Assembly: GCF_900142365.1 (NCBI RefSeq)
Contig: NZ_FRAP01000018.1
Coordinates: forward strand, 1-64,000
Reading direction: 5' to 3'
Source of the DNA: Pseudonocardia thermophila
Lineage (GTDB): Bacteria > Actinomycetota > Actinomycetes > Mycobacteriales > Pseudonocardiaceae
DNA length: 64,000 nt
The notes beneath the pieces were generated by a model. That model was not told the origin of the DNA, made no database searches, and worked only from the letters and a program-made list of their open reading frames with translations. Positions 1 to 64,000 of the stretch are shown piece by piece (the first letter of the stretch is position 1; each line of letters starts with the position of its first letter). The position numbers were made by a program, and so were the translations under genes.

Positions 1-60
1 CGGGGAAAGGCGAGCCCGCCAAACGCAAACTGGCACAAAATCCAGTCAACAATAGCTCGA

Positions 61-84
61 CACACTGTTGAGTTCTCAAAAGAC
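61..84 (-). promoter_or_regulatory. rRNA operon leader, boxA-like antitermination element
   Basis: Read on the minus strand this block gives TTTTGAGAACTCAACAGTGTG, the conserved motif found in the 16S rRNA leader of actinobacterial rrn operons (boxA/processing region). It points leftward, so the 16S gene should begin just outside the window. About 60 bp of AT-richer leader follows to the window edge. Two promoter-like elements lie upstream in the same orientation. No rRNA gene body is present in the window. Confidence 0.75.
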
Positions 85-193
85 ACCCGCACACCTGTCC
101 ACCACCAGTTGCTGGTGCTGGATCGAGGGGCGTCGTCCCTCTCGGTCGGGGAGTCACTCCTGTGCACCTCTACAGTGCCGGAGCAACTCTCCT

Positions 194-222
194 ACCTTAC
201 ATGGTCCTGTCCGCGGAGGCAA
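194..222 (-). promoter_or_regulatory. rrn promoter, proximal (P2-like)
   Basis: On the minus strand a TTGCCT -35 (217-222) and TAAGGT -10 (194-199) are separated by exactly 17 bp. It lies about 110 bp upstream of the boxA-like element and points at it. The spacing and position fit a primary sigma factor rRNA promoter. Identification is by motif only. Confidence 0.6.
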
Positions 223-294
223 CCTCCGCCAGGCCCATCGGCTGGCCGCTGCGGTCCGGGGCTTCGTGGTCCCCGTCCCGGCGACGAAGAGAAA

Positions 295-323
295 GTTACA
301 CGGTCCGTTCCGGGCCGTTTCAA
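295..323 (-). promoter_or_regulatory. rrn promoter, distal (P1-like)
   Basis: On the minus strand TTGAAA (318-323) and TGTAAC (295-300) are separated by 17 bp. It lies about 100 bp upstream of the proximal promoter, giving a tandem arrangement typical of actinobacterial rrn operons. The stretch 1-433 contains only this leader and promoter region; I see no protein-coding gene in it. Confidence 0.55.
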
Positions 324-433
324 GGGGGGTCCCCCTTCTCGCATCAGCCCAGGTCAACCGGCCTTTTCGGCCCGGATGCCCCGAGGTTGGGGCGGAGGGG
401 CCGAAGCCCGTCGATCGCGAGGATCCGCCCGAC

Positions 434-1066
434 TCAGCCGGCCCGGCCCCCGAACACAGGCGCCCCCCGCCCCGGCCGGTACGGGCTCACGGCCGGGTTC
501 CCGTCGATCCAGAACCGCCACGGTGTGGTGTGCGCCGCAGTGACTCCCACCCGCGGCCCCGAGCGCACCGTCGCCGGGTCCGCCGGGGTCCCGACGCGCA
601 GGCGCACGGGCGATGTCGGATCGATCACGTCGAGGCCGTTGTGCTCCCGGCGCAACCCCAGGAGCGAGGCCAGCCGCGCCGGCCCCTTGGCGAGATCGGC
701 GTCCCGGCGCGCCGTCGGGCGGCGGACCCGGGCCACCCCGAGGTCCGACACCACCTCCCCCGCGCGCAGCAGCACCGCCGCGGGCTCGCCGTCCGGCAGG
801 CAGCTGATGTTGGCGCAGAAGTGCATGCCGTAGACGAAGTACACGTACAGATGCCCGGGCGGACCGAACATCACGGCGTTGCGCGCGGTGCGGCCCCGGT
901 AGCTGTGCGCCGCCGGGTCGTCCGCACCCCGGTAGGCCTCCACCTCGACCAGCCGCACCGCCACGGTGCCGTCCGGGGTGTCGGCCTCCAGCACGGCGCC
1001 GAGCAAGCGGACGGCGCCTTCCACGACGTCGTCCGCCAGCTCGGCGCGATCGAACAGCGGCGTCAC
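434..1066 (-). CDS. 3-methyladenine DNA glycosylase (AAG/Mpg family)
   Basis: A 210-residue AAG/Mpg-type base-excision enzyme that removes alkylated purines from DNA. The family hallmarks are visible: EVEAY near residue 40, DPAAHSYRGRTARN, then MFGPPGHLYVYFVYGMH and the LLRAGE motif. Its length matches bacterial Mpg (about 200 residues). The start is GTG at 1066, chosen because it overlaps the stop of the upstream aminotransferase as GTGA and because conserved sequence begins right after it. It is the last gene of the long arg transcription unit and precedes the divergently placed rrn promoter region. The family is clear; substrate range cannot be read from sequence. Confidence 0.9.
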   Translation of the reverse strand: MTPLFDRAELADDVVEGAVRLLGAVLEADTPDGTVAVRLVEVEAYRGADDPAAHSYRGRTARNAVMFGPPGHLYVYFVYGMHFCANISCLPDGEPAAVLLRAGEVVSDLGVARVRRPTARRDADLAKGPARLASLLGLRREHNGLDVIDPTSPVRLRVGTPADPATVRSGPRVGVTAAHTTPWRFWIDGNPAVSPYRPGRGAPVFGGRAG

Positions 1067-2322
1067 GCGCCCTGTCGGGCGATGGCCAGCTTCACGCAGG
1101 TAGCCACACCCCGGGTGGCCTTCTCGACCTCGTCGAGCACCGGGAAGCTCGGTGCGAGCCGGATCACGGCGTCGTCGGGGTCCCTGCCGTACGGGTGCGT
1201 GGCTCCGGCCGGGGTGAGCACGACCCCGGCCTCCTTCGCCAGCGCGACCGTGGCGGAGGCGATGCCCGGCGGTACGGTCAGCGTGACGAAGTAGCCGCCC
1301 TCCGGGCGCGTCCAGGACACGCCCTCGATGCCGGACAGCTCCTCGGAGAGGATCCGCTCCACCGCGGCGAACTTCGGCGCCAGGATCTCGCGGTGCTTGG
1401 CCATGTGCGCCCGCACGCCGTCGGGGCTGCCGAGGAACTCCGCGTGCCGCAGGTGGTTGACCTTGTCCGGCCCGATCGTGCGCTTCGCGGTGAGCGCGAG
1501 CCACCACTCCAGGTTCCGCTGCGACGCCCCGAAGAACGCCACCCCGGCCCCGGCCAACGTGATCTTCGACGTGGAGCCGAACACGAAGACCCGGTCGGCG
1601 TTGCCCGCCTCGGTCGCCAGCGCCAGCAGGTCGGCGATCTCGTGCTCGGTCTCGGTCAGGTGGTGGACCGTGTACGCGTTGTCCCACATGATCCGGAAGT
1701 CACCGGCCGCGGTCGGCATCGTGGCGAGCCGGCGCACCACCTCGTCGGAGTACACGACCCCGGTCGGGTTCGAGTACTTCGGGACGCACCAGATGCCCTT
1801 GATCGCCGGGTCACTCACCACGAGCTGCTCGACGACCTCCATGTCGGGGCCGTCGTCGGTCATCGGCACGGTCACCATCTCGATGCCGAGCCGCTCGCAC
1901 ACGCTGAAGTGGCGGTCGTAGCCGGGCACCGGGCACAGGAACACGACCCGCTCCTCGTCGACCCAGCGCCGCTCGCCGCCCGGCAGCGGCGAGAGCATCG
2001 CGTGCACGAGCGTGTCGTGCATGAGCTCGAGGCTGCCGTTGCCGAAAGCGACGAGCTGCTCGACCGGGACCTGCAGGAACGGGGCGAAGATCTCCCGCAG
2101 CTCCTTGAGGCCCTGCAGACCGCCGTAGTTGCGGGTGTCGGTGCCGTCCGCGGCCCGGTACTCCCCGGCGGGCAGCGTCAGCAGCTCGCTCGCCAGGTCC
2201 AGCTGCTGGGCCGACGGCTTGCCGCGCGTGAGGTCGAGCTTCATGCCCAGGTCCTTGAGCTGCTCGTAGGCGGTACGCGCGGCGTCCAGGTCGGGTCGGG
2301 CCAGGTCTGCTGGCGAGGTCAT
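1063..2322 (-). CDS. Aspartate aminotransferase, Rv3722c-like (PLP fold type I)
   Basis: A 419-residue PLP-dependent aminotransferase that closely resembles Mycobacterium tuberculosis Rv3722c, which is known as the main aspartate aminotransferase there. Visible motifs are LTRGKPS near residue 31, TDTRNYGG near 61, PKYSNPTG at 181-188, DNAY at 214-217 and the PLP lysine in STSKIT (K253). The ATG at 2322 has an AAGGA ribosome site upstream and starts 10 bp after argH ends, so a longer GTG-started reading frame to 2460 is rejected. Aspartate is the nitrogen donor for argininosuccinate synthesis, so its place at the end of the arginine operon makes metabolic sense. Confidence 0.85.
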   Translation of the reverse strand: MTSPADLARPDLDAARTAYEQLKDLGMKLDLTRGKPSAQQLDLASELLTLPAGEYRAADGTDTRNYGGLQGLKELREIFAPFLQVPVEQLVAFGNGSLELMHDTLVHAMLSPLPGGERRWVDEERVVFLCPVPGYDRHFSVCERLGIEMVTVPMTDDGPDMEVVEQLVVSDPAIKGIWCVPKYSNPTGVVYSDEVVRRLATMPTAAGDFRIMWDNAYTVHHLTETEHEIADLLALATEAGNADRVFVFGSTSKITLAGAGVAFFGASQRNLEWWLALTAKRTIGPDKVNHLRHAEFLGSPDGVRAHMAKHREILAPKFAAVERILSEELSGIEGVSWTRPEGGYFVTLTVPPGIASATVALAKEAGVVLTPAGATHPYGRDPDDAVIRLAPSFPVLDEVEKATRGVATCVKLAIARQGA

Positions 2323-2332
2323 GACAGTCCTT

Positions 2333-6332
<4,000 letters not shown>

Positions 6333-6336
<4 letters not shown>

Positions 6337-7215
6337 TCCGCGCCTCCGGTCACCATCGTTCCCACTCCCTCACTGGTGAAGACCTCCAGCAGCACCGAGT
6401 GCGGCACCCGCCCGTCGATGACGTGCGCCGCGGGCACCCCGCCGCGCACGGCGCGCAGGCACGCCTCCATCTTCGGCGCCATCCCGGCCTCCAGCGCGGG
6501 CAGCATCGGCTCGAGCTCGTCGGCGGTCAGTGAGCTGATCAGCGAGTCCGGGTCGGGGTAGTTCGAGTACAGCCCCTCGACGTCGGTCAGCACGACCAGC
6601 TTCGCCGCGCCCAGCGCCGAGGCGAGCGCCGCGGCCGCGCTGTCGGCGTTGATGTTGTAGACAGTGCCCTCGGTGTCCGGGGCGACCCCCGCGACCACGG
6701 GGATCCGCCCGGCCGCCACGATGTCGAGCACCGCGTCCGGGTTGACCTCGACCACGTCGCCGACCAGGCCGATGTCGACCGGTTCGCCGTCGACGAGCGC
6801 GGTGCGCTTCTCCGCGGTGAACAGGCCTGCGTCCTCGCCGGACAGGCCCACGGCGTACGGGCCGTGCTGGTTGATCAGCCCGACCAACTCGCGGCCGACC
6901 TGTCCGACGAGCACCATGCGGACGACGTCGATCGTCTCCGGGGTGGTGACGCGCAGCCCGCCGCGGAACTCCCCCGGCAGGCCCAGCCGCTTGAGCATCG
7001 CGCTGATCTGCGGACCGCCGCCGTGGACGACGACCGGCTGGATGCCGGCGAGCCGCAGGAACACCATGTCCTGCGCGAACGCCTGCTTCAGCTCCTCGTC
7101 GATCATGGCGTTGCCGCCGTACTTGACGACGATGATCTTGCCGTGGAACCGCTGCAACCAGGGCAGGGCCTCGGCGAGCACCCCCGCCTTCGCCAGCGCG
7201 GACTCGATGGTCGTA

Positions 7216-7232
<17 letters not shown>
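6333..7232 (-). CDS. argB: Acetylglutamate kinase
   Basis: A 299-residue amino-acid kinase family enzyme phosphorylating N-acetylglutamate. It has VVKYGGNAM near residue 36, the VVHGGGPQI glycine-rich loop, [12 protein letters not shown] and a C-terminal MAPKMEAC segment. The start is GTG at 7232 and lies 17 bp inside argJ. An N-terminal extension of about 30 residues before the kinase core suggests an arginine-sensitive, hexameric type, which is an inference from length. Confidence 0.95.
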
Positions 7233-9978
<2,746 letters not shown>

Positions 9979-10041
9979 GGCACGTACTCTATGGCCGTTT
10001 AGTGACACATCCTGACCTCAATTCGTCGGATTCTGGAAGAC

Positions 10042-11004
10042 ATGGCGGACCCGAGCTCACGCATGCTGCGGCTGCTGTCGCTGCTGCAGACCCACCGGTA
10101 CTGGCCCGGCGCCGAGCTGGCTGAGCGGCTCGGGGTCTCGGTGCGCACGCTCCGCCGCGACGTGGACCGGCTGCGCGAGCTCGGCTACCCGGTGAACGCC
10201 ACCCGCGGCGTCGACGGCGGCTACCAGCTGGCCGCCGGTGCGGCCCTGCCCCCGCTCGTGCTGGACGACGAGGAGGCGGTCGCGCTCGCCGTCGGGCTGC
10301 AGACGGCAGCGCAGGGCGGGATCGCCGGCATCGCCGAGTCGTCGGTGCGAGCGCTGGCGAAGGTCGTCCAGGTGATGCCGCCGCGGCTGCGCCGCCGGGT
10401 CGACGCCCTGCGCGCGATGACGTCACCGGCCGCGTGGACCACCGGCGGGTCGGTCGTCGATCCCGACGTGCTGACGACGATCGCAGAGGCGTGCCGAGCC
10501 GAGGAGCGGTTGGAGTTCGCCTACACCGCTGCCGACGGCACGCCCAGCGAACGGCTGGTGGAACCGCTGCGGATGGTCGCGCTCGGGCGGCGCTGGTACC
10601 TGGTCGCCTACGACCTGCACCGGCACGACTGGCGCAGCTTCCGGCTCGACCGACTCACGGGGCCGCGCCGCACCGGGGTGCGGTTCCGACCCCGCGAGCT
10701 GCCCGCCGCGGACGCCGTCGAGTTCGTGCGGGCGGCGATGGACCAGCGGCCGGGTGTCGTCTTCGACGTCGACATCCGGTTCGCCGCCCCGGCCGAGCGG
10801 GTGCGGGCGCACGTGGGTCGGTGGGGTGAGGTCGAGCCGGAGTGCGACGGCTGCCGGATGCGGATGCGCGTCGATACGCTCGACTGGCCCGCCATGGTGA
10901 TCGCCTCGCTCGGAGTGGCCGCAGAGGTGATCTCCCCGCCCGAACTGATCGCTCACGCCCGCACGTGGGCCCGCACCCTCGACCGCGTCCGGGAGGTGTC
11001 GTGA
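10042..11004 (+). CDS. YafY/WYL-domain transcriptional regulator
   Basis: A 320-residue regulator. The N-terminus is a DeoR-like helix-turn-helix (GAELAERLGVSVRTLRRDVDRL, about residues 20-41). The centre and C-terminus hold a WYL ligand-sensing domain with RRWYLVAYDLHRHDWRSF-type sequence near residue 180. It is divergent from the dinB gene across a 63-bp gap that must contain both promoters. Its stop overlaps the next gene as GTGA, so it is co-transcribed with the AlkD-like gene. Confidence 0.88.
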   Translation: MADPSSRMLRLLSLLQTHRYWPGAELAERLGVSVRTLRRDVDRLRELGYPVNATRGVDGGYQLAAGAALPPLVLDDEEAVALAVGLQTAAQGGIAGIAESSVRALAKVVQVMPPRLRRRVDALRAMTSPAAWTTGGSVVDPDVLTTIAEACRAEERLEFAYTAADGTPSERLVEPLRMVALGRRWYLVAYDLHRHDWRSFRLDRLTGPRRTGVRFRPRELPAADAVEFVRAAMDQRPGVVFDVDIRFAAPAERVRAHVGRWGEVEPECDGCRMRMRVDTLDWPAMVIASLGVAAEVISPPELIAHARTWARTLDRVREVS

Positions 11005-11690
11005 CCGAACTCGCCCAGCTGCTGCGCGACGGGCTCGCCGCGCTGGCGGTGCCCGGCGACGCGCCGGTCATGCAGGCCTACATGAAGTCGGCGATGCCGT
11101 TCCGCGGGGTGAAGAAGCCGGCCCGCGAGAAACTGGTCAGAGAGGCACTCGCAGCGCATCCCGTGCCGGACGCGGCCGCGCTGGCCGCGACCGTCGACGC
11201 GCTGTGGGACGACGCCGCCTACCGCGAGGAGCGCTACCTCGCGATCGCGCTCATCGGGCAGCGCCGGCACCTGCCGTGGATCGGCCTCGACTGGCTGCCC
11301 CGGCTGCGGCACTGGATCGTAGACGGGGCGTGGTGGGACTACGTCGACGAGCTGGCCAGCAAGCACGTGGGGCGGCTGCTGCGGGCGCATCCCGCCGAGC
11401 TGACTCCCGTGGTGCGCGGGTGGGCCACCGATCCGGACCGCTGGCTGCGGCGCACCGCGGTGATCTGCCAGCTGACCGCGGGCGCGGACACCGATCTGGG
11501 CCTGCTCACCCACGCGATCGAGGCGAACCTCACCGATCCCGACTTCTTCCTGCGCAAGGGCATCGGGTGGGCGCTGCGCCAGTACGCGCGGACGGACCCC
11601 GAGTGGGTGCGAGCGTTCGTCGCCGCGCACCCGGGGCTCTCGGCGCTGTCGAAGAAGGAGGCGCTGCGGCGGATCGGCGGAGCGGGGTGA
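11001..11690 (+). CDS. AlkD-like DNA alkylation repair protein
   Basis: A 229-residue all-helical HEAT-like repeat protein of the DNA alkylation repair (AlkD) family. MQAYMKSAMPFRGVKKPARE near the N-terminus, the tryptophan-rich WIVDGAWWDYVDELA segment and the DPDFFLRKGIGWALRQYA region are typical of it. AlkD homologues excise 3- and 7-alkylpurines. The GTG start at 11001 overlaps the WYL regulator stop, which places it under the same promoter. It converges on pheT with 43 bp between the stops. Confidence 0.88.
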   Translation: MTELAQLLRDGLAALAVPGDAPVMQAYMKSAMPFRGVKKPAREKLVREALAAHPVPDAAALAATVDALWDDAAYREERYLAIALIGQRRHLPWIGLDWLPRLRHWIVDGAWWDYVDELASKHVGRLLRAHPAELTPVVRGWATDPDRWLRRTAVICQLTAGADTDLGLLTHAIEANLTDPDFFLRKGIGWALRQYARTDPEWVRAFVAAHPGLSALSKKEALRRIGGAG

Positions 11691-11733
11691 TCCCGGGCCT
11701 CGGCCGGGTGGACCAGCCGGGGCGATGGCGAGC

Positions 11734-14229
11734 TCAACCGCGCAGCGCTGCTCCGTACCGCTCCACGGCGACCGCGACCGCCGCGTCCCGTGCGGCGTTG
11801 GCCTCCTCGCTGGTCAGCGTCCGGTCCGGTGCGCGGAAGCGCAGCGTGTAGGCCAGGGAGCGCTTACCCTCCCCGATCTGCTCGCCCGCGTAGACGTCGA
11901 ACAGCCGCACGTCCTCCAGCAGGTCGCCGCCGCCGTCCTCCAGCGCCTCGGCCAGCGCCGCGGCCGGCACGTCCGCGTCGACGACGAGCGCGACGTCGAC
12001 CGTGACCGGCGGGTACGGCGAGACCACCGGATGCGGGCGGGCGTCGTCGAGCGGGATCAGGTCGAGATCGATCTCCATCGCGCAGGTGCGCGGCGGCAGC
12101 TCCAGCCGCTCGACGACCTTCGGGTGCAGCTCGCCCGCGTGCCCGATCGGCCAGTCACCGCAGCGGATCTCGGCGCAGCGGCCCGGGTGGAACGGCGGCA
12201 GGTCGCCCTTGGTCGCGCGCAGCTGCACCCCGGCGGCCTGCCCGACGAGCAGCGCGGCCTGCACGGCGTCGGCCCAGCTCGCGGGCCGGCCGGGGCCCCA
12301 CCAACCGCGGGCCTCGCGGTCCCCGGCGAGCACCACCCCGACGTGCACCGGCTGCTGCGGCAGCGCGGCGTTGATCTGCGCGTACACCTCGTCGCTCGGG
12401 CGGCGGTCCACCGGCGGGTCCGGCATCGGGACCTTCTCCGTGCGCGGCTGGGTGACCTGCCCCACAGTGTAGAGAGCGAGATCGGTCATGCCGCGGGAGC
12501 GGTTGCGGACCAGCGCGTCCAGCAGGCCCGGCAGCAGGGTGCCGGCCAGCTCGGCGCGGTCGGCGTCGAGCGGGTTCACCACGTGGATCGTGCGCCGGCG
12601 CGGATCGTCCTCGGCCAGCCCGAACGCGTCCCACACCGACGGGTCGACGAACGGGAACGGCAGCACCTCGACGTAGCCGTGCTCGGCCAGTGCCCGCGAC
12701 ACCGCACGACGGCGGCGCTGAGCCGGGGTGAGGCCGCGGCCGGGCGGGGCCGCCGGCAGCACCGACGGGATCTGGTCGAACCCCTCGAGCCGCAGCACCT
12801 CCTCGACCAGGTCCGCGGCGCGGGTGAGATCGGCCCGCCACGACGGCGGGGTCGCCACCACGTGGCCGCGGCCGTCGTCGCCGGTGACCAGTTCGACCGC
12901 GCAGCCGATCTGGGTGAGCCTGCGCACCGTGGCGCCGCGCGGATAGGTCACGCCGGCGACGCGGTCGGGCAGGTCGAGCGGCATCCGCACCGGGGCGGCC
13001 GCACCCACCTCGCCGACGTCGGTGCGGCCCGGGGCGATCGTGCCGCCGCCGAACTCGACGAGCAGCTGCGCCGCCCGCTCGGCCGCGATGGGCGGCAGCT
13101 GCGGGTCGACGGTGCGCTCGAACCGCTTCGACGCCTCGCTGGGCAGCTTGTGCCGCCGCGCCGCGCGCGCGATGACGGCGGGCGCGAAGTGCGCAGCCTC
13201 CAGCAGCACGTCCACCGGCTCGGTCCCGCCGACCGGGATCTCCGTGCTCGCCCCGCCCATGACACCGGCGAGGCCGATCGGGCCGCTGTCGTCCGTGATG
13301 AGCAGGTCGTCCGGGTCGAGGGTGCGAACGGTGTCGTCGAGGGTGGTCAGCTTCTCCCCCGCCACCGCGCGGCGCACCACGATCGGCCCGCTGACCAGCG
13401 AAGCGTCGTAGGCGTGCAGCGGCTGGCCCAGCTCGAGCATCACGTAGTTGGTGACGTCGACGATCAGCGAGATCGGCCGCATCCCGGCGGCGAGCAGGCG
13501 TCGCTGCATCCACCACGGGGTCGGCGCGGCCGGGTCGACGCCGTCGACGCGGCGGGCGACGAACCGGGAGCACGCGGCGTCGTCGAGCCGGACGGGCCAG
13601 GCCTCACCCGCCGCCTCGGGCACCGGGACGCGCAGCACCGGGTCGGTGTAGTCGACGTCGAGCGAAGCGCCGAGCTCGCGGGCGAGCCCGCGCACCGCGA
13701 AGCAGTAGCCGCGGTCCGGGGTGACGTTGAGCTCGATCACCGGCTCGTGCAGGCCGAGCACGTCGGCGGCCGGGGTGCCGGGCTCGGCAGTGCCGGGCGG
13801 CAGCACCAGGATCCCGGTGTGGTCGGTGCCGATGCCCAGCTCGCGCGCCGAGGCGATCATGCCCTCGGAGAGGTGCCCGTAGGTCTTGCGGGCGCCCACC
13901 TCGAACCCGCCCGGCAGCACCGTGCCGGGCAACGTGACGACGACCAGGTCACCGACCGCGAAGTTCGTGGCCCCGCAGATCACGTTCTGCGGTTCGCCGG
14001 TGCCGTTGGCGTCGCCGACGTCGAGCTGGACCCAGCGGATCGGCTTCTTGAACCCGGTCAGCTCCTCGATGCCGAGGACCCGGCCGACCACGACCGGGCC
14101 CCGGACGTCGGGTGCCGGGTGGATCTCCTCGATCTCCAGCCCGACCGTGACGAAGGCCTCACCCAGCTCCTCGGCCGAGCGCTCACCGATCTCGACGTAC
14201 TCGGCCAGCCAGGACTGCGTAACGCGCAC
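11734..14229 (-). CDS. pheT: Phenylalanine--tRNA ligase beta subunit
   Basis: An 831-residue PheRS beta chain. In order it has the N-terminal OB-fold tRNA-binding domain (about 40-150), the B3/B4 editing domain, the B5 domain, a catalytic-like core and the C-terminal FDX-ACB anticodon-binding domain ending in LRFRAPDRTLTSEEAN. It pairs with pheS to form the alpha2-beta2 enzyme. It begins 8 bp after the pheS stop. The long open frame on the opposite strand is a GC shadow. Confidence 0.97.
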   Translation of the reverse strand: MRVTQSWLAEYVEIGERSAEELGEAFVTVGLEIEEIHPAPDVRGPVVVGRVLGIEELTGFKKPIRWVQLDVGDANGTGEPQNVICGATNFAVGDLVVVTLPGTVLPGGFEVGARKTYGHLSEGMIASARELGIGTDHTGILVLPPGTAEPGTPAADVLGLHEPVIELNVTPDRGYCFAVRGLARELGASLDVDYTDPVLRVPVPEAAGEAWPVRLDDAACSRFVARRVDGVDPAAPTPWWMQRRLLAAGMRPISLIVDVTNYVMLELGQPLHAYDASLVSGPIVVRRAVAGEKLTTLDDTVRTLDPDDLLITDDSGPIGLAGVMGGASTEIPVGGTEPVDVLLEAAHFAPAVIARAARRHKLPSEASKRFERTVDPQLPPIAAERAAQLLVEFGGGTIAPGRTDVGEVGAAAPVRMPLDLPDRVAGVTYPRGATVRRLTQIGCAVELVTGDDGRGHVVATPPSWRADLTRAADLVEEVLRLEGFDQIPSVLPAAPPGRGLTPAQRRRRAVSRALAEHGYVEVLPFPFVDPSVWDAFGLAEDDPRRRTIHVVNPLDADRAELAGTLLPGLLDALVRNRSRGMTDLALYTVGQVTQPRTEKVPMPDPPVDRRPSDEVYAQINAALPQQPVHVGVVLAGDREARGWWGPGRPASWADAVQAALLVGQAAGVQLRATKGDLPPFHPGRCAEIRCGDWPIGHAGELHPKVVERLELPPRTCAMEIDLDLIPLDDARPHPVVSPYPPVTVDVALVVDADVPAAALAEALEDGGGDLLEDVRLFDVYAGEQIGEGKRSLAYTLRFRAPDRTLTSEEANAARDAAVAVAVERYGAALRG

Positions 14230-14237
14230 GACTCTCC

Positions 14238-15398
<1,161 letters not shown>

Positions 15399-16166
15399 TC
15401 AGCGACGCGCGGCCACCGTCGCGTACAGGCAGATGGCGGCCGCGGTGGCCAGGTTGAGGCTCTCGGCGCGGCCGTGGATCGGCACGCGCACCCGGTGGTC
15501 GGCCGCCGCGGAGACGGCCGCCGGCACGCCGTGCGCCTCGCTGCCGAAGATCCACGCCACCGGTGCGGCGAGCAGCCGCGCGGTGTCGGGATCGTGCAGG
15601 TCGAGCTCGCCGCGCCCGTCCGCGACGAGCAGGGTGAGCCCGGCGGCACGGCACGCGCCGAGCACTGCGGCGGCGTCACGGTCGCGGGCCAGCGGCAGGT
15701 GGAACACGCTGCCCGTGGACGCACGGACGGCCTTGCCGTTGTGCGGGTCGACGGTGTCGCCGGCCAGCAGCACGGCGTCGGCGCCCGCCGCGTCGGCGAC
15801 CCGGATGATCGTGCCGGCGTTGCCGGGGTCGGACACGCCGGCGCAGACCGCGACGAGCGTGGGTCGCTCCCCCAGCGCCTCGGCCGGGGTGACGTCGAGC
15901 AGATCGCACACGGCGACCAGCCCCTGCGGGGTGACGGTCTCCGACAGCGACTCGGCGGCCCGGTCGGTGACGAGGCTGATCCGGGCCCCGGCGTCCTCGG
16001 CGGCGGCGCGGAGCTCGGGATGGCGCTCCGCGGCCGCAGCGGTCACGAACAGCTCGCGCACCCGCCCGTAGGCGAGCGCTTCACGGACCGCCTGGGCCCC
16101 TTCGACGAGGAACCGCCCGGCCCGATCGCGGCCCGCGCGGCGCAGCAGCTTGCGGGCTGCGACCAC
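15399..16166 (-). CDS. SpoU/TrmH-family RNA 2'-O-methyltransferase
   Basis: A knotted SPOUT methyltransferase, about 255 residues. The family motifs NAGTIIRVADAAGAD, WIFGSEAHG and SLNLATAAAI are visible, with the N-terminal RNA-binding substrate domain before them. It is in the position where actinobacteria usually carry a 23S rRNA methyltransferase between rplT and pheS. The reading frame has no ATG, and the first in-frame GTG is at 16166; the family usually begins about 10-15 residues earlier, so a CTG start nearer 16220 cannot be excluded. The exact target nucleotide is not readable. Confidence 0.85.
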   Translation of the reverse strand: MVAARKLLRRAGRDRAGRFLVEGAQAVREALAYGRVRELFVTAAAAERHPELRAAAEDAGARISLVTDRAAESLSETVTPQGLVAVCDLLDVTPAEALGERPTLVAVCAGVSDPGNAGTIIRVADAAGADAVLLAGDTVDPHNGKAVRASTGSVFHLPLARDRDAAAVLGACRAAGLTLLVADGRGELDLHDPDTARLLAAPVAWIFGSEAHGVPAAVSAAADHRVRVPIHGRAESLNLATAAAICLYATVAARR

Positions 16167-16219
16167 GCGCGGGGTGCGGTCGGTGCCGGGCGGTCCCGGG
16201 AGCGTCGTGCTCAGCGTGC

Positions 16220-16600
16220 TCAGGCGGCGGACCCGCCGGCCGGCGCGGGCACGTTCGCCTTGGCCAGCTCGACCAGCGCGGTGAACGCGGCCGGGTCGTT
16301 CACGGCCAGCTCCGCGAGGTTCTTGCGGTCGACCTCGACCTCGGCGATCTTGAGGCCCTGGATGAACCGGTTGTACGTCATGCCGTTCGCACGGGCGGCG
16401 GCGTTGATCCGCGTGATCCACAGCTGCCGGAAGTCACCCTTGCGGGCACGCCGGTCCCGGTAGGCGTAGTTCAGCGAGTGGAGCACCTGCTCCTTCGCCT
16501 TGCGGTACAGGCGGGACCGCTGCCCGCGGTAACCGCTGGCCAGCTCGAGGGTGGTCCGACGCTTCTTGGCGGCGTTGACCGCGCGCTTCACGCGTGCCAT
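16220..16600 (-). CDS. rplT: 50S ribosomal protein L20
   Basis: A 126-residue L20 beginning [15 protein letters not shown], followed by the conserved [20 protein letters not shown] and [16 protein letters not shown] blocks. It binds 23S rRNA early in assembly, and in other bacteria represses its own operon. It is downstream of rpmI with a 63-bp gap. A short alanine/proline-rich tail extends the usual C-terminus. Confidence 0.97.
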
Positions 16601-16663
16601 GGGGAGTCGTCCTTACGTGTGGTGGAGATCAGTACGGGGAGCTCGGGTGATTGCGGAGCTCTC

Positions 16664-16858
16664 TCAGAGACCGAGCAGCTTCTTGACGCGCTTGACGTCG
16701 GCCTTGGCGACGGGGGCGTAGCGCCCGAGGTCGCGGGCCTCCTTGCTCGACTTGACCTCCATCCGGTGGCGGAGGCCGGTCTGCTCGCGCATGAGCTTTC
16801 CGCTCCCCGTCACGCGGATCCGCTTGGCGGTCCCCTTGTGCGTCTTGTTCTTGGGCAT
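16664..16858 (-). CDS. rpmI: 50S ribosomal protein L35
   Basis: A 64-residue L35 beginning MPKNKTHKGTAKRIRVT, with the typical basic composition and a C-terminal VKRVKKLLGL. It lies between infC and rplT as in most bacteria. Confidence 0.97.
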   Translation of the reverse strand: MPKNKTHKGTAKRIRVTGSGKLMREQTGLRHRMEVKSSKEARDLGRYAPVAKADVKRVKKLLGL

Positions 16859-16922
16859 GGCGGGTCCTACTTCCCTGCCGACGTCGTGCGTCGGCGCTAC
16901 GTGAGTGCTGAGCCGCGGCGCG

Positions 16923-17474
16923 TCAGTTGCGCTGCGAGCTCTCGGCCGCGCGGTGGCGGGCCGCCTTCTTGTTCGGAGCGATCACCATCGTCATGTTGCG
17001 ACCGTCCTGCTTCGGCGCGGCCTCGACCGTGCCGAGCTCAGCCACGTCCTCGGCCAGTCGCTGCAGCAGCCGGTACCCGAGCTCGGGGCGGGACTGCTCG
17101 CGGCCGCGGAACATGATCGTCACCTTGACCTTGTTGCCGCTCTCGAGGAAGCGCACGACGTTGCGCTTCTTCGTCTCGTAGTCGTGGTTGTCGATCTTCG
17201 GCCGGAGCTTCTGCTCCTTGATCGTGGTGAGCTGCTGATTGCGACGGGACTCCCGGGCCTTCTGCGCGCTCTCGTACTTGAACTTCCCGTAGTCCATGAG
17301 CTTGCAGACCGGCGGGCGGGCCTGGGCAGCGACCTCCACGAGGTCGAGCTCGGCCTCCTGCGCAAGGCGAAGGGCGTCCTCGATGCGCACGATGCCGACC
17401 TGTTCACCGTTCGGCCCGACCAGTCGGACCTCGGGAACCCGGATACGGTCGTTGATGCGCGTTTCTGTGGTAAT
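16923..17474 (-). CDS. infC: Translation initiation factor IF-3, ATT start codon
   Basis: A 183-residue IF-3 with the N-terminal domain ([21 protein letters not shown]) and the C-terminal 30S-binding domain separated by the lysine/arginine-rich linker. No ATG, GTG or TTG lies in frame at the expected N-terminus. The minus strand reads GAGGAGACCCC then ATT, giving a strong ribosome site at ideal spacing, so the start is ATT at 17474. IF-3 discriminates against non-standard starts, and E. coli infC uses AUU for autoregulation, so the same control is expected here. The frame continues open upstream to 17765, but that part is non-coding leader. Confidence 0.93.
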
Positions 17475-17722
17475 GGGGTCTCCTCGTTTAGGCTTCGGAC
17501 GGCACGACTCAGTGGAGACCCGACGACCCGGCTGCCGCGTACACGGCTGCCGGACCCGAGACCCGCTCACCTGTGGTGGCGGGTGGGAGCCGGGGCTCCA
17601 CTTGTATGCCCTGACGCACGAAAGAACGCGCGACGGGGTTGGTCGCATTCCCAGGGTAGCAGCCCAGGGCAACGCCCACCGGGCGGGGGCTGCTCTGCGA
17701 CCGATCGGCGCAACCCAGTCTA
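17475..17722 (-). promoter_or_regulatory. infC operon leader and promoter
   Basis: A TAGACT -10 box (17717-17722, minus strand) implies a leader of roughly 235 nt before infC. A hairpin is visible: AGCAGCCC at 17658-17665 pairs with GGGCTGCT at 17687-17694, with a nested CGCCC/GGGCG stem at 17673-17685. Long structured leaders before infC often bind L20 or act as attenuators. I cannot assign a known leader class by eye. Confidence 0.5.
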
Positions 17723-17744
17723 CGTGACGGCCCGGATTCCACGG

Positions 17745-17775
17745 TTGCGGTTGACGCAGCGTCAACTCCTACGCT
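17745..17775 (+). promoter_or_regulatory. MerR-type promoter/operator (19-bp spacer with palindrome)
   Basis: TTGCGG (17745-17750) and TACGCT (17770-17775) are separated by 19 bp, the elongated spacer diagnostic of MerR-activated promoters. Inside the spacer lies the near-perfect dyad GTTGACGCAGCGTCAAC (17750-17766). The ATG of the MerR gene is 8 bases after the -10 box, so the transcript is probably leaderless and autoregulated. Confidence 0.8.
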
Positions 17776-17782
17776 CGCGGGC

Positions 17783-18529
17783 ATGACCACGACCTGGTCG
17801 ACGCGGGAGGTGAGCAGGCTGGCGGGCGTCAGCTCCCGCACCCTGCGGCACTACGACCACATCGGGCTGCTGCGCCCCACCGGCACCGGAGCCGGCGGCA
17901 CCCGCTACTACGACCGGCAGCAGCTGCTGCGGCTGCAGCACATCCTCGTGCTGCGCGAGCTGGGCCTCGGCCTGCCGGAGATCGCCGAGGTCCTCGACGG
18001 CGGCACCGACGTCGTCGAGACCCTGCACCGCCACCACCGGCGGCTGCTGGCCGAGGCGGAACGACTGAAGACGCTGGCCGCCACGGTGGCCCGCACCATC
18101 GCCGAGCACGAGGGAGGGATCCCGGTGGGCGCGACCGAGATGTTCGACGGCTTCGCGGGCGATCCGTACGCCGAGGAGGCCGTCGACCGCTGGGGCGAGC
18201 GCGCCCGCCGGGCCCAGCAGCACGCGGCCACGTGGAGCGGCGGGGAGAAGCAGGACTTCCTCGACGAGCTGCGCGAGGTGAACGAGCTGCTCGCCGGCTA
18301 CCTGCGCGGCGGGGCGGGGCCGTCCGAGCCGCAGGTGCAGGAGGCGGTCACCAGGCACTACAAGTGGGTGTGCCGCACGTGGACCCCGGACCGGGCGGCC
18401 TACGTCGGCCTCGGCCGCATGTACGTCGAGGACGAGCGGTTCACGCAGAACCTCGACCGCGTCGAGCCCGGCCTCGCCGCCTTCCTGCGCGACGCGATCG
18501 AGGTCTGGGCCCCGGCCCACCTGAACTGA
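17783..18529 (+). CDS. TipAL-like MerR-family regulator with TipAS domain
   Basis: A 248-residue MerR regulator. The N-terminal winged helix-turn-helix reads STREVSRLAGVSSRTLRHYDHIGLL (about 6-30). A coiled-coil dimerisation helix spans about 75-110. The remaining part, containing AWKQDF-like EKQDFLDELREVN and a RHYKWVCRTWTPDRAAYVGLGRMYV stretch, matches the TipAS antibiotic-recognition domain. TipAL of Streptomyces binds thiopeptides covalently through a cysteine; here one cysteine lies in the WVCRTWTP segment (inference that it corresponds). It is preceded by its own MerR operator and followed by a hairpin terminator. Confidence 0.88.
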   Translation: MTTTWSTREVSRLAGVSSRTLRHYDHIGLLRPTGTGAGGTRYYDRQQLLRLQHILVLRELGLGLPEIAEVLDGGTDVVETLHRHHRRLLAEAERLKTLAATVARTIAEHEGGIPVGATEMFDGFAGDPYAEEAVDRWGERARRAQQHAATWSGGEKQDFLDELREVNELLAGYLRGGAGPSEPQVQEAVTRHYKWVCRTWTPDRAAYVGLGRMYVEDERFTQNLDRVEPGLAAFLRDAIEVWAPAHLN

Positions 18530-18540
18530 CGCGAGTTGCT

Positions 18541-18569
18541 CCGACGGGCACGGCGAGTTCGCCCGTCGG
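18541..18569 (+). terminator. GC hairpin after the MerR gene
   Basis: CCGACGGGC (18541-18549) and GCCCGTCGG (18561-18569) form a perfect 9-bp stem with an 11-base loop, 11 bases after the MerR stop codon. There is no U tract, as usual for actinobacterial hairpin terminators. Confidence 0.6.
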
Positions 18570-18595
18570 GGAGTCTCCGCGCGGGCGCAGACCTG

Positions 18596-18658
18596 CGTCG
18601 AGAACGACGTTGTCGTGATCGAATCGCGTTGTTGATCACCTCAACGTCGTTCTCGACG
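18596..18658. repeat. Long dispersed palindrome, copy 1
   Basis: Arms of 25 nt (18596-18620 and 18634-18658) are inverted copies with two mismatches around a 13-base loop. The arm begins CGTCGAGAACGACGTTG. The same element recurs at 29552-29616 and 30509-30567. It lies between the MerR gene and a decayed gene whose remaining frame ends inside the right arm. Confidence 0.85.
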
Positions 18659-19260
18659 GGTCCTCAGCCGGCGCGCCGCCGACCGGCCCGGCACCGCCTC
18701 AGCCGATCGCGCGTCGATCCAGCCGACCGTCATCCGCTCGCTGCGCTGGTTCTCGAGCCAGACCTCCAGCTCGGCCCGCGCACCTCCGTCGATCGGTTCG
18801 AGCACCCGCCGTGCGTCGTGAGGACGTCGCCGGCCTGGACGGGCACGAGGGAGCGCAGGTCGAGGTGCCCGCTGCGCTCCCAGGACGTGCCGAACAGCTC
18901 GCGCGCCATCCGGCCGATCCAGTTGGCCCCATGAGCCCCTGCGCCAGCGGCCGCTCGTGCCCGGCCGGCGGGCCATCTCGATGTCGGTGTGGATGGAGCG
19001 TCAGAAGGCGTGCACGTTGGAGCACAGCGAGATCTGTCTGGCGGACCTCGAATGCGCCGGCCGACGACCGGACCTCCAGCCGGGGGTCCGGAATACGCGC
19101 GACCGACCGTCGGCCCGGAGCGGACTCCCCCGCGCACCGTGCGGAACGCCGTCCTGACGCCGCCGCCTGTGCCCATCGGGGTGCCCGGCGGCGGCGCGGC
19201 AATCTCGTGATCATGGCGCAGCGGGCCGGGGCGCACCTCGTCGAGGTCGACGCCGCCCAC
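18641..19260 (-). pseudogene. Decayed MaoC/hot-dog acyl dehydratase-like gene
   Basis: Fragments in two minus-strand frames join into a recognisable MaoC-type (R-hydratase, hot-dog fold) C-terminal half. One frame reads RQISLCSNVHAF then a TGA at 19001-19003, then RSIHTDIEMARR. Another continues ANWIGRMARELFGTSW and RSLVPVQAGDVLTTHG, and a third has ELEVWLENQRSERMTVGW. At least one nonsense codon (probably from a tryptophan) and two frameshifts are needed to connect them. The N-terminal part is not recognisable. The last frame stops inside palindrome copy 1. I read it as a dead gene, not an overlapping intact one. Confidence 0.65.
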
Positions 19261-19332
19261 GCGGTGACGGTGTCCCGGCCCGACGTGGTCACCGACGTCA
19301 TCCTGCAGGCGGCGCGGAAGACCGCGCGCTGA
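19207..19332 (+). pseudogene. C-terminal remnant of an alpha/beta hydrolase
   Basis: The plus strand encodes FMAQR-like MAQRAGAHLVEVDAAHAVTV followed by SRPDVVTDVILQAA, which matches the very C-terminal segment of alpha/beta hydrolases, where the catalytic histidine sits in the DAAHAV motif. Nothing upstream encodes the rest of the fold (nucleophile elbow or oxyanion loop). It ends 24 bp before the convergent uvrA stop. It is a leftover of a deletion in the 18.6-19.3 kb scar. Confidence 0.6.
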
Positions 19333-19355
19333 CCGACGGGCCGGCCCCGCCCTGC

Positions 19356-22286
<2,931 letters not shown>

Positions 22287-22495
22287 GGTGGGGAGCCTCC
22301 TGATCGGGCGGCCGGAGCGCTGTGAGCGGCCCGGTCGCCGCCCCGACCCATGCTACGAGCGACCACCGACGGAATTCGGCCGAGCGCCGGGGATCGCCTG
22401 GAACAGGATCGCACAGACGTTCGAAGATCGATCTCCGGGGTCCGTGCTCCGTCAGGACGGGGAACGCTGGTCCCTCTGAGGTCATTCCCCGCCGG

Positions 22496-23086
22496 TCAGT
22501 CCCCGCCGCCGTCGCTCTCGGCGTCCGGTCCCGGGTCGGGGGTCGACAGGCCGCGGGCGGCGTACTCCTCGGAGGCCCTCACGACCTGCACCTGATCGCC
22601 GATCTGCAGGAAGTCGAACCACGCCTTCGCGTCCTCGGGGGCGAGGCGGACGCAGCCCGCCGAAGCGCGGGTCGGGTCGCCGGCGTGGAAGGCGATGCCG
22701 CCGTCGTCGAAGAAGACCGCCCAGGGCATCGGCGCGGGCTCGCCGTCGGGCAGGCGGAACTCGCTGCTCCGGCGGTCGGCCTCCTTGCGGTAGACGCGCA
22801 GGGAGTGGCCGACCGGAGTCTCGGCGCCGGCGCCGCCGGAGGAGATCCGGACCGGGCCCCGAACGACCTCGCCGTCGGCGATCAGCCAGGACTGCTGCGA
22901 CTCCAGGTCCACGCAGGCCCGTGCGGTGATCGAGCACGGGGTGCCCTCGACCAGCGGCTTCGAGCGCGTGGCCTGCGCGGCCGGGGACGCGGCGTCGGCC
23001 TCGGCGAACGCCTGGCCGGCCAGCACCGTCGTCGCCACCGTCACCGAGGCGGCCATCACCACGACCAGCGCCCGCGCCTTACCCAT
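22496..23086 (-). CDS. Secreted L,D-transpeptidase (YkuD domain)
   Basis: A 196-residue protein with a Sec signal peptide (basic MGKAR, hydrophobic stretch 6-22, AxA-like cleavage near AFAEA at 26-30). The YkuD catalytic motif is complete: H134 in IAFHAGDP and C145 in SAGCVRL. Such enzymes form 3-3 cross-links in peptidoglycan or attach proteins. It is short, with no bacterial Ig or SH3 domain, and ends in an acidic glycine-rich tail. The frame is open far upstream (to 23509) through repeats; the ATG at 23086 is chosen for its signal peptide. Confidence 0.87.
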   Translation of the reverse strand: MGKARALVVVMAASVTVATTVLAGQAFAEADAASPAAQATRSKPLVEGTPCSITARACVDLESQQSWLIADGEVVRGPVRISSGGAGAETPVGHSLRVYRKEADRRSSEFRLPDGEPAPMPWAVFFDDGGIAFHAGDPTRASAGCVRLAPEDAKAWFDFLQIGDQVQVVRASEEYAARGLSTPDPGPDAESDGGGD

Positions 23087-23238
23087 GCCGATCTCACTTT
23101 CTGCGATCAGAAGTGCACGTTCGGTTGACACACTCGAGAGAGCAACGTCCGACCAGACGGGAGGATGCGGCCGTTCAGCGCAGATCCGCTGCGCCGAATC
23201 CACCTGTCCGGCGCGACGGACGGCCGACCGAGGTCGTG

Positions 23239-23363
23239 GCGAGTCGCGCATTCGGCCGGGCGAGCACCGCATCTCGTGCGGCGAGTCCCGCATCTGGTGG
23301 CGCGAGTCGCGCGTGTGGGTCGGCGAGTCCTCCGCCACGGCCGGCGAGTGCTGCGTCTCGCCC
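23239..23363. repeat. 21-bp tandem repeat tract (six units)
   Basis: Six consecutive units each begin GCGAGT or GCGAGC: 23239-23259, 23260-23280, 23281-23301, 23302-23322, 23323-23343 and 23344-23363 (20 bp). The first half of each unit (GCGAGTCCCGCATCT-like) is better conserved than the second. Inverted copies of the core (GAACGCGGGACTCGC at 23510-23524 and CGCCGGACTCGG near 23465) follow downstream. The stretch 23087-23536 contains no convincing gene; its open frames have repeat-driven composition. Confidence 0.8.
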
Positions 23364-23536
23364 GCGAGGCGATCGCGGGGCGCGTGATGCCCCAGAACCG
23401 AGCGGAAGGCCTCGACGCCTGACTCGTCGAGCCGGGTCTCCGGGCTCGCGCCGCGGCGTGCACCGAACGCCGGACTCGGCCCGACCGGACGCGAGACGTG
23501 CCGAACCACGGAACGCGGGACTCGCCGCCTCCCGGC

Positions 23537-24379
23537 TCAAGCGCGGCGGGCCCAGGCATCGATCGCGCAGTACGCCCCGAACGCCGCGATCCCCGCCGCG
23601 ACGAGGGCGAGCGCGACCACGCCCCACGAATTCGTGCCCAGCGCGCGCAGCACGCCGTCGAACCCGGCCGAGCGCAGCGGGTCGGCCGTGGACGCGGCCC
23701 GCACGAACGAACCGCCCACCCCGCCGAGCGCCACCGCCCGGCCGAGGTTGCCCGCCCGGCCGAGCCAGCGGGCCAGCCCGAGCAGGGCCGGCGACAGGTC
23801 GCGTTCGCGCAGGTCACCGAGGTAGGTGGCGCGGATCGCCGTGTAGACCATGCTCGCCGCCACGGCGATCGCGGTGATCCCGATCGCCGCCACGACCACC
23901 CGCCCGCCCGGCAGCACGAGCAGGGACGCGGTGAGCGAGCGCACCGAGGCGTCGCCGTCGGCGAGCCGCTCTCCCAGCAGCGCCGGCAGCACGGCCGCTG
24001 CCACCGCGAACACCGCGAGCGCCTTCGCGGCCGCGCCGACCCGCTTGCGGAACCGTTCGCCGCCGCTCACCCACCGGAACCCGGTGGCCGCGGCGCACAC
24101 CTGCCACACCCCGAACGCGACGAGCCCGGCGGCGGCCACCCCGAGCAGCGCTCGGCCGACCGGTCCGAGCGCGGCGACGACCGTGACCGCGCCGCCCTGG
24201 TCGGCCGCGGGCTGCCCGCGGACCCCGATCATCGCGGCGACCACGAGGTAGGCGATGAGCACGTGCACGACCCCGTACGCCGCGATCCCGGCCCGGCCGA
24301 GCACCTCCACCCAGCGCCCGGGGGCGTCGCCGCCGCCCCGGGCCGCGGCGCGCACACTGGTGCCGAGGTCTCGGATCAC
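23537..24379 (-). CDS. DUF1206 multi-pass membrane protein
   Basis: A 280-residue integral membrane protein with six hydrophobic segments arranged as three repeated two-helix units, the DUF1206 pattern. The first pair spans about 25-90, the second about 105-180 and the third about 205-275. Function is unknown for the family. The start is uncertain: GTG at 24379 is the first in-frame candidate after the stop-free upstream stretch, with GTG at 24355 as an alternative. It is divergent from aspS. Confidence 0.8.
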   Translation of the reverse strand: MIRDLGTSVRAAARGGGDAPGRWVEVLGRAGIAAYGVVHVLIAYLVVAAMIGVRGQPAADQGGAVTVVAALGPVGRALLGVAAAGLVAFGVWQVCAAATGFRWVSGGERFRKRVGAAAKALAVFAVAAAVLPALLGERLADGDASVRSLTASLLVLPGGRVVVAAIGITAIAVAASMVYTAIRATYLGDLRERDLSPALLGLARWLGRAGNLGRAVALGGVGGSFVRAASTADPLRSAGFDGVLRALGTNSWGVVALALVAAGIAAFGAYCAIDAWARRA

Positions 24380-24488
24380 CCTCCCGTGGTACCCACCGTG
24401 GACAGGGCGGTAACCGATCGAGCCCGCAGTCGGCGTACCGGTAGCTTTGACGGCCGAGACACCCGCGAACAGACGATCTGGATGGACG

Positions 24489-26264
24489 ATGCACCGATAC
24501 CGGTCCCACACGTGCGGCGAGCTGACCACTGCCGACGTCGACTCCGAGGTCCGCCTCGCGGGATGGCTGCACAACCGGCGTGATCTGGGCGGCGTGCTCT
24601 TCGTGGACCTGCGGGACAACTCCGGGATCGTCCAGCTGGTCGCGCGCCCCGACTCCCCCGCGTACGAGCCGCTGGGCAGCCTGCCGAAGGAGACCGTGAT
24701 CCGGGTCGACGGGCGGGTGCTGCGCCGCGACCCGGAGAACGTCAACCCGGACCTGCCCACCGGTGAGGTCGAGGTCGGCGTCACCGAGCTCGAGGTCCTC
24801 GGCACCTGCGACCCGCTGCCGTTCAGCGTGTTCCCGGAGGAGAAGGTCAACGAGGAGCTGCGGCTGACCTACCGCTTCCTCGACCTGCGCCGCCAGCGGA
24901 TGCACGAGAACATCAAGCTGCGCTCGCGGGTGATCGCCGCCCTGCGCGAGAAGATGACCGCGCGCGGCTTCCTCGACCTGCAGACCCCGATCCTGTCCGC
25001 GACCAGCCCCGAGGGCGCACGCGACTACCTGGTGCCATCGCGCAACCACCCCGGCAAGTTCTACGCGCTGCCGCAGGCGCCGCAGCAGTTCAAGCAGCTG
25101 CTGATGGTGTCCGGGTTCGACCGGTACTTCCAGATCGCCCCCTGCTTCCGCGACGAGGACAGCCGCGCCGACCGCTCCCCCGGCGAGTTCTACCAGCTCG
25201 ACATGGAGATGAGCTTCGCCGAGCAGGAGGACGTCTTCGGCGTCATCGAGGAGGTCATGACGGAGCTCTTCACCGAGTTCCGCCCGGACCGGCGCACCAC
25301 CTCCCCGTTCCCGCGGATCCCGTACGCCGACGCGCTCGCCCGCTACGGCACCGACAAGCCGGACCTGCGCTCGGAGCTGGAGCTGGTCGACGTCTCCCAC
25401 CTCTTCGCGGGCAGCCCGTTCCGCGCGTTCGCCGACAAGCACGTCCGCGCGCTGGCCGTGCACGACACCGCCGACCAGCCGCGCTCGTTCTACGACCAGC
25501 TCGGCGCGTTCGCCGTCGAGCAGGGCGCGCAGGGCCTGGCCTGGGTGAAGGTCGGCGCCGACGGCGCGCTCAGCGGCCCGATCGCGAAGTTCCTCGACGA
25601 GGAGACCCGCCAGAAGCTGCTCACCGAGGTGCAGGGCAAGCCCGGCACCGCGATCTTCTTCGGCGCTGGCACCGTCGAGGAGGTCGGTCGGATCATGGGC
25701 GCCGTGCGCGTCGAGGCGGCGAAGCGGGCCGGGCAGTTCGTCGAGGACGAGTTCCGCTTCTGCTGGATCGTCGACTTCCCGATGTACGAGCGGAACGAGG
25801 AGACGGGCGCGATCGAGTTCAGCCACAACCCGTTCTCGATGCCGCAGGGCGGGATGGAGGCGCTGCGCACGAAGGACCCGCTGGAGATCAAGGCCTGGCA
25901 GTACGACATCGTCTGCAACGGCATCGAGCTGTCCTCGGGCGCGGTCCGAAACCACCAGCCCGAGATCATGTACGAGGCGTTCCGCATCGTCGGCTACACG
26001 AAGGAGCAGGTCGACGCGGAGTTCGGCGGTCTCATCCGAGCGTTCCACTACGGTGCGCCGCCGCACGCCGGCATCGCGCCGGGCGTGGACCGGATCGTGA
26101 TGATGCTGGCCGACGAGCCGAACATCCGCGAGGTCATCGCGTTCCCGCTCAATCAGAACGCGCAGGACCTGCTCATGGGCGCGCCCAGCCCGGTCGACGA
26201 GGCCCGGCTGCGGGAGCTGCACCTCGCGCTGCGGCTCCCCCCGACGAAGAAGGGGTCGCCGTGA
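24489..26264 (+). CDS. aspS: Aspartate--tRNA ligase
   Basis: A 591-residue bacterial-type AspRS. It has an N-terminal anticodon-binding OB fold, class II motif 2 (CFRDEDSRADRSPGEFYQLD), the bacterial GAD insertion around 290-420 and motif 3 (PGVDRIVMMLA). The ATG at 24489 is chosen because MHRYRSHTCGEL aligns with the usual AspRS N-terminus; an upstream start would add 14 unconserved residues. The next gene overlaps its stop. Whether it is discriminating (Asp only) cannot be decided by eye. Confidence 0.96.
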   Translation: MHRYRSHTCGELTTADVDSEVRLAGWLHNRRDLGGVLFVDLRDNSGIVQLVARPDSPAYEPLGSLPKETVIRVDGRVLRRDPENVNPDLPTGEVEVGVTELEVLGTCDPLPFSVFPEEKVNEELRLTYRFLDLRRQRMHENIKLRSRVIAALREKMTARGFLDLQTPILSATSPEGARDYLVPSRNHPGKFYALPQAPQQFKQLLMVSGFDRYFQIAPCFRDEDSRADRSPGEFYQLDMEMSFAEQEDVFGVIEEVMTELFTEFRPDRRTTSPFPRIPYADALARYGTDKPDLRSELELVDVSHLFAGSPFRAFADKHVRALAVHDTADQPRSFYDQLGAFAVEQGAQGLAWVKVGADGALSGPIAKFLDEETRQKLLTEVQGKPGTAIFFGAGTVEEVGRIMGAVRVEAAKRAGQFVEDEFRFCWIVDFPMYERNEETGAIEFSHNPFSMPQGGMEALRTKDPLEIKAWQYDIVCNGIELSSGAVRNHQPEIMYEAFRIVGYTKEQVDAEFGGLIRAFHYGAPPHAGIAPGVDRIVMMLADEPNIREVIAFPLNQNAQDLLMGAPSPVDEARLRELHLALRLPPTKKGSP

Positions 26265-27079
26265 CGGTCACGCTCTGCCGCACCTGCGGCGTCGAGCACG
26301 CCGAGCCGCTGCCGGAGGTCTGCGCGATCTGCGCCGACGAACGGCAGTGGGTCCCGGCCGAGGGCCAGAAGTGGACGACGCTGGAGGACCTGCAGGACGA
26401 CGGCACCAACGTCGTCGTCCGCGAGCTGGAGCCGGACCTCTACGGGATCTCGGCGCAGCCGTCGGTCGGGATCGGCCAGCTGACGAAGCTGCTGCGCACC
26501 CCGGAGGGCAACCTGCTCTGGGACCCGATCGGCTACCTCGACGACGCAGGGGTGGCCCGGGTGGCCGAGCTCGGCCCGGTGCGGGCGATCATGGCCAGCC
26601 ACCCGCACATGTTCGGCGTGCAGGTGGAGTGGAGCCGCGCGCTCGGCGGCGTGCCGGTGCTGGTGTCGGAGGCCGACGCCCGGTGGGTCGCCCGCCCCGA
26701 CGAGGTGATCAGCACCTGGAGCGGCACCCGGGAGGTCCTGCCCGGGGTGACGGCGTTCCAGCCGGGCGGGCACTTCCCGGGCAGCGCGGTCGTCCACTGG
26801 GCGGCCGGGGCGGGCGGCAAGGGCGTGCTGCTGTCGTCCGACACGATCTTCGCCAACCCCGATCGCGTGTCGGTCAGCTTCATGCGCAGCTACCCGAACC
26901 GGATCCCGCTCTCCGCCGCCGTGGTGGACCGGATCGCGAACGCCGTCTCCGGCTACGCGTTCGACCGGCTGTACGGCAACTTCGACAACGTGATCCCGAC
27001 CGACGCGGCGGCGGTCGTGCGCCGCTCCGCCGACCGGCACATCGCCTGGGTGCGCGGCGACTACGACCACCTCACCTGA
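26261..27079 (+). CDS. Metallo-beta-lactamase-fold-like hydrolase with N-terminal zinc ribbon
   Basis: A 272-residue protein starting with two CxxC pairs (CRTCG and CAIC), suggesting a small zinc ribbon. The rest resembles MBL-fold hydrolases of the glyoxalase II type, with ASHPHMFG near residue 110 and LLSSDTIF near 190. The canonical HxHxDH metal motif is not intact, so activity may be altered or lost. The GTG start overlaps the aspS stop, implying co-transcription. No specific substrate can be assigned. Confidence 0.7.
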   Translation: MTVTLCRTCGVEHAEPLPEVCAICADERQWVPAEGQKWTTLEDLQDDGTNVVVRELEPDLYGISAQPSVGIGQLTKLLRTPEGNLLWDPIGYLDDAGVARVAELGPVRAIMASHPHMFGVQVEWSRALGGVPVLVSEADARWVARPDEVISTWSGTREVLPGVTAFQPGGHFPGSAVVHWAAGAGGKGVLLSSDTIFANPDRVSVSFMRSYPNRIPLSAAVVDRIANAVSGYAFDRLYGNFDNVIPTDAAAVVRRSADRHIAWVRGDYDHLT

Positions 27080-27086
27080 GCGTCGT

Positions 27087-28082
27087 TCAGACGGCCGCCG
27101 CGGCGACCTCCAGGAAGCGCTCCAGCTCGCGGTGCCGATCCGGGCCGCACGGCTGGAACACGATCTCGGTGACGCCCTGTTCGCCGAGCTCGTCGATCCG
27201 GCGCCGCAGCTCGTCCTTCGTGCCGCTGAGCGTGGCCTGGCGCAGCATGGCGTGCCCGCCCGCGTCCCAGGCGGCCTGGTCGGCCTCGTTGAGCGTGACG
27301 CAGTGCTGGGAGTGGACCGCGAGGTGGCGCCTCTCGGGCGGGGTCTTCTCGACCACGGCCATCCACTCCGCGCCGCCGGGCAGCTCGCGCACCGCGTCGG
27401 GGCCGCCGAACTCGTACGCCCCGTGGTACGCCAGCGCCCACCCGGGACCGGCGGCGGCCCGGGCGTGGTCGGAGTCCTGCGGCTCGTCCTCGTCGAGGAC
27501 GGTGCCCCAGGCCAGGTAGGGCACCCAGGAGTGCTCGCGGGCGAACTCGGGCATCTGCAGGGTCACGTAGAGCCCGTCCCCCAGCTCCTTGGCGACCTGG
27601 TCGCCCTTCGGGCCGAGGGCGCCGATGAGGACGGGGACGTCGATGGGGCGGGCGGGGGCGTGCCCGTCGGGGTGCAGCATCTGCATCTGCGCGCCCTCCC
27701 ACTCGACGACCTCGCCGCGCAGCAGGCCCTTGTAGGCGCGGATGTAGCGCTCCATGTACGCCCAGGTGATCGCCCGGTAGCCCATGGCGCGGCGGCCGGT
27801 GAACCCGGTGCCGAACGAGATCGCGACCCGGCCGGGCGCCAGCGCGACCAGGGTGGCGGTGGCGGCCGCGTTGACCATCGGATGGCGCAGGCTGGGCACC
27901 AGCACGCCGGGACCGAGTCCGATGCGCTCGGTGCGTTCGGCCGCGAGCGCGAGGATCATCCACACGTCGGGGCTCTGCTGCGGGGTGTCGTAGATCCAGG
28001 CGCGGTGGTAGCCGAGGCGTTCCGCCACCACGATGTCGTCCGGGGAGTGCAGCGCGGTCGGGAAGGCGCAAGAGACGTCCAC
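27087..28082 (-). CDS. LLM-class (luciferase-like) F420-dependent oxidoreductase
   Basis: A 331-residue TIM-barrel flavin/F420 oxidoreductase. Features are the RAWIYDTPQQSPDVW strand near residue 30, IGLGPGVLVPSLRHP, and the PVLIGALGPKG nucleotide-binding region. Actinobacteria carry many paralogues, often coenzyme F420 dependent. The GTG at 28082 has an AGGAGG site 8 bases upstream, so a longer frame starting at 28175 is rejected. It converges with the MBL-like gene with 7 bp between stops. Substrate unknown. Confidence 0.85.
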   Translation of the reverse strand: MDVSCAFPTALHSPDDIVVAERLGYHRAWIYDTPQQSPDVWMILALAAERTERIGLGPGVLVPSLRHPMVNAAATATLVALAPGRVAISFGTGFTGRRAMGYRAITWAYMERYIRAYKGLLRGEVVEWEGAQMQMLHPDGHAPARPIDVPVLIGALGPKGDQVAKELGDGLYVTLQMPEFAREHSWVPYLAWGTVLDEDEPQDSDHARAAAGPGWALAYHGAYEFGGPDAVRELPGGAEWMAVVEKTPPERRHLAVHSQHCVTLNEADQAAWDAGGHAMLRQATLSGTKDELRRRIDELGEQGVTEIVFQPCGPDRHRELERFLEVAAAAV

Positions 28083-28207
28083 CAGCCGGTCCTCCTCTTC
28101 GAGGCGTGCGATCCGGTCCCCGCGTCGCACGATGAGACATCGGACGTGCGACGCACGTGGGAATGTGACGGTCACCTCAGTCTAGCGCCGATCACCCGGG
28201 AGAGCCG

Positions 28208-29149
28208 ATGTTGCGCGAACGCCTGGCGGATCAGCTCGGCGCGCTGGCGACGACGTGGCACCGCAGGGCGCTGACGGAGATCCTGCGCTGGCCGTGGCTG
28301 CGGTCGGCGGAGGAGAAGGTCACCGCGGTCGTCGAGCCGCTCTACGACCGGCACCGCGGCGACCTCGCCGTCGAGCTGATGCACGGCGGTCGGTGGGCGG
28401 GGCACTCGGTGCACGCGGCGCTGTCGGACCTGCCGATCGGCTTCTACGCCGGTGCGCTGGTGCTCGACGCGCTCGGCAAGGACGTGCCCGCCGGCCGCGG
28501 CCGGCTCGACCCGGCGGCGACGCTGTCCGCAGCCGGGATCGCCGCCGCCCTCGTCACCGGCGCGACGGGCGCCACCGACTGGGCGGTGAGCGACGGCGAC
28601 GACCGGCGGATCGGCCTGTTCCACGGCCTGCTCAACGGGGCCGCGACCGCGCTGCAGACGGCCTCGCTCACGGCGCGGCTGGCCGGCCGGCGGCGACCAG
28701 CGCAGGTGCTGGGCGCGGCCGGGATGGCGGTCACCGCAGCCGCGGGCTACCTCGGCGGGCACCTCGTGCAGGGCCGGGCGGTGATGGTGAACCGGGCGCT
28801 GGGCAGCACCGCGCCGACCCGCTGGGTGCGCGCCGTCCCGCTCGACGAGCTGGCCGACGGCGGCACGGTCGGCGTCGAGGTGGAGGGTCGCAAGGTGCTG
28901 CTCCACCGGGCGGGCGAGGAGGTCCACGCGATCGACGACGTGTGCAGCCACGCCGGAGCGCTGCTGTCCCGCGGTGAGGTGACCGGCTGCGTCGTCACCT
29001 GCCCGCTGCACGAGACCCGCTTCGACGTGCGCGACGGCAGCATCCTGCGCGGCCCTGCACACCACCCGCAGCCGGTGCTGCCGGCGCGGACCAGGAACGG
29101 ATGGATCGAGGTCCGGGGCACCCCGCCCCGGCGGCGTGGTTCTGGTTGA
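28208..29149 (+). CDS. DUF2231 membrane domain fused to Rieske [2Fe-2S] domain
   Basis: A 313-residue two-domain protein. Residues about 60-190 form a DUF2231-like region with four hydrophobic helices. Residues about 210-305 form a Rieske domain with ligands C246/H248 (CSHAG) and C265/H268 (CPLH). The arrangement suggests a membrane-anchored electron carrier. It is followed 30 bp later by a second, soluble Rieske protein, so the two may act together. No oxygenase partner is nearby. Confidence 0.87.
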   Translation: MLRERLADQLGALATTWHRRALTEILRWPWLRSAEEKVTAVVEPLYDRHRGDLAVELMHGGRWAGHSVHAALSDLPIGFYAGALVLDALGKDVPAGRGRLDPAATLSAAGIAAALVTGATGATDWAVSDGDDRRIGLFHGLLNGAATALQTASLTARLAGRRRPAQVLGAAGMAVTAAAGYLGGHLVQGRAVMVNRALGSTAPTRWVRAVPLDELADGGTVGVEVEGRKVLLHRAGEEVHAIDDVCSHAGALLSRGEVTGCVVTCPLHETRFDVRDGSILRGPAHHPQPVLPARTRNGWIEVRGTPPRRRGSG

Positions 29150-29179
29150 TCACCGGTTGCGGACACTGGGAGGCACACC

Positions 29180-29536
29180 ATGGTGTGGGAAGCGGTCGCG
29201 GACCTCGACCAGCTGGAGGAGGGCGACATGATGGTCGTCCGGATGAACGGCGAGCCGATCTGCGTCGTCCGGCTCTACGAGGACGAGGCGGTCGCCGTGC
29301 ACAACACCTGCACCCACCAGCAGCAGCCGCTCAACGAGGGATACCTGCAGGAGGACGACACGCTGATCTGCCCGGCCCACAACTCCTGCTTCGACCTGCG
29401 TACGGGCGAGCCGAAGGGGGTCCCCGCGGTCGCCCCGATCCCCGTCTACGCGTGCAAGATCGAGGACGACGCGATCTGGGTGGACGTCGACCAGCAGCTC
29501 AACGACGCGGAGATCCCGCACAAGCCGTACCACTGA
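29180..29536 (+). CDS. Rieske-type [2Fe-2S] ferredoxin
   Basis: A 118-residue soluble Rieske protein with ligands C44/H46 (CTHQ) and C64/H67 (CPAH), the NirD/BphF-type ferredoxin size. It probably transfers electrons to an oxygenase or nitrite reductase-like partner, none of which is encoded beside it. It is in one unit with the upstream DUF2231-Rieske gene. Its end is followed within 15 bp by palindrome copy 2. Confidence 0.88.
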   Translation: MVWEAVADLDQLEEGDMMVVRMNGEPICVVRLYEDEAVAVHNTCTHQQQPLNEGYLQEDDTLICPAHNSCFDLRTGEPKGVPAVAPIPVYACKIEDDAIWVDVDQQLNDAEIPHKPYH

Positions 29537-29551
29537 TCGCGGCTCAGGAAG

Positions 29552-29616
29552 GCGTCGAGAACGACGTTGTGGTGATCACATAGGACTGTTGATCACCACA
29601 GCGTCGTTCTCGACGC
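29552..29616. repeat. Long dispersed palindrome, copy 2
   Basis: Arms of 27 nt (29552-29578 and 29590-29616) match with one mismatch that would still pair as G-U in RNA; the loop is 11 bases. It lies between convergent genes and contains the stop codon of the DUF559 gene (29576). It is the same element as copies 1 and 3. Confidence 0.9.
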
Positions 29617-30463
29617 GGGTTCGTTCCTGCAACCTCCGCTCGATCACCGCCGCCGTCGCACGTGGACGGCGGTAGTAGTCATCACGGGTGAAGCGCAGCG
29701 TGAGCCACCCGAGATCACCGACCTGCAGGTCACGCGCGCGGTCCCGACGAGACCGCTCGTCGTCGAAGTGATCGGCCCCGTCGTACTCGATCCCCAGCCG
29801 AGCGTGCGGATAGGCGAAGTCGAACCGGGCGACGCACATCCCGTGCTCGTCGACCACCGGGTGCTGCAGCACCGGCTCCGGCAACCCCGCGAAGTGCAGC
29901 AGGAGCCGGAAACGGGTCTCCATCGCCGACTCGGCCAACGGGTTCGCCAGCGGCACCGCCTTCGCCAGATGCCGACAGCCCCGCGCCCCGGGCGGCCCGC
30001 CCAGCAGCGCCCGCGGTTCGAACCCGCCGATCCGGCACAGCCCGTCGATCGCCACCACAGCCTCGGTCAGCCGAAGCCTGCGCCCCAGATCCCACGCCGT
30101 GCGGAACGGCGTCGTCACCCGACAGCCCTGCACGAGCTCGATCTCGGCCGGAGCGAGCGCGGCCTGCCGCACGATCGGCCCCCGCCGCTTGGCGACCGTT
30201 CCCCGCGAAGCGATCAGCTCGGCGGGCGCCGACTCAGGCGCGCAGTCCGCACCGTGCAGCCGGGCCGCGGAGTACCCGCACAAGGCTCCGTCCTCGGGCA
30301 GCAGCAGATGCGCAGCCCGCGAGCGCAGGGTCAGGTCCGGCACGGCCGAGGCGTCGACGTACACGTCTCGGAAGACCTGCGTGAAGCGCGCGGAGCGCAG
30401 CTGCGCCCGCGTCAGCGCACCCGCGGCGATGGCGGCGGACCCGAGGAACGGTTCTGCGGTCAC
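29576..30463 (-). CDS. DUF559 (PD-(D/E)XK-type) nuclease-like protein
   Basis: A 295-residue protein. The N-terminal third resembles the AbiEi/HTH-like module common in this family (GALTRAQLRSARFTQVFRDVYVD). The C-terminal part is the DUF559 endonuclease-like domain, with E in AMETRFR and the acidic core FDFAYPHARLGIEYDG. GTG start at 30463. The last residues (VENDAVVIN) are encoded by palindrome copy 2, and copy 3 lies just upstream of its 5' end, so the gene is bracketed by the repeat. Biological role unknown; a link to toxin-antitoxin or mobile DNA is speculative. Confidence 0.8.
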   Translation of the reverse strand: MTAEPFLGSAAIAAGALTRAQLRSARFTQVFRDVYVDASAVPDLTLRSRAAHLLLPEDGALCGYSAARLHGADCAPESAPAELIASRGTVAKRRGPIVRQAALAPAEIELVQGCRVTTPFRTAWDLGRRLRLTEAVVAIDGLCRIGGFEPRALLGGPPGARGCRHLAKAVPLANPLAESAMETRFRLLLHFAGLPEPVLQHPVVDEHGMCVARFDFAYPHARLGIEYDGADHFDDERSRRDRARDLQVGDLGWLTLRFTRDDYYRRPRATAAVIERRLQERTRVENDAVVINSPM

Positions 30464-30508
30464 GGGCTACAGGATCGGAGACGGCCGGGGTTCCCCGCGG
30501 GGGTTTCC

Positions 30509-30567
30509 TCGAGAACGAAGTTGTGGTGATCAAGATGGCTTGTTGATCACCACAGCTTCGTTCTCGA
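30509..30567. repeat. Long dispersed palindrome, copy 3
   Basis: Arms of 25 nt (30509-30533 and 30543-30567) match except for one G-U compatible position. Compared with copy 2, the left arm has GAAG for GACG and the right arm has the complementary CTTC for CGTC, so a base pair was exchanged while pairing was kept. It contains the stop codon of the TetR gene (30530). Confidence 0.9.
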
Positions 30568-31120
30568 CGCGGCCCCCATCACCGAACAACCGCCAGGTCG
30601 CCGCCGCGGCGTCGGCCGGGTCCTCGTCGCACGACGCGCAGTGCGCGATGACGCCGACGAGGGCCCCCGCGAGGAAGGCCGCGTGCACGTCGAGCGGCAC
30701 GTCCGAGGCGGGCCGCGCGCCGGCCCGGAACCGCTCCTGCACGGCCTCGGTCAGCGCCGCACGGAGCCGGGCGGCGAACCGGGCGCTGCCCTGCGGCCCG
30801 AGCATCCGCGCGTAGAGCGTGGCGTGCTCGCGGACGTGCTCGAACAGCGTCACCAGCGGTGGCGGCGCCGGCTCCGCGGGTGCGTCGAGCGGGCACAGCT
30901 GCGCGGCCTGCGCGACGGCGGCGACTGCCTCCTCCATCGCGTCTGCGAACAGTGCGTCCAGGTCCGGGTAGTGCAGGTAGACGGTCGCCCGGTTCACACC
31001 CGCCCGAGCCGCGACGGCGGAGAGCGTGAGCGTGGCCGGATCGCGCTCGCCGGCCAGCTCCAGCGCTGCGGCGCGCAGGCTCGCCCGGGTGCGCCGGGCG
31101 CGGGGATCATCCGGTGCCAT
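30530..31120 (-). CDS. TetR-family transcriptional regulator
   Basis: A 196-residue TetR regulator. The N-terminal helix-turn-helix contains LSAVAARAGVNRATVYLHYPDLDALFADA (about 31-60), followed by a ligand-binding helical domain. It is divergent from the FrnE-like gene with a doubled CGACATCTGTCG site between them. A -10 box (TAGACT, 31128-31133) lies 7 bases from the ATG, so it may be leaderless. Its final residues (VENEAVVIN) come from palindrome copy 3. Confidence 0.88.
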   Translation of the reverse strand: MAPDDPRARRTRASLRAAALELAGERDPATLTLSAVAARAGVNRATVYLHYPDLDALFADAMEEAVAAVAQAAQLCPLDAPAEPAPPPLVTLFEHVREHATLYARMLGPQGSARFAARLRAALTEAVQERFRAGARPASDVPLDVHAAFLAGALVGVIAHCASCDEDPADAAAATWRLFGDGGRVENEAVVINKPS

Positions 31121-31133
31121 GACCAGAAGTCTA

Positions 31134-31163
31134 CGACATCTGTCGATTAAACGACATCTGTCG
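31134..31163. promoter_or_regulatory. Probable TetR operator, two identical boxes
   Basis: CGACATCTGTCG occurs at 31134-31145 and again at 31152-31163, 18 bp apart. Each box is a partial palindrome (CGACA/TGTCG). They lie between the divergent TetR and FrnE-like genes and overlap the promoter region of both, next to TACACT (31166-31171), which ends 7 bases before the plus-strand ATG. Confidence 0.75.
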
Positions 31164-31178
31164 CGTACACTGGCCGGT

Positions 31179-32129
31179 ATGCGCGTGGAGATCTGGATGG
31201 ACGTCGTGTGCCCATGGGCCTACATCGGCAAGCGGCGGATGGAGCGCGCCGTGGCCGACCTGCCCGGCGTCGAGGTGGTGTGGCGTCCCTACCGGATCGA
31301 CCCGGCCGCCCCGGTGCCGGCGGAGCCGCTCGCCGAGGCGCTGCGCGACCCGATGGCCGACGACCTGCTGCGCGCCTGCTCCCCCGGGCTCACCCCGGCC
31401 GGGAACCGCGAACGCGTGGCCCGGATCGCCGCCGAGGAGGGTCTCGGCCCGACGTGGGGCGCCGCTTGGCGCGCGAACAGCCACGACGCCCACCGCCTCA
31501 TCGCGCTGGCCGAGCCCTACGGCGTGCAGGACGCGGTGGTGGAGGCACTGCTGAAGGCGCACTGGATCGACGGGGCGGACATCAGCGACCGGGCCGTGCT
31601 CGCCCGCGTCGTCGGCGATGTCTTCCCCGAGGGCCCGGCGCTGCTCGAGACCGACGCCGGAGACCGGAGGGTGCGGGACCTGCTGCTGGAGGGCAAGGCG
31701 CGGGGGATCCGCACCTCCCCGACGATCGTCGCCGGGGAGCGGGCGCTGGCCGGAGCCCAGCCACCCGAGGTGATCGCCGACTTCCTCGCCGACGCCGAGG
31801 AGCCGCGCGAGCTGCCGGAGGAGGTGTCCCGGTACCGCTGGGCGGAGTCGCTGCTCGACCAGCGCGATCCCCTCGGCGCACTGGAGCTGCTGCAGCCGCT
31901 GCTCGCCGAGCACGGCCGCGACCGCGCCGTGCGCCTGCTCGCAGCCCGCGCCTGGTACGCCTCCGCCCAGCTGCGCAAGGCCCGCGCAGCGCTGGAGGAG
32001 TTCGTCGCCGAGCACCCGGACGACGCCTACGCCCACGCCCTGCTCGGCCGCACCCTGCAGCGGATGAGCGAGCACGAGCTGGCCGAGCCGCACCTGCGGC
32101 TCGGCAGCGCGATGGGAACGCCGGTCTGA
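31179..32129 (+). CDS. FrnE/DsbA-like thioredoxin-fold protein with C-terminal TPR region
   Basis: A 316-residue protein. The first 210 residues match the FrnE branch of DsbA-like proteins, beginning MRVEIWMDVVCPWAYIGKRR; the active site has only one cysteine (CPWA), as in many FrnE/2-hydroxychromene-2-carboxylate isomerase-like proteins. The remainder has helical repeats (LLAARAWYASAQLRKARAALEEF and PDDAYAHALLGRTLQRM) of the TPR type. It probably handles thiols or dithiol oxidation under TetR control. The longer open frame from 31026 is rejected because it overlaps the operator. Confidence 0.85.
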   Translation: MRVEIWMDVVCPWAYIGKRRMERAVADLPGVEVVWRPYRIDPAAPVPAEPLAEALRDPMADDLLRACSPGLTPAGNRERVARIAAEEGLGPTWGAAWRANSHDAHRLIALAEPYGVQDAVVEALLKAHWIDGADISDRAVLARVVGDVFPEGPALLETDAGDRRVRDLLLEGKARGIRTSPTIVAGERALAGAQPPEVIADFLADAEEPRELPEEVSRYRWAESLLDQRDPLGALELLQPLLAEHGRDRAVRLLAARAWYASAQLRKARAALEEFVAEHPDDAYAHALLGRTLQRMSEHELAEPHLRLGSAMGTPV

Positions 32130-32139
32130 CGACCGGCGC

Positions 32140-33137
32140 TCAGCCGACGGGGGAGGCGGCGTCGTCGGGCGTGCGCCAGTTCCGCAGCCCGAGCGACGCG
32201 CACTTCACCGCCGCATCCACCCGGGAGAGTGCGCCGATCTTGGCGACGATGTTCTCGACGTGGCGCGCCGCCGTCTTCGGTGCGATGTGCAGCGCAGCGG
32301 CGATGTCCGGATTGGAGAGTCCGTAGGTCAGAAGGGTGGCGACGTCGATCTCCCGCTCCGTCAAGGGGATCGGCAGCCCCCCGGCGAGACGTCGAGGACG
32401 AGCATGCCGCCCTTCGCCCGGGCCCGGACCACGTAGGTGGAGCCGCGATACCAGTGGTACGACGTGCCGGGAACCGCGTCGAACCGCCGCGGCAACGCCG
32501 GCACCAGCCGATCCCGGACCAAACCCGTGATGTCCGGATCGGCCTCGCTCGGAGGGGGACCGAAGAGCGCCTTCCGGTCTGCTCCGATGACGATCCGCGC
32601 CCCCTCTGAAGTCGCGCTCTCGTCCAGTGATCCCCACCAGTCGACGGCATTTCCGAGTACCGTCTGCAGCGCGTTGAGCAGGCTCATCGAATCATCGCTC
32701 AGCGCATTTCGGTCGGCGATGCTGACGTGCAGTGATCCAGTGTAGTCACCCTCCGCGCTGTACAGGCAGACCGTGACCCCCTCGTTGAAACCGGACGGCC
32801 GGAAGACTCGCTCGGCAGAGTACATCGTCTCATAGGGAAAGGGCATGTCACGCCATCGGAGCGGCTTCCTGTCGTAGGTCCGCATGTAGCGGAAAGCCTC
32901 GTCGTGCCGAACGAACCAGGTGTTCAGGTGATGGATCACCGGTTTGGGGTAATCAAGGTTGACCACGGTTTCGTGCTGCCCCGAAACCGGGTTGAAGCGT
33001 ACCAGCGCAACCGCATCACCACGGGCTGCAGAGCGGACCTGAGCGGCGACGTCCGAGTAGAGGCGATCGTCCTTGCGCCGATCGGTGAGCCTGCTACAGA
33101 TCGACGCCAGCGCTTCCAAGCTGCGGGGAGCAGCCAT
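32140..33137 (-). pseudogene. LuxR-family regulator split by a frameshift in a G tract (DmfR-like)
   Basis: Two minus-strand frames make one regulator. The 5' frame begins MAAPRSLEAL at 33137 (GGGAGG site five bases before the ATG) and ends shortly after LVLDVSPGG. The 3' frame begins at LPIPLTEREI and encodes a complete LuxR helix-turn-helix ending at 32140. The frames meet at a run of six G on the minus strand (C tract 32377-32382); one more G would join them into a 332-residue protein. The total length of 998 nt is one short of a multiple of three. It is divergent from dmfA1, fitting a regulator of dimethylformamidase. It may be a real mutation, a phase-variable tract or a sequencing error. 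Confidence 0.8.
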
Positions 33138-33301
33138 CCGATCCTCCCGAGGTCCTGGTTCTCCGCGCATGGCCAGCTACCAGATCAATAGTTGTTCTGT
33201 CAAGGGGTCCACGACCGATGTGCGGCGCTTTGCGAGCCCGTTACGTTGCCACATCACGCTGACCACGCGAGTGCACTACCAGCCTTTGCAGGAGGCATTT
33301 G

Positions 33302-33688
33302 ATGGCACTTCCGACGCTCACCCAGCAACGGGAGCGCGAACACGCGGTCTTCCGCCAAGCGGAGGAATACATCCTCAACAACGAGATCAAGCCCCGGATC
33401 TCGGAAGAGGTGATCGAGGAGCACCGCAGACTACCCATCGGCAAGCACTCCGATGATCTGGAGCGCATCCTCGTCTACCTGCGCAAGAACCACCTCACGA
33501 TGGCCCGCAAGTACATCCTCGTCTGCACGGTCCCGCACCGGGAGTGGCGCATCGCGGAGCTGAGCGGCGAGCCCGGCAAGCCCCCGCACCTGCTCCCGGA
33601 CGCGTTCTCCGACCGGTACGAGGCCGAGCACGGCCTGTTCCTCAAGCGACTGCGCGACAACGGACTGCTCGAAGGGATCGACGCCTGA
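33302..33688 (+). CDS. dmfA1: N,N-dimethylformamidase small (alpha) subunit
   Basis: A 128-residue helical protein, matching the small subunit of dimethylformamidase in size and in its position just before the large subunit. It begins MALPTLTQQREREHAVFRQA, and contains TMARKYILVCTVPHREWRIAEL near the centre. AGGAGG (33290-33295) precedes the ATG by six bases. Two bases separate its stop from the next ATG, so the subunits are co-translated. The known enzyme has alpha2-beta2 type composition. Confidence 0.87.
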   Translation: MALPTLTQQREREHAVFRQAEEYILNNEIKPRISEEVIEEHRRLPIGKHSDDLERILVYLRKNHLTMARKYILVCTVPHREWRIAELSGEPGKPPHLLPDAFSDRYEAEHGLFLKRLRDNGLLEGIDA

Positions 33689-33690
33689 CG

Positions 33691-35967
33691 ATGAAGATCC
33701 TCGGTTACGCGAAGCAGCTGTCGGTGCGGCCCGGCGAGCAGGTCGACTTCCTGGTGAGCTGCGAGACCCCTACCTATCGCGCCGACATCGTCAAGCTGAT
33801 CCACGGCGACACCAACCCGGCGGGCCCCGGGCTGAAGGTCGAGCCGGTCGACACCCCCGTCAACGGCGAGTTCCCCGGTCGCGTCCAGCAGGTCCACAGC
33901 GGTTCGCACATCGTCGTGCCGCACCACCCGCGGCTCGACCTCACCACCGAGTGGACGCTGCACACGATGGTCTACCCGACGACGCCCGAGCGCGGGACCC
34001 AAGGGCTGCTCACCAAGTGGGATCCCCGCTCGGAGGCCGGGATCGGCCTGTTCATCGGGCCGGAGGGCGCGGTGGAGCTCTGGGCGGGTGACGGATCCGG
34101 GCGAACGCTGCGGCTCAGCACGGAGGCCAGCTTGATCGCCGGGCTCTGGTACCTCGTCACCGGATCGCGAGCGGCCGACGGCACGTTCACGGTGTCGCAG
34201 ATCCCCATCGTGACCCCGACGAACAGCCGGTTCGCGATCGCGACGTCGCTCGACTCCACGACGGCCACCGTGAGCCGCAAGGAGGATCTGGTCCCCGCAG
34301 CCACGGACGTACCGCTGATCATGGCGGGCCGCTACGACCACACGTCGGCCAGTGGCACCGTGGTCGTGGCCGACCACTTCAACGGCAAGCTCGACCGGCC
34401 GCGGATCCACGCGGCCGCCCTCACCCCCACCGAAGCGGAGGGGCACATCGAGAACCCGCGCGGTACGCAGCTGATCGCCGCCTGGGACTTCGCTGCCGAG
34501 ATCACGCGGGACGGGATCAAGCACCCGCGGCGGATCACCGATGCCTCGCCGAACCGGCTGCACGGGACGGCCGAGAACGGGCCCGCCCGTGGGGTGACCG
34601 GGTACAACTGGCGCGCCAAGGAGCAGAACTTCGTCCACGCTCCAGCGGAGTACGGCGCGATCCACTTCCACGACGACGACCTCACCGACGCGAAGTGGGA
34701 GATCGACTTCACGCTGACCGTGCCGGAGGATCTCCCGTCCGGTCTGTACGCGGCGCGGCTGGTCGCCGACGACGACACCGACTACGTGCCGTTCTACGTG
34801 CGGGCGATCCCCGGGCAGGAGAAGAAGATCTGCTTCCTCGCGCCGACCGCCAGCTACATGGCGTACGCGAACGACCACGTCAGCCTCTCGGCCCCGATCG
34901 CCCAGCTCTTGATCGCGCGGGCGCCGGTGCTGCAGCAGGGCAACATCGTGCTCAGCGAGCACCGCGAGTTCGGGCTGTCGACCTACGACACCCACACGGA
35001 CGGGACGGGCGTCGCGTACTCGACGCGGCAGCGCCCGATCCTCAACATGCGGCCGGGGTTCCGGCACTGGTTGTCGCCGTCGCTGTGGCAGTTCAACGCC
35101 GACCTGCACCTCATCGACTGGCTGACCGAGATGGGCTACGAGTTCGACGTGGTGACCGACGAGGACCTCCACCTCGAAGGCGTCGACGCCATCAGCCCGT
35201 ACCGGGTCGTCCTGACCGGATCTCACCCCGAGTACTACTCGGAGTCCATGCTCGACGCCGTCCACCAGTACACGAACACCGGTGGACGGCTGATGTACCT
35301 CGGCGCCAACGGGTTCTACTGGGTGATCGCGTTCGACCCCGAGGACCCCAGCGTCATCGAGGTCCGCAAGGGCCACGGCTCCAACGCGTGGAAGTGCAAG
35401 CCCGGCGAGTACCACCTGTCGTTCACCGGGGAGTACGGAACCCTCTGGCGGCATCGGGGGCGTGCGCCCCAGCGCCTCGTCGGGGTCGGTTTCGGCGCTG
35501 AGGGCTTCGACGTCTCCTCGTACTACCGCGTGACCCCGGACGGGCGCAACGGCGCCGCGTCGTGGATGTTCGAAGGGATCGACCCGGATGAGCGCATCGG
35601 CGACTTCGGCCTCGTCGGCGACGGCGCCGCCGGGCTCGAGCTGGACATCTACGACCCCGATCTCGGCACACCGCCCGAGACCGTGATCGGGGCGACCTCC
35701 GAGGGACACACCGACGTGTACCTGGAGGTGCTCGAGGAGCTGTACTTCAACGTGCCCGGCACCGGCGGCACCCAGAACGGCCGGGTCCGGGCCGACATCA
35801 CCTACTTCCCGACCCCGAACGGTGGCGGCGTCTGGTCCTGCAGCTCCATCGCGTACTGCGGATCGCTCTCCCACAACGGGTACGACAACAACGTCTCCCG
35901 CTTGACCAAGAACGTCCTCGACCGCTTCCTCGAGGACCGGCCGGCGCCGGCAGGTGCCTCGCGCTGA
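33691..35967 (+). CDS. dmfA2: N,N-dimethylformamidase large (beta) subunit
   Basis: A 758-residue protein matching dimethylformamidase, which hydrolyses DMF to dimethylamine and formate. The N-terminal half is a jelly-roll/LamG-like region and the C-terminal half carries the active site. The published Paracoccus enzyme, as I recall it, has a mononuclear iron held by two tyrosines and a glutamate. Here Y392 (SYMAYAND), Y432 (STYDTHTDG), H512 and E514 (SHPEYY) fall at a near-constant offset of 7-8 residues from those positions. Full length and intact. Genes for dimethylamine or formate use are not adjacent. Confidence 0.9.
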   Translation: MKILGYAKQLSVRPGEQVDFLVSCETPTYRADIVKLIHGDTNPAGPGLKVEPVDTPVNGEFPGRVQQVHSGSHIVVPHHPRLDLTTEWTLHTMVYPTTPERGTQGLLTKWDPRSEAGIGLFIGPEGAVELWAGDGSGRTLRLSTEASLIAGLWYLVTGSRAADGTFTVSQIPIVTPTNSRFAIATSLDSTTATVSRKEDLVPAATDVPLIMAGRYDHTSASGTVVVADHFNGKLDRPRIHAAALTPTEAEGHIENPRGTQLIAAWDFAAEITRDGIKHPRRITDASPNRLHGTAENGPARGVTGYNWRAKEQNFVHAPAEYGAIHFHDDDLTDAKWEIDFTLTVPEDLPSGLYAARLVADDDTDYVPFYVRAIPGQEKKICFLAPTASYMAYANDHVSLSAPIAQLLIARAPVLQQGNIVLSEHREFGLSTYDTHTDGTGVAYSTRQRPILNMRPGFRHWLSPSLWQFNADLHLIDWLTEMGYEFDVVTDEDLHLEGVDAISPYRVVLTGSHPEYYSESMLDAVHQYTNTGGRLMYLGANGFYWVIAFDPEDPSVIEVRKGHGSNAWKCKPGEYHLSFTGEYGTLWRHRGRAPQRLVGVGFGAEGFDVSSYYRVTPDGRNGAASWMFEGIDPDERIGDFGLVGDGAAGLELDIYDPDLGTPPETVIGATSEGHTDVYLEVLEELYFNVPGTGGTQNGRVRADITYFPTPNGGGVWSCSSIAYCGSLSHNGYDNNVSRLTKNVLDRFLEDRPAPAGASR

Positions 35968-35980
35968 CGATCGGCCGCTG

Positions 35981-36373
35981 TCAGGAGGGTTCGCGTCCGT
36001 AGCGCTCCGCGTACCGGCGGGCGGCGGCGGCCCGTTCGGCCGCCGTCGCCCGCTCCCGCACGCGCTGCGCCTCCCCCGCCGGGTACCCCGCCTTGACGAC
36101 CCGGTGCTCGACCGAGCCCTCCATGATGAACAGCCCGTACCGCAGGGCGACCAGCCAACCGAGCAGCACCGACAGCAGCCGCACCCACAGCGGGCCGGGT
36201 ACGAGCAGCAGGATCAGCGGCGTCACGATCAGCAGCTGCACGCCGATGCGGGCGAAGTGCCGCAGCCGCCACGTGCGGCAGGTGGCGTCGTGCAGGACCC
36301 ACTCCCGGTAGCGCGGCCCGAGCCGCCCACCCAGGGCGTACCACAGCCACCGGATCGGATCGGGTCGCGTCAC
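35981..36373 (-). CDS. DUF5313 family membrane protein
   Basis: A 130-residue actinobacterial protein beginning MTRPDPIRWLWYALGG, with the REWVLHDATCRTWRLRH motif and two hydrophobic helices (about 45-85). It ends in a basic, alanine/arginine-rich helix. Family function is unknown. It lies 25 bp after the VWA gene and may be the last gene of that unit. Confidence 0.8.
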   Translation of the reverse strand: MTRPDPIRWLWYALGGRLGPRYREWVLHDATCRTWRLRHFARIGVQLLIVTPLILLLVPGPLWVRLLSVLLGWLVALRYGLFIMEGSVEHRVVKAGYPAGEAQRVRERATAAERAAAARRYAERYGREPS

Positions 36374-36397
36374 CCCACGATCCTGCCACGGCGCCGA

Positions 36398-37282
36398 TCA
36401 GGCCAGCACGCGGTTGAGCGCCGGTGCGACGTCGCGGTGGGTGCGGATCGGGACCATCCGACCGCGGCCGAGTCGGGCGATGTCCGCACCCAGAGCGGCG
36501 TCGTGCTCGCCGTCGACCTGCAGCAGTACGTGCAGCTCGCCGAACCTGCGGGCGACGAGCCGCGGGTCCGACCCGGCGTTGTGCACGGCGTCGGTGAGCA
36601 GGATCGCAGTCCGCCGCCGCACCGCGGACGTCGCCAGCTCGGCGTGGGCCACCGACAGCCCGAACCCGACGTTCGTCAGGCCCCGGGCGGGGATGCGCAG
36701 CAGCCGGTCGAGCATGTCGGTCGCGGTGGCGGGCTCGGCGAGCGGGGAGAGCAACGCCGCGTCCGACCAGAACGCGACGAGCGCGAGCTGGTCGCCGCCA
36801 CGGTCGAGATCGGCGGCCAGCGCCGCGACCGTCGCCGCGGCCATGCGGGTCTTCTCCCCGCGCATCGACCCCGACACGTCGACGACGAGCACGACGGCCC
36901 GCCGCGGCCGCATCCGCTCCCGCACGACGATGTCGGTGTCCTCGGGCACCGGGCGCTCGGTGAGCACCTCCACGGTGCGGTCGAGGTCGATGTCGTCGCT
37001 GCGGTAGCGGTAGGGCGCCGAGACGAGCCGCCCGCTCCCCCGCTCCCCGCGAGGTTCCCGGGTGCGGCGGCGGATCGACAGCCTCCGGGCGATCGTGTGC
37101 GCCATCGCCGCGACCTCCCGGTCCGGTGGCCGGTCCTCCAGCAGCTCGGCGACGTCGCGCTGCACAGCGCGCTGCGCGGTCACCATGCTGCCCTGGCCAC
37201 CGGCCTCCTGACCGAGTTCACCGCTGCCGCGGTCGCCCCCGAGCTCGACGACGACCATCGGCCCGGATCCGCGGGTGAACAC
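36398..37282 (-). CDS. VWA-domain protein (CoxE/BchD-like partner of the MoxR ATPase)
   Basis: A protein of at least 294 residues with a C-terminal von Willebrand A domain. The MIDAS motif is DVSGSMRGEK, with the downstream TNVGFG and LTDA elements. The N-terminal region TRGSGPMVVVELGGDRGSGELGQEAGG is conserved in actinobacterial magnesium-chelatase-D-like proteins. GTG at 37282 is the first normal start, but similarity seems to extend upstream to about 37380 (LPTGDGPRGLAPLARKPKRL), so the true start may be a CTG or overlap the ATPase end. It works with the MoxR-type ATPase encoded just before it. Confidence 0.82.
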   Translation of the reverse strand: MFTRGSGPMVVVELGGDRGSGELGQEAGGQGSMVTAQRAVQRDVAELLEDRPPDREVAAMAHTIARRLSIRRRTREPRGERGSGRLVSAPYRYRSDDIDLDRTVEVLTERPVPEDTDIVVRERMRPRRAVVLVVDVSGSMRGEKTRMAAATVAALAADLDRGGDQLALVAFWSDAALLSPLAEPATATDMLDRLLRIPARGLTNVGFGLSVAHAELATSAVRRRTAILLTDAVHNAGSDPRLVARRFGELHVLLQVDGEHDAALGADIARLGRGRMVPIRTHRDVAPALNRVLA

Positions 37283-37377
37283 CGTCGGCGCGGCGTCGAG
37301 CCGCTTCGGCTTGCGGGCCAGCGGCGCGAGCCCGCGCGGGCCGTCGCCGGTGGGCAGCGCGACGGCCGGTTCGACGG

Positions 37378-38274
37378 CTAGTCGGTGCGGTCCCGGCGCT
37401 GCCCGCCGGGGCGAGAGAAAAAATGGTTCTCCCAGATCTCGGTGATCACCGACTCCGGGGTCGCCTCGCTCGCCTCGTCCACACCGACCCGGGCCGACAG
37501 CGCCAAGAGCGCCGCGTCCAGGACCAGCCGGGGCCGGTCGCCGTCGTAGCTGCCGAGCTTGTCCAGCTCCATCGCGATCGCCACCAGGTCGATCGCGCCG
37601 CGGACGCTGGACCCGCGCCGCAGCTCGGGGTGGTGGCGGGTGGCGCGGGTGATCGCGACGCCGTCGGCCACCAGCGCCTCGTCGGTGCACCCGGTGCGGG
37701 CGACGACGATCTGCGCCTCCTCCTCGGCGTCCTGGTAGCCCACGGCCAGCCGGCACCAGCGGTCGTACACCGAGTCGGAGATCCGCGCGGTGCCGACGTT
37801 GTCGAACGGGTTCATCGACGCGAGCACGCGGAACGTCGGCAGCGCGGTGATCACCCCGACCCGGGGCACCGCGACCTCGCGCTCGGCCATCGCCGCGAGC
37901 AGCGTGTTGAGCGTGTCCTCCGGTGCCCGGTTGAGTTCCTCGATGTAGAGGAACCCGCCCTCCTGCATCGCCGTGACCAGCGGGCCGGGCACGAAGTTGT
38001 CGGCCGAGTAGTCCTCGCGCAGCACCCGCGCGGGGTTGTGGTGGCCGATCAGCCGTGCCGGCGTCAGCTCGGCGTTGCCCTCCACCAGCACGAACGGGAC
38101 ACCCCAGTGCGCCGTGATCGCCCGCAGCAGCGTCGACTTCGACGTACCGGGCGGACCCTCCAGCAGGATGTCCCGTCCCGCCGACACGGCGGCGAGCACG
38201 AGGTCCAGCTCCCGGCGGCGACCGATCACGGACCGCGCGATCGCGTCGCGCGTGTCGGCGGGACTCGTGCTCAC
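37378..38274 (-). CDS. MoxR-type AAA+ ATPase
   Basis: A 298-residue AAA+ ATPase of the MoxR/CbbQ type. Walker A is GPPGTSKST (K46), Walker B is FLYIEELNRA, and sensor residues follow in LASMNPFDN. MoxR and VWA pairs usually act as remodelling chaperones that insert cofactors or activate metalloenzymes. The GTG start at 38274 overlaps the stop of the upstream SDR (GTGA), so it is translationally coupled to a mycofactocin-type dehydrogenase. I considered GvpN, but the sequence is not of that subtype. Confidence 0.88.
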   Translation of the reverse strand: MSTSPADTRDAIARSVIGRRRELDLVLAAVSAGRDILLEGPPGTSKSTLLRAITAHWGVPFVLVEGNAELTPARLIGHHNPARVLREDYSADNFVPGPLVTAMQEGGFLYIEELNRAPEDTLNTLLAAMAEREVAVPRVGVITALPTFRVLASMNPFDNVGTARISDSVYDRWCRLAVGYQDAEEEAQIVVARTGCTDEALVADGVAITRATRHHPELRRGSSVRGAIDLVAIAMELDKLGSYDGDRPRLVLDAALLALSARVGVDEASEATPESVITEIWENHFFSRPGGQRRDRTD

Positions 38275-39086
38275 CTGTTCAGGAACCCCGCGTCGACCGG
38301 AACCGTGATCCCCGTGACGTAGCGCGCCTCGTCCGAGCACAGCCACACGATCGCGTTCGAGATGTCCACGGGCTCCACCATCTCGACCGGCAGCGCGTTC
38401 TGCATGTTCTGCGCCATCTCCGGGGCGTCGGCGAGGAACGACTGCATGTAGTCGTTGTTCACCATCGGCGTGTCCACACCCGTCGGGTGCACGGTGTTGA
38501 CCCGGATCGAGTACTGGGCCAGCTCGTTCGCGAGCGTGCGCATCAGGCCGACCACACCGTGCTTGGACGCGACGTAGTGCCCGATGCGGGTCATGCCCTT
38601 CACGCCGGCGGTGGAGCTGGTGATCACGATCGAGCCGCCGTTGCCGGCCTGGATCATGTGCGGGACGGCGGCGCGGATCGTCTTGAACACGCCGGTGAGG
38701 TTGACCCCGATCGTCTCGTCCCACTGCTCGTCGGTCAGCGACCACACGTTCTCACCGAACGTGCAGATGCCCGCGTTGGCGCAGACGATGTCGAGCCGAC
38801 CGCCCAGCTCGGCCACCCCCTCGTCGACGACGGCCTTGACCGCCGCGGAGTCCCGGACGTCGGCCTCCCGCGCGACGATCCGCCGATCCAGCTCCTCGAC
38901 CTGCTGCACCGTCTCCTTCAGGTCGTCCGACGTGGCCATCGGGTACGGCACCGTGCTCATCTGCCCGCACAGGTCGAAGGCGATGACGTCGGCGCCCTCC
39001 TGCGCCAGTCGCACCGCGTGCGAACGGCCCTGCCCGCGCGCCGCCCCGGAGACCAGCGCCACCTTGCCCTCGAGTCGTCCAGCCAT
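38271..39086 (-). CDS. Mycofactocin-coupled SDR oxidoreductase, copy A
   Basis: A 271-residue short-chain dehydrogenase. It has GAARGQGRSHAVRLAQEGADVIAFD at the N-terminus, CANAGIC, an active-site Ser in ITSSTAG and Y-x-x-x-K in HYVASKHG. The GQGRSH signature and the insertion rich in YPMATSDDLKET mark the TIGR03971 family, whose NAD is not exchangeable and which depends on mycofactocin for reoxidation. It is the third of three tandem SDRs and is coupled to the MoxR ATPase. Substrate unknown, probably an alcohol. Confidence 0.9.
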   Translation of the reverse strand: MAGRLEGKVALVSGAARGQGRSHAVRLAQEGADVIAFDLCGQMSTVPYPMATSDDLKETVQQVEELDRRIVAREADVRDSAAVKAVVDEGVAELGGRLDIVCANAGICTFGENVWSLTDEQWDETIGVNLTGVFKTIRAAVPHMIQAGNGGSIVITSSTAGVKGMTRIGHYVASKHGVVGLMRTLANELAQYSIRVNTVHPTGVDTPMVNNDYMQSFLADAPEMAQNMQNALPVEMVEPVDISNAIVWLCSDEARYVTGITVPVDAGFLNR

Positions 39087-39098
39087 GACTTCCCCTCC

Positions 39099-39935
39099 TC
39101 ATCCAGCGTTGGAGGCGCTCATGCCGGCGGAGACGGCGATGGTCTCGCCGCTGATGTAGCGCGCCTCGTCCGAGCACAGGAACGCCATCGCGTTCGAGAT
39201 GTCGATCGGCTCGACCCACGGGGTCGGGAGCACGTTGAGGGACGCGAACGCCTCCTTGGCCTTCTCCTGGGTCGGGTTCTCCTCGTCCGGCAGGAACAGC
39301 CGGTAGGCGGCGTCGTTGAGGATCATGTCGGTCTGCACGGTGGTCGGGCACACCGCGTTGACCGTGATGCCGTACTGGCCGACCTCCACGGCCACCGACT
39401 TGACCAGCCCGATCACGCCCCACTTGGCCGCGCAGTAGTGGCCGATGTTGGCCATACCGATCTTGCCGGCCATCGACGACGTGGCGACGATCCGGCCGGA
39501 GCGCTGCTCGATCATCGTCGGGAGCACGGCGCGGATGGCGCGGTAGACGCCGGACAGGTTCGTGTCGATCATCTGGTTCCAGATGTCGTCGGTCATCTCC
39601 GCGACCGTGGAGAACGAGAAGATCCCGGCGTTGGCCAGCAGGAAGTCCACCCGGCCCAGCTCGGTCTTCGCCTGCTCGACGAACGCGTTCATCGCCTTCT
39701 GGTCGCGCACGTCGGCCTGGACCCCGATGCAGCGCCGATCCAGCTCCTCCACCAGCCGGACGGTCTCGGCCAGGTCGTCCTGGGTGGCCATCGGGTAGGG
39801 CACCGTGTCCAGCTGCGAGGCGATGTCGCAGAACGCCACGTCCGCGCCCTCTTGCGCGAACCGCAGCGCGTGCGAGCGACCCTGCCCGCGCGCGCCACCG
39901 GTGATCAGCACGACCTTCCCGTCGAACTTCCCCAT
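39099..39935 (-). CDS. Mycofactocin-coupled SDR oxidoreductase, copy B
   Basis: A 278-residue paralogue with ITGGARGQGRSHALRFAQEGADV, LLANAGIFSF, the serine in ATSSMAGK and HYCAAKWG for Tyr/Lys. The ATG at 39935 has an AGGAGG site 4 bases upstream. It shares the YPMATQDDLAET insertion with copy A, which suggests tandem duplication. It is 12 bp before copy A and in the same unit. Confidence 0.9.
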   Translation of the reverse strand: MGKFDGKVVLITGGARGQGRSHALRFAQEGADVAFCDIASQLDTVPYPMATQDDLAETVRLVEELDRRCIGVQADVRDQKAMNAFVEQAKTELGRVDFLLANAGIFSFSTVAEMTDDIWNQMIDTNLSGVYRAIRAVLPTMIEQRSGRIVATSSMAGKIGMANIGHYCAAKWGVIGLVKSVAVEVGQYGITVNAVCPTTVQTDMILNDAAYRLFLPDEENPTQEKAKEAFASLNVLPTPWVEPIDISNAMAFLCSDEARYISGETIAVSAGMSASNAG

Positions 39936-39979
39936 CGCTCCTCCTCGAGCTCGGTTCTTCTGGGTTCGAGCCGTTCCGG

Positions 39980-40789
39980 TCAGTGGGCGAGCGCACCTCC
40001 GTCCACCGCGAGGCAATGCCCGGTCACGTGCCGGGCGGCGTCCGAGAGCAGCCACATCAGGGCACCGGTGACCTCCTCCGGCGGGATCACCTCGATGAGC
40101 AGCTGATCGTGCAGCCAGCGTTTGTGCACCTCGTCGGGGGTGAGGCCGAGCTCGTCGGCGAGACCGGCCAGCATCGGCGAGTCGACCGCGCCGGGGGCGA
40201 TCGCGTTCACCGTGACCCGGTCCTCGGCGAGCTCGATCGCCATCGCCTTGGTGAGCCCGACGACGCCGTGCTTCGCGGCGACGTAGTGGGCGAACTCCCC
40301 GAACCCGCGCACCCCGCCGGTCGAGGCGATGTTGACGATGCGCCCGCGCGGGGAACGCCGCACGTGCGGGGCAGCGGCGCGGCTCACCCGCCACACACCG
40401 GACAGGTTCGTGTCGATGACCGCGCCCCACTGCTCCTCGCTGAGCTCCCAGAACGGCGCGCTGGTGACGATCGCGGCGTTGTTGACGACGATGTCGAGCC
40501 GCCCGAACCGCTCGACGGTCTCGGCCACCGCCGCCTCGACCGCGGCGGGATCGCGGACGTCGGCCTCCAGCGGCAGCGCGCCCCGCCCCATGGCCTCGAT
40601 CTCGGCCACTACAGCGTCCAGCTCGGCGCGGGTCGCCAGCGGGTAGGCGGGCACGGGGAGGTCCCGGCACACGTCGAGCGCGGCGACGTCGGCGCCGGCC
40701 GCGGCGAGGGCGAGGCAGTGCGAGCGCCCCTGGCCACGGGCCGCGCCGGTGACCAGCGCGACCTGACCGGTGAGGTCCGGAACGCCCAT
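39980..40789 (-). CDS. Mycofactocin-type SDR oxidoreductase, copy C
   Basis: A 269-residue SDR with TGAARGQGRSHCLALAAAGADV, VVNNAAIVT, a serine in IASTGGV and HYVAAKHG. It keeps the GQGRSH signature and the YPLATRAELDA insertion but is more divergent than A and B. It is the first gene of the SDR-MoxR-VWA unit and is divergent from a MerR/GAF regulator, which may control the operon. Confidence 0.88.
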   Translation of the reverse strand: MGVPDLTGQVALVTGAARGQGRSHCLALAAAGADVAALDVCRDLPVPAYPLATRAELDAVVAEIEAMGRGALPLEADVRDPAAVEAAVAETVERFGRLDIVVNNAAIVTSAPFWELSEEQWGAVIDTNLSGVWRVSRAAAPHVRRSPRGRIVNIASTGGVRGFGEFAHYVAAKHGVVGLTKAMAIELAEDRVTVNAIAPGAVDSPMLAGLADELGLTPDEVHKRWLHDQLLIEVIPPEEVTGALMWLLSDAARHVTGHCLAVDGGALAH

Positions 40790-40893
40790 CGCGTCACCTC
40801 GATCCGTGCGGAAACGTCCTCGTCGACGCGCACGTCAAGTGCTATCACTGGATCGGGGGGCAGGTCGAATCAGTGTTGATGGGATCTGGACAG

Positions 40894-41568
40894 ATGAGCG
40901 CAGGTACCTGGCTGACGGTCTCGGAGGCCTGCCGCGCGCTCGGGATGAGCCGCACGACGCTGCTCGCCGCGGAGGAGGCCGGCACCCTCGTCGCCCACCG
41001 GACCCCGGGCGGTCACCGCCGCTACCACGTCGACGACATCGCCCGGTTCCTCGGCCGCGCACCCGATCCCGTCCCGCACCACGAACCCGCGCCGGACCCG
41101 GGAGCCCAGGTCGCGCCCGCCGTGCGCGCCGCGGTGCGGCCGCTCGTGCAGCTGCTGGACGCCGACTGCGCCGGGCTCTACCTGGAGGGCCCCGACGGGC
41201 TGCACTTCAGCGGGGCGTTCGGGGTGCCCCGCTGGCTCTCCGAGCAGCTCGCCGAGGCTCCGCCACCTGCACCGGTCACGGCCGCCGCCGCGGACACCCG
41301 GCCGCACCTGTTCGATCCCGCCGCCGAGCAGTTCCCCGAGCCGCGCGCGACCGGGCGCGGGCTGACGCTCGGGCTGCGCGACGCCGAACCCACCTCCGTG
41401 CTGTTCCTCGTCCGCCGCTCCCCCGACGAGTTCCTGCCGGCGGAGCTGCGCATCGTCGACGCGCTCGCGACGCTGCTCGCGACCGTGGTGACCGATCGCT
41501 GCCACATCGCCGACCTGGAGGCACGGCTCGCCCGGATCGCGCGGCTGACCGAGGCCCGACAGGTGTGA
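40894..41568 (+). CDS. MerR/excisionase-like HTH regulator with GAF domain
   Basis: A 224-residue protein. Residues 3-50 form a helix-turn-helix with a GGHRRY wing (TWLTVSEACRALGMSRTTLLAAEEAGTL). Residues about 70-200 resemble a GAF sensor domain. ATG 40894 is used; ATG 40879 or GTG 40873 in the same frame are possible. It is divergent from the mycofactocin SDR operon, making it the likely regulator. Confidence 0.78.
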   Translation: MSAGTWLTVSEACRALGMSRTTLLAAEEAGTLVAHRTPGGHRRYHVDDIARFLGRAPDPVPHHEPAPDPGAQVAPAVRAAVRPLVQLLDADCAGLYLEGPDGLHFSGAFGVPRWLSEQLAEAPPPAPVTAAAADTRPHLFDPAAEQFPEPRATGRGLTLGLRDAEPTSVLFLVRRSPDEFLPAELRIVDALATLLATVVTDRCHIADLEARLARIARLTEARQV

Positions 41569-41627
41569 AGCCGCCGCGAACGGGCACGCCACAGGCGACC
41601 TGGAAGCCCGACGAGCGGAGACGGACG

Positions 41628-41870
41628 ATGGCCACCTGCGAGGTGTGCGGCAACGACTACGACATGGCGTTCGAGGTGACGGCCCAGGGCGCCACGCACG
41701 TGTTCGACAGCTTCGAGTGCGCCGCCCACGAGCTGGCACCCGTCTGCGAGCACTGCGGGTGCCGCATCCTCGGACACGGCGTGCAGGTGGGAGGACAGTT
41801 CTTCTGCTGCGCCCACTGCGCCCAGCAGGGGCACGAGTCCGGCGCCGAGATCGTCGACCGCACCGGCTGA
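41628..41870 (+). CDS. Metallothionein-like / zinc-ribbon small protein
   Basis: An 80-residue protein with ten cysteines and several histidines. The N-terminal half has CEVCG..FDSFECAAHE, a treble-clef (TRASH-like) arrangement. The C-terminal half has CEHCGCRILGHGVQVGGQFFCCAHCAQQGH, reminiscent of bacterial SmtA metallothionein. It probably binds zinc or another soft metal. It begins 59 bp after the regulator and has a GGAG site. Confidence 0.75.
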   Translation: MATCEVCGNDYDMAFEVTAQGATHVFDSFECAAHELAPVCEHCGCRILGHGVQVGGQFFCCAHCAQQGHESGAEIVDRTG

Positions 41871-41886
41871 GTCCTACGGCTGAGTC

Positions 41887-42243
41887 CTACTCGGCCCAGG
41901 TGAGCGCGGCGGCGGCGCCGCAGAGATCCACGACCCGGTGCACCACCGGGCTCGCCCCGGCGACCAGCAGCCCGGCGCCCGCCTCGCGGGCCGCGGCGGA
42001 GGCACGCACCAGCTCCCGCACGCCGGCGGCACCGCAGAACCCGACCTTGTCGAGATCGAGGACGACCCGCCGGCGGCGGGCGACGACCCGGTCGACGCAG
42101 GCCGCGAACTCGGGCACGGTCAGCAGGTCCAGCTCACCGCTGACCTCGATCAGCACCGCGTCGGGTGGCCGCTCGACCACCCGCACATCGAGCCCGGTCA
42201 CGGGTCCGTCCAGGCCGTTGCCTTCGTCCGCCGACGGGCGCAT
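41887..42243 (-). CDS. STAS-domain anti-anti-sigma-like protein without the usual phospho-serine
   Basis: A 118-residue STAS protein with VSGELDLLTVPEFAACV and DLDKVGFCGAAGVRELVRA. In SpoIIAA/RsbV-type proteins the site reads FxDSxG or FxxSxG, and the serine is phosphorylated by an anti-sigma kinase; here it is alanine (GAAG). The protein may be permanently active or work differently. It converges with the metallothionein-like gene with 16 bp between the stops. No anti-sigma factor is adjacent. Confidence 0.82.
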   Translation of the reverse strand: MRPSADEGNGLDGPVTGLDVRVVERPPDAVLIEVSGELDLLTVPEFAACVDRVVARRRRVVLDLDKVGFCGAAGVRELVRASAAAREAGAGLLVAGASPVVHRVVDLCGAAAALTWAE

Positions 42244-42351
42244 ACCTGCCGTCCCCCCTCCTGCGGTGCGCCGCGCGCCGCAGGAGTCCCGGGCGGCACG
42301 CGGAGAGGCGAGTCTCCCGCCGGTGAGGCGAGGCCGGCAACCCCGTCTCGG

Positions 42352-42558
42352 TCAGTCCCGCTTCGGACCGCTCTGCTCGACCTCCTGCGGCGGGCCGGGG
42401 AGCGGCGGCACCAGGTCGCCGGGATCGGGCGCGTCCGGATCGGCGTTCGGGCCGCCCTCCGGCGGATCGATCACCGGCATGCCCAGCTCGTCGACGACCC
42501 TGTTCTCGGTCTCCTCGTTCCCGGTTCCGGCGTTCTCGGTTGGTTCGTGGTGCGGCAC
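42352..42558 (-). CDS. Small acidic proline-rich hypothetical protein
   Basis: A 68-residue protein rich in Pro, Glu, Asp and Gly with no hydrophobic segment and no recognisable domain. The GTG start at 42558 is supported by an AGGAGG site seven bases upstream. The sequence VVDELGMPVIDPPEGGP is the only ordered-looking part. It is probably real because of the strong ribosome site, but function is unknown. Confidence 0.55.
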   Translation of the reverse strand: MPHHEPTENAGTGNEETENRVVDELGMPVIDPPEGGPNADPDAPDPGDLVPPLPGPPQEVEQSGPKRD

Positions 42559-42621
42559 GGCAGTCCCTCCTCGTTGCGGGTACTCCGTGCGGCTACCCGG
42601 TGGGTCGCCCCCCAACCGCCG

Positions 42622-43860
42622 TCAGCGGAGCGGGTTGCGGCCGGGATCGAACGGGGCCAGCTCCGCCGGCGCGGTGCCGCTCACGACCAGATCGGCGAGC
42701 AAGCGGCCGGTGATCGGCCCGAGGGTCAGCCCCCACATGCCGTGCCCACCGGCGACGTACACGCCCGGTACCCGGGTGCGGCCGATCACGGGCAGCCCGT
42801 CCGGGGTGAGCGGGCGCGGCCCGACCCACCGGTCGCGCACCGAACCGCGGTCCAGACCGTCGAGCAGCGGCTCGGCCGAGTCCAGGATCGCGGTGAGGCG
42901 CCGCTCCCGGAACGGGGCGTCGCGGTCGGTGATCTCCATGGTTCCGGCCAGCCGCGCCCCGTCGCGGTACGGCGTGATCGCGACCCGGACCCCGGGCAGG
43001 TACACGGGTGTGCGCAGCGGCTCGGCGAGCGAGACGGTGCACGAGTAGCCGCGCCCCGCCACGACCGGCACCCGCACCCCGAGGCGTCTGCCGAGCTCGG
43101 GGATCCAGGCTCCGGTGGCCAGCACGACGGCGTCACCGACGTGCGGCGGGCCGGCCCACGTGTCGACCTGCAAACCCCGCGGCCCGAACCCGATGGTGCG
43201 GGCCGCCGCACCCTCGACGATCCGGCCGCCGTCCGCGCGGACGGCGTCGGCGAGCGCGGTGACCACTCGGCCCGGATCGACGAAGCGCTGGCCGGCCACC
43301 TCGTAGGAGGTGGCGACCAGGGCCGAGAACGGCGCCGCGACCGGCACCTCCTTGTAGTCGACGACCTGGCCCGCGGCGCGCGCGGCGTCCAGCTCGTGGA
43401 TGAGCCCCGCGGCGTCGTCCTGCGGACGCAGGCCGACGCGGATCGGCGCGTCGTGCGTCTCCAGCGCCACCCCGCCGTCCGCGAGCTCGTCGAACGCGGC
43501 CAGTGCCCGGGCGGCCAGCGGCGCGAGCGAGCGCAGCCCCCGCTCCCAGCGCCGGGCGGTCGAGTTGCGGGCGAACCCGGCGACGAACGCGGCGGCCTCC
43601 CGCGACGGCCGCGGATCGATCGACAGCGGCGAATCCGGCGACGCCAGCCCGCGCAGTCCCTCCTTCAGGATCGCCGGCTCCGGCAGCGGCACCGACATCG
43701 CGGGCGCCAGGTAGCCGGCGTTGCCCCAGGAGGCGCCCGCGGCCACGCCGGACCGGTCCAGCACCGTGACCTCCGCACCCCGGCGCTGCAGGTACCAGGC
43801 GCAGGACAGGCCGACGATTCCGGCTCCGACGACGATGACGTGCCGTGGCTCTCGGGTCAT
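42622..43860 (-). CDS. FAD-dependent D-amino acid dehydrogenase-like oxidoreductase
   Basis: A 412-residue DAO-fold flavoprotein. The N-terminal GxGxxG motif is VVGAGIVGLSCAWYLQRRGAEVTVLD, followed by GASWGNAGYLAP typical of DadA. The C-terminus has RPLTPDGLPVIGRT and GHGMWGLTLGPITGRLLADL. It oxidises D-amino acids or related imino compounds at the membrane. GAGGAG precedes the ATG at 43860 by six bases. The next gene upstream in the same orientation is the MFS gene, 154 bp away. Confidence 0.87.
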   Translation of the reverse strand: MTREPRHVIVVGAGIVGLSCAWYLQRRGAEVTVLDRSGVAAGASWGNAGYLAPAMSVPLPEPAILKEGLRGLASPDSPLSIDPRPSREAAAFVAGFARNSTARRWERGLRSLAPLAARALAAFDELADGGVALETHDAPIRVGLRPQDDAAGLIHELDAARAAGQVVDYKEVPVAAPFSALVATSYEVAGQRFVDPGRVVTALADAVRADGGRIVEGAAARTIGFGPRGLQVDTWAGPPHVGDAVVLATGAWIPELGRRLGVRVPVVAGRGYSCTVSLAEPLRTPVYLPGVRVAITPYRDGARLAGTMEITDRDAPFRERRLTAILDSAEPLLDGLDRGSVRDRWVGPRPLTPDGLPVIGRTRVPGVYVAGGHGMWGLTLGPITGRLLADLVVSGTAPAELAPFDPGRNPLR

Positions 43861-44014
43861 GGTGGGCTCCTCGGGATGGACAGGGTGCCCTCCATCGTCG
43901 ACGGACAAACGGGGTGGCGATTCGTGCAGGACGATGAAGACGACGCGAGTCGATCATCCAGCCGGACGAAGACGCAGCGGCGGACACGCCGCGGCGATCA
44001 CCGACGGACCGCGC

Positions 44015-45205
44015 TCACCGAGCCCGGTGCCCGCTGCGCGCGCTGCGGCCAGGACGGGCGACGGCGAGGACGGCGATCGCGACCGCGGGGGCGATGGCGG
44101 TTGCGGCGAACCCGGCGGCGCCGTGGGCCCCGTGCAGCGGTACCCAGAGCAGTGGAGCGAGCGCACCGCCGAAGAACTGGAACGACAGCGCGAGCGACGC
44201 GGCGCCGGCCCGGTTGGTGGGCGTGCTCGTCGCGGCCACGGCGTTGATCGTCGTGCGCAGGCCGGTCACCGCGACCCCCACCGCCGCGATGCCTGTTGCC
44301 AGCAGAGCGAGGGACGGACCGAGCGCGGCCAGCAGCAAACCGACCGCCAGCAGCATGTTCATCGTGATTCCGGTGTGACGTGGGCCCAGCGCGTCGAGCC
44401 TGCGACCGAGCAGGGAGGCGGCCAGCAGCCCGGCGATGCCGAACACGGCCGCGAGCAGCCCGCGCTGCCACGGCCCGAGCCCGAACTCCTCCTCCGCCCG
44501 CAGGATCGCCAGCACGGTGAGCCCGACTGCGGCGAGGTAGCACAGCAGCGACAGCACGCACGCGGTCGCGAGGTCGCGATTGGCGAGATCGCGCAGCGAC
44601 GGCCGCGGGCTCGGGCGGTCGCGGCCGGTCGTCGGGGCGGTCATCGTCGGCGGGAACAGCGCCAGCACGAGGCCGACCCCGGCGGGGAAGACGAACGCGA
44701 GCCGCCAGTCGACGGCCGCGGCCGGTCCGCTCACCAACGGGCTCGACGCCTGCCCCGCGGCCTGCATCCCGGCGAAGAGGCCGAGGGCGCGGCCGAGCCT
44801 GGCCCTCGGGACGAGATCGGTGATCGCCGCGACGAGCAGAGGCGTGGTGAACGCGTTGGTGGCGCCCTGGGCCGCCCGCGCGGCGAGGAAGGCGCCCATG
44901 GTCGGCGCGAGCGCCGCCGCCGCGCTCGCCACCACGAACAGCAGCAACGAGATCTGCATCGTCCGTGCGCGGCCCCAGCGCTCGGAGAGGGTACCGGAGA
45001 TGAGCATCAACGCCGCGAACGGCAGCATGTACGCGGTCACCGCGCCGGCGGCGAGCTCCGGAGTGGAGTCCAGCCCGTGGGCGACCTCATGCACCATCGG
45101 CGTGACCATGGTGCTGGCGTAGGGACCGAGGAACCCCCCGACGTAGAGCGGCCACGCCCGGACCACCGGGCGTGGCCGTACCGGCGCCGTGGCGGCGTCA
45201 GACAT
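44015..45205 (-). CDS. MFS transporter
   Basis: A 396-residue major facilitator protein with about twelve hydrophobic segments and the loop motif GTLSERWGRARTMQ between helices 2 and 3. It overlaps the end of the cytosolic binding-protein-like gene by 8 bp and so belongs to the ABC operon. It may export a product of that pathway or import another substrate. Confidence 0.87.
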   Translation of the reverse strand: MSDAATAPVRPRPVVRAWPLYVGGFLGPYASTMVTPMVHEVAHGLDSTPELAAGAVTAYMLPFAALMLISGTLSERWGRARTMQISLLLFVVASAAAALAPTMGAFLAARAAQGATNAFTTPLLVAAITDLVPRARLGRALGLFAGMQAAGQASSPLVSGPAAAVDWRLAFVFPAGVGLVLALFPPTMTAPTTGRDRPSPRPSLRDLANRDLATACVLSLLCYLAAVGLTVLAILRAEEEFGLGPWQRGLLAAVFGIAGLLAASLLGRRLDALGPRHTGITMNMLLAVGLLLAALGPSLALLATGIAAVGVAVTGLRTTINAVAATSTPTNRAGAASLALSFQFFGGALAPLLWVPLHGAHGAAGFAATAIAPAVAIAVLAVARPGRSARSGHRAR

Positions 45206-46097
45206 GCACCATGTTCTTCACGAGCGCGTCGAAGGTGTTGTCGTTCTCGATCAGGCCCCAGGAGACCATCCAGTCGTAGGTCCGCCGGAACTGCTCCTCC
45301 GGGTACGGTGCTGGGTCGACGTAGCGCAGCCTGCCCAGCGGGATCTCCTCGGGCGCGACCGAGCCCAGCTCCGGCGGGATCTCCCCCGTGAGGTGGTGCA
45401 GGTAGGGCCGGGGATTCTCGTTGATCTTGCGGACCGCCTTGACGACAGCCCGGTTGATCCGCGCGTAGGTGTCTTCGTCGACCTCGGGGCTGGCGATCTC
45501 GGCGCCGATGTAGAACGCCTCAGCCAGCACCTTGTACCCCTGCTTCTCGGCGAGGGTGATCCACGGCTCCATCAGGGCAGCCGCCTCGACGGTGCCGTCG
45601 CGCAGCGCCTCGAACCGGGCCTGCGGCCCGCCGTAGTGCACGACCTTGATCTCCTCCCGGGGGAGGAAGCCCTCCAGGGTCTGCAGGGCGACGTAGTGCG
45701 AGCCGTGGTGGAAGTTGACCGCGACGGCCTTGCCCGCGAGGTCCTGCGGATGCGTGGCCGGGTGGTCACCGCGGACCAGGATCGCCTGGCTGTTCACGGC
45801 TGCGCGCTTGGAGACGATGCGCCCACCGACCCTGGTGTCCTGCGAGCGGCGGACCTGTCCCCACTCGCACGCCCGGTACAGCGCGGCCTCCCCGGCCTCG
45901 AAGTGCGACTTCGTGGAACCGAACGAGCTGAGCAGCTCGTGGTCCTCCAGCGGTGCGATTCCGGCGCCGGCGTACTCCTTCGTCACGAAGTCGACGTCGA
46001 CGCCCTCCTCGTCGAAGTACCCCTCGTCCTTCGCGACGAGCTGCGGGAGGGAGAAGACCAGGGAGAGCAACTCCATGGTCACCTTGGGTCGGGACAT
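45198..46097 (-). CDS. Cytosolic NMT1/SsuA-like (substrate-binding-protein fold) protein 1
   Basis: A 299-residue type II periplasmic-binding fold protein (DEGYFDEEGVDVDFV, then DLAGKAVAVNFHHGSHYVAL). It lacks a signal peptide and lipobox, so it should stay in the cytoplasm. It shares CEWG (C77), DTRxGGRI, GSHYxAL and LMEP with the protein at 48895-49764. Cytosolic proteins of this fold include enzymes such as DszB desulfinase, dihydroxyphthalate decarboxylase and THI5, so catalysis is plausible. It lies 27 bp after the ABC ATPase gene. True function is unknown. Confidence 0.78.
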   Translation of the reverse strand: MSRPKVTMELLSLVFSLPQLVAKDEGYFDEEGVDVDFVTKEYAGAGIAPLEDHELLSSFGSTKSHFEAGEAALYRACEWGQVRRSQDTRVGGRIVSKRAAVNSQAILVRGDHPATHPQDLAGKAVAVNFHHGSHYVALQTLEGFLPREEIKVVHYGGPQARFEALRDGTVEAAALMEPWITLAEKQGYKVLAEAFYIGAEIASPEVDEDTYARINRAVVKAVRKINENPRPYLHHLTGEIPPELGSVAPEEIPLGRLRYVDPAPYPEEQFRRTYDWMVSWGLIENDNTFDALVKNMVHV

Positions 46098-46124
46098 GTG
46101 TCTTTCCTTTCCGAACTGCACGGC

Positions 46125-46844
46125 TCAGAGAGCCGCGACGATGTGCGAATGCAGGTCGAACAGCTGCTTGTCCTCGGCGGATCGGGGACGGTCGGCGTCG
46201 ACGCGGTAGGACGCGGAGATCCGGGCGGGTCGGCCGGTGAGCACGATCACGCGGTCGGCGAGCAGCGCGGCCTCGAGGGGGTTGTGGGTGACGAGCAACC
46301 CGGTGCGGCGGCGCTGCATCCACAACTCCTGGAGCAGCAGGCGCAGCTTGCGCGCGGTGAGCTCGTCGAGCGCCGAGAACGGCTCGTCGAGCAGGACGAG
46401 GTCGGGCTCGACGGCGAACGCCCTGGCCACGGCCACCCGCTGCCGCTGCCCGCCGGACAGCACCGTCGGGTAGGAGCTCGCGTAGTCGGCGAGCCCGACC
46501 GCGGCGAGCGCGTCGTCGGCCGCCGCCGGATCAAGCCCCGCCGCCTCCAGCGCGAGCACCACGTTCTGCCGGACCGACAGCCAGTCCAGCAACCGCGGCT
46601 GCTGGAACACGACGCCCAGGCGCGGCTCGCCGACATCGACCTCTCCGGCGTCGGGCTGCACGAGCCCCGCGATGATGTGCAGCAGTGTGGTCTTCCCGGT
46701 GCCGGATGCGCCCACCACGGCTACCAGCTCGCCCGGCTCGACGGTGAGTGAGAAGTCCTCGAGGACCTGCTGGCGAGCACCGCTGCGAGCGTCGACGAAC
46801 GTCTTGCCGACGCCCGTGAGACGGATCCTGGTCGCCGCGGTCAC
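46125..46844 (-). CDS. ABC transporter ATP-binding protein (SsuB/TauB type)
   Basis: A 239-residue ABC ATPase with Walker A GASGTGKTT, Q-loop VFQQPRLLDWLSV, signature LSGGQRQRVA, Walker B LVLLDEPFSALD and the switch histidine in VTHNPLEA. The sequence type matches nitrate/sulfonate/taurine importers. GTG start overlaps the permease stop (GTGA). Confidence 0.92.
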   Translation of the reverse strand: MTAATRIRLTGVGKTFVDARSGARQQVLEDFSLTVEPGELVAVVGASGTGKTTLLHIIAGLVQPDAGEVDVGEPRLGVVFQQPRLLDWLSVRQNVVLALEAAGLDPAAADDALAAVGLADYASSYPTVLSGGQRQRVAVARAFAVEPDLVLLDEPFSALDELTARKLRLLLQELWMQRRRTGLLVTHNPLEAALLADRVIVLTGRPARISASYRVDADRPRSAEDKQLFDLHSHIVAAL

Positions 46845-47665
46845 ACCGTCACCGCCTTGCGCCAACGGCCGGCTCGACGCTCCAGAGCCTGGAGGACCCC
46901 GTACTCCAGGACCGCCATGACGATCGCGAACAGCAGCGTCCAGGCGAGCACCGCCGCCACGTTCTGCGCGGCGAACGCGTTGTTCAGCTGGTAGCCGACA
47001 CCGGAGGACATGCCGAAGACCTCGACGAGCACGATCACCTTCCAGCCCAGCGAGAGCCCGAGCCGCGCGCCCGCGAACAACGACGGAGCGAGGGCGGGCA
47101 GCCACAGCCGCCGCAGCCGGGTGACCCGGGAGAAGCGGTAGACGTGCGCCATCTCCAGCAGGTCGGGATCGACCGAGCGGGTGCCCTGGTAGATCGTCAG
47201 CATCAACGCCGGCGCGGAGGACAGCGCGACCGCGGCGACCGGGTTGATCAGATCGATGCCGAACCAGATCACGCAGAGCAGCGCCCAGACCAGCCCGGGG
47301 ATGGTCAACCCGAGCAGCACCGCGGGTTCGAAGAACCGGCGCGCGAACTCGCTGCGGCCCATCGCGATCCCGATCCCGACCGCGACCACGAAGGCGAGCG
47401 CGAACCCGAGCCCCACCCGCAGCACGGTGACGCCGAGCTGCTCGACGAACGATCCGTCCACCACGATCTCGACAAGCTCGGCCGCGATGGCGGGCACGCC
47501 GGGCACCAGCACGCTGTCCACCAGCACGGACATGATCTGCCACCCCGCGCACAGCAGACCGAGGAAGGCCGCCGCGGGCAGGCCGCGCAGCCGCCGCGGC
47601 GACCGGGGAGAGGTAGGGGTCGAGGCCGGTGGGGCCTGGGCCACGTGGACGTCGGTAGCGGTCAC
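46841..47665 (-). CDS. ABC transporter permease (SsuC/TauC type)
   Basis: A 274-residue permease with about six membrane helices and the EAA-like loop (EMAHVYRFSRVTRLRRLWLPALAPSLFAGARLGL) near residue 190. It forms the channel with the adjacent ATPase. The GTG start overlaps the lipoprotein stop (GTGA). Confidence 0.9.
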   Translation of the reverse strand: MTATDVHVAQAPPASTPTSPRSPRRLRGLPAAAFLGLLCAGWQIMSVLVDSVLVPGVPAIAAELVEIVVDGSFVEQLGVTVLRVGLGFALAFVVAVGIGIAMGRSEFARRFFEPAVLLGLTIPGLVWALLCVIWFGIDLINPVAAVALSSAPALMLTIYQGTRSVDPDLLEMAHVYRFSRVTRLRRLWLPALAPSLFAGARLGLSLGWKVIVLVEVFGMSSGVGYQLNNAFAAQNVAAVLAWTLLFAIVMAVLEYGVLQALERRAGRWRKAVTV

Positions 47666-48693
47666 GACGCCGCACCCAGATCGACCCACAGCGGCTGTGC
47701 GGGCACGGCCTTGACGAGGCCGACCTGCTCGGCGACCTGGACCTGCCGGCGCAGGTTCGCGAAGACCTGCTCGCCCCACTCCGTCGGGTAGATGTCGCGC
47801 ATGCGCGTCGGGAGCAGCTCGATCGCCGCCTTCTCGTCGGCCGGCACGCCGTACGCCTCGTGGAGCTCCGCGAGCACGGCCGGGCGATCGTGGATGATCC
47901 GGTGCGCCTCGAGGCGGAGCGCGGCGAGCGCTGCGGCGGTCTCCCGGTTGGCATCGACCCACTTCCGGGAAGCTCCCTGACCGTTGAGGAACAGCGTGTT
48001 CGGATCCTCGCCGGTGCCCTCGGCCCACAGCTCACCCACGGTCGCGACCTGCCGTGCCCCCTTGGCGACGAGGCGGGTGGCGTTGGGCTCGATGGTGACG
48101 ATCGCGTCCACGTCGCCCCGATCGAACAAGGCCAGACCCGCCAGCACCGCGCCCGGGAAGAGCTGGTACTCGGTGGTGAAGTCGCTGCCGTTCACGGCGA
48201 GGGCGAGCTGGGTCGAGCGGAACGCGTCACTGTTGTTCGGCGGGGTCGCGATCTTCTTCCCGCGCAGGTCGTCGACCGTGCGGTAGGGGCTGTTCTCCGG
48301 TACGAGCCAACGCACGTGGTTGTTGAGGCTGGTGGAGAACAGGACGAGCTCGGCCCCGGCTTCCGCGGCGACGGTCGCGCCGAGCGGACCCATGCTGGCC
48401 ACGTCGAGCGCGCCGGAGAGCAGCTTGTTCTGCACGTCACCGGGTCCCGTCCCGGCGACGTAGGTGAGGTCGAGGTCACCGACCAGACCGTGGCGCTCAG
48501 TGACCGGCCGGATCACCGCACCTGCGGTGCCGGCCTGGGAGTCCTCCACACGGGCCGCGAGCGATGGACCGGCCGTGTCGGGGCCGGAGCCACCGCACGC
48601 CGTGATCAGGGATGAACCGGCCAGGCCGGCGGCGCCGAGGAGGCCGACCCGCAGGACGGCACGGCGGTCGAGCAGCAGAGGACGAGCGGACAT
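47662..48693 (-). CDS. ABC transporter substrate-binding lipoprotein (SsuA/NMT1 type)
   Basis: A 343-residue exported binding protein. The N-terminus has a twin arginine (LDRRAVLRVG), a hydrophobic stretch and a lipobox SLITAC, so it is likely a Tat-exported lipoprotein. The mature part is an NMT1/SsuA fold (GDVQNKLLSGALDVASMGPLGATV). ATG 48693 follows an AGGAG site. It is the only exported binding protein of the operon, in contrast to the two signal-less paralogue-like proteins. The likely substrates are organosulfur compounds, judged from family and leader peptide. Confidence 0.88.
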   Translation of the reverse strand: MSARPLLLDRRAVLRVGLLGAAGLAGSSLITACGGSGPDTAGPSLAARVEDSQAGTAGAVIRPVTERHGLVGDLDLTYVAGTGPGDVQNKLLSGALDVASMGPLGATVAAEAGAELVLFSTSLNNHVRWLVPENSPYRTVDDLRGKKIATPPNNSDAFRSTQLALAVNGSDFTTEYQLFPGAVLAGLALFDRGDVDAIVTIEPNATRLVAKGARQVATVGELWAEGTGEDPNTLFLNGQGASRKWVDANRETAAALAALRLEAHRIIHDRPAVLAELHEAYGVPADEKAAIELLPTRMRDIYPTEWGEQVFANLRRQVQVAEQVGLVKAVPAQPLWVDLGAAS

Positions 48694-48829
48694 CTGGGTC
48701 ACTCCTGGGACTTCAGGGCAGCAAGGCTTCACGCCAGCACGACGTGAGGGCAGCAGGACGGACCGGCGTGGCCGCGACCGACCAGCCGGGCGGTGGAGGT
48801 CCGACGAGAAGAGGGCTGAGGAGAGAGGG

Positions 48830-48898
48830 CTAGCGCCCCGGACACATGCCGCCGTTGATCCGGCAGTGGTCCACGTGGCGACGACGCGTCAGGTTCAC
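48830..48898 (-). CDS. Cysteine-type sulfur leader peptide
   Basis: A 22-codon reading frame with a GTG start that overlaps the stop of the upstream gene (GTGA) and a TAG stop. It encodes a basic RRRHVD block followed by CRINGGMCPGR, the pattern of short actinobacterial leader peptides (RRRHVDLCR..C) that precede sulfur-related genes, where ribosome stalling at cysteine codons controls downstream expression. It sits 137 bp before the binding lipoprotein start. Unusually it is inside the operon rather than at its beginning. Confidence 0.72.
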   Translation of the reverse strand: MNLTRRRHVDHCRINGGMCPGR

Positions 48899-49764
48899 CG
48901 CAGCGCTCGCAGGGTCTCGTAACCGGAGCGGCCGTCGGTGAGCCGCCACGAGCGCATCCAGGCGTAGGTCTCGGTGAAGCGGCGCTCGGTGAACGGCGCG
49001 ATGTGGGTGTAGCGGTAGTAGTCCGACCGCAGATCGGCGGGATCGAGTTGCCCACCGGCCTCCGCGGCGATCGTCGCCGCCCACCGGCTGCGGTCTGCGT
49101 TGATCAGGTCCACGGCCGCGTCGACGGCCCTGCGGTAGGCCTCCTGCTGCTCCCCGGTCAGATGCGGAGCCACGACCTGGGATCCGCGGTAGGCGTAGGT
49201 ACCGAGCACGTGCGCACCGTGGTTGAGGGCGACGCTCAGGTACGGCTCCATCAGCATCGTGGCTCGCGACTCACCGGCCAGCAGGAGGGCGAGCCGCGTC
49301 GCAGGCGGCCCCGTGTGCTCGAGCCTGATCCGCTCCCTCGGCACCGTGCCCTCGAGCAGGTGCAGCGCGGTGTAGTGCGACCCGGTGTACTCGTTGATCG
49401 ACACCGGGACGTCCGCGAGGTCGTGCGGCTCGTTGAGGTCGTCGTCGAAGCTGATCAGCGCCTGCGTGACGACGGCGGCCCTCAGGTGACCGATCCGGCC
49501 ACCGCGTGTGTCGCGCTCGAGTCGGTCGATCCCGCCCCACTCGCACACGTTGTAGATGTCGGCCCGGGCCGTGGCGAACAGCAGCTCCTTGTGCCGCGCC
49601 GCCGGATTGCGCTGCGCGTCCGCCGAGCGATCTCCCTCGTCGGCGAACCGGACCCGCAGCCCGGCCGCCTCGAACAGCCCTTCCTGAACTGCCACGATCT
49701 CAGGGAGGTCGAAGACGACGTGGTTCGGGGAGACGACGATCTCGTCGGCACGGTCCGTGCTCAT
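48895..49764 (-). CDS. Cytosolic NMT1/SsuA-like (substrate-binding-protein fold) protein 2
   Basis: A 289-residue relative of the protein at 45198-46097. It has no signal peptide. Shared motifs are CEWG (C74), DTRGGRI, GSHYTALHLLEG, PRERI and LMEP. It is the first gene of the operon, 30 bases after a predicted start point. The pair probably act together or on related substrates inside the cell, perhaps as enzymes; no member of this subgroup is known to me with a proven function. Confidence 0.76.
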   Translation of the reverse strand: MSTDRADEIVVSPNHVVFDLPEIVAVQEGLFEAAGLRVRFADEGDRSADAQRNPAARHKELLFATARADIYNVCEWGGIDRLERDTRGGRIGHLRAAVVTQALISFDDDLNEPHDLADVPVSINEYTGSHYTALHLLEGTVPRERIRLEHTGPPATRLALLLAGESRATMLMEPYLSVALNHGAHVLGTYAYRGSQVVAPHLTGEQQEAYRRAVDAAVDLINADRSRWAATIAAEAGGQLDPADLRSDYYRYTHIAPFTERRFTETYAWMRSWRLTDGRSGYETLRALR

Positions 49765-49800
49765 CGACGATGTCGCCCCCTGTCTCGATCCGGCTCTCCG

Positions 49801-49870
49801 AGGTTAGGCACCCACGAACCAGTGGGTCAACAGTCCGTTTGCATGATGCGAGATACATTTGCGCATCATG
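49801..49870 (-). promoter_or_regulatory. Promoter and operator of the sulfur-type ABC operon
   Basis: On the minus strand TTGACC (49825-49830) and TAACCT (49801-49806) are 18 bp apart and point to the operon. Just upstream, CATGATGCG (49842-49850) and CGCATCATG (49862-49870) form a perfect 9-bp inverted repeat. Its centre is about 60 bp before the predicted start, a position expected for an activator. The nearby IclR gene is the natural candidate binder. Confidence 0.65.
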
Positions 49871-49924
49871 AAATGTCCGTTCACCCTCCGCCACGGAGGT
49901 GGGAGCGGCAATGGAAATGTCCGG

Positions 49925-50725
49925 TCAGAAGTCGCCGAAGGCCACCGAGATCGGCAGGCCCTCCAACGCGCTCGCCGCACCGCGCACCACCGAGCCCAGC
50001 TCGTCGAACCGATCCTCGGGAATCCGGCTGGTGGGCCCCTGGATCTCCACTGCCATCCGCACGTGCTCACTCGCCCCGATCACGGGGGCCGCGATGGCGC
50101 GCAGCCCCGGGTCGTGGGAGTCGTCGAGCACGGCGTAACCGCGGAACTGGGTGGCCAGCAGATCGATCTCGGTCGCCCACGATTCAGGACCGTCCCCTCC
50201 CGACCGGGTCAGCACCTCGGCCGCCTGCCCGACCGGATCTGTGCCGAAGGCCACGATCGCGCAGCCGAGCGCCGACTCCAGCAGCGGCACCCGCGCGCCG
50301 GGCCGGCCGGTGTAGCGCAGCGGGCGGGTCGAGGGCACCGACAACAGGATCAGCACCTCGTCACCTCGGCGCATACCGATGCTCGCCGTCTCACCCGTGC
50401 GGTCGGCGAGCTCCTTGAGCACGTCGGCGGCCTCGGGCACACCCGAGGATCCCAGCGCCTTGCGGGCCAGCCGCAGCAGGAGCGAACCGGGCAGGAACCG
50501 TTCGCTGCCCTGCTCACGGCACAGCAGGTTGCCCGAGACCAGCGTGTGCGCCAGCCGGTGGACCGTGCTCACCGTCAGCCCCGTGGCCTTGGCGATCTCG
50601 GTCGTGGTGAGTCCGTGCGGGCTGTCCACGACCACGCCGAGCACCGCGGCGGCACGGGCCACCGACTGGATCTCCGTGCCGCGCGACGCAGCCGCACCGG
50701 ACCCCGGCCCGCGGGGGGCCGTCAC
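49925..50725 (-). CDS. IclR-family transcriptional regulator
   Basis: A 266-residue IclR protein with an N-terminal winged helix (GLTTTEIAKATGLTVSTVHRLAHTL, about 38-62) and a C-terminal effector domain (ESALGCAIVAFG and VRMAVEIQGP). GTG start at 50725. It is encoded in the same orientation upstream of the ABC operon, 160 bp away, and probably governs it through the inverted repeat at 49842-49870. Confidence 0.88.
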   Translation of the reverse strand: MTAPRGPGSGAAASRGTEIQSVARAAAVLGVVVDSPHGLTTTEIAKATGLTVSTVHRLAHTLVSGNLLCREQGSERFLPGSLLLRLARKALGSSGVPEAADVLKELADRTGETASIGMRRGDEVLILLSVPSTRPLRYTGRPGARVPLLESALGCAIVAFGTDPVGQAAEVLTRSGGDGPESWATEIDLLATQFRGYAVLDDSHDPGLRAIAAPVIGASEHVRMAVEIQGPTSRIPEDRFDELGSVVRGAASALEGLPISVAFGDF

Positions 50726-50878
50726 CGGGACTCCGTACGTGGGAGCAGTCTCGCGTGCGCCATCCGGTCACGGTAACCGCAGCCCGCCCGCGACCACGCC
50801 ACCCGCGCACGCAGGTTCTGCCGGATCCTCGGCCCGTCGGGCTGCAGGTGGACGCCGGCTCATCGGAGAGGCCTCGAG

Positions 50879-51424
50879 GTGCGGCTCGGCGAACTCCCCA
50901 CCGGGTACCACCACCAGGTGACGCAGCAGGTCAACGGCGCCGGCGGAACCGCCGAGGACCCCGGCCGGAACGAGACGCCCACCGAGAAGCTCGACCGCAA
51001 CTGGCAGGACCTCCTGCAGGAGCTGCGGGTCGCCCAGACCGGCGTCCAGCTCCTGACCGGGTTGCTGCTCACCGTGCCGTTCCAAGCCCGATTCGGTGAC
51101 CTGGCGCAGCACCAGATCGTCGTCTACCTCGTGGCGGTCTCGCTGTCGGTGCTGGCGACCGGCCTGCTGATCAGCCCCGTCGTGCTGCACCGGGTGCTGT
51201 TCCGTCAGCACGCTCGACCCCAGCTCGTGGCCGGCGCCCAGTACCTGGCGCTCGCCGGGTTCGCCGCGCTCGGGCTGGCCGTCGTCGGCGTCTGCGAGCT
51301 GATCTTCGACGTCGTCCTGGGCGTCGGCGCGGGGATCACGGCCGCGATCGTCGTCCTCGTCGTGATCGGCTCGCTGTGGGTCGTCGGGCCGCTGGCGGTG
51401 CGCGCCCGGGTTGACGGCAGGTGA
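50879..51424 (+). CDS. DUF6328-like four-helix membrane protein
   Basis: A 181-residue protein with a soluble N-terminus (ETPTEKLDRNWQDLLQELRVAQTGVQLL) leading into four hydrophobic helices (about 60-80, 85-110, 120-145, 150-175). This matches the DUF6328 family of actinobacteria. GTG 50879 follows a GGAGAGG site; a start 40 bases later is possible. Function unknown. Confidence 0.78.
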   Translation: MRLGELPTGYHHQVTQQVNGAGGTAEDPGRNETPTEKLDRNWQDLLQELRVAQTGVQLLTGLLLTVPFQARFGDLAQHQIVVYLVAVSLSVLATGLLISPVVLHRVLFRQHARPQLVAGAQYLALAGFAALGLAVVGVCELIFDVVLGVGAGITAAIVVLVVIGSLWVVGPLAVRARVDGR

Positions 51425-51455
51425 GGCGGCCGAGCCTGCGGGGTACGCCCCGGCC

Positions 51456-51932
51456 ATGACGGATCCCGAACCGCGCGCGGCGCGGCTGGCCGCCGAGGTC
51501 GCCGAGTGGGCCGGCGGGAGCGGCGTGACGGTGGCCGCCGCCGAGTCGCTCACGGGTGGCCAGGTCTGCGCGGCGCTCGCCGCCGCGGAGGGCGCGAGCG
51601 CCTGGTACCGCGGCGGGATCGTCGCCTACGCCAGCGCGGTCAAGCACGAGCTGCTCGGTGTCGAGGACGGGCCGGTGGTGTCCGCTCCCGCCGCCGAGCA
51701 GATGGCCACCGGTACGCTCCGCCTGCTGGGCGCCGACGTGGCCGTGGCGATGACCGGGGCCGGCGGCCCCGATCCGCAGGACGGGCAGCCGCCGGGCACC
51801 GTCTTCCTCGCCGTCGCCGGCCGGGGCCCGCTGACCGTCGCTCACCGCAGGTTCGACGGTCCTCCCGGCCAGGTCTGCGAGCGCACCGTGCACCTGGCCC
51901 TGGAGCTGCTCGTGGAGCGCCTGCGTGGCTGA
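51456..51932 (+). CDS. CinA C-terminal domain protein (nicotinamide-nucleotide amidase type)
   Basis: A 158-residue stand-alone CinA/PncC domain. The motif AAAESLTGGQVCAALAA with the catalytic serine, the GGIVAYASAVKHELLGV stretch and AMTGAGGPDPQDGQPPGTV are clear. PncC deamidates NMN in the pyridine nucleotide cycle. The N-terminal molybdopterin-like domain of full CinA is absent. It overlaps the next gene by 8 bp. Confidence 0.88.
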   Translation: MTDPEPRAARLAAEVAEWAGGSGVTVAAAESLTGGQVCAALAAAEGASAWYRGGIVAYASAVKHELLGVEDGPVVSAPAAEQMATGTLRLLGADVAVAMTGAGGPDPQDGQPPGTVFLAVAGRGPLTVAHRRFDGPPGQVCERTVHLALELLVERLRG

Positions 51933-53013
51933 CGCCCGACCGGCCCGGTCGATGGGGGTCGAGGAGGAGTTCTTGCTGGTCGACCCGGAGACGGGCACGG
52001 CGTCGGCGGCGAGCGGGGCGGTGCTGCTGATCGCCGAGGCCGAGCACGACGGCGACCTGACCGCGGAGCTGCAGCTCGAGCAGATCGAGACCGGCACCCG
52101 CCCCCAGGTCACCCCGGAGGCGCTGGCCGCCGAGCTGCACCGCACCCGCGAGCAGGCCCGCGCCGCGGCGAGCGCGGTGGGCGCCGCACTGGCGCCGCTG
52201 GCGACCTCACCGCTGCCCGCGCACCCCACGGTGTCGCCGTCGCCGCGCTACCACCGCATGGTCGAGCAGTTCGGCCTGACCGGGGTGGAGCAGCTGACCT
52301 GCGGCTGCCACGTCCACGTCGCCGTCGGGTCGGGCGAGGAGGGCGTCGCCGTCCTCGACCGGATCCGCGCCTGGCTGCCCCCGCTGCTCGCGCTCTCGTC
52401 GAACTCGCCGTTCTGGAACGGCCACGACACCCGCTACGCGAGCTACCGCAACCAGGTGTGGGGCCGCTGGCCCTCGGCCGGACCGACGGGGGTGTTCGGC
52501 TCGGCCGCCGCATATCGGGCGATGGAGCAGGCGATGCTCGCCACCGAGACCGTGCTGGACCCCGCGATGATCTACTTCGACGCCCGGCTGTCGCGCCGGC
52601 ATCCGACCGTCGAGATCCGGGTCGCCGACGTGTGCCGCGAGATCGACGACGCCGTGCTGATCGCTGCGCTGTGCCGGGGCCTGGTGACGACGGCGGCGCA
52701 GGAGTGGGCCGCCGGTCGCGCACCCGACCCGGTGCCGGCACCGGTGCTGCGGCTGGCGACGTGGCGGGCGGCCCGGTCCGGGCTGAGCGGCGCCCTGCTC
52801 GATCCGCGCACCGGCCGGCCAGCGCCCGCCCGGGACGTGCTGACGGCCCTGATCGGCCACGTACGGGACGCGCTCGCCGACACCGGTGATCTCGGCACCG
52901 TCACGGCGCTGCTCGACGCCCTGCTGCGCCGCGGCACCGGAGCGGCCCGCCAGCGCGCGGTCTCCCGCCGGGCCGGGGACCTGCGGGCCGTCGTCCTCGA
53001 TGCGATCGGCTAA
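51925..53013 (+). CDS. Carboxylate-amine ligase, GCS2/YbdK family
   Basis: A 362-residue GCS2-type ATP-dependent carboxylate-amine ligase. It opens with MGVEEEFLLVDPETG, and has LTCGCHVHVAVGS and ALSSNSPFWNGHDTRYASYRNQVWGRWP, both characteristic. Members make gamma-glutamyl-cysteine weakly or act on related amino acids; the true substrate is uncertain. GTG start at 51925. Its stop overlaps that of the convergent FAD gene by 4 bp. Confidence 0.88.
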   Translation: MADARPARSMGVEEEFLLVDPETGTASAASGAVLLIAEAEHDGDLTAELQLEQIETGTRPQVTPEALAAELHRTREQARAAASAVGAALAPLATSPLPAHPTVSPSPRYHRMVEQFGLTGVEQLTCGCHVHVAVGSGEEGVAVLDRIRAWLPPLLALSSNSPFWNGHDTRYASYRNQVWGRWPSAGPTGVFGSAAAYRAMEQAMLATETVLDPAMIYFDARLSRRHPTVEIRVADVCREIDDAVLIAALCRGLVTTAAQEWAAGRAPDPVPAPVLRLATWRAARSGLSGALLDPRTGRPAPARDVLTALIGHVRDALADTGDLGTVTALLDALLRRGTGAARQRAVSRRAGDLRAVVLDAIG

Positions 53014-54605
53014 CGTCCGTGCACCAGGGCCAGCGCGGCGGACGTCACCCGCCGGCGCACCGGCCCGAGTCGGCCGTTCTCCCCCAGCGCGGCCCGCGCG
53101 GCGAGGAAACCGCACACCCCGTGCACCCCGCCGCCCGGGTGGGCGGCCGCGCTGCCCAGGTAGAGCCGCTCCACCGGGGTCTCCGGCCGGCCGAGGCCCG
53201 GCACCGGGCGGAACACCAGCTGCTGGAACAGCTGCGCCGTACCGCCGTTCACGGCACCGCCGACGAGGTTCGCGTCGGCGCCCTCCAGATCCGACGGCCG
53301 CTGCACGGACCGGAACAGCACCCGCTCCCGGAACCCCGGCGCGTGCGCCTCGACGACCGCCTCCATGCGCTCGGCGAGCTCGTCGGCGGCCACTCGGTCG
53401 GCGATCCCGCGCGGCAGGTGGCTGTACGCCCACGCCGACTCGGTCCCGGCCGGGGACCGCTGCGGATCCGTCGTGGTCATCTGGCCGAGCAGGAGGAACG
53501 GCGAGTCCGGCAGCGCACCCGTCTCCAGGTCGGCCGACCAGCGCACCAGCCCGTCGAGATCGGCGCCGAGGTGCACGGTCCCGGCTTCGGCCACGCCCTT
53601 CGCCCGCCACGGGATCGGCTCGGACAGCGCCCAGTCGATCTTGACGACGGGGGTGTCCCACACGAAGCGGCCGAGGTCGTCGAGCAGTCGCGCAGGCACG
53701 GCGTCGCGGGGCAGGAGCCGCGTGTAGAGGGCGTGCGCGGAGACGTCGGCGATCACGGCGCGGCGCGCGGCGATCCGGGCACCGCCCGCGGTCTCGACTG
53801 CTACCGCGCGGCCGCCGCGGACGACGATCCGCTCCACCCGCTCGCCGGTGAGCAGCCGGGCACCCGCCGCCTCCGCGCGCGAAGCCAGCGCGGCGGTCAG
53901 CCGCCCGGTGCCGCCGACCGGGGTCGGGAAGCCGTGCTGCTGACCGAGCATCGCCAAGAGCCAGCCGAAGACCCCGCTGCCCGGCGCGTTCGGCGGCACG
54001 TCGGCGTGCGCGGTGTTGCCGGCGAGCAGCAGCCGCGCCGCCTGGCCGCCGAACAGCTCCTCCCCCATCCGCGCGGCGGGGAGCAGCGCGAACCGCAGCA
54101 GCCGCAGCGCGTCCGCCACCCCGAGGACGCGCATGAGCTCGGCCGGGCCGCGCACCGGCGGGAACGCGGTGAACAACGTCCGCAGCAACCCGGGCTCGAT
54201 GCGCTGCCACTGCCGGCACAGCTCCAGCCAGGCCTGCCCGTCGCCGGGGTGGTGCGCGTCGAGCCCGGCGGCGGTGCGTTCGGCGTCGCGGTGCAGCACC
54301 GCGGCCTCCGCACCGTCGGGGCGCGGCGGATGCGCGAGCACCGCCGGCGCGTGCGCCCACCGCAGCCCGTGCTCCTCCAGCTCCAGCGCACGCAGTACAG
54401 GGGACGCGGCCGCGAGCGGGTAGAACGCGCTGAACCGGTCGGTGACGAACCCGGGGTGCAGCTCGGCCGAACGCACCGCGCCGCCGAGCTCGGGCTCGGC
54501 CTCCAGCAGCACCACGTCCCAGCCCGCGTCGGCGAGGATCGCGGCTGCCACGAGGCCGTGGTGCCCGCCGCCGACGACGACCGCGTCTGCCTGGGTCTGC
54601 TGCAT
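53010..54605 (-). CDS. Phytoene desaturase-like NAD(P)/FAD-dependent oxidoreductase
   Basis: A 531-residue flavoprotein of the CrtI-like family. The N-terminal dinucleotide motif is VVVGGGHHGLVAAAILADAGWDVVLLE, and the C-terminus has YLGSAAAHPGGGVHGVCGFLAARAAL. Such proteins desaturate or isomerise polyenes or oxidise alcohols. It follows the SRPBCC gene by two bases, in a three-gene unit with an SDR. No phytoene synthase is in the window, so a carotenoid role is unproven. Confidence 0.85.
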   Translation of the reverse strand: MQQTQADAVVVGGGHHGLVAAAILADAGWDVVLLEAEPELGGAVRSAELHPGFVTDRFSAFYPLAAASPVLRALELEEHGLRWAHAPAVLAHPPRPDGAEAAVLHRDAERTAAGLDAHHPGDGQAWLELCRQWQRIEPGLLRTLFTAFPPVRGPAELMRVLGVADALRLLRFALLPAARMGEELFGGQAARLLLAGNTAHADVPPNAPGSGVFGWLLAMLGQQHGFPTPVGGTGRLTAALASRAEAAGARLLTGERVERIVVRGGRAVAVETAGGARIAARRAVIADVSAHALYTRLLPRDAVPARLLDDLGRFVWDTPVVKIDWALSEPIPWRAKGVAEAGTVHLGADLDGLVRWSADLETGALPDSPFLLLGQMTTTDPQRSPAGTESAWAYSHLPRGIADRVAADELAERMEAVVEAHAPGFRERVLFRSVQRPSDLEGADANLVGGAVNGGTAQLFQQLVFRPVPGLGRPETPVERLYLGSAAAHPGGGVHGVCGFLAARAALGENGRLGPVRRRVTSAALALVHGR

Positions 54606-54607
54606 GC

Positions 54608-55078
54608 TCAGCCCTTCCCCGTACCCATGCGGCCCTGCACGACCGCCTCCAGCCGGGCGAGCGTCTCGCGGTTGCGCCAGGTCAGCAGCACCGACTCCAG
54701 CGGGCGGGGCATCAGCCGCGCCGGACCGGCGATCGCCCCTTCGGCCATCCGCACCCGCGTGCCGCCCGCCTCGGGTTCGAGGGTCAGCTCCACCCGTGCC
54801 GCGCCGAACGGCCACGCCCTGGCGGAGAGCACCAGGCTCCGGTCCGGCACCAGCTCCAGGACCTCGGTGTCGTCCTCCAGCATCAGCGGCCAGGCGCCGA
54901 GGCTGTGGTGCAGCTTCGCCCCGACGGACGGCCACTGCGGATCCACGCTGCGCATGTGGGTCGCGCCGACCACCCAGAGCGGGTAGGTCCAGCCGTCGGC
55001 GAGCACCGCGAACACCTCGCTGGGCGGGGCTCCGATCACGTGTTCGACGGTCGTCAGCCCGCTCGTCGTCCCGGTCAT
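54608..55078 (-). CDS. SRPBCC-fold (polyketide cyclase/lipid-transfer-like) protein
   Basis: A 156-residue START-like protein beginning MTGTTSGLTTVEHVIGAPPSEVFAVL, with GWTYPLWVVGATHMRSVD and a C-terminal amphipathic helix. The fold binds hydrophobic ligands. The ATG shares a base with the SDR stop (TGATG), so it is tightly coupled. Confidence 0.82.
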   Translation of the reverse strand: MTGTTSGLTTVEHVIGAPPSEVFAVLADGWTYPLWVVGATHMRSVDPQWPSVGAKLHHSLGAWPLMLEDDTEVLELVPDRSLVLSARAWPFGAARVELTLEPEAGGTRVRMAEGAIAGPARLMPRPLESVLLTWRNRETLARLEAVVQGRMGTGKG

Positions 55079-56088
55079 CAGGCCGCCCTCCTGCGCCGCA
55101 CGACCTCGGCTGCGGCCAGTGCACCACCCACGGCCGCCGTGGCCGCCGCCCGCCGCATCCGTTCCTTGGCAAGGCCGCCGAACCCGCCGTCGACGGCGCC
55201 GGGAGCGGCCGCCGGTTCGAACAGCGCGCCCGCGGTGGCTCCGGCGTCGTCGGGGCGGCGCAGCGCGAACCGCATGTCGAGCGCCATCATCCGTTCCGCC
55301 AACCGCGGGGTGACGGCGTGCTGCAGGGCGAACGCCCGCCCGAGCAGCCCGCCGGCGATCAGCTCCGTGCGCGGCCTGCGCAGCGCCTTGAGCACGGTGC
55401 GGGCGGCGCGATCGACCGAGTACACCGGCGGTGGTGGGTGCGGCCGCCGCCCCGTGTGGTTGGCCGCTGCCGCGTAGATGGGTGTGTCGATGGCGGCGGG
55501 CAGCACGGTCGCGACCCGGACGCCGCGGGCGCCGGCCATCCGCAGCTCCTCCCGCAGCGTCACGCCGAGGCCGCGCACCGCGAACTTCGACATCGCGTAG
55601 GCGCCGGCGAGCGGTGGTGCGACCACCCCGAGCAGGGACGACAGGTTCACCAGCACCCCACTCCCCTGCTCGATCATCACCGGCAGCACCGCCCGCGCTC
55701 CGTGGACGGTGCCCATGACGTTGACGGCCATGATCCGTTCGATCTGGTCGAGCGGCATGTCCAGCAGCGGGGCGAACCCGGTGACCGCCGCGGAGTTCAC
55801 CCACCCGTCGATGCGGCCGAACCGCTCGCACGCCCGCTCGACGACCCGGTCGACCGCAGCTGGATCGGTGACGTCGGCGGGCACGACCAGCGCCGCCGCT
55901 CCGCGCTGCCCGCACTGCGCCGCCACCGCGTCCAGCTCGCCGACCCGGCGGGCGACCAGCACCGGGCGCGCACCCCGCTCGGCCAGCGCCAGCGCCGTCG
56001 CCCGGCCGATCCCGCTCGACGCCCCGGTCACCACGACCACCGCACCTTCGATCTCCATAGGGTTCGCGTACCCCGGGCAGCCGTTCAC
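55078..56088 (-). CDS. Short-chain dehydrogenase/reductase
   Basis: A 336-residue SDR with VVVTGASSGIGRATALALAERG, a NSAAV motif, the serine in NLSSLLG and YAMSK for Tyr/Lys. The C-terminal 90 residues extend beyond the core and end in RRRRAA, perhaps membrane-associated. GTG 56088 is chosen because AGGAGG lies five bases upstream; an ATG at 56058 has no such site. First gene of the SDR-SRPBCC-FAD unit. Confidence 0.87.
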   Translation of the reverse strand: MNGCPGYANPMEIEGAVVVVTGASSGIGRATALALAERGARPVLVARRVGELDAVAAQCGQRGAAALVVPADVTDPAAVDRVVERACERFGRIDGWVNSAAVTGFAPLLDMPLDQIERIMAVNVMGTVHGARAVLPVMIEQGSGVLVNLSSLLGVVAPPLAGAYAMSKFAVRGLGVTLREELRMAGARGVRVATVLPAAIDTPIYAAAANHTGRRPHPPPPVYSVDRAARTVLKALRRPRTELIAGGLLGRAFALQHAVTPRLAERMMALDMRFALRRPDDAGATAGALFEPAAAPGAVDGGFGGLAKERMRRAAATAAVGGALAAAEVVRRRRAA

Positions 56089-56265
56089 AACCCCCTCCTG
56101 CGATCATCCGATTTCCTCGGCTCGGCCGCACCGATTCCGCCGAACGGTCGATGGATCGCGATCCGCGTTCACGCACACGGCCGTTTCCGGTGGTAGCGGG
56201 TATCCGGGTGACCACACCGGGGTATTTCCCGCTCCGTCAGCACATCGCCGTGGACGGGAGCACCG

Positions 56266-56655
56266 ATGACCACGACCGCATCGCCCGCGCCGTCCGGCTC
56301 CCGCGCGGCCCGAGCCGAGGCACTCGCCGATCTGCGGGACGCGCTCGCGGACCTGCTGCGCGCGACCGTCGGGATCGGGCTCGACCAGGTGCAACAGCTC
56401 GCCGGCTCGTTCGACGTGCTGACCAGGGCGAAGAACTCGCTGCTCGGCGCGGTGCTCGGCGGGCTGCGGGCGGGCGCGGCCGGCGACAACCCGATCTGGG
56501 GCGCGTTCCGCGGCGCGGTCACCGCGATGAGCACCAGCACCCGCGTCGCGCTGCTGCTCGCGCTCGTCCTGGCGATCCTGCTGCTGCCGGTGACGGTCGT
56601 GCTGCTGCTGATCGCGCTGATCGTGGCGATCGTCGTCGTCGCAGCGCGGTCGTGA
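56266..56655 (+). CDS. Small membrane protein at the head of the gas-vesicle cluster
   Basis: A 129-residue protein with an amphipathic first half and a strongly hydrophobic C-terminal region (about 90-127, ALLLALVLAILLLPVTVVLL). It is not a known Gvp family that I recognise, although similar short membrane proteins accompany actinobacterial gas-vesicle clusters. It lies 106 bp upstream of the gvpY-like gene in the same orientation. GGGTAT elements at 56198 and 56220 lie upstream. Confidence 0.65.
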   Translation: MTTTASPAPSGSRAARAEALADLRDALADLLRATVGIGLDQVQQLAGSFDVLTRAKNSLLGAVLGGLRAGAAGDNPIWGAFRGAVTAMSTSTRVALLLALVLAILLLPVTVVLLLIALIVAIVVVAARS

Positions 56656-56705
56656 TCCTCCTTCGACCCGAACGGCCCAACCTCGTTCCCGGGGGGCCGC
56701 AGCGG

Positions 56706-56731
56706 GTGTCCCGGAATGCGACGCCGGGTAA
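56706..56731 (+). promoter_or_regulatory. SigB/SigF-like promoter before the gas-vesicle cluster
   Basis: GTGT (56706-56709) and GGGTAA (56726-56731) are separated by 16 bp, one mismatch from the GTTT-N14-16-GGGTA(A/T) consensus of stress sigma factors in actinobacteria. It is 30 bp upstream of the next ATG, which has a GGAGG site. A sigma factor of that class is encoded just after the cluster. Confidence 0.5.
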
Positions 56732-56761
56732 GCGCACTCTCGAAAACCACTGGAGGTTCGG

Positions 56762-57409
56762 ATGAAATGCGGGGCACGCGTGGCGCTCGGCGTCGCCGGC
56801 GGATATCTGCTGGGGCGCACGAAGAAGATGAAGCTCGCCCTCATGCTGGGCGGGATGGTCGCCGGCCGGCGCGCCGGCGGCCCCGGTGAGCTGCTCGCGC
56901 AGGGCACCAAGCTGCTCCAGGGCAACCCGGAGATCGCAGCGCTGACCGACCAGGTGCGCACCAAGCTGCTCGACGCCGGGAAGGCCGCGGTGCTGTCCGT
57001 GGCGACCCGGCAGGTCGAGTCGCTCACCGACCGGGTCGGCAAGCGCGTCGAATCGCTCGGCGACATCGGCGGCGCGGCGGAACCGCAGGCGGAGGAGGAG
57101 GCACCCGCCGAGGAGCCCGGCGACGACACCGCCGAGGACAGCACGGCGGACACCACCGAAGACACCACCGAAGACACCACCGAAGACACCACCGAAGACA
57201 CCGAACCGGCCGAGGAGGAGAAGCCACCGGCCCGCAAGCGCCGCACCGCGGCCTCGTCGGCCGGCTCGAACGCCCGCCGCGCGACCGGCACCGCGACGAA
57301 GACGGCGTCGGCCGCGGCGTCGTCGGGGCGCCGGACCGCGACGAAGACCCCGGCCAAGGCCGGGGCGGCGACGCGGCGACGCACGGCGCGCAGGAGCGAC
57401 GATGGCTGA
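56762..57409 (+). CDS. Gas-vesicle accessory protein, GvpY-like
   Basis: A 215-residue protein beginning MKCGARVALGVAGGYLLGRTKKMKLA, which matches the N-terminus of GvpY of Streptomyces gas-vesicle clusters. The middle has NPEIAALTDQVRTKLLDAG. The C-terminal half is low complexity, with four exact TTED-type repeats from 12-bp DNA units (57149-57196) and then a histone-H1-like Lys/Arg/Ala/Thr tail. It overlaps the next gene by 8 bp. Confidence 0.72.
   Translation: MKCGARVALGVAGGYLLGRTKKMKLALMLGGMVAGRRAGGPGELLAQGTKLLQGNPEIAALTDQVRTKLLDAGKAAVLSVATRQVESLTDRVGKRVESLGDIGGAAEPQAEEEAPAEEPGDDTAEDSTADTTEDTTEDTTEDTTEDTEPAEEEKPPARKRRTAASSAGSNARRATGTATKTASAAASSGRRTATKTPAKAGAATRRRTARRSDDG
57149..57205 (+). 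repeat. 12-bp coding tandem repeat in gvpY-like gene
   Basis: GACACCACCGAA is repeated four times exactly (57149-57160, 57161-57172, 57173-57184, 57185-57196), followed by a partial unit. Because 12 is a multiple of three, slippage would change the number of TTED units without shifting the frame. Confidence 0.9.
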
Positions 57410-58538
57410 CACCGCGAAGGTCACCGACCTGGTGCCCGGTGACGCGCTCAAGCAGGCCGGCGGCAAGCTCGTGCGGCTGGCGGTGCAGCGCGCCGCCGAG
57501 GCCGCCACGGACCGCGTCGACCGGCTGACCGACCGGCTGACCGGGGTCGCCGAACACGGCACCCTGCGGTCGCGTTCGCGCGCCGACGAGGAGAACGACG
57601 ACTCCGGCGACGAATCGGGCGGCGACTCCACTGCCGACTCCACCGACGAGGAGAAGGGCGGCGGTCTGTTCTCCGGCCTGAAGGAGTCCGCCGGGAAGCT
57701 GCTCGGCGGCGGTGGTGGGGGCGGCAAGAAGCTGAAGGTCACCAACATCGTCGAGGAGCAGGACATCGGGCTGCCGCTGCGCACCACCTACGACCTGTGG
57801 ACGCAGTTCGCCGACTTCCCGTCCTTCATGAAGAAGGTGGAGAACGTCGAGCAGGTCTCCGACGAGAAGTCCACCTGGAAGGCGCAGGTGTTCCTCTCCC
57901 ACCGCGAATGGGAGGCGACCATCGTCGAGCAGGTGCCCGACTCGCACATCGTGTGGCGCTCCACCGGCGCGAAGGGCCACGTCGACGGCGCGGTCACGTT
58001 CACCGCACTCGGCCCCAACCTGACCCGCGTGGTTCTGGTGCTGGAGTACCACCCGCAGGGGTTCTTCGAGCGCACCGGGAACATCTGGCGGGCCCAGGGC
58101 AGGCGGGCCCGACTGGAGTTCAAGCACTTCAAGCGGCACGCGATGACCAACGTGCTGATCCGCCAGGACGAGGTGGAGGGCTGGCGCGGCGAGATCCGGG
58201 ACAGCGAGGTGGTGCGCACCCACGAGGACGCGATCGCCGCCGAGGGCGACACCGGTCAGGGCACTGGACCCGACACCCGGCCCGACACCCAGCCCACCGA
58301 CGAGGAACGCGACGACGAGAGCGCCGAGGACGAGGACTGGGCCGACGACGAGTACGACGACGACGTCGACGAAGACGACGAGTTCGAGGACGACTACGCC
58401 GACGAGGACGACGACTACGCCGACGAGGACGAGCCCGCGGACGAGGACGAACCCGACGCGGGATCGTCCGACGAGCCGGACGACGAACGACCGCGCCGCC
58501 GCGAGCCCGCCAGGGCCGGCGGCCGAGGGAGGCGGTGA
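57402..58538 (+). CDS. Gas-vesicle accessory SRPBCC protein, GvpZ-like
   Basis: A 378-residue protein. A START/SRPBCC domain occupies about residues 105-245 (TTYDLWTQFADFPSFMKKVENVEQV and HREWEATIVEQVPDSHIVWRS). The N-terminal part has a glycine-rich linker (LLGGGGGGG). The last 100 residues are extremely acidic (DEDD/YADED-type). Streptomyces clusters carry an equivalent cyclase-like gene next to gvpY. Its acidic tail contrasts with the basic tail of the GvpY-like protein, suggesting the two may bind. Confidence 0.75.
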   Translation: MADTAKVTDLVPGDALKQAGGKLVRLAVQRAAEAATDRVDRLTDRLTGVAEHGTLRSRSRADEENDDSGDESGGDSTADSTDEEKGGGLFSGLKESAGKLLGGGGGGGKKLKVTNIVEEQDIGLPLRTTYDLWTQFADFPSFMKKVENVEQVSDEKSTWKAQVFLSHREWEATIVEQVPDSHIVWRSTGAKGHVDGAVTFTALGPNLTRVVLVLEYHPQGFFERTGNIWRAQGRRARLEFKHFKRHAMTNVLIRQDEVEGWRGEIRDSEVVRTHEDAIAAEGDTGQGTGPDTRPDTQPTDEERDDESAEDEDWADDEYDDDVDEDDEFEDDYADEDDDYADEDEPADEDEPDAGSSDEPDDERPRRREPARAGGRGRR

Positions 58539-58541
58539 CCC

Positions 58542-58988
58542 ATGACCGTCGCGACACAGCCGAGCGGCAGCAACGTCGAACGCGGGGGATCCGGGTCCGG
58601 CAGCCTCGCCGACGTCGTGGAGCTGATCCTCGACAAGGGCTTGGTCATCGACGTGTTCGTGCGGGTGTCCCTGGTGGGCATCGAGATCCTCACGATCGAC
58701 GCGCGGATCGTGGTGGCCAGCGTCGACACGTTCCTGCGGTTCGCTGAGGCGACCAACCGCCTGGACCTGTACGGGAAGGGCAAGGGCGGCAAGGACCTCA
58801 CCGAACTGACCCAGGGGATCATGGAGGGCGGCGCGAAGGGCAAGACGTCCGGTGTGCTCGACGCCGCGGCCGACAAGGTCGAGGAGCTCATCGGCGGCCG
58901 GGACGACGCGCCCGACGACGAGCCCGAGGAGCGGGCCGAGCGCCCCCGGCGGCGACCGCGCCAGCGAGTCCGGGAGCGTGCCGAATGA
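58542..58988 (+). CDS. gvpA: Gas vesicle structural protein GvpA
   Basis: A 148-residue GvpA. The shell-forming core is residues 22-70 ([19 protein letters not shown] and [21 protein letters not shown]), followed by an actinobacterial C-terminal extension that is charged and arginine-rich. It would form the rib of the gas-filled protein shell. It has a 3-bp gap after the gvpZ-like gene and overlaps gvpF as ATGA. Confidence 0.93.
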
Positions 58989-59716
58989 CCGCCACCTACG
59001 TGTACGGGCTGGTCGCGGCGGGCACCCGCCTGCCGGACGGGCTGACCGGGTTGGGCCCGACCGGTGAGGTCCGCACGGTCGAGCACGACCGCCTGGCCGC
59101 GATCGTCGGTGACGTCCCGGAGGACCGCCCGCTCGGCACCCGCGCCGACCTACTGGCCCACGAGGCGGTGGTCGACACGGTGGCCCGGGAGACGACGGTG
59201 CTGCCGATGCGGTTCCCCGCGGTGATCGACGACACCGGCCTGGTCGACGAGCTGATGGCCCCGCACCAGGACCAGTTCCTCGCGGTGCTCGCCGAGCTCG
59301 AGGGTGCGGTGCAGTACACGCTGCGCGCCCGCTACGAGCAGGAGGTCCTGCTGCGCGAGGTCCTCGAGGACGACGAGGAGATCCGCGAGCTGGACGCGCA
59401 GCTGCGGGAACTGCCGCAGGACGCCGGCTACAACGAGCGGATCCGGCTCGGCGAGCTGATCGTCGCCGCGCTGGACGAGCGCTCCGCGGTCGACGCCGAC
59501 GACATCGAGGCGCGCCTGCAGCCCTACGCGCAGCGGGTGTCGCGCTCGCCGGCGCCGCAGCCGGACGAGGTGATCACGGCGGCGTTCCTCGTCCCGCGTG
59601 ACCAGACCGCGGCGTTCGAGGAGGCCGTGGAGAAGCTGGGCGCCGACACCCGCGACTGGTTGCGGCTGCGCCTGCTCGGGCCGCTCGCGCCGTACGACTT
59701 CGTGGCGGGCAGCTGA
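58985..59716 (+). CDS. gvpF: Gas vesicle protein GvpF/GvpL family
   Basis: A 243-residue GvpF/L protein starting [16 protein letters not shown], with [15 protein letters not shown] in the N-terminal domain and a coiled helical segment ([13 protein letters not shown]) near 130. It acts in shell nucleation and assembly. It is followed after one base by gvpG. Confidence 0.9.
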
Positions 59717-59717
59717 G

Positions 59718-59957
59718 ATGGGCCTGGTCACCGGCTTGCTCGGGCTGCCGCTCGCCCCCGTGCGCGGAGTGCTGTGGCTCGCGCAGCAGATCCAGGAGCA
59801 GGCCGAGGAGCAGTTCTACGACCCGGGCCGCATCCGGGCCGAGCTTGAGGCGGTCGACGAGGCCCGCCGCTGCGGCGCGCTCTCCGAGGAGGAGGCCGCG
59901 GCCCGGGAGGACGAGCTGATCGCCCGGCTGATGGCGGGCCGCGGACGTGGCCGGTGA
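59718..59957 (+). CDS. gvpG: Gas vesicle protein GvpG
   Basis: A 79-residue helical protein beginning MGLVTGLLGLPLAPVRGVLWLAQQI, typical of GvpG, with a charged helix including EEAAAREDELIARLM. It is an assembly factor. It overlaps the next gene by 11 bp. Confidence 0.9.
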   Translation: MGLVTGLLGLPLAPVRGVLWLAQQIQEQAEEQFYDPGRIRAELEAVDEARRCGALSEEEAAAREDELIARLMAGRGRGR

Positions 59958-60234
59958 CGCGGGCGGTGCGGCGGCCGCGGCAGCCCGGGCCGCGGCCCGG
60001 CAGGTGGTCGCGCTGACCGGCCGCGAGTTCGAGGGCGTCGTCGCGATCGAGCGCTGCGACGACGGGTGGCGGGTCTGCGTCGAGGTCGTCGAGACCCGGC
60101 GCATCCCCGACTCGGCCGACATCCTCGCGGTCTACGAGGTGCTCACCGGCGACGGCGGCGAGCTGAACCGGCTGCGCCGCGTGCAGCGCTACGCCCGCGG
60201 ACAGCTGAACCGCGAGCGAGGAGGAGGACGATGA
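59947..60234 (+). CDS. gvpO: Gas vesicle protein GvpO
   Basis: A 95-residue GvpO with GWRVCVEVVETRRIPDSADILAVYEV, the hallmark of the family, and a C-terminal YARGQL. GTG start. Its stop overlaps the next ATG (ATGA). In haloarchaea GvpO is essential for vesicle formation. Confidence 0.9.
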   Translation: MAGDAGGAAAAAARAAARQVVALTGREFEGVVAIERCDDGWRVCVEVVETRRIPDSADILAVYEVLTGDGGELNRLRRVQRYARGQLNRERGGGR

Positions 60235-60566
60235 CGACGTCCGGCGGGATCCCGGTGCCGGCCCGGTCCCGGGCACCGGATCACCGGCAGGAGTCGACGA
60301 ACCTGGCCGACATCCTCGAGCGGGTGCTCGACAAGGGCATCGTGATCGCGGGTGACATCCGGGTCAACCTGCTCGACATCGAGCTGCTGACGATCAAGAT
60401 CCGGCTGCTCGTCGCATCCGTGGACAAGGCGCGCGAGATGGGCATCGACTGGTGGGAGCACGATCCCACACTCAGCTCGGGCCAACGGGACGTGCTGGAG
60501 GAGAACCGGCGGCTGCGCGAGCGCGTCGGCGCGCTGGAGGCCGAGCGCACCCGGGAGCAGCCGTGA
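60231..60566 (+). CDS. gvpJ: Gas vesicle protein GvpJ (GvpA-like minor shell protein)
   Basis: A 111-residue GvpA/J-type protein with LADILERVLDKGIVIAGDIRVNLL and IELLTIKIRLLVASVDKA. A coiled-coil end (RLRERVGALEAER) distinguishes it from gvpA. A GAGGAGGAC ribosome site precedes the ATG. Probably forms the vesicle tip. Confidence 0.88.
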   Translation: MTTSGGIPVPARSRAPDHRQESTNLADILERVLDKGIVIAGDIRVNLLDIELLTIKIRLLVASVDKAREMGIDWWEHDPTLSSGQRDVLEENRRLRERVGALEAERTREQP

Positions 60567-61312
60567 TGCTCACCTACCTGTACGCGATCGGCCGGGTCCC
60601 GCTCGAGCCGCCGGACCGACCGGGCGTGGACGCCGAGCCGCCGCGGGTCATCGTCGAGGACGGGTTCGCCGCGGTCGTGGGCTCGGTCGCGCCCGCCCGC
60701 TTCGACGAGGCCGCGCTCGCCCACGACCTGGAAGACCTGCGCCGCGTCGAGGAGCTGGCCCGCGCCCATCACCGGCTGGTGGCGGCGCTGCCCGGTGACG
60801 GGCCGGTGGCGCCGGTCCGGCTGGCCACGATCTACCGCGACGACGACGGCGTGCGCCGCCTGCTGCGGGAGCGGGCCACCGAGCTGGGGGCGCTGCTCGA
60901 CCGGCTCGGGACCTGCCGCGAGTGGGGCGTGAAGATGTGGTCCCCGCCCCGCCCGGCCGCGGACGCCCAGCCGGTGCCGGCCGACGCCGAGCGCCCGGGC
61001 ACCTCCTACCTGATGCGCCGCCGGGCCGCGCGCGACGCGGACGCCCACCGCCGTGCCCAGGGCACGGAGCTGGCCGAGCACGTCCACCGCACGCTGTCCC
61101 GGCTCGCGGTCGCCGCGCGCCGGCTCGCGCCGCAGGACGCCGTGCTCTCCGGCCGGACCGAGGAGATGCTGCTCAACACCACCTACCTCGTGCGGCGGGA
61201 GGACGAGGCGGCGTTCACCGCCGCGGTCGCCGGCGCCGGTGCGAGCGGCGCGGAGATCGTGCGGACCGGGCCGTGGCCGCCGTTCTCGTTCGCGACGGTG
61301 GACGATCCGTGA
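60566..61312 (+). CDS. gvpL: Gas vesicle protein GvpL/F family
   Basis: A 248-residue second GvpF/L paralogue beginning MLTYLYAIGRVPLEPPDRPG, with REWGVKMW, and NTTYLVRREDEAAF near the end. ATG 60566 shares a base with the gvpJ stop; GTG 60563 is an alternative. It complements gvpF in assembly. Confidence 0.88.
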   Translation: MLTYLYAIGRVPLEPPDRPGVDAEPPRVIVEDGFAAVVGSVAPARFDEAALAHDLEDLRRVEELARAHHRLVAALPGDGPVAPVRLATIYRDDDGVRRLLRERATELGALLDRLGTCREWGVKMWSPPRPAADAQPVPADAERPGTSYLMRRRAARDADAHRRAQGTELAEHVHRTLSRLAVAARRLAPQDAVLSGRTEEMLLNTTYLVRREDEAAFTAAVAGAGASGAEIVRTGPWPPFSFATVDDP

Positions 61313-61494
61313 CCGCGCTCGCCGAGTCCCCCGAGCTGGCCCTGGTCGATCTGCTCGACCGGTTGCTGGCCGGCGGTGTGGTGCTGACCGGCGACATCAC
61401 GATCTCCCTCGCCGACGTCGACCTCGTGCACGTGTCGCTGCGCGCCCTGATCAGCTCGGTGCACACGCTCGTCCGGGAGGCCGGCGATGCCTGA
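61309..61494 (+). CDS. gvpS: Gas vesicle protein GvpS (short GvpA-like)
   Basis: A 61-residue GvpA-like protein consisting of the core helix-beta-beta-helix unit only (LVDLLDRLLAGGVVLTGDI and DVDLVHVSLRALISS). GTG start overlaps the gvpL stop. It corresponds to the short paralogue called GvpS in Streptomyces. Confidence 0.85.
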   Translation: MTALAESPELALVDLLDRLLAGGVVLTGDITISLADVDLVHVSLRALISSVHTLVREAGDA

Positions 61495-61762
61495 GCTACC
61501 GCGCCGGATCGAGGCCGAACCCGACACGGTCGCCCGCGACCTCGGCCGGCTCGTCCTGACGATCGTCGAGCTGCTGCGCCAGCTGATGGAGCGCCAGGCG
61601 CTGCGCCGGGTCGAGGCGGGTGATCTCTCCGACGAGACCGTCGAACGCCTGGGTCTGGGCCTCATGCGGCTGGAGGAGGCGATGGCGGAGCTGCGCGAGC
61701 ACTTCGGCCTGCGCCCCGAGGACCTGAACATCGATCTCGGGCCGCTCGGGAAACTGCTCTGA
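61487..61762 (+). CDS. gvpK: Gas vesicle protein GvpK
   Basis: A 91-residue helical GvpK with VLTIVELLRQLMERQALRRVEAG and LRPEDLNIDLGPLGKLL at the C-terminus, both conserved. It is the last gene of the cluster. No gvpN or gvpC is present, as in Streptomyces clusters. Confidence 0.9.
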   Translation: MPELPRRIEAEPDTVARDLGRLVLTIVELLRQLMERQALRRVEAGDLSDETVERLGLGLMRLEEAMAELREHFGLRPEDLNIDLGPLGKLL

Positions 61763-61789
61763 GACGAAGACCAGCGACGAAGACCAGCG

Positions 61790-62340
61790 CAAGCCGGCCA
61801 CCGCGCGAGATCGGCGACGAACGCGGCCATGGGCTCCTCGCGCTGCTCGGTCCGGCCGCGCCGGATCGCCGAGGATGCACGGTGGGCACCAGGCGCCGGC
61901 CTTCCCGCCGGCGCGGGCGGCCGCGCCCGCGCGGTCACCCGGAAGTCCTGGCCGGGCAGAGCCTTCGCTGCAGTCGCAGCGAGCGTCGCGACCACACCCG
62001 GGCCGACGGCGGCCGGCTCACCGCCCCGCCGCACACCCGGCAGACGCCCGTGCCCGACCGTGCGCGGTCTGTGCAGCCGCCGCTTCCCGTTCCGCTCGAA
62101 GCGAGTGCTCCAGCGCGTCGGGCACGGAGACGTCGCCACGGGAACGTGCCGGCCTGCAGCGCGTCGTCGAGCACCCCGGCGGGGCCGACGAGCGGCTCAC
62201 CCGCGCGGTCCTCCCTGGCCCGGGCTGCGCCCCGACCAGCATCAGCCAGGCCGAGTCGGGCTCACCGCAGAAGGTGCTTCGAAACCTGCGGGACGGGGTA
62301 CCCGTGCCGCGGGAGCGCACCGCTCCCGTTGCCCGTACTG
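61790..62340 (-). pseudogene. Decayed uracil-DNA glycosylase-like gene (UdgX type)
   Basis: Minus-strand fragments in different frames resemble UdgX. CGEPDSAWLMLVGAQPG matches the motif A region, NGKRRLH matches the UdgX-specific KRRIH loop, and VVATLAATAAKALPGQDFRVT matches the next strand-helix. HRASSAIRRGRTEQREEPM and FVADLARW match the C-terminal end (HPSAxLR). At least two frameshifts separate them, and the middle segment is scrambled. The stretch 61763-62360 holds nothing else that I can support. Confidence 0.65.
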
Positions 62341-62360
62341 CTTCGGCACGGAGGTGATCG

Positions 62361-63170
62361 ATGGTGGCACCCGGGATCGCCATGAGCGCACCGGCCACCC
62401 GCGAGCCCAGCGAGTTCGCGCACGAGCACGAGCGGCTGCGCCGGTTCGCCGCCATGGCCCCCGACGACCCGGAGCGGGCGGCGCTGCGGGAGGACCTGAT
62501 CCTCACGTTCCTGCCGGTCGGCGAGCGGATCGCGGCACGCTACTCCGCGGGCCGCCCCGGGGCGCGGGACGATCTGCGCCAGGTCGCGTCCCTGGCCGTC
62601 ATCAAGACGATCGACCGCTGGGATCCCGAGCGCGCCGAGGGCGACGTGCTCGGCTACCTCGTGCCGTGCGTGCGCGGCGAGCTGATGCGCTGGTTCCGCG
62701 ACCGCACGTGGGCGTTGCGGGTGCCGCGCCGGCTCAAGGACCTGTCGGTCTCGATCAGCCGCGCCACCGGTGAGCTGACCCATCAGCTCGGCCGGGCGCC
62801 CAAGCCGAGCGAGCTGGCCCGCGCTCTCGACGTCGACGTCGAGGAGGTGCTGGAGGCGCTGCAGGCCGAGGCGAACCACGAGGCCACCTCGCTGGATGCT
62901 CCGCCGCCCGGCGACGCCTCCACCGCGGGCTACGACGTCAGCGAGATCGACTCGGAGCTGGAGCGGGTCGAGGACGTCGCCACCCTGCGGCCGCTGCTGG
63001 ACAAGCTGCCGGAGCGGGAGCGGCGGATCATCCTACTGCGGTTCTTCGGCGGCCGCACCCAGAGCCAGATCGCCGCGGAGATCGGCATCTCGCAGATGCA
63101 CGTGTCGCGCCTGCTGGCCCGCACGCTGGAGAAGATGCGGGTGGCGCTCATGGAGGACCCACCCGAGTAG
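62361..63170 (+). CDS. SigB/SigF-type RNA polymerase sigma factor
   Basis: A 269-residue group 3 sigma factor. Region 2 is DDLRQVASLAVIKTIDRWDPERAEGDVLGYL (about 72-103), region 3 includes HQLGRAPKPSELARAL, and region 4 is RTQSQIAAEIGISQMHVSRLLARTL. A GGAGG site lies six bases before the ATG at 62361; ATG 62382 is an alternative. It lies directly after the gas-vesicle cluster, whose promoter fits this sigma class. No anti-sigma gene is next to it. Confidence 0.9.
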   Translation: MVAPGIAMSAPATREPSEFAHEHERLRRFAAMAPDDPERAALREDLILTFLPVGERIAARYSAGRPGARDDLRQVASLAVIKTIDRWDPERAEGDVLGYLVPCVRGELMRWFRDRTWALRVPRRLKDLSVSISRATGELTHQLGRAPKPSELARALDVDVEEVLEALQAEANHEATSLDAPPPGDASTAGYDVSEIDSELERVEDVATLRPLLDKLPERERRIILLRFFGGRTQSQIAAEIGISQMHVSRLLARTLEKMRVALMEDPPE

Positions 63171-63171
63171 G

Positions 63172-64000
63172 TCATTCGGGCGGCCGCACGCGGAACGTCA
63201 GCGCGAAGGGGTCCAGGCCCCGCGGCAGCGGTGCCCCGCTGTCCGGCACGCCCGCGCCCGCGGAGACGTCGGCGCCGGTCAGCAGCGTCTCCAGCACCGT
63301 CCTCGCGACCAGGAGCACCAGCTCACGGCCCGGGCAGGCGGCCGGCCCTGCGCTGAACGGCATGAGCGTCCAGTCCGCCCGCGCGGTGCCGTCGAGCCAC
63401 TGCTGCGGATCGAACCGGTCGGCGTCGGCCCGCACCTCGTCGTCGCGGTGATGGAACCACGCCGGGATCAGCATCGCGGTGTGCGCCCGAAGCTCTCCCC
63501 CGCCCAGCGTGGTGCGCCGGGTCGTGTCCCGCAGCACCAGCGGCGTCGTGGGCCACAGGCGCGCCGATTCCAGGACAGCGGCCGTCAGGGCAGCGGCGCG
63601 CAGGTCGGTGTCCCCGGGATGCGCCACCAGCAGGGCCAGCGCCCGCAGCGTGACCGCCGCGCCCGCGTCGAACGCGAACAGCCAGTGCGGGATCTGCCCG
63701 ACCGGGTCCGCCGCCTCGTCGGGGTACGCAGCGACGAGCGCCGCCAGGCTGCCCGGTTCGGCCGCCGCGGCGTAGTGCTCCAGCCCGGCGCGCAGCCGGG
63801 CGGAGCGACGGCGGTGGCGCCGGCCCAGGCCCGACCAGTTCGCGGCGTGGCGCAGCACGGTCAGGTCGTCGGTGAGGGTGTGGTCGTCGCGCGCGGCGTC
63901 GCCCAGCACGATGCGGCGCACGATCCGCCACCAGGCCGGCACGAACTCGTCCCAGCCGAACTCGCCGGTGCCGCGTGCCGCCGCCAAGAGCGCCGTGGTC
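63172..64000 (-). CDS. Cytochrome P450 (5' end outside the window)
   Basis: The C-terminal part, about 276 residues, of a P450. The I-helix (FDAGAAVT), the ExxR motif (ESARLWP), a C-helix-like stretch and the heme loop FSAGPAACPGRELVLLVA with the ligand cysteine are visible. The frame runs open to the window edge, so the start lies further right. It converges with the sigma factor gene, one base between stops. Substrate unknown. Confidence 0.88.
   Translation of the reverse strand, partial: TTALLAAARGTGEFGWDEFVPAWWRIVRRIVLGDAARDDHTLTDDLTVLRHAANWSGLGRRHRRRSARLRAGLEHYAAAAEPGSLAALVAAYPDEAADPVGQIPHWLFAFDAGAAVTLRALALLVAHPGDTDLRAAALTAAVLESARLWPTTPLVLRDTTRRTTLGGGELRAHTAMLIPAWFHHRDDEVRADADRFDPQQWLDGTARADWTLMPFSAGPAACPGRELVLLVARTVLETLLTGADVSAGAGVPDSGAPLPRGLDPFALTFRVRPPE

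Follow-up and report, generated by a model that had tools for sequence, protein, structure and literature searches.

A DUF559 gene lies between two palindromes

The window, by which we mean the whole 64-kb stretch of DNA analysed, holds a DUF559 gene set between two copies of a long palindrome, a third copy that stands by itself, and Rieske and TetR genes as the neighbours of the DUF559 gene. The features referred to below are as follows.

18595–18659, no strand: palindrome copy 1, solitary, 65 nt past the stop of a MerR/TipAS regulator gene
29180–29536, plus strand: Rieske [2Fe-2S] protein gene, convergent neighbour of the DUF559 gene
29552–29616, no strand: palindrome copy 2, 65 nt, 3′ of the DUF559 gene and 15 nt past the Rieske stop; contains the DUF559 stop codon
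29576–30463, minus strand: DUF559 gene, 295 codons; residues 1–174 AbiEi-like, residues 178–283 DUF559/Vsr-like nuclease; last 12–13 codons within copy 2
30506–30570, no strand: palindrome copy 3, 5′ of the DUF559 start; includes the 3′ end of the TetR ORF
30530–31120, minus strand: TetR regulator gene; last ~12 residues from copy 3

An earlier note on this DNA had placed three palindromes with arms of 25–27 nt at these positions, and this is where they lie: a 23-nt arm pattern allowing up to 3 mismatches matches the window six times and none of 100 dinucleotide shuffles. The arms measure 25 nt in copy 1 and 27 nt in copy 2, copy 3 consists of a 25-nt core and a 35-nt extension that is 86% complementary, and in all three copies the arms are 9–13 nt apart. 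The compensatory change that the note had seen between copies 2 and 3, from GACG/CGTC to GAAG/CTTC, is real. The internal mismatch common to these two copies, which had been called G-U compatible, is so on the plus strand (T·G) but not on the minus strand (C·A), the strand on which the two genes flanking copy 3, DUF559 and TetR, are encoded. The close flanking of the DUF559 gene likewise holds, with the last 12–13 codons and the stop of its ORF inside copy 2 and the end of the TetR ORF inside copy 3. All three copies fold into stable hairpins on both strands (z −6.4 to −10.8), and their stems are not followed by a T run such as an intrinsic terminator would have.

The N-terminal half of the DUF559 protein is predicted to adopt an AbiEi fold, and the C-terminal half a Vsr-like catalytic domain with conserved acidic residues and a histidine; among the structural families compared, the best match of the nuclease half is the homing endonuclease I-Bth0305I (PDB 3R3P). 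No nucleotidyltransferase toxin gene stands beside the DUF559 gene in the window, where the neighbours are the Rieske and TetR genes. The genome from which the window comes (the source genome) contains two DUF559 genes by PF04480 and three matches by protein search, and the second DUF559 gene (L166) has no flanking palindrome. This genome, 98.8% complete, yields no match to PF01797, the Y1_Tnp domain of RAYT, at E ≤ 0.001; the bracketed protein matches DUF559.

Anatomy, symmetry and abundance of the palindrome

The palindrome unit is 65 nt long and reads (C/G)CGTCGAGAACGA, a variable stretch, GTGATC and a 13-nt centre, followed by the reverse complement. We analysed 51 copies from the source genome (out of 54 detected in the stretches taken when up to 5 mismatches were allowed) and 86 from P. 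lacus (88 were found in the 80 loci used, with 8 more loci left out). In the P. lacus arms, the outer 13 and inner 6 positions each deviate in at most one of the 86 copies. Arm columns 8, 13 and 14 co-vary beyond shuffles in the source genome, as do columns 8 and 9 in P. lacus; in both genomes a per-column test finds the halves of the 13-nt centre to be either unassociated or less alike than expected. In a set of 48 copies selected to be diverse, two-sided changes occur at 14 of 26 pairs and 92 cells are changed on both sides, against 45 in shuffles. Complementarity of the flanks past the element ends does not exceed that of shuffles except at single columns. Because the copies share descent, the covariation shows that symmetry has been kept and does not by itself show selection on an RNA fold. 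The suggestion that the folded form is selected is thus not established, since the covariation is partial and may reflect descent, and since equal half-sites for a dimeric DNA-binding protein would explain the symmetry equally well.

Some palindromes combine similar outer arms with a different core, as if the core had been swapped (L068:1898 and L122:2164 in P. lacus; L158:1223, L163:5094, L164:5054 and L145:4242 in the source genome); one example of such a core, from P. lacus, is TTGGACCGGTCCAA. At L077:1180–1200, also in P. lacus, two outer arms are joined and the centre is gone, as after a deletion between the arms.

Searched with a 55-nt pattern that tolerates up to 3 mismatches, the source genome (6.1 Mb, 47 contigs) yields 53 copies, and none with the reversed control; P. 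lacus yields 122, and three other Pseudonocardia species yield 5, 3 and 2, so that 5 of the 62 genomes of the genus have matches. Among 397 genomes of the order the same pattern matches the source genome only. The looser covariance model R1 matches 12 of the 62 genus genomes, some probably by chance, and three of its single-locus matches (L207, L209 and L210) resemble coding sequence. A search of plasmids with the palindrome DNA gave no match, and a search of Rfam gave six matches up to an E value of 5, none close to its gathering score.

Most copies lie directly past stop codons

Gene starts and ends were called with a simple codon-usage caller made for this analysis, except that DUF559 starts were extrapolated from alignment. 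By these calls, the 51 copies of the source genome comprise 21 between convergent genes, 21 between tandem genes, 8 between divergent genes and 1 within a gene, and the 86 copies of P. lacus comprise 37, 39, 6 and 1, with 3 at contig edges. For comparison, intergenic gaps of 60 nt or longer number 48 convergent, 138 tandem and 95 divergent in the same source-genome loci, and 48, 151 and 96 in those of P. lacus. Of the copies, 42 in the source genome and 75 in P. lacus have a gene end no more than 400 nt away; the copy begins 0–30 nt past the stop in 29 of these 42 and 65 of these 75, and contains the stop codon in 6 and 8 of them, respectively.

The stops inside palindromes fall at fixed places (−24 or −41), as at 29576–29616 and 30530–30570 of the window, so that the proteins gain a palindrome-encoded tail, for example VENEAVVIN. 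The last ~12 residues of the TetR protein (VENEAVVINKPS) are encoded by copy 3, and four relatives free of the palindrome end earlier. A comparison of the two genomes at nine orthologous gene ends shows a copy only in the source genome at four, only in P. lacus at four and in both at one (two of the nine face the same source-genome copy). Taken together, the species-specific gene ends and the TetR tail indicate that copies have been inserted, largely in a lineage-specific manner, and are tolerated past stop codons. REPs are likewise reported, in a section on their genome distribution, to be tolerated behind stop codons (PMC3733652).

Bracketing of DUF559 genes across genomes

With 53 palindromes set against two DUF559 genes, and with no gene family recurring beside the palindromes in the loci of the source genome and P. 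lacus, the link between gene and palindrome was at first taken for chance, a reading later overturned by bracketed orthologues in other species. The reciprocal best match of the window's DUF559 protein in P. lacus (62% identical) is also bracketed by palindromes and lies in a different neighbourhood, and a DUF559 gene of genome G045 (62% identical), again in a different neighbourhood, is bracketed by a divergent palindrome family. All three DUF559 genes tested in G003 have matching flanks, one pair of which is matched by the window's model. The surroundings of six other DUF559 genes were compared in eight stretches with flanks of mostly ~1.5 kb (the same P. lacus gene accounts for three stretches), and none of four window neighbours, the Rieske gene included, recurs there.

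DUF559 homologues at E ≤ 1e-10 occur in 61 of the 62 Pseudonocardia genomes, with 1–17 in each of those 61. We examined 70 distinct loci of the genus, 30 from the search return and 40 among the matches listed; the palindromes of six were known before the test (the window, P. lacus, G045 C34, G003 C102, G014 C1:1326423 and G047 C67). Dyads scoring at least 12 are found upstream at 33 of the 70 DUF559 loci and 2 of 96 control gene starts, and downstream at 37 of the 70 and 10 of 100 control ends, the controls being neighbour genes in the same loci and in 23 other loci. Where dyads occur on both sides (24 loci), their likeness is 0.69 within a locus and 0.18 between loci (0 of 10000 permutations), with seven of the 24 at 0.6 or below. 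Independently of any dyad score, a BLAST comparison of the 250 nt upstream with the 310 nt downstream detects flank repeats at E ≤ 1e-6 in 43 of the 70 DUF559 loci and 0 of 150 control genes (G014), and at E ≤ 0.01 in 61 of 70 and 24 of 150; 27 loci therefore have no flank repeat at the stricter threshold, and 9 have none even at 0.01. In the palindrome-rich loci of the source genome and P. lacus, 3 of 250 genes score, including the window's DUF559 gene itself, which leaves 2 of 249 others, and mismatched upstream and downstream pairs match in 1 of 295 cases. The repeats of the 43 loci have a median length of 66 nt and are direct in 30 and inverted in 13; the median distance from the end of the upstream repeat to the estimated DUF559 start is likewise 66 nt.

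The arrangement extends beyond the genus. A DUF559 homologue is present in 314 of 397 sampled genomes of the order, and flank repeats at E ≤ 1e-6 are found at 15 of 28 order loci (7 direct, 8 inverted), as judged with controls from Pseudonocardia genomes; 29 loci had been taken, and one (L362) was dropped as a repeat of genus locus L329. Among 72,556 plasmid records, the DUF559 query has a single match, in Arthrobacter sp. StoSoilB13, a member of another order, and this plasmid gene is bracketed by 57-nt palindromes that are 79% alike. The same query has no match in 50,697 phage records.

These comparisons support well a strong link across genomes between DUF559 genes and the palindromes that bracket them. 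The earlier note had reckoned with palindromes that might not be enriched near DUF559 genes. In the source genome, most copies do follow stops of unrelated genes and one of the two DUF559 genes examined is bracketed, but across genomes the enrichment is strong.

Palindromes co-vary with their proteins and are occasionally dispersed

Most DUF559 paralogues have a palindrome sequence of their own, and the more similar two proteins are, the more similar are their palindromes (Mantel r 0.313, 0 of 5000 permutations, 58 loci), with exceptions in which a few alike palindromes adjoin distant DUF559 proteins. In four species of one other genus, the DUF559-flanking palindromes are similar and of the type CAGTAACGC...GCGTTACTGGCG (L367, L371, L383 and L390), so some palindromes have been kept across species.

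The abundance of the palindrome tracks the cognate enzyme in the source genome, in P. lacus and in G045, whose family gives 138 two-strand matches, or about 70 copies. G018 departs in one direction: it has at least 84 two-strand model matches, equivalent to at least about 42 palindromes (the strict pattern finds 3), and its best DUF559 protein is 40% identical and has a different palindrome. Some palindromes also occur in G007 and G051, whose DUF559 genes are all distant. In the other direction depart G058, whose palindrome, used as a BLAST query, matches itself and otherwise just a weak 33-nt stretch in G025 (15 candidates scored; the search missed the upstream copy of the gene itself), and G400, where a 400-kb sample holds no solitary copy. 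In a 400-kb sample (4%) of G014 that holds no DUF559 gene, at least four of the DUF559 palindromes of this genome are represented by solitary relatives, at about eight places in all and with roughly 74–90% identity. The cases of G058, G400 and G018 mean that bracketing is general, and dispersal occasional. No empty site of a whole palindrome-gene-palindrome unit was obtained; none of the matches listed outside the source genome spans both the Rieske and the TetR part of the query. Neither a target duplication nor a recent insertion of the whole unit was demonstrated.

Other palindromes were met in these genomes. The G014 sample contains further families of 2–3 copies each (L342–L361), for example CCCGTGAGTGAGAAGTGTGGCTATAGCCACACTTCTCACTCACGGG, with no tie to a DUF559 gene there, and a different strong palindrome with GAACGGCACTTTC arms adjoins a Rieske gene in G045 (L259:2–62).

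A model for a proposed DUF559 unit

We consider it probable that a DUF559 gene and its two flanking palindromes form one unit, REP/RAYT-like or homing-like, with an enzyme other than RAYT. The observed basis is the bracketing, the enrichment at this family, the likeness of the copies within a locus and the co-variation of palindrome and protein, together with dispersed copies in several genomes, gene ends occupied or empty according to species, conserved catalytic residues and the predicted fold. In such a unit, the AbiEi-like N-terminal half would bind the two ~26-bp half-sites of the palindrome as a pair, and the C-terminal EDxHD/Vsr-like nuclease would cut or nick the palindrome or the DNA beside it. 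Repair of the break, or recombination, could then copy to new sites either the palindrome alone, giving solitary copies, or the whole unit. Copies would survive best directly past stop codons, being nearly harmless there, and may act as hairpins at transcript ends, and the upstream copy probably doubles as the operator of the DUF559 gene itself. The targets of EDxHD enzymes are reported to reach 30 bp (PMC3943268), which counts against the model. The earlier note had proposed, by analogy with REP elements and RAYT enzymes, that nuclease-like protein and palindrome form a mobile or maintained unit; the frequent bracketing in Pseudonocardia, in other genera of the order and on the Arthrobacter plasmid gives this idea good comparative support, and binding, cutting and movement are the parts that we infer.

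An operator role could also be the whole story. The palindromes would then be autoregulatory sites of the AbiEi-like domain, with downstream and dispersed copies as by-products or decoys and with no movement. AbiEi and Rv2827c are reported to be autorepressors that act on their promoters by way of 23-bp inverted repeats (PMC7319586), and the median of 66 nt between upstream repeat and estimated start is a promoter position; the matching copy near the DUF559 stop at 43 of 70 loci is nevertheless in a place unexpected for an operator, and the 53 and 122 copies of the two genomes mostly lie past stops of unrelated genes, which makes this account unlikely. It is improbable, too, that the unit is a relict no longer able to move: a composite element of ancient date, with palindromes at its ends, that is now inherited vertically, as has been said of RAYT genes, and whose solitary copies remain where the gene was lost by recombination between the flanks. 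The family is rare off chromosomes, with 1 match in 72,556 plasmid and none in 50,697 phage records for this query, and flanks that are direct in 30 of 43 genus cases make such deletion possible, but the near-identical arms of 86 P. lacus copies and the species-specific gene ends argue for recent spread, and 53–122 losses past stops would require equally many prior insertions. Least probable, and very doubtful in our view, is that the palindromes are bidirectional terminators or mRNA-end stabilisers that were spread by an unrelated process and that DUF559 genes merely tend to carry: the stable two-strand hairpins of the window copies, the arm covariation and the 29 of 42 and 65 of 75 copies at 0–30 nt past a stop fit this, but the window copies have no trailing T run, matching copies lie upstream of DUF559 starts as well, paired repeats are found at 0 of 150 control genes (E ≤ 1e-6), and the outer arms vary far less in sequence than a terminator would allow.

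A mobile or self-maintained DUF559 unit would matter beyond this locus. The bracketing seen here in soil actinobacteria looks like an unrecognised mobile or self-maintaining element whose enzyme had not been linked with palindromes of this kind before. Position and co-variation tie the widespread and little-studied DUF559 family to palindromes of its own, whereby DUF559/AbiEi-like proteins gain a testable substrate and may yield nucleases with long dyad targets. As a rule for finding new palindrome families, we offer the search from a DUF559 gene outward. Tentatively, and with our expectation leaning somewhat against it, we raise the broader possibility that these are a separate class of enzyme-coupled extragenic palindromes of Actinomycetota, in which AbiEi-EDxHD nucleases home into and copy their own ~60-bp dyad, each paralogue having, and being able to spread, a private palindrome, so that the REP/RAYT arrangement would have been reinvented with double-strand-break chemistry.

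Relation to known systems

Among the papers listed by searches of one open-access library, none by title or abstract ties DUF559 to palindromes, and two contain both words. Caulobacter VsrA, itself a DUF559 protein, has the DUF559/Vsr-like domain in common with the protein described here; it is proposed to act in mismatch repair, and the excerpted text of that report does not mention palindromes (PMC12907096). Through its predicted fold, the nuclease half resembles a free-standing EDxHD homing endonuclease such as I-Bth0305I (PDB 3R3P), and target cleavage and homing are putative activities. The DUF559 gene lies outside any intron or intein, and its product is fused to an AbiEi-like half. The inverted repeats that AbiEi-type proteins are reported to bind measure 23 bp and in one case are spaced by 13 bp (PMC7319586), a geometry that the window palindromes resemble. 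Unlike the AbiEi antitoxins of type IV toxin-antitoxin systems (PDB 6Y8Q; Rv2827c, 1ZEL), the DUF559 protein is fused to a nuclease and has no nucleotidyltransferase partner adjoining it in the window.

The likeness to REP/RAYT systems, as these are described in PMC2817692, PMC3116915 and PMC3733652, lies in a gene set between two palindromes, in palindromes that co-vary with the protein, in extragenic copies past stops in convergent and tandem gaps, and in species-specific sequences. A gene between two palindrome copies, as is typical of RAYT, is found here at 43 of 70 genus and 15 of 28 order loci and at 0 of 150 controls, and thus not at all loci. RAYT is a Y1 tyrosine transposase of the IS200/IS605-like kind, whereas the DUF559 enzyme combines a Vsr/EDxHD-like nuclease with an AbiEi-like domain and occurs in up to 17 homologues per genome, mostly with private palindromes. 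Its palindrome is a dyad of ~55–70 nt without the unpaired GTAG/CGTC tag of REPs; in the window copies, CGTC is paired with GACG within arms of 25–27 nt, where a GTAG/CGTC REP has an unpaired tag and a CGTC stem of 8–9 bp. The flanks, inverted in REP/RAYT, are direct in 30 of 43 genus and 7 of 15 order cases and hence not always inverted. The proposed DUF559 unit resembles RAYT and REP in its workings but is not a member of that system, having no Y1 transposase, no unpaired tag and a different dyad length.
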